Assembly (NCBI RefSeq): GCF_016859285.1
Contig: NC_053419.1
Span: forward strand, 11,336,501 to 11,400,500
DNA from: Xiphias gladius
Taxonomy: Eukaryota > Chordata > Actinopteri > Istiophoriformes > Xiphiidae
Direction of reading: 5' to 3'
Length of the DNA stretch: 64,000 nt
Every line of letters starts with the position of its first letter. Positions within the stretch are counted from its first letter, which is position 1. Positions 1 through 64,000 of this stretch are shown here, one piece after another. The position numbers were made by a program, and so were the translations under genes. Below the pieces are notes generated by a model. That model saw only the letters and a program-made list of their open reading frames with translations. It was not told where the DNA came from and ran no database searches.

Positions 1-1699
1 CCTCTTTGTGAGTTTTCCTTTCCGGACTCTCCTCCTCAGCTACATGCGTGCACACAACATCCCGGGACGGGACGGGACGGCAGGCTCCTCCTGTCTTGTC
101 TGGCCCCGGCTGCCCCGGGTCTAGGCGCCAAAACTCGGCCCTGCGCACCGAGATGCCTCGGATCTTTCCTGCGCTCCGTTTACAACGCAGCAACATCGCA
201 CGTCACACACGACTCTGGGTTCTTTCTCTGTCGCTGGGGAAAAAATAAAAAAGGAAACACGTCTTGTTTATCAACACACTGCAATAGAACAGAGATATAG
301 CTGCACAAATAGAACCAGAATAGATTTTTTAGCCTATTATCTCTGCGTGACCACTTTCCATTTGGGAGTTTGAGGAGAGTTGGCGCAGCCTCCTCGCCCA
401 GGTCACCCTTCAGGCTGACTTCACACAGCTATCCACACTCAACGATAGCCAACAGATTTCTGAATATCGATAATTGCAAGATAATGTGATTCGCGTGCGC
501 AATTTACGCACGCATGGAATTTACGCACGCAGTCGTTTTAAATGGATCTTTAGCCTTTTTCTGTTTCTCTCAGACATTTCTTCACACGCGTAGTGTGCGT
601 GATACTAGTTGGGCCTGTGTAGCAAAGAGAAATTCAGAGATTGTTAAAAACCAAACACACAAAAAGCGATCGACGTATTTTATCTCTGCTTGAACAAGTA
701 TACCTACACAACACTCTCAACGGTTGCATCTGGTTTGGGCTGCTTCCCAGACAAACATTACCAAACACTCAGGAGCAAAGTGGTGGTGTTGGTGGTGGAG
801 AGGGGAGGGTGGGGGGCAGAGGAGCGCAAATGCCACAGAGTTTGGGGGAGAAACTCATCCATTAGTAGAAACTTTTGGCTCCTGCGGTCTGTGCAAATGT
901 TTTCCAAGTGTCCAGACGCACTGCAGCCAACACGCTGATAGCGGACAGATGTTCCTAATTTTCCAGAAGATGTTCTGTACCGTTCAGTAACCCAAAGAAA
1001 AAAAATTATGTACATTAAAAACACGATAAAAACTGATACTGTCCCTAAAAATACCATTGAAATCTGAAAGTAACCATAACCCATAACCTGTGTACATTTA
1101 TATGCTGTGAGAGTTTTGAACTACAACCTCTACTATGCCCATACAGGCCAATGCTGTGTCATATGAAGTCCATAGAGAGGAACACACATCTGTTACTGTG
1201 GCCTACGTAAGAAGGTCTAAGTTGGGTATTCACCACATTTCTATGAATGACTCAGAGCCGCAGTCTTTGTTTTGGAACATTTGCAGCTGTGGGCCACTTG
1301 TTGCAGAGGAACAAACAAAAAATAGGCAGACACACAAACAGTCACCTGCAGATGCACCTAAATTTATTCAAAACAAATGAATCACAGTCCCCGACACAAA
1401 CTGCCTGGCCTATTATCCATCCTTTTATTTTCACTTGAGCAGGCCCTTAAGTCAGAGATACAAATTTCAACAAAATCTATGACAAACATGTAAGATTATA
1501 TGGTGGCCAGAGCGGATCCTCACTTCTGGTTGGCTGTCAGGTTAAATGGCATTGTAGGCTATACTGGGATCCCTTTAACCGTAGCTCAGGCCAAAGGTTA
1601 AACCCTGGTTCTAGATGTGTCTAAAATTATGTAAACTTGCAGATGACCATATCCACAATACAGTCACATTACCAGGTCACTTGCCTCCTGAAACCATCC

Positions 1700-1830
1700 T
1701 CACCAAAGACTAAAGTCAAGTCGGCTTTATTTAGCCCCAAATCACGAATTTTCTTTGCAGACTTGGCACTACACAGCACCCTCTATCCACAAACTGATTA
1801 CAGACAAAACTTTTAAAAAGCGGTCAATGT
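1700..1830 (+). repeat. Fish interspersed repeat fragment (SINE/LINE-tail type)
   Basis: The stretch beginning AAGTCGGCTTTATTTAGCCC and continuing through CAAATCACGAATTTTC resembles a repeat tail very common in teleosts ('...CTTTATTTATATAGCCCAAATCACAAATTTGCC...'). Related fragments in the opposite orientation lie at about 53395-53470 and 55530-55605. The family assignment is from memory of such sequences, so the exact class is uncertain. Confidence 0.45.
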
Positions 1831-2776
1831 CCAAGGCTCCGAGGCGTCCTGTTACAGAAAGCAATGGACCCAAACGATCCAGTTTGATTCACTATATGAT
1901 GGCTTAGACCTTTAACAACAAAAAACAAAAAAACACGGATCGATTTGGTTGGTAACTGAGTGTTGAGCTGCTCTGACAGAAAAATAATGGACGAGGTGGA
2001 GGTGCCATGGGGAGCCATTTCTGCATTTTCTGCACTCTGTTTTTATACCGTGACTTTTTGGAGTGTTTTGTCACACTTATTCCACGACCGCCAAAAAAAA
2101 AGTGAAGACAAGGGCACACTGTGTATCACATCATTTTCTGAAGCTTGTTTGTAGTTGCTTAACCCGTGATTGGGTTCCTTTCTGTGGTAGCATAACTTGG
2201 TGCTCTGGTTCACAGACCAACTTGTGCATTGACTTAGAGCCGTGGTAAAATTTCAATTTTCAGATGCCACGGTTTGTGACTTTAATATACGCCCACCAGT
2301 CTGTCTAAAGCAAATATATAGAGGAATGGGCTAAATCAACCTGACTCTAAAATATTGCCAGAGTCACGCTTTCAGTCATATTTTTCCGGCGTTTCTTTAG
2401 ATTAAATCAAGTTGGCTGTGACCTTCGTATGTGAGATCGCTGTTAACCGTCTCTCCCACACGGACTCGTGGGCCGGCGCACAGTCGCAGACTCTTGCAGG
2501 CAGATGCAGCCTCAGACGAGCGCCAAATGTACGTTTCAGCGTGTGTGCGTGTGTGTGTGGGGGGGGCATCAGAACCGAGAACGGTTTATAAAGTCTTGCA
2601 CAGACGAGATGTACAACGGGCCGCCGACCGGAGCAAACGGCCCGAGGGAGGACGAGATGTACCTGGTGTGGTTTCCGCATGTATTCCACCCTCTTTCTCT
2701 CCATCTGTCCATCTCTGTCACTTTCACATGCATTCTTTCCGTGTAGCTTTGTTTCCATCTATCTGTATTTATCACC

Positions 2777-2778
<2 letters not shown>

Positions 2779-2829
<51 letters not shown>

Positions 2830-2842
2830 GCACACACGCACG
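2779..2842. repeat. (CT)n-(CA)n compound microsatellite
   Basis: About 17 CT units run directly into about 9 CA units, then an imperfect CGCACA tail. This is direct sequence observation. It sits about 10 bp upstream of a perfect CSL-type octamer (2852-2859). Confidence 0.95.
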
Positions 2843-4099
2843 GGCGCCCAGTTCCCACGGTGGCGGGGGCAGCTGAGCGGTGTGTCAGTCTGCGCACAGC
2901 GTCACCTCTTTTCACTTGCAAAGAGGAAGTAGCGCAGGGCTTTTGTTATTTGAAGTCCCACCGTCTAGTCATTTAGAAACAACTGGAATATATCCGCAGT
3001 TTATGATTTAAACAGCCAGCTATTCTCTCCTCCTCAGAGGTGTTTTAAACGGAGCGGCTTAAAGCCGAGAGACCCCCGGCCCGGTTTTGTTTTACCCTTT
3101 GGTTGAGCGGAGACTGCTGCTGTTCCTTACCAAGCACACTGGCTCTCTGGGGGTTTTAGATGCGTTCACACCTGAGCCTGGAGCCCCTGCCCTCCCGAGG
3201 ACAGCACTGTTTTGACTGCAAACGCCCCAGTGGCCCGTGGATTTTAAAAAGATAGCTTCCATACGTCTTCATTTTAGTTCTCCATTTGTGCACACTTAAA
3301 CTGGGGCGTTCGCTGGTAGTCAGCCCGCTGTCCGCAGAGAAAGTTGGGGCAACTTAAAGCTCCAGCAGCGGCACATAGGTGTAGCTGTAAAACGCACCCT
3401 CCCGTGGATAATGTGTCATAGTGTGTCACATGAAAGGGTGTTAATGAGTCCAGGTGTTTTTTGTTTCCTACTAAAAAAAAGACAACTTGATTTAGACTAA
3501 TATTATGTGTAGTCCACGAGCCAATGGTGAGACTATTTTTTGTGTGTGTGTCCTTTTAGGAAGTGAAATGCTACTGCTTTCCCTGACCTTTTCACCTGTT
3601 GTGAGAATTATAATAAAGGCGCATCCGCCAAAATGTCACGTTGCGTCAAATATGTCATTTTCAGAGGGTGAGATTTTTCGAATCAAGTTTCCATTTGCTT
3701 TATTTTGTCAGCAGCCTTTTCGCTCTGCACAAGTGAAATCCTCGCTGAGGCCAGTGAACATCTACATCCCTTTCACTGAGACCTGACTGACTTTTTGTTT
3801 CAAGTTCCTGTTGATGATAATCCGGAGGATGATCCTTTACAACGTGCCCGTTTGCTCAGCGGTTTACAGCTCTGGCAGCACAGTGCCTCTGGCTTTGAGT
3901 CCACTTCCTGGGGTCGGCTACAGGAGATCGGATATAGAGCTCACCATAATATTGCCGCGGGCGGCTTGTTTAATATTTCTGAGGCAACACCCCCCCCCCC
4001 CCCTTGACAGACCACACCCCCTCTCTGCAGATTCACAGGGGCCCTGGTCCCTCCCCCTAAACGAGCCGGCAGCCTATAACCTCCCCGGGTTTCCGCCCA

Positions 4100-4280
4100 T
4101 TCCTCCACAGTTGATTCTTTGGGAAGGTATTGTCATGCAAATAAAGGACGCGTAAAATATTCCCCCAGAGCGCAGCGCAGGGCAGAGACTCACGCGGACC
4201 GCACGGAGGACACAGACCGGGGCCACACGGTGGATTTCTATCGTTTTCGTCGCTACGGACCCGTCCATCTGTCACAGGTA
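4100..4280 (+). promoter_or_regulatory. nrarp: Probable nrarp core promoter and transcription start region
   Basis: A GC-rich stretch about 0.85 kb before the nrarp start codon contains a TATA-like element (AAATAAAGG, about 4139-4147). It is followed at the expected spacing by a GC-rich initiator region around 4165-4180. A TGGGAA core, the invariant part of CSL sites, lies at 4120-4125. nrarp is a direct Notch target in vertebrates, so CSL sites are expected, but no classical paired head-to-head site was found. The start position is inferred. Confidence 0.45.
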
Positions 4281-4499
4281 AGTCGCATATCAGCAGCGGA
4301 TTACATTTCCAGACATGTTTAATGGCAAAAATCAAGCAGTATATGCGTGCGTAAACGTGTGCGCACGGAAGTCTCCTCTCTCGCTCATGGATGTGGCGGA
4401 ATGTAGGCTCTCTCTCGCAGTCTGTAGGTGTGGAATCGGGATTCATGCGGACTTTCCTTGTCCTATTTTTTTTTTTTTTTTTTTTTTTGTCTTTCCCAG
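4278..4499 (+). other. nrarp: Possible 5'-UTR intron of nrarp
   Basis: CAG|GTAAGT at 4275-4283 is a consensus splice donor. At 4466-4498 a run of more than 20 T residues is followed by GTCTTTCCCAG, a textbook polypyrimidine tract and acceptor. A second acceptor-like CTCTCTCGCAG lies near 4410-4420. Together they define a 222-bp intron upstream of the coding exon. The mammalian gene is generally described as intronless, so this is a prediction. Confidence 0.4.
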
Positions 4500-5003
4500 A
4501 CAGCGACATATAGCCCAGGACGGGTAGCCAGGAAACAGGTCGGACCGTTTAAGGAAAACCTGCGGGGACCCGGCAACGAGGAGGCTGCCCTGTGGAGACT
4601 GTGGCCATACGTCCAACTTCCCCGAGTGAAGTCGGAGGTGTCTCTCTTCTCCATCCCCTGCGATAGGCTACCTGCTGCTGCTACAGAGGGGGAAACTACA
4701 TCTAGAGGGACCTGGATCGTTTGAGAGCACCCTTTAATGTTTTAGGGGATTTTAGGATCTCTCAAATATTAACATTTTTGCACACCGAGTGTGTTATTTC
4801 CTCTCTCGTCCTTTTTGGGATATATACAGTGATCCTTTTTTTTTCTCTTTTAGTACTTTAAAGTGCCTTAATAACTGGCTCTAATCCAGTGTAACTGTGG
4901 CATTGTTACCAGGCAAGAGACGCCCAACAGGGAGAAGACTTTATTCTCAGCTTTAGAGCCCAGGCAGGATTACTGGTTCCCCTCCATCCAGCGAGCTGCA
5001 ACC

Positions 5004-5342
5004 ATGAGCCAGGCGGATGTGTCGACTTGCTCCGCGCCGCAGAGGGTTTTCCAGGAGGCGGTGAAGAAGGGCAACACCAAGGAGCTTCACTCGTTGTTGC
5101 AGAACATGACAAACTGCGAGTTCAACGTCAACTCCTTCGGGCCAGAAGGACAGACGGCCCTCCACCAGTCCGTTATCGACGGGAACCTGGAGCTGGTGAA
5201 ACTGCTGGTGAAGTTTGGTGCAGATATCCGGCTGGCCAACAGGGAAGGGTGGAGCGCTTTACACATCGCCGCCTTCGGGGGCCACCAAGACATTGTGCTA
5301 TACCTCATCACCAAGGCCAAGTACTCCTCTGGCGCCCGGTGA
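5004..5342 (+). CDS. nrarp: Notch-regulated ankyrin repeat protein
   Basis: Single-exon 112-residue protein, close to the 114 residues of human NRARP. It begins MSQADVSTCSAPQ and is nearly identical to the vertebrate family along its length. Two ankyrin repeats are visible: about residues 50-79 (GQTALHQSVIDGN..) and 83-112 (GWSALHIAAFGGHQ..). NRARP binds the Notch intracellular domain-CSL complex and promotes its turnover, giving negative feedback on Notch; it also stabilises LEF1 in Wnt signalling. It is a direct Notch target gene. The start codon has a good context (GCAACCATGA) and the N-terminus matches the family. Teleosts have two paralogues (nrarpa and nrarpb), and which one this is cannot be settled here. 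The gene stands alone, with non-coding flanks on both sides. Confidence 0.97.
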   Translation: MSQADVSTCSAPQRVFQEAVKKGNTKELHSLLQNMTNCEFNVNSFGPEGQTALHQSVIDGNLELVKLLVKFGADIRLANREGWSALHIAAFGGHQDIVLYLITKAKYSSGAR

Positions 5343-8300
5343 TCTGTCTCTGCTGTCAGGTAAAATAAGAAAATAACAAGTAACAAAGCAACAGCAAAAA
5401 GTGGAAAATAAAACTGCAACAGACAGGAAAGCCAGGCTCTTTTAGAAGCAACAAGACAAACTGCCATCATCTACATAGTTGTGCCAAATTATATGAAAAG
5501 GAAATACAAAATAGGCCTGCACAATAATCTTCCCTCACTGTAAACCAAACGGGGCCCTCTCTGCACTCCCGAGCGAAGCACCGCATGGTCCATACACGGC
5601 GCTTCAACACGAATCTTTAACAAAAGAAACACCCTTTCGGTGAGTTTGTTGGTACTAAAGCTTTCCTCTTGAATGTGTATACTAGATCGTGTGGTCCACT
5701 ATGAAAGAAGCCGGCCTCCGTGTATCACATGTGTGTGTTTGGACTCCAGAGTGCAGATGGCCCAGTTTTTTTTTTTGTTGTTTTTTGTTTTTTTTGTTTT
5801 AAATCCATGACCTCCCATCCTCAGTACAGTTTATTTATGGGGGGCGCAGATTTGACCTGTTGCTCTTCATTGTTCACTTGTAAAACCCTTTTTAAGTTAT
5901 TTTTTTATATGAAACACGGCACTTGATGCTACATGGCTGCATGCTGGAATATCTGAAAGGGAAGACACATGAACAAGAGAAGAAGGGTTGCCCTCTGTTG
6001 GCCACCAGAGGTCTATTTTCTTTAATAAATTCATTCATTCTTTTTTTTCCTTTTTTTTTTTTTTTTTTTTTTTACTCAAAGAGCGGCATTATGGCTATCC
6101 AACACGCTTTTCAGATGTGTAATCATTATGTAACAACAACTGACTTCATCAATGTTGTGAAGTACTGTACACAATAGCTTTACGTTGTTTCTGTATTTTT
6201 GTTTTTTTTTAAGAAGGAGACAGTAGCTGAATGCGCTGTGCCTACTGCGAGCAGATCTTGCCATGCTGGCGTCCAACTTTTATCAGGCCAGTGCGACCAC
6301 TTTTGCCAATGGTCATTGTGTTACTAAAAAAAAACAACCGCTGCTTTCGCTTTGTATCAAAAAAAAGTCACATTTGGAATCACTTTATAATCTCCTTTCA
6401 GTATTTTATTAACATCCTAGTCATCACTGTGAAAGCAGGCTGGGTTTTTCTTTTTTTTCTTTTTTTTCTTTTTATTTATGAAGGTACATTGAAAAGATGC
6501 ATTTTTGAATATGTTGTGGTTCTTCTTTAAGAAAAAAAAATCTATGAGTGTAAGAATATCTGGGGTGACTCAAGCTGCTTCAACTCGTAGTATAAACTGT
6601 CCCGTGTGTGGAGGTAGACCTGCCACTCTCCTCACCCACCACCATCCCTGCACCCCCCCCCCACCCCCCCCCCCACCCCCGCCGCCCTCCTTGTTATGGC
6701 CTGTTGACCCTCAAGAGGACTTTCTCCCCCCTCCCATTAAAAGGACTTTGTTTGGTTGCCTTTTGCCAGCTACCTCGACTATAAAGTATTCTCCAGTTGT
6801 TCAGCTCTTTCACCACTCTGCCACGTTGTTTGGAGTCTGAAGAGATTCACAGTTTGTCTGTGATCACCCGCATGCCAGTATGTCTTTTTTTTTTTTTTCT
6901 TCTTCTTCTTCTTCTTTTTTTTCTTTTTTTTTTGCTCTGTAGCCTAACAGACAGATGGACTTCATTACAGGAGATGCAACGAACCCATCCCTGCATCCTC
7001 GGTCGGGACAGTTTATTTTACACTACAACCAAACCAATTCTGACAAGCAAAGCATGGTTCTGCCTTAACTGCGAGGGACTCTGTGGTTCTGTCACCGCCG
7101 TTGTTGCATGTCTTCACTATAAACCTCCACTTTGCTCCTCTCTCTCTCTCTCTGTCTGCCTCTGTCTTCATCAGCCTGTTTGTTCGTTTATTTTATTTTA
7201 TTTTATTTTTTCAGTCATACAAAAATGGAATTGTATCGCATGACTTATAAATGCAGGGAGTTTTATTGCACAAAAAAAAAAAAAAAAAGAAGCGGAGCCT
7301 TGTGCGCCCCCAGTGTTTGTACGGGGTAACTGCAGGAGCCAAGGCGTTGGAATAGTAACTACTACTGAGCAGGACCCTAATACTGTTGGACGATGAAGAC
7401 TCAAAGAGAAAAAAGAAAAAAAACAACAACAACACATGACTTTTGGTGGGTGTCACAGAAAAGGAAAAAAGAAAAAAAGAATTTGGTTCCATAAACTTGC
7501 CTGCTGCATTTTGAAAGTCATGGCACCCTAACATTTGTATCAATGCTGCTTGTATGTTTCTTTTTTTTGTGTGTGTGTTAATGTTGATGGGTTTAAAAAA
7601 AAATTAATTTTTTTTTTTAAAAGCCTACTGCTCAAATGGCCAACAGTTGTATAGAAGCTTCGCAGCAGCACTGGTTCACCCCATGAGAAGCTGCTGAGAG
7701 TGTGTGTGTGTGTGTGTTTGGTTTTGTTTTGTTTTTTAAATTGAAGTGTGTCTTCGTGCGTGTGTGTGTGCGTGCTTCTCATGAGGCCCCATGCCGCTGT
7801 GTTAAACGGTCATCCAGACTGAGAACTTCCCATTTTAAACCTGGAACAACCACAAGTAACTAAAGCGATAAATCCAATACATCAAGGTATAGATTGGTAT
7901 CAGGCAACAAATGAAATATGCATCGCTTGTCTTAAACTTGATGTTTTTTTTTTGTTTTTTTTGTTTTTTTTTTTGAATATTGCACTGATGACTGTTGTTG
8001 AAAAGTTGGCTTTTATGTGTCAACATTTAATTTTTTTCTGAATAGAAAAAAAACAAACACAACAAAATACTATTGTATAAATATATGCTCCAGGTGATAA
8101 TGTCCTAATGTGTGTGTTACTTTGTGAAAAAAAACATAACGTTTTTTTTTTAACAAAGATGCGTGTATCTCTGTGATTGGGTGTATGTATATATACATAT
8201 GGATATATATATCAACGCTGATGATGATGATGATGATGATGATATTTTGGGGCACTTTCTTTTCTGAAGTGCTGTCTTCCTGTTTTTTTTGAAAGGGGAA

Positions 8301-8735
8301 TAATACATTTGATGGTAAGATCATTGTAACATGATTAAAAATTGCACGGTTGTGTGGTTGTTTGGCTTACCAGGGTCATAACATTTATGACGTAAGGAGC
8401 CAGCCGCCGGATTGGTGTACATGAGTGAGATGATTTTTTAATAAAAATAAAAAAAGTGCTGACTTCTTTGGACCAAGTTGTGTTTCTGGTCTTGCTTCAT
8501 TTCAAGCAAGGGGAAACAGCTGATTTTTCATGAGTGATGCAGATGTTCCATCATGTTTAATTTTTGATTTTTTTTTTTGTTTTGTTTTGTTTTTTGTTTG
8601 TATTCTTTTATTTTTGAACGTTTGTAACACTGTGATGATGACGTGATGTCACGTGGAGATGAGTGCTGTATTATTTTTGTACGTTTGTGTACAAGCCAGT
8701 AAAGAAATCATTAAACTCAAATTCACTGTGTATGT
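5343..8735 (+). other. nrarp: nrarp 3' UTR with candidate poly(A) signals
   Basis: After the stop codon, about 3.4 kb of A/T-rich DNA has no coding capacity and many long T or A runs (for example 6046-6073, 7271-7288, 7947-7974). Candidate poly(A) signals are AATAAA at 6024-6029, AATAAA at 8440-8445 (followed by GT-rich sequence) and ATTAAA at 8710-8715. Long AU-rich 3' UTRs suit an unstable feedback-regulator mRNA. The true end is inferred. A (GAT)n repeat is embedded at 8220-8243. Confidence 0.5.
5988..6001 (-). promoter_or_regulatory. CTCF-like motif in nrarp 3' UTR
   Basis: The minus strand reads CCAACAGAGGGCAA, which fits CCANNAGRGGGCRS at all but the last base. The neighbouring sequence on the + strand (CCACCAGAGG) is a second partial match. 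Confidence 0.35.
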
Positions 8736-11700
8736 ATACATTTCTTCCTCATCTCCCAAGCCAGAGCTACGTTTTCTGTGGCTCCGCGTCCCCCCTCCTC
8801 CCTCCTCCTGCGTTTTTCATAGAAAAGGTTGGTTTGGGAAACACACCCCCACCCTCCTCGCTCTCTTTTCCCTCCCCGTCTTCCAAGCCGGGCCCAACCC
8901 AGATCCCCATTCTCTCCTTTTGTCATTCATCTGGCATCATCCTTTCACTGCCGGGATAAAAGAGCCCAGTGCATTGTGGGTAGGCTCAGTTTAAAGAAGG
9001 GTCCCCTCCCCTGTGTGTGTTGTGGGAGAGCTGGTTTTATGTTACCCCCACACACTCAAAAACTTTCCAACACACACTCTTCTCTTGTGCTCCCTTTCTA
9101 ACGATTAAAGCTGAAGCTTTGCACTACAATTCAGCTCTCTGCTAACAACCTGTTTTTGCCTCTTGTACTTTGCTTTTCCATACACTTGAGTATGTCCTGT
9201 ACTCATTATTTATGCTCTTTTTCTCAAATTCTCTTTCTTTCTTCCATTTTTCTAATAAAGATTCACTAGTTCTCAATCAGCTGCCCAGGGCTCCACATCG
9301 CAAACTACTTTATTATGAGGGAACAAAACCTATTCCTACTTGTGATTTTTTTTTATGTTTATTTTTGTGATCTTTCTTGTAAAATATGTACTTTGAAGCC
9401 TCCTGGCCTGCTGTAATGATGCATGAAATGGCCCTGAAAATGTTGGTTAAACTGTTAACCACTCTCACTTCATTCGGAGCAGTCACGAGTCAGAAAAGGT
9501 TAAGAGGGAAAAAAAGACTGGAACACAGATTCATTTGCAGGCAAAAAGTTTAAGAAACACTGTGTGTGCACTCTGTGTGTGTGTGTGCGTACGTGTGTGC
9601 GCGCATTCTTTACTGACTCACAAAAGTTAATGTGATTTTTAAGTTAAGCCTGTAAATGAAGGTTTCCAATCATTTGGAGTTGAGCTTTGGTTTATCTCTT
9701 TTTCACTGCACTTGTCTCAGCACCTGTTTGCAATGAAGCCCTTTATTGAGTCATGTGCTGAGCTGCAACTGATATTGCACAGGTCATGGGAAAAGTGACA
9801 CGACAATATGTCTTTCTACATGTCAGGCCCATTCGTGTTGCAACATTTACTGGGTGTCAACCTGCAGTTAACGGCAAATGTTTGAGTAAAAAAGGATTGC
9901 AAATGTGATGGGAAAAGCTTAACGACTGTGGTTTGAGAGTTTTCATTTCAACACGATCTTGAATTCAAATGCCGAGTGAAAATAAGGAGTAGCAGCAGTG
10001 TACATCTGGTTTTCCCTGACAAGTAAAAGTTCGAGCTATTGTTAGAGCAGCTGTTAAACTTGCTCTCTGAGCTGCAGCTGAACCATCTATGACCTCAAAT
10101 GTTCTGCACTGACCACATCAAGTGCACGGAGCTGATGTATTTCTTTGTCAGATACTAACTCAACACCAGGAAAGTTAGCTCCTCTAAATACCGGCCCCTC
10201 TGTGTTTTGATACCGTGGCAGGCCGAACGGGCTATCTGGCTTGCTGCTCGCTTGTCCTTTCCTCCCTCCCTCCCTCCCAGTCTCTCACTTCTGCAGGATG
10301 TTTTTGTTGAGCTGGGTTCCCATTGTTCACACACTGAGTTGGCAGGCCTCCCAGGGTTGCTGCTGGCTGCTAGGCCCCCTAATAGGTTCTTCATGTGCCT
10401 TGGCTCTCCTTGCTCGTCTTGGTCTGGCCTTTGCATGGAGCAGCCTGCTTTCGCGAGCCAGACAACACAAGGCATTTTGGGAGGAATTTTGCAGAGAAGA
10501 CAGAAAAATCAGCTGAAAAATTGTTTGGGGAATTGTATCAAGTCCAGAAAACTTAGGAGAGCAGCATCAAAATCACTGTATTAAAAAAGTGAACAGCCCG
10601 AATTGGCAAATATATCCGGTTACAGTCCTGTGTATGTGTATGTATTGTCTATTTTTGTATTTTGCAGATACATAGGGTTAAATATTGTTGGTGCATCAAT
10701 GTTAAAGCAGCTGCAATAAAGAGCATCTGTGTGATTATATTTTATGATATCTGTGTTCAAAAAGACCATTGTTCGGTGGCTCATAAAATATTCATATCCA
10801 TGCTTACACCCCTCATTTGAAGAGCTACACTTGATCTGCAAGACACAAGATTAACCGAACATCTTGTGATACGTGTAAAATGCAATTTAATTGGTTTGGC
10901 AACACTGAATTCCTCATTTTATAACGGCCCCTTCTCAACCTATGTACAATAATATGAGCATTAACCATGAGATCCTGGGCGTGACTTCCTCAAAGTGCCT
11001 TGGTACTGACACGATTGCTGTCTGATTGGGTAATAATGTACAAACGGCTTTGTTTGAATGTTTTATATGTAGGATGAGAACACGTATAAGGAACTTTTGA
11101 GTTGCTGCAGGAATATGTTGAGTGATGACAGCCACATAAGGGGGAACTTAAAGAAATGTTTAACAGTCTTTCCAGCATGTTGAACTAGGCTTCACAATAT
11201 GTTGTGTTTTTGTTTCTTGTTACCCTCCCCATGACTCCTGTGATGCTGTTTAAATGACCTCAGGTTGTCGACTTGAAATCTATTTTTCCTTGTAACATTG
11301 TGTGACATACTTGGGAAACTAATGTGAATTTATTCATCTGTGTGGCGAGATTTTCTGTTTGCTACTTGAATGAACTGGCCACAGGATCAGCTTATAGACA
11401 AGTTGGCTTTCAGTGTTTTCCATGAGGACATTTCAGAAGTGGTTTAGTGAGTATAACCATTGAGACTCAAAGTCACTTTGTCAAAACTGGGTTTCTTTCA
11501 AATTATGACATCTCCGAAGATGTGGCTTAGATGCTGCTTGGGATTACAGCTTTAAAGCCCCCTACACACCTGAAGTCCACCCGCACAGGTGTTTTCAGTT
11601 AAGTTGCCTGGGCAGACCTCTTCTCAGGACCCTGTCAAGGACACTTGATTGACATCCACATGACTTATATATTAGTTTTTGCTGCACCCTTAGAATGAAA

Positions 11701-13300
11701 ATGTACACTTTTGTCATTCTTATCAGTGTAGGTCTTACCAGAGTGTTGATGTCACTTAATTTCCAGCATAGCTCTACCCAGCTTCCACCTGACTAGATGC
11801 CTAAGCAGCCGGAGTATTTGAAAATGCCCGTGTGGGTGTGCAGGGACTTTATACATGTTTACAATAATTAATTGACTATAGCGCAGGAGCATAGCAGTCT
11901 TGCCATGTACTTAATGCTCTCAGCGGTTCAGTGACTTTTCCACAGCGTTCACACCGGTCTGCCTGAGACCTCGTTCATTAAGATGTTTTTAGACTCTGGG
12001 CTCGATTCTGTTATATGATGATATCAAAGAGTGAGACTTAGCTAAATCTGTTTTTGCTAAAATAAACCCGTGTTAACTGTTAACTTTCATATAATCATCT
12101 GATATGGTGAAATCTTATAACCAAATAGTTGCTTGCGGAGTTGTCTTTGTGTCAACCTGACAAATGTGAGTCCAAAATTTCCTCTACTTTTAGCTCGGTT
12201 TTGATCTCCATCAACTCCTGAGGGAGATACCTGGCTCTTTAGCTTCTAAATGCTCCATTATGTTCACCAGCTGGTCTCTAACTGTGTCTGTCTGCTGTTT
12301 TGCGCTGGGAAGGTAGCGTACAGTGGAGCTTTGGCATCTTTTCGCTGAAGACATCTGCCTGCTGTTTATAAAACTATTGAATATGACTGCTCTAATCATG
12401 AAGCTTATCCACAGACCTTGAAAACACTCAGTCATGTTGATTTGTTTTCTCTGGGTCCATGTAACAAATTGACACCCTCTGTGGTGTTTATATTACCAGC
12501 TGATCATAGTTAGTATCCACTGGTCCTTTTAGCATTTCCATTGGTTGTTGCATGAACATAACTGCTAAAAGTTGAATAGTTTCAGCATGAAATGAAGTAA
12601 ATTTTGCCAAAGACACAGTGAATTCCTCTACATTTCTCCTGAGGCATTTGCTTTAATGACATCATCTTAAGGTGACCTGACAAAGAGCATGTAGGACAAA
12701 AAAAAAAAACACCAACGAAAGTGTCCTCTAGAGATGTACTATGTGCTTCCTCCTGTTTTACTGATGTGATAAAATAAATGAAATCTTTGTCTTTGACATA
12801 CTATCACCCAAAATACTCCAGAAGTCAATGAACTAACAAACAAAAGAAAACAACTTGATATAATCTTTTATTTCTTCATTCAAAGGTTAGGCATGCTTTC
12901 ATGCAACTAAATTGCATGAAAGCATATAAGTTTATTGCAGCGAGTGATAAACTAAGTCTCATACGTTATAGTTAGAATAAAAAATGTCCACATATAATAC
13001 ACATGAATACCTACTATAATCTCGTATACATGACACAGAACTTCTCTGGTTTGCTTTCAGTTTTCCTTTTTGACAGTCCTACACTCATTTGCGGACTTCT
13101 TTGGTTGCAGTCATTTCACGGAATGGAGAACAAAATGATTTCTACCCAAGCACCAACTCATACACGCAGTGAAATCAGCAAAGAGTCAGCGATGCTGGGG
13201 GATGACGATGAGCAATGAAATCCTGCTGATACTGCACTTTCTCTCTGAAAACAAAAACATGTCTGTCGCTAAACACGACCAGTGAACACCCCCCTCCCCA
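8736..13300. other. Intergenic, no gene seen
   Basis: No exon with recognisable protein similarity and good splice sites was found on either strand. A further AATAAA lies at 9254-9259. The only distinctive structure is the perfect hairpin at 12893-12925. Confidence 0.6.
12893..12925. repeat. Perfect 14-bp inverted repeat with 5-nt loop
   Basis: ATGCTTTCATGCAA (12893-12906) and its exact reverse complement (12912-12925) are separated by CTAAA. It is not part of any gene I can see. Confidence 0.9.
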
Positions 13301-13339
13301 AAGTCTGCCAGCGAGTAAGAAGGGGAGTAAAAGAAATAA

Positions 13340-14000
13340 AGTGAGAGAGAGAGAGAGAGAGAGAGAGACAGGTGGTCGGGCCGGTCTTTTCCTTGCCCTC
13401 CGCTCCTTTTTGAACTTTTCTTTCATTCTTCCAGTTCATTCTGTGCTTCATAGCGCTAGTGACAAGGCGCTCCATTCACTGCCTCATTCTTCCACCCCTC
13501 CCTCCTCCCCCCATCTCCCTCACACACCCCGACCCCATCCCCTCCCTCCTGGCTCCTTTGTCTAGCTTGCGGGGGCCTGCTCTTGCTGCTATTCACCAGC
13601 CAGACGGACCGCCATTGACTGGACCCCCCCCCCCACACACACACACACATCCCTCCCTCCACAAAACACCCTAACACACACATATGCACACAGCAACCTG
13701 GCCATTCCCCACCCTACGCCCTGTATCAGGCAGCTGCTATGCTAATAGGGAGGAAGGGATGGATGGATGAAGGGAGGGAGGGATGAGGAGGAGAGACAGA
13801 GCAGTCAGCCTATAGTAAAGGAACAGAGGGAGGGAGAGCAGGGAGAGTGACCCCGCTCCTCCATCTCCATAGTCATGCCAGAGCAGCAGCAGACCTCCTG
13901 TTACACAAAGGGAGTCCCCCGGCCCTCCTCCTCCCCTTTCTCACCCCTCTCCCTCCTCCTTCCACCCCTCTGTCCCCCTCTTTCTCATTCAAATCCATTT
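13340..14000. repeat. Low-complexity GA/CT- and C-rich tract
   Basis: A (GA)n run at about 13344-13370 is followed by clusters of CCTCCCTCC, CCCCCCCACACACA and GGGAGGGAGGGA. The open frames here are compositional artefacts. It may act as polypurine/polypyrimidine sequence but has no assigned function. Confidence 0.75.
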
Positions 14001-14107
14001 TATACCCCAGTGGTAAAGGGAGCTGTAAGTGCAGTATGTAAAGTAACCTTACTCCTGCCCTGCGGGCGTAACCATTCAGGGCTCAATACACAGAGAACAG
14101 CCTGTGT

Positions 14108-14165
14108 GAGTGTGTGTGTGTGTGTGTGTCCATTCCCCTGCTTTGTTTAGGATTGCAGCCCATAC

Positions 14166-14198
<33 letters not shown>
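14108..14198. repeat. (GT)n and (CA)n microsatellite pair
   Basis: A (GT)n block at 14108-14129 and a (CA)n block at 14169-14198 face each other about 40 bp apart, so the two can pair as an inverted repeat. Confidence 0.9.
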
Positions 14199-14199
<1 letters not shown>

Positions 14200-14324
14200 C
14201 GGACACCTGTCCTTGAGTTGAGTTGCATCTCCCTTCATATTGCTAGACACATTAGACACATTCATGTTTCACACACACAAACACACATCAATCATTGGTT
14301 TTATAAGAGCAATTTATAATTAAG

Positions 14325-14480
14325 TACACTCAGTTACCAGTTTATTAGATACACTTAGCTACAACCAGTGCAGTCTAATGCACCAGCCCTGGAATAAATG
14401 CTATTGTCATTAAAGTTATAATGTCCAATGAGACTGTTTTAGAGAAGTGTTGATTCAACTTTATATAGTGACTTTATATA
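14325..14480 (+). mobile_element. Decayed fish DNA-transposon/MITE fragment
   Basis: The sequence CAGTTACCAGTTTATTAGAT, followed by ACACTTAGCTACAACC, GTGCAGTCTAATGCA and CCTGGAATAAATGCTATTGT, resembles a repeat common in teleosts that starts 'CTCAGTTACCAGTTTATTAGGTACACC'. No transposase frame remains. Class and boundaries are from memory and approximate. Confidence 0.5.
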
Positions 14481-15113
14481 GGTTATAGAAATGGCCATCC
14501 CATTTATATCAGTGAGAGGAGGCTTAAATCATTTATGGCCTCAACTAATTCGCAATGCTTGCGAAAAACTCCATGCAGTCTAACAAAAATATATATGAAA
14601 TGATATAAAACACAACAATAAAATAAAACGTCAGTAAATGCACCATTAAACTTGATAAGATCTTCAGGAAATTTACTGATCATTAACTGAAGAGTGATCA
14701 TACATGGGTGCTGCGTAAATATACATTTTATTCACATCTGTTGCATTTTTTCACGGTTTTTCCCCCTTTGGTTTTGATTTTTTTAAATATTCTTCTTCAC
14801 GCAAACTAATTTGACTGGCTGTGTGTTGGTATGTTTGTGTCAGCAGCTTTTCTTCTGGTAGCATGTGCATACATCTCGTGTGATGTGTTTTGGGGTGGGG
14901 GTATGCTGGCAGGAAGGCATTTCTCTCTCTCTCTGTCCCTCCTGTTCTGTTATTTACCCCTGTGTAGTGTGACCCTGTGCCCCATCGGGGAGGCACGTCC
15001 CATTTGACATCTGCCTGTTTGCGGGAGGGGGGGGGTATAAGGGGTGGGGTGCCCATATGGAGCTTCAACACCCCAGACCCCCCACCCCTCCAGACCCAGC
15101 TACCTCATCCCTG

Positions 15114-15116
<3 letters not shown>

Positions 15117-15188
<72 letters not shown>
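15117..15188. repeat. (CA)36 microsatellite
   Basis: Uninterrupted CA dinucleotides over 72 bp. Probably length-polymorphic. Confidence 0.97.
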
Positions 15189-15189
<1 letters not shown>

Positions 15190-15237
15190 TACTCTAACAC
15201 CACAGCTCCTGCTGCCTGCTGCCTTTGTTCTACTTTT

Positions 15238-15286
<49 letters not shown>

Positions 15287-15580
15287 TGTCATGCCATTCC
15301 AACACACAGACCTGCTGTAAGCCGGGTGAGAAGAATGAGGGGTTGTGTGTGCATTCATAGATAGATAGACAGATAGATAGATAGATAGAAGGATAGATAG
15401 ACAGAGAGACAGATAGATAGATATAGATATAAACAAACAAACAAAAACACATACATGCTCATGGGTCTGACGGGGCCATTGTGTCATGACCTAGCCCAGC
15501 TGGACTCCTGGACTCAGGCAAGTGTGTTGTGTGTGTGTGTGTGTGTGTGTGTTTGTGAGAGAGAGAGAGAGAGAGAGAGG
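15238..15580. repeat. Compound (GT)n(GA)n / (ATAG)n / (GT)n(GA)n microsatellite block
   Basis: (GT)n then (GA)n at 15238-15286, an ATAG/ATAGAC tetranucleotide array at 15357-15430, and a second (GT)n-(GA)n at 15525-15579. The repeated GT-to-GA order suggests the two compound repeats share an origin. Confidence 0.93.
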
Positions 15581-17280
15581 GCCGTTTTTGAGACAAATGC
15601 TGATACGTTCTAAAATTTGCAAATGGTGTTTCCGCGCTGAAACTCTTCTGCTCGTGTTTGTCTTTAAAATATGTTTCTGTAAGTTCAAAATACTTACCTG
15701 TAAATATCCTCAAGTCCCTTACATTTGATGGATCAACCCACCCATCCACCCATACCTAAATACTGCTGTCCTTACGTGTTGTGTGATGGGTTGTACCAAT
15801 TACCCTGTATGGATTATCCTCCGACACAATGATTCAGTGTGCTGGATGCACAATGAGCAGGCTGGCCGCAGGGCCAGATTTAGGCTAACAAGCTCGGTGG
15901 AGTTTAAATTGCCCAGTGTAACACTGACAAAAACTGTCGGTGATACCGCACTCTCTGACAGCACTTTCTTTGTCAAGGCCTGCTGCCTTTGTCTGACAGG
16001 CTGTTTACTACAATACTTCTTGTTAAAGGGCTTACAGCGAATTAGGTTTTTAACACATATTATGACACAGCTGTTGCAGCATTTTTCTCTATTACAGCAA
16101 AGAAAATGAGGCTTGGTAGGCTATGGAAATTAATCTCTTTATGCACTGACTGAATTGTTTCTCTCTAGGGTGATCGGGTGCACATCTAATCCTACATTTA
16201 GGCCAGGTGTAGGTGTAGGCCAGTGTCCGCTCACTGGTAACTGTATTAACCCTACCAGATCTTCATCAGGCATACACACAGGATGACAAAGGGCAAGGTA
16301 TATATAGGCACAAAGCTGACTACGTTATGCTGATGCCATGTCAACTGTTCAGATAGAAATAAACACTTACAATAAGATGCTTAAGATGGCGTCAAAAACA
16401 AAATATTGCAAAAACCTACAGAAATCACAAAAAAAGAATCAGAAAATATTCCACGAACTGCACGGACTAGAAAACAACGGTAAGAGGCAGAAAAAAGAAC
16501 CTAAAATGTACTTAATGCAGCTATATTGCAGATATGGGTTGACCAGCTAGTAATCTAGTAATAGAGCAAGTGCAACATTTATCACTTAAACCCAGCAGAA
16601 TCTGCAGAGGCCTTACGCTGCAGGTCATGAGAACATAAGATACATACATATGCACACATTGCTGCCGGACTTTCAACACCACATGGAAGTGGTCACACTT
16701 GTACTGATCAGAGCTGTACATAATGTACTCTGGCTGCAGTCCAGCCACAATGTGACATGCTCGAGAAGAAAAAAAACCCACAATAACAACAATGTAGCTT
16801 TCTTCAGAAATGTCCATAGATTGAGGGAGATAATCTTAATATACAATGTCATGTATAACATCACATTTGAAAGAGTTTTAAACGGAAATGAACTTCCAGT
16901 AAAAAACATGAACTTTTTAGCAGTGAATGTCATTTTTTTATCGTCTCCCTTCCTGTCTTTATCTACTGTCATGATAAATGTTTATTTACTGGCATTCCTC
17001 AGTGTACATGACGAATGATATAGCCCTGCTTGTGCCTACTGTGGTTATCTGCAATGATGACATATACGTACTCTAAACACACCGTAACAGTTTTCATTCT
17101 TTACTGAGACATGTGTACAGGTTCAATATGGGTGCACTGATTATCATCTCATCCATACACACGACATTAAACAACTCTGTGGACATACAGCAATGTCATG
17201 TCATAAACATTATATACAGTATATGTTTTTTCTTTCAGGTTCAGCTGTTCAAATATTGAACAGAAGAACTTGAAAAATTT

Positions 17281-17312
17281 GACTCTTGACATATGTTTAC
17301 GTGTCAAGAGTC
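17281..17312. repeat. 11-bp perfect inverted repeat
   Basis: GACTCTTGACA (17281-17291) pairs exactly with TGTCAAGAGTC (17302-17312) across a 10-nt loop. The right arm is partly repeated in tandem (CAAGAGTCAAGAGTC). Confidence 0.85.
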
Positions 17313-17591
17313 AAGAGTCAGCTCTTTTTGTGATTAGTGCATAAAATTGTTTAATATATTTATTCATAATATACATTTAGGCAAATATCTGTATGTATAC
17401 GTGTGTCTGTGTGTATGTGTGTCTACGTGTGTGTCAAGGAGTAATTATGGAGAATAAAGGCCTGGTTGTACAGAGTGAAACTGTGGGTTTTGAAGTGAGA
17501 TGGGAGATGCTTTTCTGTTTGGCTGAGCAGACTCAATGGTTCTATTCAGCCACCCCCCTTACTGCCCATTGTCCTCCCACCACGAGCCCTC

Positions 17592-17611
17592 CACACTCAC
17601 ACTCACACACA

Positions 17612-17678
<67 letters not shown>
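17592..17678. repeat. (CA)n microsatellite
   Basis: Near-perfect CA array with minor ACTC and AAAC interruptions at its left end. Confidence 0.95.
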
Positions 17679-17680
<2 letters not shown>

Positions 17681-20600
17681 CTGTAGGGACTCAGTGGAAT
17701 AGGAGTGGAGGCCTGGAGGAGAAAGAAGGATGGAGTGTTGGGGGATGAGGCAGCTCCTGCTGAATCTGAGAGCTGTTTGAGGGGGGTGAAGTGAGGAAGA
17801 GAGGTGATCTGGTGGAAGGAAACATTGTTGGATGGAGTAGAGGGATAGAGGGAAAATTGTGATGCCTAAGTTTCTCTTAAATGTAATCTTTAAACCTTTC
17901 TTAATATAGTTTCCCTGCAGGAGCTTGATGTCTTACTAGCAGCGTCATTGCAAATCCTCAACTACCCAAACTGTTTGATATGTCTTTTACTCTCAGTGTT
18001 CTTCAGTGCCATTGTTCAACCAAAGGAGACAGGATTAAACCCCTGTTTACACAAAAGTTAACTGGAGCAGGACCCTGAGCTGCTGTAGCTGTAATCAGTT
18101 GTCTTTGACGTCCTCTGTGACAACACTTTAATAATTTGTCACTATTTTGTAAAATTGACGAACCAGCAGAGAGAAAAAAAAAAACATGGAGAAAATGTCA
18201 TCAAAGAGAAGTTGTAACTATCTCTCTCAAAGACATAGTTAAAACCTTTCTGTCTATCACTCCGCATGGGACACCCTTTTTTGGCACATGTTGGGACCCT
18301 TGTTTGTCCATTAATGTTCATAGTTTACTACGGTCAAGAAAACACATGTTGTCACCATCTCGGTTCGACCCTTCCCCAGCAGTTAACCAGCTCCACACGA
18401 CAGAAAAAAACCCTCACACTATAGCTCGCATACAAACACACAGTCGTCACACAATAGTCTGGCTTGGGGTATGAGGAATTCGCACTCGTCGGGGGTTAAT
18501 GATCATCGGCCACTGGTTTGGAGCCCATTAGGCCATTGATCTGGCTGCGTCTTTTATACCACCTGGGGAAAGGAATGTGCTGGGTCTCCTATTGTGTCTG
18601 TCTGTCTGCGAGTGTCACCGAGTGGTCATACACCCTCTGTGCGTGTGTGTGTGTGTGTGAGTCAAAGAGAGGTCAGTCAAAGCAGAATGGGCCAGAGCTT
18701 CACACACTGTGCAGAGAGACAGTGGAGGGTTGAATATTCTTGAGGTCAAGGGTCACGTGGTCTTGATTGAATTGAACACAGAATTTAAGACACGCATGAG
18801 AAACATTTATGACCACACACTGACTTTATATGAACACAAAAAATACGAACACGTTCTGGTATCCTGGCTCATAAACCTGCACACACTGACACCACGAGGA
18901 CACAGTCCCTGAAAAAACCACCAGGGAGGTGGATAAGTGATAATGCAGAGCTCAGCACCTTTGGTGACTACGTGAGGCGCATACATACACACCAAACACA
19001 CAAAGGGAAGAAAGGAGCTTCATTCACAGCTGCTTCTATTAGGTGGCTGAATTTATTGCCTCCTCTTATCCTATCCTCCATCCTTCTTCAAAAACAATAA
19101 AACTTCTCCACAGGTGGAAAACAACTAATTACAAGCACTCTCATTAGTTTTTTAAGCAGCTGATTCATGCACTACTACTTTTTTTCGAAACATTCATGAA
19201 ATAAATAATTCTCAATTCACTGAAGTAGATTTTGGATGAGGTAAACTATCATTTAGTAGAGTGGCATACATTATAATGGGTGTATGAATTGTAACTAATT
19301 TACACAGTGAGAAACCTATTCTTTATTAATAATCAGGTATGCAGTTAAGTTAATAAGTTATTAAAGGGTGATGTGTTATGATCTGCAGTTGCTAATGTTA
19401 CTAAGCTGTTAATCAGTGGATTCAGAAATGTTCAAACGGTCTATCAGAGGGATCCTCATTATGAGTCCAAGAAAAATGGACATTAAGTTTTTCTGCAGGG
19501 GGATTATCAGATGCCAAATTGATAGAGCTTATTAATTGCAATTACCATTATATAAAGTACTGGTAAGTTAAATATTAACCCTGAACTCTCAGATTCATAA
19601 GAGGATAAAACAGACTATTTTGTTTTATTTTCTTTCAGAATTTTTTTTTTTTTTTTTTTAGCAAATAACAACTCAAAACACCTCAAAAATCTTCTTTTTT
19701 TGTTTATTTACCTCTGTTACTTTTTAAGAAAATGCAGTTTTTGTATCATTACCCCAAAAATCACTCTTATGCGTTTCATATGGAAATTCATAGGAATCTT
19801 TAAGAGATTTTTGTCAGGAACAGTATTTACCGTGGTCCACACATTACCACTCACCTACATTACTTTACATGGCAAGACAATTCTATGTTTGATACATGTA
19901 AGTGATATAATATCTGTATTTTTTTACCTCCGAATAACTGATATCACCAAATTCATAGTTGTTTTACGTAACATTTATAGCAGTAGATGTGGGAGAACTG
20001 TTTCCATAGCTACGTAGCTTGGCTGACTTGGTAGCTAAGTTGTGTAACTTAGAGAGATAGACTAATATTTTGATGCTGGAACTTACAAATAAACAGTGCA
20101 TAGTTTAAATAATGCCATTATGGAAATCAAATATGTTTTGAGCTCAATTATGAAGATAGCATTTATTTATTTTTTAAAAAGTATTATTTTATATGGGTCA
20201 TTTTTGACATTCCATTTAAATTTTATATTTATTTTGTACTTTTTCTTGACTAGCAATCAACTTGTACTTGAGTAATATTCGAGTACCATTTTCTCTTTCC
20301 AAACCTGAACATTTGTCTGAATTCTGTCTGTTTTCGGAGCAAACGTCTGTTCAGGTCTCGGACTTACTGAAAAGACCCAGATGACAGAGCTGGGATTTAG
20401 GGGAGGGGGTTGGCGGGGTCTTTAAATGTTGGGGGCTGCCAGTTGGTCGGCCATGTAATCAGAGTTGAACTTGAAGAAGGAAAGAAAGTGATGTCCAAGA
20501 CAAGATGAGAGAGAGTGATGTGTGTCTTTGTGTGTGTGTGCGTGCGTGTGTTTGAAGGGGGTCCTCTGTCGGCAGGACAATAGTCAGTGGGAGCAGCAGC

Positions 20601-21100
20601 TGACCAGAGAATCCCTTCTTCTTTTGTAATCCTGCATAATGACGTCTCCACCACACACACTCGCCTCTACCCTACCCTCCCTCCCTTCTCACCCCATCAC
20701 TGCTCATCCGTCCTCCTGATTTAGCATCAAGGCATTAACTTCAGCATCATCTCTGTCTCTCTCTCTTACCTCTCCCATCCCTCTTTCTTTGCTTCTACCT
20801 TCCCTCCTCTTTCGAATTGTCCATCAAACCCCTGTGACTTCCACTTGTTTTTCTGTCCATCCTGCACTTCAGAATCCCATATTCTCTCCATAAATCATTT
20901 AGCGTGTACATGTGTCTTTGTGTGTCTGTGTCCTAAAGAATGTAACCTCTAAGATGCTCTCCCAAACTGAGTAAATATCTCCACTACAGGCCATATGTTC
21001 ATTGTGTGCATGTCCAGCTCTGTGTGCAACCTGTGTGAATTGACATCTGTTTCACTTTGTTCAGTGAAAGAGACGTTGATTCACTTATAAGGTTGACTGA
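17679..21100. other. Intergenic, no gene seen
   Basis: No supported exon. A GC-balanced non-repetitive stretch around 18480-18620 stands out from the A/T-rich surroundings. It contains TTAATGATCAT and a TATA-like CTTTTATACCACC, and is a reasonable place to look for conserved non-coding sequence. Nothing firmer can be said. Confidence 0.5.
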
Positions 21101-21107
21101 ACAGAAG

Positions 21108-21680
21108 TATTACTATTATTATTATTATTATTATTCGCTAAGTCTACTTAAAATATCAAAAGTAAAAGTACTTGTTCTGCATAAAAAGCGGCCTGTGTGC
21201 CTCATCATTATATATGACACTTTAGATTTAACTACTATTATTAGGTGGTTTAGTCCAGTGGTCACCAACCTTGGGGTCTGTCCGCTTGTAAAGGATGACA
21301 AGATAAATCTAAGGGGTCGTGAGATGATTAATATGGTAGGAAAAAAAAAAATTAATCAAATAAAACCATCTAAGAAGTTCAGAGGGGAAATTGATTTTAT
21401 GGAGCTGCTAACAAGTCATGGAAATGTGAAATGTGACAAGGTTTTGGTCTGCTTTGGTCTAATTGTTAGCAATATATTTTATTTCACAAGCTTAAAATAC
21501 TGTATGTTTTTAATGTAAAATGATATGAATTTTGAGATGTAACTAGTAACTATAGCTTTCAAATAAATTTAGTGTAGCAAAAAGTACATTAATTTCCTCT
21601 GAAATGTAGTGGGGAACAGTGAGGAACAAGTACCTCAAAATAATACTTAGGTACAGCACTTGAAATAATAAAATGTCCAG
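21108..21680 (+). mobile_element. hAT-type MITE relic with a nested repeat
   Basis: The flanks (AAAATATCAAAAGTAAAAGT... and ...GTAACTAGTAACTATAGCTT, AAATGTAGTGGGGAACAGTG, ACAAGTACCTCAAAATAATAC) match a very common fish non-autonomous element whose ends read CAGTGGTGGAAAGTAAC. The middle (about 21256-21345: CAGTGGTCACCAACCTTGGG.., GGGGTCGTGAGATGATTAAT) matches a different common fish repeat, so one element appears inserted in another. A (ATT)n array lies at 21108-21135. Confidence 0.55.
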
Positions 21681-22359
21681 ACTCTGGTTCATTTCATATT
21701 TCCAAATGCTAATTAAGCAGGTGTCACAGTAAAAGGGCTACTGAAGGCCTGGCAGAGGGTAAAGCATGCTTTCAGCAGGGTGGTGGACAATCTGGAGGCC
21801 TTCAGCTTCGCTTGGACAGTAGGGGGAGTATTAGGTGCAGCGAGGGAGGAGGTGGGCTTTGTTTTATTCTTCTAATTGTCCTGAATTAAAAAAAACAACT
21901 CTACCCTCTCTTACTTTCCTTCTAACTTGCAACAAACCAATTCTAGTTAATCAGAAGCCTAAACATTTCTTTGAATTCGTAGGCTTGCAGAGCACCAGAC
22001 AGCGTGGAACTGACTGCATTTTGTGCGCTTACAATGAGTAATACTGACCAACTCAGCCAGTGGTCAGCCAGTTAGAAAAACTTAAAGGCTGGCAAACATC
22101 TAGAAGGACACACAGAGCTCACTGTTGTGATGAACCAGCTGAAGCGTGGTGGGAATTTTCCTGTCAAATATGTGGTTAGCCCAGCCCATCTATGCAAAGG
22201 TACTGGAAAGTTTTGTGCATGACTAATTGAAGTTATCGCTTCCTTTCTCTCTTCGTGGGAACTTGCTAAAAATGTTTTCCTCTCTTACTCTTGCTGTTCT
22301 CTTGAAAAGCAAGCTGAGGTGTCCGAGTGTGTCAATAAGTGTGTCTCAGTGAATGTGCA

Positions 22360-22363
<4 letters not shown>

Positions 22364-22427
<64 letters not shown>
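22364..22427. repeat. (GT)n microsatellite
   Basis: About 32 GT units, followed by GC-rich unique sequence (22430-22590) and then a (GA)-rich tract at about 22604-22648. Confidence 0.96.
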
Positions 22428-22430
<3 letters not shown>

Positions 22431-22860
22431 TTGCACTTGTTTGGTAGCTCTCCTCCCGGCAGCACCAGGTGATATGGCCTGGTACGGAAGGTCACCGCTG
22501 TGATGTCACTTCCCTTTCCTCTCCGGATATTCCCAGCATTCTACTGCCAGCAGCCGGGAACTCTGGGAACTAAGAGCAGGAAGCCTGGCTCCTTCGCAGG
22601 AGGGGGAGAGAGAGAGGGAGAGAGGGAGAGGGAGAGGGAGAGAGAGGAAGTAGTGATGAGGTTATGTGGTGATTTTGCAGCATTGAATGACTCATTTGCT
22701 GTAAAAAATAAACGTAAACAGCGAGAAGAGAGTTAAATTGATGGAGAAGAGTTAATGACACAGGAACGAGGAAGGTTCTGTTGTGTGCTGTCTGTGTCTT
22801 TTACTGTTCTGTGTTAAAATCTTGTGAAATACATGTGAATCATCTTGAAATAGAGAAATA

Positions 22861-22874
22861 GCGCCCCCTCCTGG
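22861..22874 (-). promoter_or_regulatory. CTCF-like motif between nrarp and the lipocalin cluster
   Basis: The minus strand reads CCAGGAGGGGGCGC, a full match to the core consensus CCANNAGRGGGCRS. It lies in otherwise A/T-rich intergenic DNA, which makes it stand out. Confidence 0.45.
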
Positions 22875-23813
22875 TTATGCCCACACAATGAAAATCAGTA
22901 GGCCAGAAGATGACAAAGGCCCATTGAATCCTTTGGTTTTACTGAGATTGACTATATTTCCTCACTGTTTGGGGTCCCACACACCCCACTAGTGTATGTT
23001 TAATAATCATGATAATAACTGGAAAATCTCTAGATATATATTTTTCATTTCTACTGTCCCTATAAAACTCAGTAAGTGGAAAGGTTTCGAAGAGGCAACA
23101 CCTCCCTTTGCCGTGCAGGAACAAAATAAAGAATCACTTTAAGGCATTGTTATTAAATCAAGTAAGGAAATATTTCATGCTTTATATGTTATGAGGACTA
23201 TGTATTAACAAATATATATTTTTTGTTTGTCAAAAAGTAATTTAGAGACAAGTGGACAGTATTTACATACAGTAAAATAGGTTGAAATCCCTGTTACACC
23301 TCCAATTAAAACTGCTTTAAAATCTCAAACAACATAGATCCAGATCGACTTAATTGGGATTTGGGAATTATAATGCTGCATACAAAGTACTGTTTACACC
23401 AATACAGACCATATGAAAATCCACTATATTTAATCAAGTTTTACAGATGAGGTCTCATAAGATAAGGAAATGCAATGAAGTATCAAGTTAAAAAAACATC
23501 GGCAAAGTGAGTAATGTTTTTTTTTATAATAATGATCCATTATGATATAACTTTGTATATTACAATAGATAGCGCAGAAACAAAATCATTATATTTCTTT
23601 AATGGCCTCCTTACTGTATGTAATACTGGTTCACGTTGAAACTCTGAATGATAAGTTAAAATGAGTAACGTTTTCCTACAGGAAAAACAGGTTCTCCTGA
23701 ACCAACAACAGATCTACTTACTAGTAGCATCACCAGTTAACTTACAGATAAAGGTTTTGCTTAAAAAAACTCCACATGGTTAGCTTATAAAATACAACAA
23801 ATTGTTACAGATT

Positions 23814-24060
23814 AAACCAGTGGCTCCCAACCATTTGGCTTGTGAACCCTTAGAAAAAAGTCATTGTCTAACTGGGGCTCCTTGTCACATTTCAGATATC
23901 TATGAGTTATTATTAGCTGTCATTATTATTATTATTAGTTATTCATTAGTTATTACTTCAAGTTTCAAGAAAAGTCCAAAACATGAAAACCTACATACAA
24001 ACAAACAAGTAATCAGGTGTAAAGTTTCAACCAACAGAAGACACCAGCAACAGCGGAGAG
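23814..24060 (+). mobile_element. Decayed fish repeat starting CCAGTGGCTCCCAACC
   Basis: The sequence ACCAGTGGCTCCCAACCATT, then TTGTGAACCC, resembles the family 'CCAGTGGTTCCCAACCTTTTT...GTGACCCC' common in teleost genomes. The right boundary is unclear. No coding capacity. Confidence 0.45.
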
Positions 24061-25303
24061 GATGACTCTTCTTTCCTGTGTTGTGCCCATATCCAAGAAT
24101 AAAGATACTGCAAATCTGTAGAAAAGACACAATAATACAGGAAAAAAAAAAAAATGCACTTGTTACTGATTCCTCTTCTGCCACATCATGGCATTTATTG
24201 ATTTGTTGAAGTCGCAGTAACTCTCTAGTCCAACGTTTAAGTCTGTTGTTAATATGTTTATTCTGTTAGTTGTTTTTTGAGGCAGAGCAACTGAAATTCA
24301 GTGCAGGAAAACCTGTTTGCTGAAGGCAAACTGAGTGAGTCGAAGAAACAGCGCTGCTCATCCGAGCTCATCGAGCTACCAAAGTTAGATATTAGATGTT
24401 GCGTAGTGCGTTTAGACAATGCTAAGGCTATCTGGACGGTGCAGAGCTTGTGCAGCTTTTGTATATCCACCTAATCAGCTGCAGAAAAAAAAACTACAGA
24501 GCAACACTCAAAGTGGGTTGGAACCAATCAAGATACATCAATTTTATATCATAAATGCTTTAAGGGATATAGGAATAATTGCTAATTATTATGGCTCTTT
24601 CATTTTCTTCACAGCATGTGAACAGTGTGCTGAGAACAAATGAGACGGTAATTCAAAGTGATATGCAACTGTCTGGTCTCTTAAACTCATTCAAATGGGA
24701 AACCCAGAAATGATAGGATTAACCGAGGATTGCAAGATAGTTTGGGCCTTGTTACAATAATTAGGGATTTGGCTGAATCCAGGCCTAGATTATTAATACA
24801 TACCCGGTCATGCATCTATCGTAGGTGAGAGAGCCAGGTCCCTTGTGCCACCACACAGCAAACATTCACAGAGTCAGAAAGGCAGCCATCATAATAAACT
24901 CCTCCACAACTAGGACTAGGAGTCGTATTAGATAAATAACCCTTTATCCAAGCGAGTGCAGATTTTGAGAAATGGAAACATTCTCACTCAGTTTTAAACA
25001 TAGAGAAGATACTGTATACAGTGCATACAATCTACAACCACCACTAGTTTACTCTGAACAAGATCTTTAACCCCGTGGTCAATAATCTGGACTATAGAAG
25101 TAACCTGGTCTGTGAGCATGAAAAGAACATGGCGAGAGCATATAAGTGGTATCTTTAATGTGAACCTGAAAAGGGAGAAAGTCTAGATTTTTGTGTCGTG
25201 TCATCTGTATGTATTTGTGGAACCCAGGAGGCAACTACATCAGCACAAGCCAATGGGAATACTATAAACAATAAAAACACCAGCCAAACAGAATAATGAC
25301 TTC

Positions 25304-25709
25304 CTTTATTGGTGATTGGTTGTGATATAACTTCTCATATTTTGTGAGTGCTGCGACAAAATCATAATCTGCGCCTTGTGTGATGCCAATTTACGTTCCA
25401 TCACTCGTTCCATCCGTGACAGGTGAGCAGCGATGTTTCCTCATCTCATGTAGTTTTTCCTTCAGGAGCTATGTGTCTGTAAAAGAGCAAAAAGACATTA
25501 GATACATTTATCCTATGTGGGTGGAGGCAGTTTAACCAAGTTTTCTTCCTGGTGTTTATCAGGTAACAGCAGTGATATCAGTGTGCTGAATTCTCTTTCT
25601 TCGACAGGAATCAGTCAGTTGGTTTTCCGTGGGCTGGGTCATCTAGATGTGTCCTTGTTTCCATTTGCATTCTGCTTGTGTTTCTGTTCTGCATTCCTGT
25701 CTTTTTATT
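25304..25709 (-). other. ambp: ambp 3' UTR with two candidate poly(A) signals
   Basis: AATAAA at 25704-25709 (minus) overlaps the last base of the stop codon. A second AATAAA lies at 25305-25310. Which is used is unknown. Confidence 0.45.
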
Positions 25710-28700
25710 TAATTCAGCATCTCACCTTTAACCACCCCACAGTACTCCTCACACTCAGCCTTGCTGTAGAACTTGTTGCTGTTGGCCTGGCAGAAGTCCT
25801 GTTTGTAGCGCACACACAGACCGATGGTGGAGTCAAAGGCCCAGATGGGTGGCTGACCTGTGCAGTGTACGGCTACCACGGGCAGACGGCACACAGCTGG
25901 AGACACGGAGCAATCCAGTGTTGATATTTTTTATGGAAGTTTTTTTTTTTGGTCGCATATTTTTTTCCAGCCCACACATGTGCATCATGACAGTCAGCAT
26001 TACTTAATTCTGGCCCAAGGATCTGTTTGACAGTTCTGTTCTGGTAGTCCCTTTTTCAAACTGTCATTCTTGAAGATTTTTTTTTTTTCTTTTTATGCGT
26101 GCCCCCTTCAGCAAACGCATAGAAAGAAAAAAAACAGGACGAAACAAAACAAAAATGCACTGACAGAATAAACTAGCAATGGGCAAAAATATTGATGTTC
26201 TATGTATTGCATGATAATCCCATATGCAGATGTTGTGTTGTGTTTTTCACTCCTCACCCTCAGTGCGACATCTCTGCAGACACTCTCTCTCATTTTCAAA
26301 GTTGTTCTGGTTGCCCAGACATCCTCCATAGTTAAAGATTTCACACCTCATTGAGGTTGCGTTGTAGTAGTACTTTTGATCAGCCCAAAACATGGTCCTG
26401 TGTCTGGTGCTGCGTTACAGGCCTCTGGGGGGGGGGTTACAACAGTTACACAGTTACAAGATCAGAATCAAGATCTCTGATCTTCCGTTCAGCACTCGTT
26501 AATTTTCATGCATGTGTTATGCCGTACGCTCATATGTAAGCCTATCATAGTATGTCAGTAATCAACTGAGTACGCAGCTCTCGTACCGGTTCCATTGAAA
26601 AGCGGTGAGTCATCACCAGAACCCTCCTCCTCTGCAGGAGCTAGAGACGGCACCGCATTTCTCCTGACCCGCTGGATGAGAGCCACAGACAGACTCAGTC
26701 AGAGATACAAAGCCGCCTGTACTACAAATATTCCAAGTATTCTCTCTAATACTGTCCCTTATGCTGTTTAAAATGACAGCATCCTATATTCTCTAACTCC
26801 TTGTTCCAATAGCTTTTCAGAGCTATATCACATTTTACAGAGGGAGTTACTAATATACAAAACTTCATTTTTTGTACAGTTGCAGCATTACATTAATAGT
26901 TTAATTAAGCATGCCTTGCCAATATTAATTGAACAAAACTAAAATGCATTGTCCACATTAATTTGAACTAATAATCTAACTCTCTAAAAGGGACTATTTT
27001 TATAATATGTACTTTTAAATTATATGTATACTGTACATCTGTTGCGAATACATCTGTAGTTTTACTTGAGGAAAAATCATGATTTTTATTTGGGGTATTT
27101 ACCATTATACTTCTTCAAACAACTTTTATACTGTTATTTTACTGTTCCACCGAGAGCACAGCAGGACAGCAAGCTGGTCTAGTTTGCATTTTTACGGCCA
27201 TCTGAGCAGGGCATGTTAACATGAAATCAATTTTCATTTTCTCCTGCTTTACAGTCAGAAAAATATGACCAGCATTAAATGTCATTTTAGGTATCCCTAT
27301 ATAAATGAACTGCTGCTACTGCTGCTGCCAGTGTTTTTAGTAATATACTACAACTACTGTAAAGACGGGATTTATAATTATTTGACTTAAAACCACTTGT
27401 ATTTGACCTACTCAGCAAGAAGAGTAAAAAAACATCCTCAATTGGTCAATTATTGTAAGACAGACGATGCATCATATAACAATAAAAGTTTGATTAGTTA
27501 AATGTGCTTTTATTTTATTTGTACCTGAGGCTCAGGCTGAGCTGGTGGTTCTGCCACCTGCTCTACAGGAACACAGTCACCTGGGCAGACATGAAATGAA
27601 AACACATCATTTAGACGCATAGACTCTTTTAACATCTTCAGTGGTCTTAATGTCTCGTTCTTGTTTTTATGCTGCCTTGCTCCAACAAAAATGTCAGTGG
27701 AGATCTGAGTGACGTTGCCATCTCCCTCCACGCACCTCGAACGCTCTGTCAAAATATCGTCTGAATGTTTCGTATCTAGAGGCACGTTGGTGCAGGCACG
27801 TTTGTGACACTCTGTGCCTCTGTGTTGTACCTCTGTTCTGCTTGATGACAATAGTGTCGTCGCTCATCCCCTGTTGTCTGACCAGTGTTTTGAAGTCATC
27901 CAGCACAGTGGCTCTCACAGCCATAGTTCGACCTGAAGAGGACAGAGTAGCTTAGCTGAAGCAGATGTTAAAGGCATTTTTAACACGGTGTAAGGGTTTG
28001 AGGTAGAAGAGTGTTTTTAAATTCACCTAATGATGACTTTAACTTAAACTAGTCAGACATTAACTTTTGTCAAAATGACTGATTTCAATATGTAATCATA
28101 CATTTCATTAGAGACAATTTATTCAATTTGATTTAAAATATTGTGTGAGAATTTATTCATATAAACGAATATGGTCTATTTTACCATAAATTAGGGGAAA
28201 TCCTAACACTTGAATACATTAAAACTAATTGTAGGAACTAGATTGATTTTGTTTTGTGGTTTATTTAGCAGAATTTAAAATTTTAAAAGAGCAAAATACA
28301 ACACTGGTAAAAAAAAGAATGAATATGCCAGTGTCTCTACAGAGTGTCCACTTACTGTAAAGCTTAACTGATGTGGTCTTCTCCCCTGCCAGTTTCTGTT
28401 TGGTCATTATCACGATCGCATACTCATTGTAGTTTGTGTGAACCACGTAGGCCTCCACGTCTGCCCCCCAGTCTGCAGGATGGAGAGCACAGGGAGAGTC
28501 ACACTACCTGTAGAGGCGTCACTGGAAAGAGCGCTGCATGGAAGAGAGAGATACGTACTTGCGTTGTGGTAGAAGAACCGTCCTGGTGTGGTGGTTAGCT
28601 CGTAATCCCCAGAGATCTCCTTACATGTTCCATGTCTGCGCACACGCACGCAAACGCACACGCGCGCATACACACACACACGCACACGCACACACACACA

Positions 28701-30151
28701 CGTTCGTGTGACAGGTCGCATGTTCACAGTTGTAGGTTCCTTTTACATCATGTATAATGCAGAAAGCATTCGACTGAATCTGACTAATCTGTGCTAAATG
28801 TATCAGATGTATCAGATTTTCTACACTTTATTTTGGATGTTGCACTGCAGTGCTGTTGATGTCATCTTCACAAAGCATTGATAGGATGGGCCTGTGTCTG
28901 TGCATAATCATTTACATAATATGCAGTTACATTTGCTATTTACATAGTTTTTCCCCACGATTTCTGCCAATTTTGCATTTCCCTAAAATATCTTTTAATT
29001 TTTAAGTGCTGCTATTTGCCTATTTTTTATTTAGCAATAATTGCATGCATGTATTGTTTTCTTTTTTACAAATATTTCTTTTTCTTATTTTAATCTGTTA
29101 GCTGAGCAACTATACCTTTCGAAAAGATATATATTTTTCCCCTTGTGTGTTTCTGTGGGTTTGTGTGATACATACACTTCTTACTCACCTGAGTACGGAT
29201 TTTGTCATCTTGAGTTTTCCTTCAGTGGTGCCTCTCTGCAGTACCAGTTTACCAATGGCTGCATCTCCCCTGTGACTTTGGATGTGGGGACATGTACTTG
29301 CCATGGCAACATCATGCCACGTTCCTAGAAACTGTTGGGAAGAGATGTCATAATATACTGTCCAGTTTACTAAAATAACACACTTAAAGCCTATAACTGA
29401 AATAGGCACAGTACTGTTGGTTCAGTATAGCAGACCAAAAACATAAAAAATGTGGTTTAGGCCACTTAAAAAAAAAAAAAAACACGCATTTGCAAAGTGC
29501 TAAAAAAAAATGAAGATGTTAATAAAGCATTTATTTTGCACTGCTGAGACCAGTAATGCATAGGGCTCAGTGCAGCCTTCCCAATGAAAACCGTGTTGAA
29601 TTTTTTGAACTTAATCATTGCTTAATCTCACTTCGCACACACAATTTAACACTTGTTCATTTTCCACTGTGTAACAGAAACTGACGTCTTTGTTCCAAAC
29701 TGCTTTATCGTTCCCAACATTTTTTAGGCATAAACATCCCCGCAGGTTTTATCTTCTACAAGATATGTATTTTGAGGTCATTAATATATGAAGGCTTCCA
29801 CTGCCTGCAGAACTGAGCATTTTATCTCCGACATGTCGAGTAAATGGTATTCAACAAATAACAGAAAGAAAAGGACAGAAAAGAGAACACATAGGAAGAA
29901 CAGAATTGCATTTCTGAGCCTCTGCTTTTAATCTTAACACACTGAATGTATTCATTCAAAACGACAGAAAACTGTACATGAAGGAGGTAAAAAAAAAATA
30001 AAATGCAAGAATGCAGAAGTCAGCGACTCACCCGGGCCAGGTCAAAGTTCTCCTGCGTGGTGTAGAGAGGTTCTGGGAGGAGAGGGAGCCCTTTGATGGT
30101 CCAGGTCCATCCCAGAACCAGAAGGGGAACCAGGATCACTGCTGTCTGCAT
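25709..30151 (-). CDS. ambp: Alpha-1-microglobulin/bikunin precursor, frameshifted in Kunitz-1
   Basis: Coding exons (minus): 30032-30151, 29189-29331, 28559-28635, 28356-28472, 27831-27932, 27525-27580, 26587-26671, 26258-26424, 25709-25896; all introns are GT-AG. With one base restored the precursor would be 351 residues (human AMBP 352). Seen: hydrophobic secretion leader ([15 protein letters not shown]), lipocalin GxW motif (FLGTW) with conserved reactive Cys (STCPH), [16 protein letters not shown]-terminal CVP, furin-like RVRR (206-209), then EEEGSG with the candidate chondroitin-sulphate Ser223, Kunitz-1 and Kunitz-2. The family is secreted by liver: alpha-1-microglobulin scavenges heme and radicals; bikunin is the protease-inhibitor chain of inter-alpha-inhibitor. 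Odd: the Kunitz-1 exon is 167 nt where phase needs 168; the break is at a T run (26374-26377). As written, the frame stops about residue 258. Kunitz-2 has Thr at P1 and lacks the usual YGGC. Confidence 0.93.
26258..26424 (-). pseudogene. ambp: Kunitz-1 exon of ambp, 1-nt frameshift
   Basis: From the acceptor (CCCCCCAG|AGGCC) the in-frame reading is [17 protein letters not shown], clearly the start of a Kunitz domain. It then runs into threonines and a stop. The +1 frame immediately resumes the domain ([36 protein letters not shown]). Flanking exon phases fit only if one base is added. Both splice sites and all six cysteines are intact across the two frames, so the lesion is either very young or a sequencing error. 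Confidence 0.85.
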
Positions 30152-30579
30152 CCTATAAGCCTGTCTGCCCACTTGTCTCTGAGAGGACTGAAGTCTGACA
30201 CACCGAATCCCAGGAAAGGGCTAACCCCCTTTCAACTCTTCCGAGGGGGACAGGGCACTGACCTGTTAAATGTGTGCTGTGGCCCCTGCACGTACACTCC
30301 CACAGCCAAGTAAAAAAACAAACAAATAAAAGAGCAAAGTACTGCTTGTCTGTCTCTGTCTCTTTGGGCTCTGACTTGCCTGGACAGCCTGGCCAATTAA
30401 ACATTGGACTTCACAGGTTTGGCAACATCAATAAATCCATACATGTCTTTATCTGAGAGACAAATGAGTAACAACTCATTTCATCCTGTATTATGCATGC
30501 GCCATATACATGGGAAGTTTGCATTGCAAGTGTCTTCTGCTGGATAGGACTTCCTTTTTTTTTTTTTTTTTAAAGTTAT

Positions 30580-30880
30580 CTTGTCAAATTCTACAGGTAG
30601 GCCATCTAGAGCAGGGCCCATATCCCGGCACAACGCCCGGTCTACGTTTTTGAACTACGACTCCCGTAATGCCTCGGGGCATGTGAACAAACGGTGTAAA
30701 GATGCCACGGAGCCAACGACTTAGCCGGTAGCCAAACACTGGCTCTACGGGTCTTAAAGCACCTTCAGTTTCCTCCATGAGCTGTGTGTCGCAGCCGCCG
30801 CAGCCGACTGTGACTTGTCCTCAGCTGTGCTTACTGCACCTACCTCCCACCATGTCAACCAGTTCAACAGAAAACCAGTA
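30580..30880 (+). promoter_or_regulatory. CpG-rich promoter-like island with ZNF143-like motif and first-exon-like ORF
   Basis: An isolated GC/CpG-rich stretch lies about 0.45 kb upstream of the ambp start codon, facing away from ambp. AACTACGACTCCCGTAATGC at 30652-30671 resembles the ZNF143/SBS promoter motif (ACTACAATTCCCAGAATGC type). Downstream on the + strand, ATG at 30777 opens a frame (MSCVSQPPQPTVTCP..) with a second, better-context ATG (CCCACCATGTC, 30852). It ends at a splice-donor-like CCA|GTAAGC (30877/30878). I found no continuing exon, so it could be a non-coding RNA start, an orphan first exon or a relic. Confidence 0.35.
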
Positions 30881-31810
30881 AGCATTTTAAATGACATTGT
30901 ATATTTATCACGAATATCCCTGTGTTTTCTTCTGCAACCTCACCTATTGCTTTTCATCCAAAGAGCATATTATCCAGAATAAGCCAGTTGAGCCAGTGGA
31001 TCTAAATAATAAATACTGCCCACAACTATTTATTTTTTAGTATTCTACTTTATTATCTGTATTTAGAAAGTAATCAGTAACATACAACATAACATTATGT
31101 CAGCATAAAAAGCAGAAAATGTTAGGCCGGCATTCAGCAGATAGATCGGAGACTTTGAGTGAGGATGAAATAGAAATTCCTACAGGTCACTGAGAAGCAA
31201 TAAATCAATAATTATGAAAAGATACTTTAATGGTGTGACAGGACCTCAGGACTTTATATTTTCCATTTCTTTCTAACTTTGTTTGTCTTTAACGTATGTC
31301 AAATGTTTGAAAATGATCTGAGGTTCAGTCAAACGTATCCCAATAGTATTTTCATACTTTGCATCATAAGGTATACAGTATGGGCTTCAGTATATACTCG
31401 GCCTACATTACAGATTCATTTGGACTTACCAAGTATTTCATATATATGAAAATGCAATACCACGATTAAATATTGCTACATTAACATGTTCATGTACCGA
31501 CAGGAAATCAGTACTAACAAAACAGCTGTTTTATCCATTGAAGATTATATTTTTCACAATCAGTTTATGCATGTGACAACATGAATGTCTCATGAGTGTT
31601 TGTGTGATGATCCTCCTCTTCAGTTTGTCCATGTGATGATCTCTCGACTTGTAACAGAGAAAAAAACATTGATTAATATGCTAAAAATGGACAGAAATAC
31701 TATGTGTATTTTTTTTATTATTCATCTAGGATTTGTATGCACACAAAGAGGATCTGAATTAAACAGCGTGGTGAAAATGCCAGTCATAGTTTATGAAATG
31801 CCAATGGTGG

Positions 31811-31975
31811 GTTGCCCTGAGGGCCTAAGAGGTGCCGACCATGAACGGCAACGACAGTGATTTGCACCTGGCCGAGGACCTTTGTTGCAGGTCATTCTCA
31901 CCTCTCTCTCCTGATTTCCTGTCATTTCTCGCTCTAATAAAAGCATTAAAATGCCAAAATAAATGAATAAAATGG
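31811..31975 (+). mobile_element. 3' part of a fish SINE-like element
   Basis: GGCCGAGGACCTTTGTTGCA, GGTCATTCTCACCTCTCTCT, CCTGATTTCCTGTCATTTCT, AATAAAAGCATTAAAATGCC followed by an A-rich end closely resembles the 3' region of an abundant teleost SINE ('ACCTTTGCTGCATGTCATCCCCCTCTCT...CAATAAAGGCAAAAATGCCC'). It lies downstream of the ambp-like gene, in the opposite orientation. The tRNA-like head is not clear. Confidence 0.6.
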
Positions 31976-32157
31976 CAGTGACATTGGATACATGGGTACA
32001 AAAAATACCCTATAGTATTTTACAGTACAGTATGAATTTACAGTTGTACACCACTGCTCCCATGGGCTACCATGTGTGATCTGTGGGAGCCTGAGGCGAT
32101 GTATTATGAGTGGAGATTATTCTTTAAACCAAAGAAAGCTTGTATAAACACTAGAGT

Positions 32158-34115
32158 TTATGTAATTTCTTCAGATAATGAGTCATTTGTCCGCTTACAT
32201 GGTCCAATATTACCAGAGTCCACGTGTGGCACCACATTTCTCCTCGACCTCTCGGGAACAGAAATCTGAATGATAGTTATGCAAGACGCCCACAGCTGGT
32301 GAAGGATCCTTCTTATTACAGACACAGATATGTGGTTGCAGTATGCAATTGTCATTTCAGTTACGTACCTGAGTCTGAGTACTGGGCTCTGTCGCTTGAT
32401 CACCTGGAACACACTCACCTGGGAAGATGGTAAGGGGGTTTCTGTTTAGAAAATCTAGTCCCTGTTTCAAACATAATAGTATTTTCACTCTTACTGTGAA
32501 TGCAGCCTCACTTGCCACCACAATGGAATGTGGCTGTTGCCTTTGCATTAAGTTTCACCTTTGCTTTTCCTGCTATGACGAGTCAAAATCTCTTCTGTGA
32601 GAAAAACGCGTGGGCACGCAACAAACGCACCTTTGTTCTGATTCATGATGATAGCGCCATCACTCGTTCCATGTTGCCTCACCAATGTTTTGAAGTTGTC
32701 CAGCACATCGGGACTCACGTCCACGGATCGACCTGAACAAGGCAGAATTTCTGTCACACACACTGTCGAACATATCAGATGAAAAACAACACATTCATAG
32801 AAAAGAGGTAAAACAAATTGTCATTTTGATAGATTCAGGGAACGGTCACTCACTATAAAGCTTGACTATGGTGGTTTTATTTCCTGATGGTTTTTCTGTG
32901 CTCAGCAGGAGCATCATTGCATACTCCTCATAGTTGGTATGAACGACGTAGGAATCAACATCTGCTCCAAACCCTGCAGGAAGGAACGTGTTCGCAATAT
33001 GTTGCATGACAGATCTGTGAGCACCAGTTGGTGGCAGATGTACCAAGCCTGCTGCATTTTAGTTTGACATTAGTAAAACCTTGTTAATGTGGTGTGAAAT
33101 GTATGGACAGAATTTACAATTTGATAAAAAAAAGGATGTGGATATGAAAGAAGCTGAGACACATACTGGCAACATGGTAGAAGAATTGTCCTGGCGTGTT
33201 GGTCAAATTATAATTTGTTGACGTCCGCTTACATGAGCCATTCCTACATTCACACACACAAGCACACATAGGTTACACTGAGTTTAACCTACTGTGTGTG
33301 TGTGCTGGCATGGATGCGAGTCTGACCTGAAAGTACTGGCTGTCAGTGTGAAGTTGCTCTGAGAAGCGACATGTTGCAGCTCCAGTGCAACAATGACGGG
33401 GTTTCCCCTCTTGCGCTGCATGTAGTGAGGACAGGTGGAAACCACTGCCACCTCATACCACTGCCCCATGAACTGCAAGGAATGCGAAAATATTCACTGT
33501 ACATTAGAAGTGAATATCCAAAGCATTAGCACGTGGAAGGGCATTCAGCCATAACAGCAATCTGTGAAGGACAGTGCTGTTGTTTATAGGTTATACTTGT
33601 GCTTTTATACTCATCTGGTACAAAATCTGATACGTTCACAAAACTTTTACATTTATGAGTGATAATTTCCATTTCCAGTTGAACTGAGTTTGAAGGACAC
33701 AAAAGGGTCGGGGGACTTTGCTAACATCATGTGATGGCAAGGAATTCCCCAAAAGGAAAAATGATTAGATACCATCATTTTGACTAGTTTAATAACCATA
33801 TTTTGACAGATTAAAAAAAAAACAGACAAAGAAAGAAAAGTGGCAGGTAGCAAGTTAGGAAAGAATTACAAAAATGACAATTTAGTAAAATAAGTCAGCA
33901 CATGACTAAAAGATGGAAGAAGGAAAATTTGAAGAAGAGAGTTTTTTGTCACACAAAGAAAACGAAATAATAAAAGTTTCATGTGAGCCACTCACCCGGC
34001 CCAGGTCAAAATTCTCCTGTGTGAGGCTAAGAGTTTCTGGGAGCGCTTGGACCCCCTGGAGGGTCCAGGCTGACCCTAGGAACAGCAGAGAAACCAGGCT
34101 CACTACTCTCTGCAT
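32158..34115 (-). CDS. Alpha-1-microglobulin-only paralogue (ambp-like without Kunitz domains)
   Basis: Coding exons (minus): 33996-34115, 33327-33472, 33167-33243, 32854-32973, 32631-32732, 32369-32418, 32158-32265; all GT-AG and in phase, 240 residues. The first six mirror ambp exons 1-6 (120/143/77/117/102/56 there; 120/146/77/120/102/50 here). Seen: signal peptide (cleavage probably after GVQA), lipocalin motif FMGQW, reactive Cys in STCPH, sequon NFT, HTNYEEYA, GECVPGDQ. The terminal exon reads ISVPERSRRNVVP, matching the ambp linker and its furin-like RxRR site, then ends after 26 more residues (..SEEIT). There is no GAG-attachment EEEGSG and no Kunitz domain. Expected to be a secreted alpha-1-microglobulin-type lipocalin. 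Its 5' leader next to ATG is nearly identical to that of ambp, supporting tandem duplication. A candidate poly(A) signal is AATAAA at 31714-31719. Confidence 0.88.
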
Positions 34116-34806
34116 CCTGTGAGCCTGTCTGTCCTCCTGAGGCTCTGTCCCTTACCAACCAGTCCCTCCTTCACTGCTGCTACACTGGGTCAAACCGACA
34201 TAGTGTGAATGTCAATTTGGTAAATTCTCTCCCAATGCACTACAAGAAAAAAAAAAAAAAAAAAAAAATCACAAAACTAAATACAAAGCTCTGATCATAT
34301 AATTATCTGCCTTTGTGTGTGTTGCTGTGTGCACAAAAACGTATCCATGTCATTATGTTTGTTCATCCAACTAATCAGCAATGAATCACTGGACTTCAGA
34401 ATTTGTAAACAAACAGCCAGTCAATACATGGACGAAATGAACAGCTGATAATGAGTAGGGAAAAGGTTGCACTGCTGTCCTCCACCGTGATGATATTTCC
34501 ACAGTAAAGCGTCTGAAGTAAAAAATTTCTGTTGGAAAAGTTTCTTCTCTGACAGGGTGGGGAGTGATTAAAAAAAGATTTTCAGTTGGATTAATGTGTG
34601 GTCTTATAGCCTGTACAATATCTGGTCACACAGCCAGGTACAGCATTAGCTACTACTGTGTAGTGTGACATAAAGCTATGACATCTTGTTCACAGCATAA
34701 AAATTATATTTGTGTAGTCAAATCTGCCCCCTGGTGTTCATATCAGAGTAAGGGTCTTATTTACACAAGACACAACTCAGCACTTCCTTATACTTATTTT
34801 TATATA

Positions 34807-34810
<4 letters not shown>
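34116..34810. other. 5' flank of the ambp-like gene
   Basis: Contains a proximal leader shared with ambp (GACAGACAGGCTCACAGG directly before ATG), an A-run at about 34242-34268 and a CTCF-like site at 34724-34737. No coding exon. Confidence 0.5.
34724..34737 (-). promoter_or_regulatory. CTCF-like motif upstream of the ambp-like gene
   Basis: The minus strand reads ACACCAGGGGGCAG, one mismatch (first base) from CCANNAGRGGGCRS. Confidence 0.35.
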
Positions 34811-34870
<60 letters not shown>

Positions 34871-34957
34871 CATACATATATAATATATAATATATAATAT
34901 ATATATATATGTGTGTATATGTTAATATACACACACACAAACACACACAAACAGACA

Positions 34958-35004
<47 letters not shown>
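34810..35004. repeat. (CT)n-(AT)n-(CA)n compound microsatellite
   Basis: (CT)n at 34810-34847, alternating AT-rich 34847-34920, then (CA)n with AA/GA interruptions at 34929-35004. The purine/pyrimidine and AT blocks are likely to be unstable. Confidence 0.95.
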
Positions 35005-36274
<1,270 letters not shown>

Positions 36275-36653
36275 CCTGGAGGTTATTTTGTTTATTTAAC
36301 AAGGTCAACACAGCAGAACAATAGAAATTAATTAAAACATTACATAAAAGAGGAGGATTTATAAATTTCATCAGCAGTATTTGCTCTCTATCATGTTTGT
36401 AGCCAGAATGATGATATTTGCTTTGCTGAGAGAAAGTTCTTTGCAGTACTTCATGGTAAATGCAGAGGACAAAGTGGACTGGAAAAACAGAGCTGGAGCG
36501 GCACATCAGATTACACCGCAACCCAGAGCTCAGCTACATCTGGGAACCTGGAGGGAGTAACAGAGACTAATTTACACTGAAGACTTGTCACACATCGCTG
36601 AATCTGCAGTTGACTACCGTTGTTTTCACATGTTCCAAAACAAATAGACGCAC

Positions 36654-39600
36654 CTAACGTCCGGATCCGGATGGAGGGCAGTTTTCTGTTGGCAAGAACA
36701 TATAGACAAGAATTACAAAACTTCACGGTCATTTCTTTCTCCCCATTATCTGGGTGAACATGTGTATATACTGTCTACGCGTGTGTTAGCCCTACTTTAC
36801 CTGCTGGAGGTGGAGTCAGAATAGACTCTCTGGGGAAACCCTGGGACAAGGCAATGGCTTTAAATTTATTAATTACATCATTCCTGATTCTTTGAGAGCG
36901 GCCTGCAAATAAGTCCAGAGACAAATGTAGACAGTGATGAAAAGTACTGACTCTGCAGTGAAGCTAAAATATGCAGGTGTCATGTAAAAATGTGTGTGTT
37001 TGTGTGTCTCACCGTAAAGTGCCAGCTGTGTGTACTCCCTGTTGAAAACCTTGTGTTTGAGAACCACGGCGTATTCAGTGTAGTTTGTGTCCACCACTGT
37101 GATGTCCTTCACCATGTTATGACCTGACAGAAAACACGACACAGAGGAGACGGACAAAGACTTCTTGGTTTTCAGTATCGAATATGAGCTTATCCAGAGA
37201 AAAATGAGAATGAATAGAAAACCATGTACGTGACATTGCGATGGACTTTGTAGAGCAATTAGTAAATTCTGTTGATCATAAGAACCTAAAATTTACGTGA
37301 TTTGACTTTTGTGAATTTAAGATGAAATTGTTTGGCAGAAATAAAAAGATATTTAAAAAAAATAGAGGGTCTATATTGGATAAAATTGGATGCACTAAAC
37401 CAAAGGCAATGATATGAAACATATGATGTATATGAATGAAAATGAAAAAATCCAAAAATGTGCACGTATTTGCAATATATTACAATTTTACAGAAAAATA
37501 CACTTATTGACAGTGTCAATAGCTGTTTACAATGTTAGATATAACACAAATACAAACTATATACTAATTATAATACTTTTTTTAAAAAAAAGGAAAATCT
37601 CAATGTGCTACAGTTTTTTAAAAAGCAGACTTTAAGTCAAAAAAAAAAAAAAAAGCTATAAACGAAATTAAAATCCGTACAAGTGCATCACAAAAAATCT
37701 AACAAATGAGTGCCAGTCGAATATTGACATTGTCATGGGAAAAGTAGAGTCACAAAGCTTATTAAATATCATTTCTCTTCTCTTTTTCTCAGGGTCAAAC
37801 CAGGAAATTGTTTATCACTTAAACAGGTGATCAGGAGTGAGCAGAGACTTACGTGTGCTGAAGTAGGTGAATTGTCCCGGCACGCTTGTCTTCTCATACT
37901 GGTACAGCTTACTTTGACAGCCCATAGGTCTGAAGCATACAGAGGAAACACAATGTGTCTTTACCTTCTCCAAACCTGCCCATTCATCTGTCTCTTTCCT
38001 CTGCTTGTTTCCCTCTCTTCTTTGACTAGCACATACGTAGACCTCTGTCTACACAAACATGGACTGTACTGTATATGCCCATGTATAGACAGTGCTCACA
38101 CATGTCACCCCTGCACACACAGACTCACGTGGCGTCCCACATTGTGAGGTTAACGTTGCCGTTTGGCAGTAGTGTGATGATGCCCATGGAGGCCTTCAGT
38201 TTGTCTCTGTAGGGGACAAAACCTGGAGAGTCATAGGCCAGGCCCACACGGTACCATTTCCCTGCAAACTGAAAACACACACATAGGCACACAAATTTAA
38301 GTTGAGATATTAAAGCTCTATTATATGTATTAAATAGTTTTTTACTCTATATTTGACTTTAACAATAGCCCTTATTTATGCACAGGTTACACCTTTGCTT
38401 TCTGTGCTCTGAAAAGTCAAAATTTCTGATTCTGTTAATAAAAAAGAAGAAAAAAAAGGAAAACACTCTCTGGGATCTGTAGTATAAGTCTGGTACACGT
38501 AACACCAAAACCAACAGTGCACATTGTAAGCTTGTCTCTCAGTACTTTCTGATCTCCATACTCTGCATGTGGTTCTCAGCCCCAATCCCGCTGATCCCTG
38601 CTGAAGATGGTAATCTCTACGTGACCGGCTTTTAATTAATTAAAAACAGGTCATGTAGGTGTAGTTTCCTTTTTAAAAACAGCTGGGCACTGTAGTTGGT
38701 AAGGTTGCCCAGCAGCAGTGAATAATTTGAAGGGACTATTGTCAGTTGTGGATTTGGTGCGCTAGTATTTAAGACAGCATGACGTCGTATGAGGGATCAA
38801 CTCGAAATAAACTATAGTTCCCACGTTCATCGTAATGAAGGAACATGTCACCCGGTGCAATGGTGTGGCTCACTGATGTGTTTTTAATTGTTTTTAGACA
38901 AAAATGAAAGTCTGTGGGACAGAGGAATAAGCTATATCAGGCAACACTTGTTAGTGGGATCAATTAATTTGATCAACTTTTTATGAGTTGTGTGACAATG
39001 AAAAAAATATAAAATATCACCAGACTTATCGTTTAATTTGCATAGGCATGGGTAAAACAAATGTCTTCCTTGATCGAACATCTGTCATTCTGTGACTGTT
39101 TTACATGTACACATGGATTTTTAGAGTCTCAATTTTTAGCATAAACAGCCCCAATGGGAAAACAAGAGAGCTGTATTTTTACCATGCTGTAAACCACAGC
39201 ATCTCCTCATATCTGTACATAGACCCTTTAAAACCCAGACCGGATGGAGGGACTGGGAATGTTCTGTGAATGGACATCCTGACCAACTAACTAACAAGAC
39301 AGTGTCAGCATGACGCCCTAGGTACGGAATAAACAACTATTATCTGCCGCTGCATATTCTTTGAGCTGCTTTAGGCTTTGTAGATAAAGAATAGACATGG
39401 GAATTGGAAGGCGAAAAAAACGGAGACAATCATAGCGAAAATTTCAGGTTGGGTGTTGTCCTGCATTTTCACTTGAACTCACGCCAGATTGGCTACTAAG
39501 TGACATTTTGATAAATCCCACCATAGGGATCTTTGAAATCCTTCTGGGATAAATCCAGTTGCCTATCATGTCAGCAACAGGAAACAAGTGAGGATCTTCC

Positions 39601-40102
39601 TTTTCAAGACATTTCCCAAGGCAGATCTGCCTTGGGAAATGTCAAACGGAGGTCAGTTTGACTTTGAGGTCAACCTCTGGTGTGTGACGAAACCAGAAAA
39701 AGAAGGGTTCACAAATGTATTAATCATAACCATTTGTGACTTGACTGCCAGGGCTGAGGCGAGACTCAAACCCATGTTTGTTTTGCTTCACCAACTGAGT
39801 AGCTGTTCCCAAACTTTGACTATACACACACAGACACACACGCAACCCTACACAGTGTTCCCTCACAGATGGAGTCACTAAACAACAAATAGTGAGAGCA
39901 CTAACAGCAAAACCCCTTCACTTAACAAACCCAACTGATTTAAATACATTTATGCTTAAAAACCATCATAAAAAGCTGAATGTATGTGTGTATCTGTCCA
40001 TCTCACCCTCTGCAGGTTGAAATCTCTCTGCGGCTTCACATCTGCGTGTACCATCATCACGCACAACATCACCATGACAACAGCGACCACCGCAGTCCTC
40101 AT
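36654..40102 (-). CDS. ptgds: Lipocalin, prostaglandin-D-synthase-like, lacking the catalytic Cys
   Basis: Coding exons (minus): 40007-40102, 38129-38268, 37853-37929, 37013-37123, 36801-36902, 36654-36685; all GT-AG, 185 residues, the normal size for the family. Seen: signal peptide (MRTAVVAVVMVMLCVMMVHA), FNLQRFAGKWYRVGLA with the GxW motif, DTNYTEYA, TQLALYGRSQ, and the lipocalin disulphide pair Cys83 and Cys178. The exon pattern (77- and 102-nt middle exons) matches the two ambp genes. Best match by eye is lipocalin-type prostaglandin D synthase, but the catalytic Cys (human Cys65, ..SMCKS..) aligns to Gly61 (..SMGII..). It is therefore likely a secreted carrier of small lipophilic ligands, not an enzyme. 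Sequons NLT and NYT are present. AATAAA at 36291-36296 is the candidate poly(A) signal. Start chosen at ATG with context GCAACCATGA. Confidence 0.88.
39608..39643. repeat. Perfect 36-bp palindrome
   Basis: GACATTTCCCAAGGCAGA followed immediately by its exact reverse complement, with no spacer; centred on AGATCT. It lies in intron 1 of the ptgds-like gene. Confidence 0.95.
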
Positions 40103-41100
40103 GGTTGCAGGGCGAAACAAAGCGGCGAGGTGAATGGGCTGAAAGGTTGAGAGAGGGTATCTGACCCGAGTCTAACGTGAACAACCGTAGGCAGTAAACA
40201 GACAGGTACAGAGTGGCAGAGCCTGTCGCAATGTTTGTTTTTCTCCTGATCCACCCACCTGGTTGTCAGCCAATCATCGCTGAGGATCAGGGAACACTGG
40301 CCAAGTGTTGAAGATGTGTGGTTCCAAAACACCCCAGACCTAGATTTCACGTCCACATAGGTACAGGAATATATCATGCTTGTGGTTTATTAGCATCGGC
40401 TGAAGCTCATCTGGTCCCCCCACAAGCTCAAACATGGCTGGTTTCACAAGACCTTGTCCCACACTGAAAGATACACCAAGATGAAGAATCTTAGAAGGAT
40501 CAGTAACTTCTGCATCTATACCTCTAACCATGCTTTTCACTTTTTAAAAAGACACTGACAGACAATGGTGGAAGAAGTATTCAGATTATTTACTTTAATA
40601 AAAGTTGTAATAGCAGACTATAAAAATAGTTACAAACAAAAGTCCTGCATTTAAAATTTGAGTTAAGAAAAGTACAGTAAAGTATTAGCATCATGCAGAA
40701 AGGCTCCTGTAGGTGTTAAACTATTATATTGCTGGATCATTATTACTGACACATTATTACGTAAGTGGTACTTTAATGTTGTCACGGTGGAACTGTTTTA
40801 TATCCTGGTGGGTAGTTTAATCTATGTAATGCATAATATAATATAAGTCATTCATATGTTTTGTATGTTTTACAATATTTCCCTCAGACTTGTTGTGGAG
40901 TAGAAGTATAAAGTGGCAGAAAATGGAAATGATCAAGTTAGGTACAAGTACCTTGGATTTTTACTTAAATGCAGTCCTTTATAAGACACAGCAGTGTTTT
41001 TTATTTTAATTAACTTATGGATGAATACTGTCATCATGTCTGTACCGACAAGAGAAATTACTCACATGTTAATATTTAAACCCCTTTTTAGCATCCGGTT
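40103..41100. other. 5' flank of the ptgds-like gene
   Basis: No further exon. The first about 300 bp upstream of the start codon presumably holds the promoter, but no clear TATA box was found. It is interrupted by the MITE relic at 40562-40985. Confidence 0.45.
40562..40985 (+). mobile_element. hAT-type MITE relic
   Basis: Opens GACAATGGTGGAAGAAGTAT and continues with AAAAGTCCTGCATTTAAAAT, AAAGTATTAGCATCATGCAG, GGTGGGTAGTTTAATCTATG, AGTAGAAGTATAAAGTGGCA, all landmarks of a common teleost non-autonomous element. Internally decayed, with no coding capacity. Confidence 0.6.
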
Positions 41101-44100
41101 ACAATATTTCTGTTTTGATGAGAATAATTTTCTCATATTCAAAGTAATTTCTTTCCAAGAAACATCTTGCTTTAGGTTTGCTGCCGGTTTTTGCCTAATT
41201 TTCCCAAAAAGCACAAAAAAGTAAAGAAATATTGCACAAAATATCAGTCAAGCATTTTAAAGATTGTGCTAAAGCTGAAGAAATAAAATCAAATTTGCAT
41301 TTCATAGCCTTGTTGGGCATTAGCTTGACATTGCTTAAATTTGGACTGTGGCTGTAATGGATGTTGTGGGCTGTGTAAATGTTAAACATAGGCCAACAGT
41401 GACGAGAGTAAATGAATATACAGAACATCCAAACTATGTTTAAAGTAGGTTTGGAGGCAGGTGTGGTTGCGGGGCACAAGAACTCACCACTGAGCTTTTT
41501 AGAGGTGTTGTGGGTCTGATTCAATTTTGTTTTCCTCTAAATTCCAAGGAAATTTTTTTTTCTTTGAGCAGTAAATGAATGACCTCGTCCAACAACAACA
41601 ACAACAACAACAACAGCATCCAACAGCAATGTGCAGGAATCACTTTTTCTAAAAAGATAGTGAGCTCCTCTTTGGCATAGCAGAGACATACTCTGCATGT
41701 GCAAGTCATTTTTTTCCTTATTTGTTACAGCAGTTAATAAATAACATGTATGTTATTCATAGTTTTTGAGTAGAATTAAATAGTTATAGATCCATCAATA
41801 ATTGATCTTAAAATAACAAATACAATAACAATAAATACATTAACATTTAAAGTTTTACACGGAAATTCTCTTACAGGAAGCCCAATATAACCTAAGGTGA
41901 ACTGCTCAACCCGAGGTTTGCTGCAACGATAAAGCACAACCTTTTTGGGTAAATGGACATGTTGTTTGTGCTGTAACAGTTCAGCTACTGCCAGCATGAA
42001 AAAACAAAGAATCTACGTGGGTTAGCTAATCACAGCCGTCGGGTTTCAATCATACTACTGAAGAAGTGGCACAAGAATCAGAACCCGAGTGAACAATTTA
42101 AATAGTTTTTATTAATAATGATTTTCCATTTGCAGCACTGCTTTTATCTCATTTTCTTGAAATGCATGATGTATACAGCTAGCCTTCATTGGACAAGAGG
42201 ACATCAGTGTGTGTGTCTCACACACACAGCACACCTCACAGACCTCCCCTACACACTCTGCACAAGCTTAGAGCTGCCGCCTGTGCAATGAGACGATAAA
42301 ATTAAAATCTTTCACACCCACAGGCAGATGTGTACAAACTTGTTTCCTTCTCTAGCACTGATGTTCCTGAGGACCAGGACAGGGAGGAAAAAGACAAAAA
42401 AAAAAAAAAAAAGTGCAAAAAGCAGGGTGAGACATTTTGATCAGAGGCATGAGGGACAGTAAGATGAGAAAGACAAACACAAACGTACTGTATATACACA
42501 AGTCTACAGTCAGGGTTTGTGATCTGTGGCCTGCCTTGTGTGTGATGATCCTCACATGATCGTGAACTTCACTGTGCCCTTAGAAGTGACTTGCTCTTTG
42601 ATCACAAGTCATTTTTTGTGAGGTGATTCACACTCAGACTCTGGTTAATTTGAGTGATCTCAGTGTGAGCTGGGAAGGCTGGTGGCAGTTCGATGCCTGT
42701 GAGGCTTTCTCACAAAATTGTTCACTTTGAAGCTCAACCGAATAAACTTATACATCAATATATACATCAATCACCAAAGACTGACTAAATTTACTATTTC
42801 AGTGTAGACATCTCAGGGGCAGACATGAAATGGGTTTCATCTGTCAAGTCATAATGTCAATAAAGTAAATATGCAGAGGACCTGGGAAATGGTAGCTTGT
42901 TTGACAAGCGAGAGAAAACGAGTGAAGTGATTATAACTGATTATAATACACACACAAGCCAATTGAAACATTTAAATCTGTTATAAATTTGGTGTACAAT
43001 TGGAGGGGGAAAAATCCACATTTTGAAATATATCATAAAAGGTTTCGATTAAACCAATACATTTCTATCTACAGTAGTTTCAATTTTTAGTCATTAGGTC
43101 CTTTCATGAGTAATCCAAGGACTGCATAATAAATTCATGGTATGGGCACTTGCAGTATGTGCGCCTCTCTTTGACTCTCCCTTGCTTGAGAGAGAGCAAT
43201 GGCAGGGGTACAGCGCCCCCCTCTGGTCAAATGGGTGACTGAAAACCTCGATTCACCCTGTCCCACAGACCCCTCACTCCCTGCGGGCCTTCGGCTGTTT
43301 TTATGCATTGACCTATCTGAGAAATGGCAAACAGGCTCCTGGTTAACATTTACGTCCAGGAAGGTAGATCCCCGACTTGTTTCTTGTGCCAAAGATTGAA
43401 AAAACAAAAAAACAAAAAACAAAACAAAAGCAAAACCCTGCCATTTGATTGTCCTTCATTCATGCACGAATCCCATTTTTTATACCAATGTCACAAAGCT
43501 ATAATTTCACGCAAAGAAAAACAAGCGCAAACACATTACAAAAGTTAAACGATCAAAGTATAATTAACAGTTTTTCAAAAATAATAATTTAAACTCATTT
43601 TTTTTTAAAAAAAAGTAAAAATGGAAACATCTTATTCAGAGTGCTCTGGTGCGGGGCTGTTTAGTCACGCGCCCCCTGGTGGTCAGCGTTGACAAGTGCA
43701 ACCCTCAGTCAGAAGCATCATAACAGCCAAAGTGTGTTCCCTTAGATACGTAAATCACACTTCACAAAATCATCATCAATGGTCACTCATTTGCTTTTCA
43801 GACATTCATGAGAACATTTCACACTCATCATTAAAGAAAAAAAATACATGTGTCAGAGGGAGACAGACTCTCTGAACTAAGACTACAGGAAGCAGGGATG
43901 AATCTCCATTTCTGTCAAACAGCTTTGTTGGTCTTTTTCCCAAAACAGGGGAATGATGAGTGAGATAAACTTTGACAAACATAGTTGGCAGACTGCAGCT
44001 GTCATGGTCAACTGTCTCAGTCAGTGCAAATTACAAACTAAGGAAAGCCATTGAAACATATTGAGAATCAGTCTGCGGAAAACAAAGTAGCGTAAGAATT

Positions 44101-46904
44101 GCCACAGTAAAACTTAAGAATAGTAAGTCCTCTAAATTATAGCCAGTCCTCAAATGTTGGCAACAACCTGCCTGGCTGTACTGTAGGTGACTTAGGATTT
44201 GGTCAGTTGCAAAGGTAAGAAAAAGTCACAGGGTAATGGCAAACTATACACAACACACATCGGCAAAAGATACTTGAAAAGTGTTTTGAGTGTGTAGCTG
44301 GAGCTTTATGTTACCAAACCTCCTGAACAATCTCAAAAGTTGACAAAAGAAAAATCCCTCCAATATACTAAATCAAACATTTAAAGAACTCCAATTAGGA
44401 AATATTTGAAATGTATTCAACTGCTGTTTTTACCATTGTCTGACTCAACATGAACACTGCAAGATGACGCAGACATGGCAGAGAATGAGGCTTAGTACCT
44501 GACAGAGACAGCCAGGATCAAACAGAGGTGCCTGCTCGAAGGGATGGAGGGCCACGGTCAGAAAGAGAGAAGATAGAGGGAAGAGGGAAGAGACGGTTTA
44601 ATGGAAAAGACCGGGGTGGTTGGCATGAAGATGATAAAGGCTTTAAGTAAAAGTGCTGATCAAATGGGAACTACAGTGAATGACATCTTAAAGAAAACCC
44701 AAGAAACAAACGCCCAACAAAGACAGCTAAAAGACAAATTAAGGTTACAGTCAGGGCTGAGAGATCCGAGGGAAAGGAAGTAAGGAGGATAGAGTCCTCG
44801 GGAATGCTATGACAGACAGCAGCCTCACAACATTTGGACTCTTGTCCATTGAGACATAAACGCAAACTTGTCCTGCACCTGGCAGGATGAAGATGTCAGC
44901 TGCCGGGCTGCCTCTGTTTCTTAGGGGATGATTTTACGAGTAAAATCTGAGCTCCCAAGATTTGGGCCGGCTTTGTGAGGCCACTATGACAGGGAACGTG
45001 GACACAGACAAATGAGGTTATGGTGGATAGAAGCTGAATGAGAAGAGTGAAGGTAAAAGTCCAACACAGGGAACCATGTGAGATGCTATGTGTGGGCCAG
45101 GGCCTGTGAATCTGGGAGGTGAACCCACAGTAAGGCACAGTGCTCTGCTTGTGGTTCACGATGCTCATTCATGCTGCTACAACCCCTACGACTGCAAACA
45201 ACAGACAAGACATCGATGACAAAACGCATTCTCTCTTCTACCGCTCCATTTCCATTTTGAATCTTTGGATCGTTCGGCTCTCCTGACTGTGGCAGGACAT
45301 CCCTCTGTAGCATCAGCACATTGTTGAAAAAGCAAGTCCTCGCTGACGAGGGGATTCGGTGCTTTTCTCTCTTCAGTCAAGTCCTCTTTATAGGTTTCAG
45401 AGGAATATACACGCAACCCTACGATAGGCAAAGTCTACCGTTCATGACAAAACCTGCACAATACAGCCACAGTGCTGTGCCACAAGTGAACAGTGCTGTG
45501 TATGGAAATAGCCCCATTTATTTAGCCCAGGGTTGAATCAGTCAGATCACTTTACTTTTTGTTCTAGCAGCTGATATAAAATGCATACTGGAGCTTAATT
45601 TATGAGGACTCCAAGAGCTACTGAAGCACGGATTTGTAGACAGATATAGCAGAAAAAACCTGATACATTTGCACTACAACAAAAGAGAAAGCTTTTAGAA
45701 CAACATAAATCACTAAAACTCTCATATTCTCTTATTTATGTAAACAAAAACTACAACTTAAATATTTTTGGTGTAATGCAGACATATTTAAATACAAAGC
45801 TTTGTTTTATATCAGCTTTCATGTGGTGCGGCTGATTATTGCACTGCCAACGCGGGGGCCCTATTGCACTTCAGTAAAACTTTCAGCTTCAACCACTGGT
45901 CTAATTTAACTCCTGTAACCATTGGTTACACGTCAAAGGCTCTCCAAAATCCTTCCCATCTTTATATGCTCCCTTTAACCCCCCCCCCCCCTCAAAAAAA
46001 ACCCCCTTGATGTCCTTTCATCATTTTCATCACAAGCTCTGTAGAGTAAGGGTGGAAATGAAGAAAAGGAGACCAGAGAGTTCAAGGAAAGACTTAGATA
46101 AAGTTAACTTCAGATACAGGAAAGGTGTAGTTGTCACAGAGGTTTGTCACTGCTGGCTAATTGTGCAGGTGAAGTCAACGATAGAGGCTCCAGTCTTTCA
46201 CAAAACAATCTTGCTAACGATCAGAGAGACAGTTTAGGTCCTCATAGGTCCCTTCGTGCCGTGCCACACATTGTATGTACTGGGTCCATGTTCTTCTTTA
46301 TCATCCATCAAGTTTGTGGTTATCTGGAGTTTCAAGTTTTTGCATTCTGGGTGCTAGGCAGCCTGTACTCCCCCCCCCCCCAAGTGGTGTCCACCATTAT
46401 AACATCTGGTTTGATAGACCATGATGAACTGGCAGGGGTTTGTTTGAGGGCTGTGTGCACTGGGATTGTGCGGCTATGAAGAGTGGTTTCAAGTTACCAA
46501 ATAGACCTGATTACTGGGTTTGTGCCTCTCTCTGTGTTTGCTGAGGTAGCGAGAGGAGTTGCCGAGATTTCAGGAGGGATGGATGGAGTGGTCCTGTTTG
46601 TGTGTGTGTGTGTGTGTGTGTGTCAGTCATTCATAAGTCTGTTTTCAGGGATCAAAGAGCAGAGTGGGTTTGGGAATAAAACATTTACGTGTGTATGTGT
46701 AAATGTGTTAGCATTTGACTCTGGGTGCACGGAATGTGTATGGCTATTATTGTATTATGTATTTTTGTGTGTGTATATGGGGACAAGGTTCAGCATTCTG
46801 CTATCCTGCTCATGAAATATTGTCTTCTGTTGGGTATCTGTATATGTGTGTGTGTGTGTGTGTGTCTGTGTGTACATATGTAAATGTAGTGGTCAGCCTA
46901 GTCA
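41100..46904. other. Region downstream of slc27a4, possible long 3' UTR
   Basis: No supported coding exon on either strand; the open frames are short and without recognisable domains. Possible minus-strand poly(A) signals for slc27a4 include AATAAA at about 45519-45524 and 42108-42113, so part of this may be 3' UTR. It holds a (CAA)n array (41590-41614), a CTCF consensus match (43669-43682), C-runs near 45980-45990 and 46371-46381, and (GT)n arrays at about 46597-46623 and 46847-46866. Confidence 0.5.
43669..43682 (-). promoter_or_regulatory. Strong CTCF-like motif between ptgds-like and slc27a4
   Basis: The minus strand reads CCACCAGGGGGCGC, identical to the best form of the vertebrate CTCF core and flanked by a compatible GCTGA. 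It falls between the lipocalin cluster and slc27a4. Confidence 0.6.
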
Positions 46905-49900
46905 TCACAATTTGTGTTTTCCTGACAGTATGGAGTGGTAAAGCTCCTCGTCCAGCTGCACAAAGCGCCCTCTGCTGGAATCTAGGAAGTAGAGTCTGTC
47001 CGACACTGCACTGGGGTCAAAGCCATCCCTACGCAACTCTGTCTTCTGAAACTTAAATGTTCCTGAGAAAGAGGGACACAAAGAATGTGAGTTATTTCAA
47101 TTTGCCTTACAATGCCTCTTAGTTTTAGTTTAGTATTACTGTCTTATTTCTTTAAGAAAAATAATATAATCGTAGAAATAAAAGTATTATTATAAGCAGT
47201 ATTTTGCAGTCATAAAGTGGCTTTGATTTGAAGCTTTTGCTGGGTTGGAGAGATGAGCAGGATAGAAGTAAATGTGTGGGATGATGAGAAAAAATACAAA
47301 ATGTAATACAACTCTCACTTTCTCCTTATCCAAGCTTTGGCCCCAATTGAGGTGAAAAAGAAAGAAAGAGGCCGGAAGATGATATAAGATTGTGTCTGTT
47401 GGATGACTTAAACTTAGTTTTAAATGAGTTTCAACTGCTGTCAATGGTGTGCCACTGTTATCACTTTGTATTTAAAATTTGGCTTGGGAAAAAAGATTAC
47501 ACATTTACATTGATTCTCCACTGGCATGGAACAGTATTGAATAATTTGACACATCTTGTCTGTTAACAGCTAACAAAGTTTAAAGATCCAAACATGATTT
47601 AGACATACAAAAATACTTTGCTTGGAAAAATAATTTGTGCCCGATGTGATTTTTTCCACAAAAAAGTTTAGTTACTTTGTTATAATTTCTTGTTAAATCC
47701 ATAATCAATGAATATGCAAATAGTTTTAATTTCAAAAGTTTAACTACCGGACACAAGACATTCCTATTTCACTGAAAAGTCCATTCTCAGTTTATGGGTA
47801 CTGGAGGCTATGAAGTTTTCTTTTTGGACTACAGCTGGTTTCTAAGCTAACTGTGATGTTACAAAAGTGTGATCGTTTCTACACAGCTTCAAGTGAGATG
47901 TAAGGTTGGCACAGAAAAGTTTCCACATTCAGCAGGCGAATGTGGAAACAGTTTTAGTGTCAAACTCTGCACATGCATCCTTCTGCACACATTTTTGGGT
48001 GGGGGAGGACTTTAAAGGCCTGACTCAGATTCCGTAAAAATATTTGTAAATCTTTCAAAATGCATAGTAAGAAAAACTATATTTATCCCTGCTTTTTTTT
48101 ATGTTTTACGCAAACAGCAATGACAAGAGCACTGCACCTGTCTTGTTGACCTCTGGAAGGAAGCGAAGGAATACAGGTCTGGCGTATGGAGGGAGAGCCT
48201 TCTCCATGTCCTTCACAAACGTCTCCAGGTCAGTGGAGTGAGATGGATCAGCGATGGCTGCCATTCCAGCCTTTCCCTCTGCTCCTGTGCACACAGCGAT
48301 GGGCAAGTCAGAGGTTTAATTCTGTGGACCACTGAGGTTTCAGGTCAGACAGATGCTTGTGTTTGTGCAAGGAGGTGATGAGTACTGTGCAGAACCGTCC
48401 TTATGTCTTTACGTGGTATATCACTTGTACATGTCCTTTTCATATACTGCTAGTATTGTCAGAGACACTGCAAGCGTTAATTTACCTCTACCTCTATACA
48501 TCATTGACTGATTGTACCATTTATTGTTTTTTATTTTAGGGGCTAGTGTGGCAGTATTTCTTTCATATGTTGTCTGCTGTGATCTGCTGGACTTGTGTAT
48601 CTTTTGTTGTTTGTCACTGTGCATGGGTGACCTAACTAGTTTCCTCCTTTGGGGATTAATTAAGTAATCTAATCTAATCACAGCGACTGGAAAGTGGCAT
48701 CTGTGATTTGTCTTTTTGTGTTACTCAGTCTGCAAAGCCTCTGCTGCAGCTCAGCTCTACATGTGGTGACATTTGTAAATGGTAGAATTCAGTCAATGTC
48801 ACAATAGGCAAGAGTAAGCGAAGATAATGCGGCCGTAAAAACTAAAGAGTTCTTCTCAAACATCTATCCATTCATTGCTCTATACACACCGCAGTAACGT
48901 AGTTTGTGATGCTGCTTGTGCCCACTCTCTGTACATTATTTTTAAAGATCAGTGACTTAGCTTTGGTTTTCAAGGGTGATTTTTTTTTAAGGATGGGATG
49001 TAACTTTAATAAAATGCATATGATTTGATAGATATTTTACACTGATATTAAGACCCAACCGATAAACCTCTGTACATAGAGAAAGAAAGGAGGCGACAAG
49101 GACCCCACTGAGGCCCATTTTAAGTGTTAGATGCTCCAGTCAAAATTAGAACTTTTAGACACAAATTCAATTTTCAAACACACACAGTATGTTAGAAGAT
49201 GTTACCTGGTACTTCCACTCCATACACAACTACATCTTTCATGTCTAGCAGCCTGCTGAGCGTTCCCTCCACCTCGGTCGTAGAGACGTTCTCTCCTTTC
49301 CAGCGGAAAGTGTCTCCTGTCCGGTCCTTGAAGTACATGTGGCCGTACTCATCCATGATCAACACATCACCTGGTGGTGGTGGTGGTGGTGGTGGGGGGC
49401 AAAGACCATATACCATATATCAATTTCATTTAGTTCCATCAGCAGGGAATACGGTGAATAACTGTCTGTGTGTGTGACTAACCAGAAAGATAGGCGCTGT
49501 CTCCCTTCTTGAAGACATTATGAGCTATCTTCTTGCTGGTTGCTGACTGGTTGACATAGCCATCAAACCTCCGAAGAGGGTCGTTCTGAATGATCCTGCC
49601 TACTAGCTGGCCAGGCTCACCTAGACAAAAAGAGAGAGAGACAGAGAAACAAAGACAGAGAGAGACAAAGAGTGTGAGAGAAGTGTGAAAGACCAGAGGG
49701 ATTTATGAATGTATAAATGGCATTCATGTGAATTCAAAGTGCTACTTTAACCATACAATGTGTATTATTTGATCTCCATCGGGGGTTTCATAGTGGAGTA
49801 AGCGTTTGTGAATTTCTGCATCTATAATGAATCACATACATTGTAAACACAATGCTATAGTATAATATTGGGCGGTTGTAGTTTGGTTGGTGTTGGCAGA

Positions 49901-52900
49901 ATAACTCGGCCAGTAACTTTTGATGTTAAAATTTCCAAAAAAACCCCCCCAAAAAACAAAAATGCAAATAAAACAAATGTAATATGCCAACAGTAGCACT
50001 TTATGATAGATGTACATGTGTTTAACTTAATATGTGTATTCAGTAAACATACCAGGTTTACAGGGAATGCAGATGCCATCAGGTCCCCTGATGAGCTCCA
50101 TGGTCTCTTCATCAACCCTCACCAGTCTGATGGGGTAGATGAAGGGTAGAATCTGACTGTTGAAGCCACACGCTCCAACCTAGAGGACAGAAAAAAAAAA
50201 ACCAAAAAATCTTTCAGTGTGGAGAGGCAGATGGAAGGCAGAGCAGTATCAGCCAGCCAAAAAACTTCAGAGCTGTGTGTTGTGTAGTATGAATGGGAAG
50301 CTACCAAAACTGAGAAAACAACAACTTTATAAAACAACAGAGCGCTTAACACAAGGAGGCTTTTAAAACAGTAATGGAAAGGAAATCCTTTGATATAACT
50401 TTGAACGTCTCTCAGGTGAAAAGACTTAAGTGGAAGGTGGTAGTGTAACGATTTCAGAAGAGGGTATTTTTCCTCAAAAACCACTATGAAGTTTGAGTCA
50501 GAGAATAATCATCACTTCTTTGCAGGACACTTTCCCACCGTGTTATTGAAGTTGCCCAGGCTGCAGTTGCACTCTGTAGCTCCATAGAACTCTGCAATCT
50601 GCGGGATATTGAAGCGGTTCATGAACTCCTCCCATATGGACTGGCGAAGGCCGTTGCCAAGTGCCATGCGCACCCGATGTTGCCGCTCCATGTCCCGAAT
50701 TGGTTGGTTCAGCAGGTATCGGCAGATCTCACCTATGTACTGCACAATCTGGTGGATGGGGGTTAGAAAAACAAAAGTTAAGTGATGAGACACAACAGAG
50801 ATACAAATAGACTAATTACTGATTTAATACCAAGCTCACAATAATGAAGAAGGGATTCACAGAGCTTAGCTTGAGAATAACATTCAATCTTGAGATTAAT
50901 TTTATAGGAAGTGACAGGAAAGAAGTATTTTCAGCAACACTGAGAGGCTAATGTGTTACTCAATAACTAAATCTGTGGCAGGGGCCTGTAATTTGCACAA
51001 TGCTTACAGTGCAGTTGTATTTGACACAGTCGTCCCAGAAACGCGAGGCGGAGAACTTCTTTCTGATGACTACAGTCATGCCATGTATTATACACTGCCC
51101 CACTCCCACAATGTTTCCTGTGGACAGAGAAATACGAGGTGTCAGGGTCATAGAGTGCCAGTCACAACATGGAAATATACAAAGACGTATCGTTTAAAGC
51201 AACAACATGCAACTTCTTTCATTAAAATAATAAACTAATATTATATGTTATCAGTCTTTGTAACATTATATGTACGTGCCATTTCCCAAGTTTTTCTCAT
51301 GTTAGCACATTTTGTCATTGCACACCAAGTGAAATTGTGACTATGAAGTAAAAAACTAAATGAAGAAATAAAGGCTAATGTGCTTCTTGACATGAGGAAA
51401 AATTGCATATTGTAGCTATAAGGGCATTTCCGGACGTGCGTTGTTTGGTGCAGTTGAATTGGTGTCTAGTTTGTTTTTTCCCCTTGGTACGATTCATTGG
51501 TTGAAACTGAACACTGCAATTGTACCATTTGCTCTTTAGAGGAAGTTGTCTCAGTATGGTCACGAAGAATTCTGGTGTAGTTTGTTTGTGGGGGGAATCA
51601 GATCCCACCTTGCACCTGGCTTCTGCAGCCAGGTGCGTTCTGCATGCTTTTGTAGATAATCAAAATCAATAGTTGCTAGCATCTATCCAGAGAATGAATC
51701 GAGGTCTGACCTAGACAAGGAATGGTACTGGCTTTTAGTGATGTATTTGGTTTGCTCTAATTTTTTTCTGCACGACAAGAAATCGAAACAAGTAGAGACG
51801 GCAACAAGTATACCAAGTCATCCGAAGATTCGGACCACTGCAAAAAAGCTACAGGTTTGAAAACGCCATTTCTCCCAACTTTGAACACACACCGTTATGG
51901 CATTACCTGCAGAGTGGTAGAGTGGAAGGCAGTCATACAGCACATCATCTGATGTCATCCTAAAGCCGTAATATACCAAAGCTGCCATTCGGTAGTACCT
52001 GAAAACCACGGTGGGGTGAGAGGAAAAGAGAGTAACACATTTTATGTTATTTCACATCCATTCTCTTCTTACAGTATTTGAACTTCACATGAAAGCTGCG
52101 TGGATCAACAGATAGAGCAGCTGCAGTTCCTGTGTGTCTTTTAGTTAGCTGCACGGCTCTTTCCTACCTGCTGTGCACAACAATAGCAGCTTTAGGCATC
52201 CCAGTTGTTCCTGACGTGTAGATGTAGAACAGGCGATCTGAAACAGACAACACAGTGAGAGTGAGGAAAACATACATATCAACATAAAACTGTAGTATGA
52301 CTGGTTTTAGCGTGTGTTTGAGTGCGTAAAAATGGATGACCTGTCCCTAACCTGTCATGTTTCCACGTGCAGTTTCAATTTACTTTTAATCAAATAAACC
52401 ATTTTGCTGAATGCTCATTTCTCATTAGATGTGCAGGAGCGTAAATGCTTGGCTTTTATCCTTAATTAAAAGCGTATCTACAGTTTTGACTGCTTTCTCA
52501 TTTTGACCAAGTTACAGCATTGAAGGTGCAGGCAGTATAAAGCAGAAGACCATTAAGTCCCTTTTTTCCTTCAGGGATATAGTGCAATGTTTAAGCAAAG
52601 TAATCTAGTGGTTAGACAGAAATTCCCTATTCAGGCAGAGAATTCTGCTTTCAGATGTATGAAATTGCCTCTACATGCAATTGATAGATCACTGGTATAA
52701 CAATGGACCACTTGTGTTTGGATTTTGTTTTCCTAATCACAGTGATTTTTATCTCTTTTTATCCCATAATGTTCGAGGTTTCTACCTGTTAAAAGGTAGT
52801 TTTTCCTTGCCGCTGTCACCAAGTGCTTGCTCATGGGGGAATGTTGGGTCTCTGTAAATATAACTATAGAGTACGGTCTAGACCTGCTCTATATAAAAAG

Positions 52901-55900
52901 TGCCCTGAGATAACAACAGTTATGATTTGGCGCTATATAAATAAAAAAAATGATTAGATCTTCAATAAACAAAAACCACTGTTAAGTAGCCCATCAATGC
53001 AGCAGTACATTCACACTGTACAACATAATGTATGTGTACATGTATCTCTAATCACCTGACTGAATGTGACCTGACTGTTTTAATCCCGATGCATTTTGTT
53101 TGCAATCTGCCCGGATTGCGAGAGAAACATTTTGCCGAGCCTGAACTTGAACAAAGGTCACGGGTTTTATTGCTGTGCCTGTCCATGCGGCTGTCATGTG
53201 GTGCTGAAGTGTCCAATAGCAAAAGCGAATGAGCAGGTAAGACTCGATTCAGTGTTCTGAATCACACGTAATTGATTAGCTCTGTGGAGACAATAAAAAT
53301 ATGAAATGCTAAGCAATGTAGATAACAACAAAAATTTTAACTATTGTATCTACAGTACCTACTTTTTCCTGTATCTGAACCAAGGATCTAAAGATAGAGG
53401 GTGTAATATGCTGTACAGATTATAAATCCATTTGAGGCAAATTTGCAAGTTTGGGTTAGATTAAAAAATTGACATAAACTTGTTTTTTATTATTATTATT
53501 ACGGATTCATTTAATTCTCCTTTGGACCCATGTACTGTATATGGGTTGCCTTAGACACAAGCAACCCATATAATCTCTGGTGATGTGTCATCAGTAATTC
53601 CCTTCATCTATAACAGTAAAAAAAGGTAAATCATTTCTTGACATTTAAGTTCAATACACGTGTTTTATTTTTTCAATATGATTTAGTGGTGTTATTTTAC
53701 TGACTGTGAGTCATTGCTAGGCTCCACTCACCACTTGTCAAACGGCCTGTGCTGCCAGACAAACGATCAGTAAAAGCAAACAAATTACGTTTTGAAACTG
53801 CTGTCCTGCTTTGGTTAGAGTAGGTGCTGGAATTTGGACTGGAAGAAATGTTAGAATGTTCTGATATTGTTGTTGGTCGGTGAATTATTATTACACCAAG
53901 GAAAATATCAACTTAAATTAGTCCCACAAGCATCTGTAAAATGGCTTGAAAACGTTTGGAAGCTCTGATCCTGATTGGTTGCGAGAGATTTGACAAGCGA
54001 TTCTCACCTGTGAAGCAGCGTTGCGGCTGGCTGGGTAAGTGAGACGGGGCACCAGCCAGCAGGGGTTCTAGGCACTCGGTTCCCTGTGGGACTCGTTTGG
54101 GGTCCCAGTCTCCAGAGCAGAACATCTGCACTGCCTTCCCCATTGAACTGTGGACCTCGGAAACAGCTATGAGAGGGAGACAAACACATTAAAGAAAATT
54201 AGATTAATTTCACCATCCCCAACTGCAAGAAGACAACATGTGGTATAACATTTAAGCACCATAGCAAACAAGGAACTAAGGAGTTGTGGGGCAAGGTAAT
54301 ATGGTTAGGGTGGATTAAAAGAACTCGGGATGGAAGGTGGGAGAGTGAGAGAGAAAAGAGAAACACTTTTGTATATAGAGAGCAAGTGCAGTGTGACAGA
54401 AGAGAAGGGCAAGCAAGTATCATTATGTAACAGTGAGAGAAGCATAATGAGGAAGGGAAACAACAAATTGAAACAGCTAATTTAAAGGCATAAAGCACAT
54501 GACAGGTCCATGATCCAGTACAAAGACTGTATCAATCCCAGGATGACCAGCTAAAAACTCTTATGTCTTTATCTCTTTATTCCTCCTATCTTTTATCTCA
54601 CTCTTTATAGCTCTTGATATCAGGGCTTTTCAGGTTGGGCAGGGACCCAAAAGGGCGTGATTAGGTGATTGAGACAGATCCCGAAATTTATGTTTGATTG
54701 AGATGCTGCAATTTCATAATATTAGCGCCGCCCAAGACCAAGCAATATAAGGCATGTTCGACAATACACTGAAAGTTAGTAGATTAGACATTATAACAGG
54801 AAATTAGTTCCACTTGCACCTTCAAAAATAATCATAAAACACACAAATGTAATCATGTAACAGGTTTTTTAAATCTTATTTCTTAACAGAAATCACCAAT
54901 CACTGTACACTGGACAGTTGCTTTTTTATCTATTAGTCAATATCACGGATATATGGTCCAGCCCAGTGTCATGTGAGAGGACAACACACAACTATATAAT
55001 TATTTTATGTGCTGTAATTATTATCCACTAAAACAACAGATTCAATGTAACAATATTTCTAATTTAGAAAAACATTATATGACTCAGTGGGGCTTTACAG
55101 TGGTTTTACATCAGCTCTGTTGTTTTAGTTTTTGTTCTAACTTTCATTCTAAAAAATGAGTCTGTAAAATGTTTTGAAAATCTCTAGTTATTACTGTATA
55201 ATCAGTTTTTAGCTGGGTATCGTACTGTTCATATCTGTCTACATCTCAGTGCTGTAGGTCAACCCATCCTGCCTTACATTCATCCTATCATTTACAGTTT
55301 CTCATTTATCAGTCAATCTTCTTTGCTCAGACATTGAACACTGCAGATTGATGATTGAGACATTTTCTGCACTTTCCTCTTCATTACCTCTTCCCTTCTT
55401 TCCATCCGTCAGCCGTTTAAAGCTCCATTGACTGATAAAGAGGCACCTCCTTCAAAACCCAGCTGTCTTTTATGACCGATGATGCTTTCTCCCTGCACCA
55501 CTCACCTCTCTCATCACAGCGGAAGCAGAACAACACTCACCAGTATAAGGCAATGTTGTACAGCCTGTAAATCCCTTTGAGACAAACTTCAGATTCTAGC
55601 TATAAACTCGACTATGTCACGATTATAACAAACAAAATCTGTCACATATCTTTCAGATTCTTCTCTAATCTCTAACTCTACCCCCCCCCCCCTTTTCATT
55701 CTCCCTTGCTCTCACCATCAGTCAACTCTGAGCCAAATACCACGGCCTTGGCATTGGAGATGGTGACACAGTGGACCAAGGCCTCCAGTCTCAAATTGAA
55801 GTTGATGAGAGCTGCCTCTACACCGATCTTGGCCATGCCCAGCCAGAGGCCCACGTACTGGGACCTGTTTTCCATGAAAATGGCCACCACATCGCCCTCC

Positions 55901-58900
55901 TGAGGAGAGAAAACAACAAAAAGAGGGGCTTGTCAAACTAACTGATCGACTGACATTTAATTTTATTTGTCTTGATTCCCTATTAAGGGTTCATATCATG
56001 CTTCCTCCTGGATGGAAACAACATTTGAATGAGCTTTAACTATGAAAAGAAATCAGTCCTGCTTTAGCATCGTTTGGAATGTCAATTTGACATAATCATG
56101 CAGACAATTTCGCACCCTTTTTGCAAGAGTCCAACTTACAGGATTTTTTTTTTTTTTTGATAGACACACTATTAACCATTTTTCCACCATTCCACAGAAA
56201 ATAATTTATTTTTACAACAAATTTCATTCTTAGTAATACTAGGTAAGTTTTTAAAGCTTAATCAAAAGTAGTTATGTACAATTAAGACATTTTTCAAAAG
56301 GTTTTTGGACGTGACATATTACATTTACCACAGAAGTCTTTTTCCCCTCAATCTTTAAGGAAAATTTTGTTTTATAGACCTACCTTTAAACCCCGTTCCA
56401 GCAGCAGGTTGGCCACTCTATTGGAGTACTCGTCTAACTGTCGGAAGGTCCACCTCTCCCCCGTCCCCTCGAAGATGAGTGCCGTTTTGTCCCTGTGGCG
56501 CTGCACTGTTTCAGCAAAGATCTTGGGAATTGTGTTCTTCTCTCTGAGGTGGCGTCTGACATTCATCTTCACCCGCAATAACACACCTGCTGCACTGAAG
56601 GGACAAGAGAGAATTTTTATTAATAGGGGAAATCAGCAAGTTAAAATAACATTTCTTGGAATTATTCCCAAAGACTATTTTCCTTTTAATTGTAAAAGCA
56701 AATGTACCTCACCTAATTTATCATTGCACTAGTTTCATCTATTATACCTCATGTTTTATCCCATAATTTTAGTTCATTTCAGTGTAAATATGAATGTAAA
56801 TATGAATTTGTTGCCTTTATTTTGTTTTGAGTTATGTTATCATTACATATTATTGCAGCTGTGAGGAGACACTTTTTTTGAAAACTCTCCTTTTGTGATT
56901 TTAAAGATGTTTTGACATTTGAGACTCAGTTGCCAAAAAGCATTCTTCTAATGTGTTACTATGTCAGAAAATGGATCCAAAAAATATTTGTTTACAATCA
57001 CTGGCATTTGCAGGGACAGAGTTGTGTATACTGGAGGTTGGTTTAGTACACAAAGGCCTTTAGATGTGAACCACAGTGATTCTAACAGTGTAAATACCTA
57101 AGCCTTGTCAAAGCACATCATACAATAAGAATTTATCAGTCACTGAGGAAACAGCATGCTTTGACAGAGTTAGATATGGTGAATTTTTAACCTTGAGGCC
57201 TCAGACATTGTCCATACATAGACAAACAACCACAACATTATCAGAACTCTACTTATAGTTTGAGGAATCTGTATCTGAGGTACACCCAACTTGGAGGCTG
57301 AAGCTGAGGTAGTAATCGGTCTTAAGAATATGAAAAGTTAGTTATGGTATGCTCTTATTATATGACAATTTATCAAAATGTCTTTGAAATATAGCCTTGG
57401 AAACTGTGACCTTTCTATCTCTAACAAATAAGAGAGGCGGTTTTTTTTGTATATAATGGGTCATAGAAAAGCGCTAAATGCTACTTATTAAGTCACTTTG
57501 GCTTATCTCTCATGGAAAGTTCACAAAAGGTCATCTTTTACAATTTCCTGTCTTACCCTTACTGGAGCTATTAAGGAAAAAAGGAAGTTAACCACAAACC
57601 AATTACCATGGCAACCTCCAACTGTAAATATTAGCTTTAGGTAAGACAGTTAAAAAGATTTGCTCCTTCCCTAACCTCTCTATTGTCGTTTGTCTAAAGT
57701 ATTTCTGGCAACCTATCATGTCAGAGAGTTTTGAAACATGCACGACACGAATATAGAGCTGGTTGCTAACACTGGCTATAAAACTAGGCCTGTTGAGGAA
57801 GAGCCTCAGGTCCTGGCCAGTGAGTTCTTCAAAGCTGTTTTCAAAGACGACGGTCTACAGTTTTGCAGGTTACAGATTTGAAAATGCTTCACTTGCACAT
57901 GTTCCTCCTGTGGACAAAACTGTTATCAATGCAACAAGCAAAATCAGACGGTCGAAAGTCACTCTGACACATCATTGTTATTAACTGCATCATGTCCTGT
58001 GGGATAGTGTAATGAGACGCAAATTTTGAAGTTATTTATTCAGATTGTAGTTTGTGAGGGAACTTGACCTGGTGCATGTTATGTAATTATTTACTAAGAC
58101 AAAATTATTGTCTGTGAGTCAATATCATTGTTTCATCACACATCATTCCACTGAGCGGTGATAAATGATCATTCTGATTTATAGCCCTGCCCTACCTACC
58201 CTAATGTCTTTTCCTGTGGTCTAAGCAAAGACCTTTTCAATTATATATGGCATAATTTTTGATGTTCACTATTTGTCAGCAACTACTGTGTTTTGTATTA
58301 CTTTGTGTCCGGGGTCTTGTTGTGGCTGACTACAGCTATTCTCAGGAACTTCGATTGTTGAGATGCCCGTCAGTGTTTGAACAGTGACATATTTTCTATT
58401 GTTCTGGTTTTGTATCCAGTGCACCGGATTTGAAATGAAACGATTCTTGCTACTCTCCCATCCAAATTGAATTAACACTGTGGGAATCATAGTCCATTTT
58501 TTTGTAAATAAAAGGAACTATGATTCCCTCAATTTCTGAACAGTGCATTGAGACCATGATAATGCTTGAATCCTCATACTGTTCACACAATTTGGATGTT
58601 AATACTCTCAAAGTTTGTCATTGTTTTACTTGAGGTGCAGAGTTCTGGAATGCAGAGCCAAAACCAATGAAAATTTGTGACTGTCAAAATGCAAGCGTTG
58701 TGTTTTGGCTGACACTTCCTGTGACAGCAGTTAAGACAAGGCATGACTTGTTGAAAAATAGAGAAAAAAAAAAAAGAAATTAATTAACAGCAGTAATTTT
58801 TCCATGCTTGAAGGAGAATGAAAAGCATTCTATGAATTTTCTAGGTTTAACTATTCCTCATTAACACACAACATCCCCATGCTTACTGTAAGTCTCTGCC

Positions 58901-59047
58901 AACTGTTTTGGCACAAATCTGCAGGAACCTCCATCCTCCGCTGCCCAGGTAGAAGATCAGGATGGCCGGGAGAACCTGGTACCAAGGCAAGCCCACCAGC
59001 AGCCTCAACACGAACAGCAGGGCTGTGCAACACGCTAGACGCATCAT
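46905..59047 (-). CDS. slc27a4: Long-chain fatty acid transport protein 4 (FATP4, acyl-CoA synthetase)
   Basis: Thirteen coding exons (minus): 58887-59047, 56384-56594, 55716-55899, 54008-54166, 52168-52237, 51907-51998, 51008-51117, 50539-50748, 50053-50179, 49483-49620, 49206-49370, 48138-48284, 46905-47062. All junctions are GT-AG and in phase, giving 643 residues, the same as human FATP4 and collinear with it. Seen: N-terminal membrane segment (about residues 8-45); AMP-binding signature [13 protein letters not shown] (244-256); [22 protein letters not shown] motif [17 protein letters not shown] (505-521). The protein activates very-long- and long-chain fatty acids to acyl-CoA, drives their uptake, and sits in ER/plasma membranes. 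FATP1 is the closest alternative, but the sequence fits FATP4 better. The start is the first of two adjacent ATGs; the coding start lies one base inside exon 2 (acceptor TTTCAG|G), so a non-coding exon 1 is expected upstream. Confidence 0.97.
46965..46978 (-). promoter_or_regulatory. CTCF-like motif inside the last coding exon of slc27a4
   Basis: The minus strand (sense) reads CCAGCAGAGGGCGC, a full match to CCANNAGRGGGCRS, and encodes part of DSSRGRF. It may be chance, because the codons themselves are conserved. Confidence 0.35.
47919..47949. repeat. 12-bp perfect inverted repeat in the last slc27a4 intron
   Basis: GTTTCCACATTC (47919-47930) and GAATGTGGAAAC (47938-47949) flank a 7-nt loop. 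Confidence 0.85.
48640..48682 (+). mobile_element. LINE-type 3' tail with TCTAATC-like repeats
   Basis: TTTCCTCCTTTGGGGATTAA followed by tandem TCTAA units resembles the 3' tail of teleost non-LTR retrotransposons ('TTTCCCTTGGGGATCAATAAAGTATCTATC'). It lies in an slc27a4 intron and its body is not recognisable. Confidence 0.5.
49371..49398. repeat. (GGT)n array forming an slc27a4 splice-acceptor tract
   Basis: Read on the minus strand this is CCCCCC(ACC)n AG directly before the exon at 49206-49370, so the triplet repeat serves as the polypyrimidine tract and the last CCAG as the acceptor. Confidence 0.9.
52640..52960 (+). mobile_element. Fish interspersed repeat in slc27a4 intron
   Basis: GAGGTTTCTACCTGTTAAAA, GGTAGTTTTTCCTTGCCGCT, GTCACCAAGTGCTTGCTCAT, GGGTCTCTGTAAATATAACT, TACGGTCTAGACCTGCTCTA and AGTGCCCTGAGATAACA are hallmarks of an abundant teleost repeat. 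It ends in an A-rich tail (ATAAATAAAAAAAATG), consistent with a retroposon in + orientation. Confidence 0.65.
53395..53470 (+). mobile_element. Fish repeat tail fragment
   Basis: GTAATATGCTGTACAGATTA and TAAATCCATTTGAGGCAAAT match the tail family seen in the opposite orientation at 1700-1830 and again at about 55530-55605 (TACAGCCTGTAAATCCCTTT). Short and decayed. Confidence 0.4.
58482..58528. repeat. 12-bp inverted repeat with a ZNF143-like half-motif
   Basis: GGGAATCATAGT (58482-58493) and ACTATGATTCCC (58517-58528) are exact reverse complements in slc27a4 intron 1; the arms extend further with one bulged base. Confidence 0.8.
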
Positions 59048-59689
59048 CCTGAAAGAATGCACACGCGTATAAATAGACAGAGATAATGGCCCACAGGCTG
59101 CAGACCCTGGCTAGTAGAGACAAACATTTCAGACCAAACATCAGTTCAGTGGGAGAAAGGTTACATGTGGTTTAAGCAAGCAAACGCATTCTTGAATCTC
59201 CATCTTCACAGTGGTATTCAAACCGACCGCTTGAGAACGTTATCTACTTTGCTTCTGTTTACACATTCTGTGTCCATTTAAGTCCAATGACTCAGCTCCG
59301 ATGGACTGTGAGTTTGCAGAGAATGAGGAAAGAGTTATCTATATGAAATCAGAGAATAAAATTAGAGTCCTTTATTGCTGTAAGTCCTCATCTTGTCTGA
59401 ATTCTGTGTGTGGCCATGATCGTGCAAAAAGAAAGCAAACCCAACAACCGCACATTGGAGTGTGGCACACGTTTTTACAGGCGCAGAATTGGTAAAAGCC
59501 TAGAGAATCCTTGAGTGTCCTTTTCCTTTGCAGCTGAGTAAAGCCCAAAGCTACAGACGCCTCGGGGAAACCCTGACTCAAAGTATATAGTCTTTTCGTG
59601 ACAGCTAAGAGCAACAGAGAACAACATATGTTGACACTGGTCTTCAGAGCCACCTGATAGCTAGGAAGATGATCCTACCCAACTAAATG

Positions 59690-61400
59690 ATTTACACTGC
59701 TTATTATCAATTCGTCAGCCTACTGAGAAAAAAACACTGAAGGGCTATTTCTGTTTATAATTATGGAGCAACAACTGGGTTTTTCTAGAGTCGAGATGCC
59801 GACTGGATATCTGCTGCTCTGCCTCCCTGCATGCGGCTGAAATGGTGAATGATGGCTTTCTCACGTCAATTCAATAACTCCGCTGCTATTTACAAGCGTG
59901 GACCGAGGCGCAGTGTGGGGCGATTAAATCACTCTGCACGTCCAGCCGATCGACATGACAGAAATGTTGTCACACGTCAAGAGAAAGAAATGCAGAGGCC
60001 ACTAGCCACTTCTCAGTAAAGGGAAAAAAAAAAAAAAAAAGCTTCATCATTCGCTGCTGCTACACCCGGAAATTTAAAAGGCGCGTAGCATCATATTGCG
60101 GTAGTGGATGGGGAAATCATAGAGAGGCTCACCCCACGGTTGGGTAGACCATACTTTACTAACCATGCCATGTGCGCTTTCAGACGGGCCCCTGCAATCG
60201 TAGCCCCTATTGGACTACATTTACTGGGCTAACCCGATGTAGGTTATCACGGTAACAGGCGCGTCTGGGAAGCAGGTTGCGCAGCGTATTGCGCGCATCG
60301 GCTTGGCAAGGAAGCTGATGGACGGTGACAACATCAGCGACCACTATTAGGATGAAGACACGCGCCGAATTACGTTGTCCACATTCGCATAAATGACCAT
60401 TCATGGACCGGGGGCTGCCTGGTATTAAGGTGTCGAGTCCCGTCAGTGGGTTGAGCGCGCACAAGGTGGACAAAGGACAAGAGAGTCGTGGCCGGGCTCT
60501 CTCCCCTCTCCCCCCTCTATCAAATAATGACCGGACCCATCCGTGAAGTTGAACACCACGGGGGAGCCCGGTCAGCTCGGGCTGTGGCTGCGATGGCCGG
60601 TTTTTTTTGCTCACATACCTCGCACTCCGCTCACACCGTCACAGCATGTAGGTGCGAAGAAATCCCGGACGTGAAACTCGTTGTGTAGCGGTTCCACCTT
60701 GATCGGCTTATAGGCTAGCCTGGTCACCCCCCCCTTCTGATCCTCACCGCCGCTCGCTTGGCTTGACAGAGGCTCAGAGAAAACTCACAGAGACACACAC
60801 ACACACACGCACCGGGATCCCCTCCTGTTGTTAATACCACAATGAGCCGCCGCCGCCGCTCCTCTCCCCCCTCGTGGGTCGGGAGTCAAATTCGCCTGGC
60901 TGTGCGCGTCGACTTTGACCCCGCGATCATCATCCGTTCATTGTCACGATCCCTGATATCATTCCTGGGTTCATTGTAGCCGATAACCTCGCTAGCGAGC
61001 GTAATTCAAATGACCTTATAATTTTCTTAGCTGCGCCCGCCCACCACCGTCAGCGTCCCATCAGTGTATCAGGATGAAGCGCTGACGGACGGGTGCCGGG
61101 GCCAATGGAAGACTGCGATTTTTTTTTTCCTCTGCATGTCCCCATCCGGCAGGGGCGGGGTTTGCGGCATTGGTGGAGAGGAAATGCGGCGCGGCCCTGC
61201 CCGCCAGCCCACCGACAGCGAGGCCGGCAAGCACAGCAGTTTCCATCCAGTAGCGAGAGGCCCCGATGCGGAACCGTGTGGCGTAAAATGAGGCCTGCTT
61301 CTGCCTGTAGAGTCCGCCTCGCCACGTCCATTCATCACTCCGCGCTCAAGCCACAACATGTGCTTTAAATAACCATCTGTCGACGGAGGGGACCCGAGGA
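59690..61400 (-). promoter_or_regulatory. slc27a4: CpG-rich region, probable slc27a4 promoter and non-coding first exon
   Basis: Base composition changes sharply to GC- and CpG-rich between about 60.1 and 61.4 kb. Elements include an Sp1-type GGGGCGGGG (61152-61160) and a CCAAT box (61102-61106). On the minus strand GCGAG|GTATGTGA (exon end 60619) is a good donor for a non-coding exon 1 joining the acceptor at 59049-59050; another donor-like GTGAGC lies near 60130. This fits a housekeeping-type promoter. The exact start site is unknown, and the island could be bidirectional. Confidence 0.5.
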
Positions 61401-64000
61401 ATGAGGAAGAACAGGGTCTCAAACAACAGCCAGGACACTACCATCGTGTGCCACTGTAGGCCAAGATCTATATTAAAAACTAAGACCTATTAGCCATCAG
61501 CCCGCTGGTTTATACTGCAATCTAAAGCGGCACCAGCCAATTGCATGATTGCATATCTAGACTGCAGGAGCAGACGGGACTGAAATATGATTATAACTGT
61601 GCCAAGTGATATGCCAACCTCAGGTGGATATAAAACATTTGCTCCAAACTCAGGCAATGCTACAATTTAGGTCCTTTTTGCCAATGACTGACGATTTTTT
61701 GTAAGCCAAGAAGAGTCTCGCAGCTCACAATGGTAAAACAGAATAACTTGGGCCTATTTTTAAATGACACAAAGACGCTGACATTTTACACAGTGTTCAT
61801 TACAGCAATGTAATATGTCACGAAACACATTGCATAACCATGAAAGATTACAAAAGGTCTACCATAAAAAGCAGCTGTGGGTCACTAATGCAGGTCAACT
61901 TCCATGGTGGCCTGGAGAGCTCAAATTAACGGGGACACATTTATTTCGAAATTCTTACAATGCTTTCCCACTAGACGACTTTCCCATTCACTTGAATGAC
62001 CCCACTGTAGCTGGTCCCAAGAATGCAAGAATACCAAAGACTAATCACCTAATAGTAAACATTTTACACCTTGATTAGCCTTTATCATCAGTGGTCTTCT
62101 TGTACATGAACATATACCACACTGAACCCACTATGTGAGATGGTCAATGGATGATAAGCAATGCAAAGATCAGGATAAGACAGTTAGATGAGCTTTGACC
62201 TGCAAATGACAGATTAAAGTGCACACACACTTTTTCACCATGCACTCAGAATTTTACAAGAGAATACACACCCATTGACACACGAACTCACACACACAAG
62301 TCAAACCGGATTATCAGAGCTGTGCAGCTTCTCAGCTGCTATAAGTCCAAGAAGACACTTTATCAGTGGTTTTCAGACAGATAAGGGCACACCCAGTATA
62401 TTATGCCACTTGTCTGCGTTGTCTGTGCAGTAAATAAATTGAATATTTCAGGCAAGCAGAATAGCATTGGGGACTTTTTTAAATAAAGGAAGCACAGATG
62501 GGTGACAATTTATGGAAAACACAACAGAAAGTGTCTTAGTAAGGTGTTCCACCTTGAGCCTCCGAAACAGCTTCATTGCTTGTTTCGATGATGGGGGAGA
62601 GCACTGTCTAACACATTATTCCAAAATCCCCCATGGGTGTTCAGTTGGGTTAAGATCTGGAGACTGTGAAGGCCCTTAGCAATGGGCCAAGGCAACTGTG
62701 TTGAAAGTGTTCACTTGAGACATGTAGTAATACCACTTTACACATTGTCTCCACAAGTTCCTCCATAACTTAGCTGTGAGCATTTCAAATACTGGAGATA
62801 ACAAGAAATGCCCCATCTCAACACAAAGCTAACATATCACTAATTTTCATACTCCTTAAACCGTTCAATGAACCTCTTGTCCCCTGTATGGTGGCATCTC
62901 CATTTGTTATGATTGCACTAATTTATTCAGGTTTTTCCTGTAGTTGCTCAACATTTTTGCTCAACTTTTAGATGATCCCATTGAACAGACAGGAAACTAA
63001 ATGAGTGTGACAGTTGTCTAATATTCTTTTCCCCTCCATTAGGACTTTTTAAGAAGTGAAATTAACATGACTTTCAGGGGGATGTTACCACACTAATGTA
63101 TCGCAATTTGAGTTGAATTCAACAGACAGACCTGTTATGAAACTGGACTTTGTCAAAATAAAATAAATGCATCAGTTTTTAACTTACACTTTCACTTTGA
63201 TAAATGAATTAACTTAGCTGTTTGGAGGGTGTGAAATGAATATTAAAAAAATATTGAAAAAGTGTATGTTGATACCTACTGACATGCTTCAACTCAGATG
63301 TTTCATTCCACCAAATTAATTCTATAACCATTATGTATCTGTATCTCTTTGTGATTCCATAGTGGGCTTAGAGGGGACAATGCAACTGGGAACATATTGT
63401 CTATGGTGGTGCCTTATTACATGTTGTTGTCAGTATACAAAGCATATATTACATTATACTAGGAGCTGAAACAGTTTATTTTACTCTTCAAGGTCCAGCA
63501 TTCCTGGTATTCTTTATAAGTCAAAGAAATAATAAATGTTTGCATACCGTTATCAAAACTCCATCTAGATAAGTTCAAATGTCCAAACAAAAAACCTTTG
63601 AAAGTTGTGTCTTAATAGCATTTATATTCTTGCACAACCAAGGTAGGCAAATGGCTGGAGAAAAGTCATTTAATACACATTTATTTTCTGCCACATACTT
63701 AAGTTAATAGTTTAAAGTAGATGGTCTCTCTTAAATATCAGGTCTGCCTGCTGAACTAACATGTTTCTCATCTTATCTCATGCCCTCTGCTGTTAACCCA
63801 ATCTCTCTCTGTAAAGAGCTGAAAACAGAAATAGAAACAAAATGGCCAAACTTCTGTCTGAAGGAGGAAGTTCAGGTCAGCACAGTTCCTATTGTCACAT
63901 CTTTAGTTCAAGTCCATTCTCCTGTCAAAAGTTCTTTGGTCTTTTCATCTTGATTCCCCTTTCCCCTAGGTCTTTTTCAGTCATCCAGTTCCAGACCAAA
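61400..64000. other. Upstream flank of slc27a4, no gene seen
   Basis: A/T-rich DNA without recognisable exons. It contains the repeat relic at 62517-62990. A neighbouring gene, if any, starts beyond the window. Confidence 0.5.
62517..62990 (+). mobile_element. Decayed teleost DNA-transposon relic
   Basis: AAGGTGTTCCACCTTGAGCC, CCCATGGGTGTTCAGTTGGG, TTAAGATCTGGAGACTGTGA and AAGGCCCTTAGC match landmarks of a very common fish repeat ('GGTGTTCAGTTGGGTTGAGATCTGGTGACTGTGAAGGCC'). The downstream part (CCTCTTGTCCCCTGTATGGT) fits the same family. No intact frame. Confidence 0.55.

Follow-up and report, generated by a model that had tools for sequence, protein, structure and literature searches.

Organization of the ambp locus

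The window analysed here is the whole stretch of 64,000 nucleotides (G000:C20:11336501-11400500) from the Xiphias gladius genome (690.8 Mb, 1298 contigs), whose gene content suggests a teleost. Reading the exons through the window showed that it contains an ambp gene, copy 2, with ten coding exons on the minus strand, together with a tandem paralogue, copy 1. The features are as follows, in window coordinates:

32158..34115, minus strand: tandem ambp paralogue (copy 1) with alpha-1-microglobulin (A1M) only, seven exons without any Kunitz domain, closing with an RSRR site and a short tail (A1M search, PDB match, frames)
30032..30151, minus strand: ambp copy 2 exon 1, signal peptide and start of A1M (in frame, GT donor)
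29189..29331, minus strand: exon 2, A1M (frame and splice reading)
28559..28635, minus strand: exon 3, A1M (frame and splice reading)
28356..28472, minus strand: exon 4, A1M, with a G6 run inside the open frame (frame and splice reading)
27831..27932, minus strand: exon 5, A1M (frame and splice reading)
27525..27580, minus strand: exon 6, end of A1M (frame and splice reading)
26587..26671, minus strand: exon 7, furin-type site RVRR and the bikunin N-terminal linker with a Ser-Gly chondroitin-sulfate site (sequence)
26258..26424, minus strand: exon 8, Kunitz-1, 167 nt, one base short (frame reading, Pfam, 1BIK match)
26378..26384, minus strand: likeliest site of the lost base, the best single place being between 26381 and 26380 (codon model against the relative L022, described below)
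26348..26350, minus strand: premature TGA in the frame of exons 1-7 (sequence)
25726..25896, minus strand: exon 9, Kunitz-2, open, six Cys, non-canonical loop (VHCTGQ, KQDFC) (sequence, 1BIK match)
25470..25476, minus strand: last coding exon, to the TA of a TAG stop (homology of two codons aligned by eye)

Exons 1-7 of copy 2 share one open frame. Its A1M part scored 99.8 bits against the Pfam Lipocalin profile, and the free Cys and the Cys pair of A1M were matched by eye (STCPH, GTC and GDC). The sites in exon 7, RVRR between A1M and bikunin and the predicted Ser-Gly site at the bikunin N-terminus (EGSGDE in L022), presumably serve furin-type cleavage and chondroitin-sulfate attachment. Passages of PMC7965949 and PMC9889512 deal with the roles of these two sites, and a passage of the former with those of the A1M Cys residues. 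Exon 8, when whole, is symmetric (phase 1-1), and the Kunitz-2 domain of exon 9, with its six Cys, matched the Pfam profile at C20:11362239-11362394 with 42 bits. The earlier note had ended exon 9 at 25709; the donor GT at 25725-25724 indicates that its coding part probably ends at 25726 and is followed by the tiny last exon, 25476-25470 (..VVKDT*).

Human AMBP (A1M, 3QKG; bikunin, 1BIK) shares with this gene the ten-exon plan (as described in part of PMC7965949), the lipocalin, the RVRR-type cleavage site, the Ser-Gly chondroitin-sulfate site, the two Kunitz exons and an N-glycosylation sequon in Kunitz-1 (YNATSM / YNGTSM). In contrast to the human gene, ambp has here a one-base break in Kunitz-1, and its Kunitz-2 carries Thr at P1 and lacks the GG of YGGC.

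The frame break in exon 8

Exon 8 (26424-26258, minus strand) extends for 167 nt between the acceptor AG at 26426-26425 and a donor GTGAGG. Exon 7 (26671-26587) ends with 1 nt of an unfinished codon and exon 9 has to be entered in this phase too, so that exon 8 should measure 168 nt. In the frame of exons 1-7, exon 8 encodes 17 Kunitz residues followed by STTTTQPQ and a stop codon at 26350-26348; the remainder of Kunitz-1 lies in another frame, which continues through exon 9 to ..VVKDT. In this assembly, the Kunitz-1 domain of copy 2 is thus not in one frame and is split over two, and the genome-wide Kunitz profile search detected exon 8 only as profile positions 16-53. The post-break Kunitz-1 together with Kunitz-2 scored 81.8 bits against the Pfam Kunitz profile (best stretch, profile positions 17-53) and 121 bits over 97 residues against human bikunin 1BIK. 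The frame break is present in the assembly sequence, and the bikunin matches are far above chance.

The exon phases, both translations and the Pfam and 1BIK scores agree with the earlier note, which had described an exon of 167 nt where 168 are required, with the same two frames, inside a bikunin module that is otherwise intact, exon 9 being open and the splice sites preserved. Its remark that the alternative acceptor of exon 8 gives an immediate stop was also correct; this acceptor, 2 nt downstream, was rejected. Programmed frameshifting was likewise rejected, as no -1 heptamer of the usual kind was seen by eye. Taken literally, the transcript would give A1M, cut at RVRR, plus a Kunitz stub of 25 residues. 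About 90 nt of exon 8 and two exon junctions follow the premature stop, a position at which the usual rule would predict nonsense-mediated decay.

Position of the lost base

When prokaryote contigs were scanned, a single locus matched, L022 (NZ_JASBQQ010000017.1, 4002 bp, titled Defluviimonas aestuarii), in which intron-less coding sequences of fibrinogen, apolipoprotein A1/A4/E and AMBP type are joined in one contig. We infer that L022 (1-4002) is fish liver cDNA contaminating a bacterial reference genome. Further relatives were not found in viral contigs (protein search), plasmids (L022 DNA and protein) or E. coli genomes (L022 DNA). The AMBP of L022 is whole (..GPCFGLHQRYFYNASSMSCEIF..CRTEAVCRLPMAAQPCTGHPPIWVFDASVGLCVPYKGGFCQTN..VVKDEPELLKGN); it shares with the gene studied here the precursor plan with two Kunitz domains, 75-80% of the amino acids and, in Kunitz-2, Thr at P1 and the lack of YGGC. 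In contrast, its Kunitz-1 is unbroken, its C-terminus is longer, and its Kunitz-2 retains a displaced GG (YKGGFC) that is changed here to QD (KQDFC).

When the window is read alone, the frame switch falls at a run of four A on the minus strand, the four T at 26374-26377 reported in the earlier note. The intact Kunitz-1 of L022 reads GLHQRYFYN, and because the post-break frame already reads Q-K-YYYN where L022 has Q-R-YFYN, the switch is placed upstream of these four bases. A codon model against L022 assigned 92-99% of the weight to positions upstream of the run and less than 1% to the run itself (four parameter sets; run-deletion boosts of 1 and 10); with two of the four sets, boosts of 100-fold and 1000-fold raised the weight of the run to 1-7% and 8-43%, respectively. 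At a 10-fold boost, masking L022 codons singly or in pairs left the weight of the run at 15% or below, and masking all three key codons raised it to 57%. When the Gln codon was masked, alone or with the His codon, most of the weight shifted downstream of the run. The placement, which leans on two codons of a single relative, suggests that the base was probably lost a few bases upstream of the T4/A4 run and not in it. The proposal that the break lies in the run, where one extra T would restore the domain, was therefore not favoured by the comparison with this one relative.

Constraint and age of the lesion

The strength of selection was estimated by a pairwise codon comparison of copy 2 with L022 only. 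The A1M part (199 codons) was 0.76 identical with an omega of 0.38, and the whole of bikunin after the lesion gave an omega of 0.32. Within the latter, the post-lesion Kunitz-1 (38 codons, identity 0.895) had an omega of 0.11 (bootstrap 0.01-0.44), 9 of its 14 differences falling on third codon positions in the post-break frame; Kunitz-2 (58 codons, identity 0.74) evolves faster, with an omega of 0.57 (bootstrap 0.24-1.64). At the codon level, strong purifying selection acted on the broken exon during most of its divergence from L022. The low omega upholds the view of the earlier note, argued there from the intact downstream exon and splice sites, that the lesion is recent or an error.

The signs of decay in copy 2 amount to the one frame break and a short C-terminus, beside these pairwise omega values for Kunitz-1 and Kunitz-2. 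In the last exon, a TAG stands where L022 has GAG (by eye), leaving the C-terminus several residues shorter. An inhibitory Kunitz loop usually needs a Gly before the loop Cys, Lys or Arg at P1 and the GG of YGGC. Kunitz-2 (25726-25896, minus strand) has Thr at P1, VHC in place of GPC and KQDFC in place of the YGGC motif, so that by its residues it looks non-inhibitory alone. The Thr at P1 is common to L022 and is thus older than the lesion, whereas QD in place of the displaced GG is absent from L022; the Kunitz-2 of fish may be non-inhibitory more widely.

Search for another bikunin and the heavy-chain partners

All 54 first-look candidates of a Kunitz family profile search of the genome were scored, which gave 41 matches, two of them, both at C20, from copy 2. 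Among 29 of the 39 other matches (17 distinct places compared), none was bikunin-like: the best scored 52 bits, against 91 for Kunitz-1, and 44.7 bits, against 126 for Kunitz-2. An A1M protein search of the genome yielded 11 matches, all inside the window and none outside it. The 981-bp stretch 25700-26680 matched itself alone in a genome DNA search, with no second haplotype, and tblastn for a spare Kunitz-1 exon in the window or for Kunitz remnants after copy 1 returned chance-level matches only. As far as the assembly shows, copy 2 is the sole gene with bikunin exons, and these searches brought up no replacement for it. In the same family, a locus on another contig (L017, C22) carries two Kunitz exons of identical protein sequence, at 3201-3308 and 4704-4811 (minus strand), 1503 bp apart, the product of a recent duplication of an exon or segment, or else a repeat of the assembly.

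The heavy chains of inter-alpha-inhibitor bear a DPHF-type cleavage and joining motif. The motif, read by itself, was present as DPHF[IV] on the coding strand in three of the five ITIH stretches (L031-L033) and absent from the two on C21 (L034-L035). Since it stands in three of the five, assembly of inter-alpha-inhibitor seems to be maintained, and with it the partner system seems to be kept, as judged from this motif. Heavy chains attach to the chondroitin sulfate, according to a passage of PMC7965949.

Accuracy of the assembly

As error controls, we used the families for which all candidates had been scored (connexin, claudin and Kunitz) and counted full-length matches. One unbroken frame was found in 36 connexin, 36 claudin and 38 other Kunitz matches, about 49,900 nt with Kunitz counted at 156 nt each; a 39th other Kunitz match, with two stops, was left out of this total. 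The 57 connexin matches comprised 36 full and 21 partial ones, and the 90 claudin matches 36 full and 54 partial or multi-exon ones. Eight partial connexin and three partial claudin matches were read in sequence. Among neighbouring partial pairs (16 connexin and 18 claudin; lone partial matches fall outside this test), no exon split by a small indel was found, the smallest excess of DNA between neighbours being 91 nt, that is, introns or inserts. The 7tm_1 family was dropped as a control: it gave 153 matches, but only 147 of its 986 candidates were scored, best first, which biases the set against broken genes.

Over about 50 kb of control coding sequence, the upper 95% bound of the break rate is about 6e-5 per base. 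A higher rate is unlikely, and the prior for an error within the 1045-nt ambp coding sequence is at most about 6%. Elsewhere in the window, the A1M-only copy, a ptgds-like lipocalin and an ankyrin gene have open frames, and homopolymers reach 23 A/T and 14 G/C with no ceiling.

Explanations of the frame break

We consider it likely that the break is an isolated, recent one-base lesion in the sole bikunin gene found in the assembly, either a consensus error or a private allele, and that the species would still make bikunin. This explanation is preferred because the frame and splice anatomy is intact, the omega of Kunitz-1 is 0.11, the ITIH motifs are kept and the pairing of A1M with bikunin is universal in the species described. 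An old loss should carry more damage, so the lesion does not look like a settled loss. By judgement and not by computation, a consensus error of a non-homopolymer kind has about an even chance, and it is possible, at a visibly lower probability, that the sequenced fish carries a null allele, private or segregating; the bound on the control break rate and the open genes of the window leave room for both. Against an error or allele stand the controls, unbroken over about 50 kb, by which the assembly looks accurate, and the TAG for GAG in the last exon and the faster Kunitz-2, which both lie in bikunin and would suit a real relaxation.

It is unlikely that the frameshift is fixed and that the species or its lineage lacks bikunin, living on A1M from two tandem genes. 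No other bikunin or second haplotype was found in the assembly, the controls show few breaks, the last exon has a second shortened end and the adjoining paralogue is already without Kunitz exons, all of which would fit such a loss; however, the strong constraint on the post-lesion Kunitz-1, the heavy-chain joining motifs, the intact ambp splice sites and the fusion of A1M and bikunin, kept in all described species according to a passage of PMC7965949, argue against it.

We regard as improbable a homopolymer undercall, in which the assembly would have missed a fifth A of the minus-strand run that now counts four. In long-read-only assemblies, the errors that remain most often concern homopolymer length (according to a published abstract), the window read alone places the switch at this run, and the run regains the codon-model weight given above once all three key L022 codons are ignored. 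However, with these codons in place its share is below 1% at the low boosts, the window preserves far longer runs, and exon 4 stays open across G6. As L022 and the codon model place the lost base upstream of the run, this kind of error is not favoured.

A real break by-passed by skipping of exon 8 is highly improbable: by eye, exon 7 (..ACC G) would join exon 9 (CT GTG TGC) in frame as ..NGT-AVCRLP.., giving a bikunin with one Kunitz domain that would retain the site of the chondroitin sulfate to which heavy chains bind (PMC7965949, in part) and so could still carry them, but the L022 cDNA carries both Kunitz domains and Kunitz-2 alone looks non-inhibitory.

The tandem A1M gene without Kunitz exons

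The 11 A1M matches form two tandem genes, copy 2 (27525-30151) and, upstream, copy 1 (32614-34115 in the A1M search). Copy 1 keeps an open frame through seven exons, with ..ISVPERSRRNVVPHVDSGNIGPCKRTNDSLSEEIT as its end and the stop at about 32158; its best PDB match was AMBP (117 bits; next family, 56), and its exons are 39-57% identical to those of copy 2. Both genes have the A1M lipocalin, the exon plan and an RXRR site, and copy 1, unlike copy 2, is without bikunin exons; between the two, tblastn for Kunitz exons gave chance-level matches only (E 0.41 and 8.5).

In all vertebrates described so far, a single precursor gives rise to two unrelated proteins, A1M and bikunin, for a reason stated to be largely unknown; every species with a described gene has retained their co-expression, and bikunin is made defectively in the A1M knockout mouse (passages of PMC7965949). 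Fish AMBP forms a single monophyletic group, according to part of PMC8420045. Among the literature matches listed, no title or abstract dealt with loss of bikunin in fish or with an A1M-only tandem ambp.

It seems improbable that A1M has been uncoupled from bikunin here, with one tandem gene encoding A1M alone and the other recently deprived of Kunitz-1; the light chain would then be absent or an exon-8-skipped, one-Kunitz and probably non-inhibitory carrier of chondroitin sulfate. If true, a vertebrate without bikunin or with a split pair would test the need for bikunin in inter-alpha-inhibitor and the hyaluronan matrix. The lesion in copy 2 probably reflects an error or a private allele; its intact tandem neighbour, which encodes A1M alone, nevertheless offers a case in which A1M can be studied without bikunin.

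Elsewhere in the window, the lipocalin further upstream (40102-36654) is prostaglandin-D-synthase-like by eye, with Pfam support for Lipocalin only, and the ankyrin gene at 5004-5342 is by eye nrarp. The region between the ptgds-like and the A1M-only genes contains, by eye, tandem copies of a unit some hundred bases long (about 34950-36280), each flanked by long (GT)n tracts.
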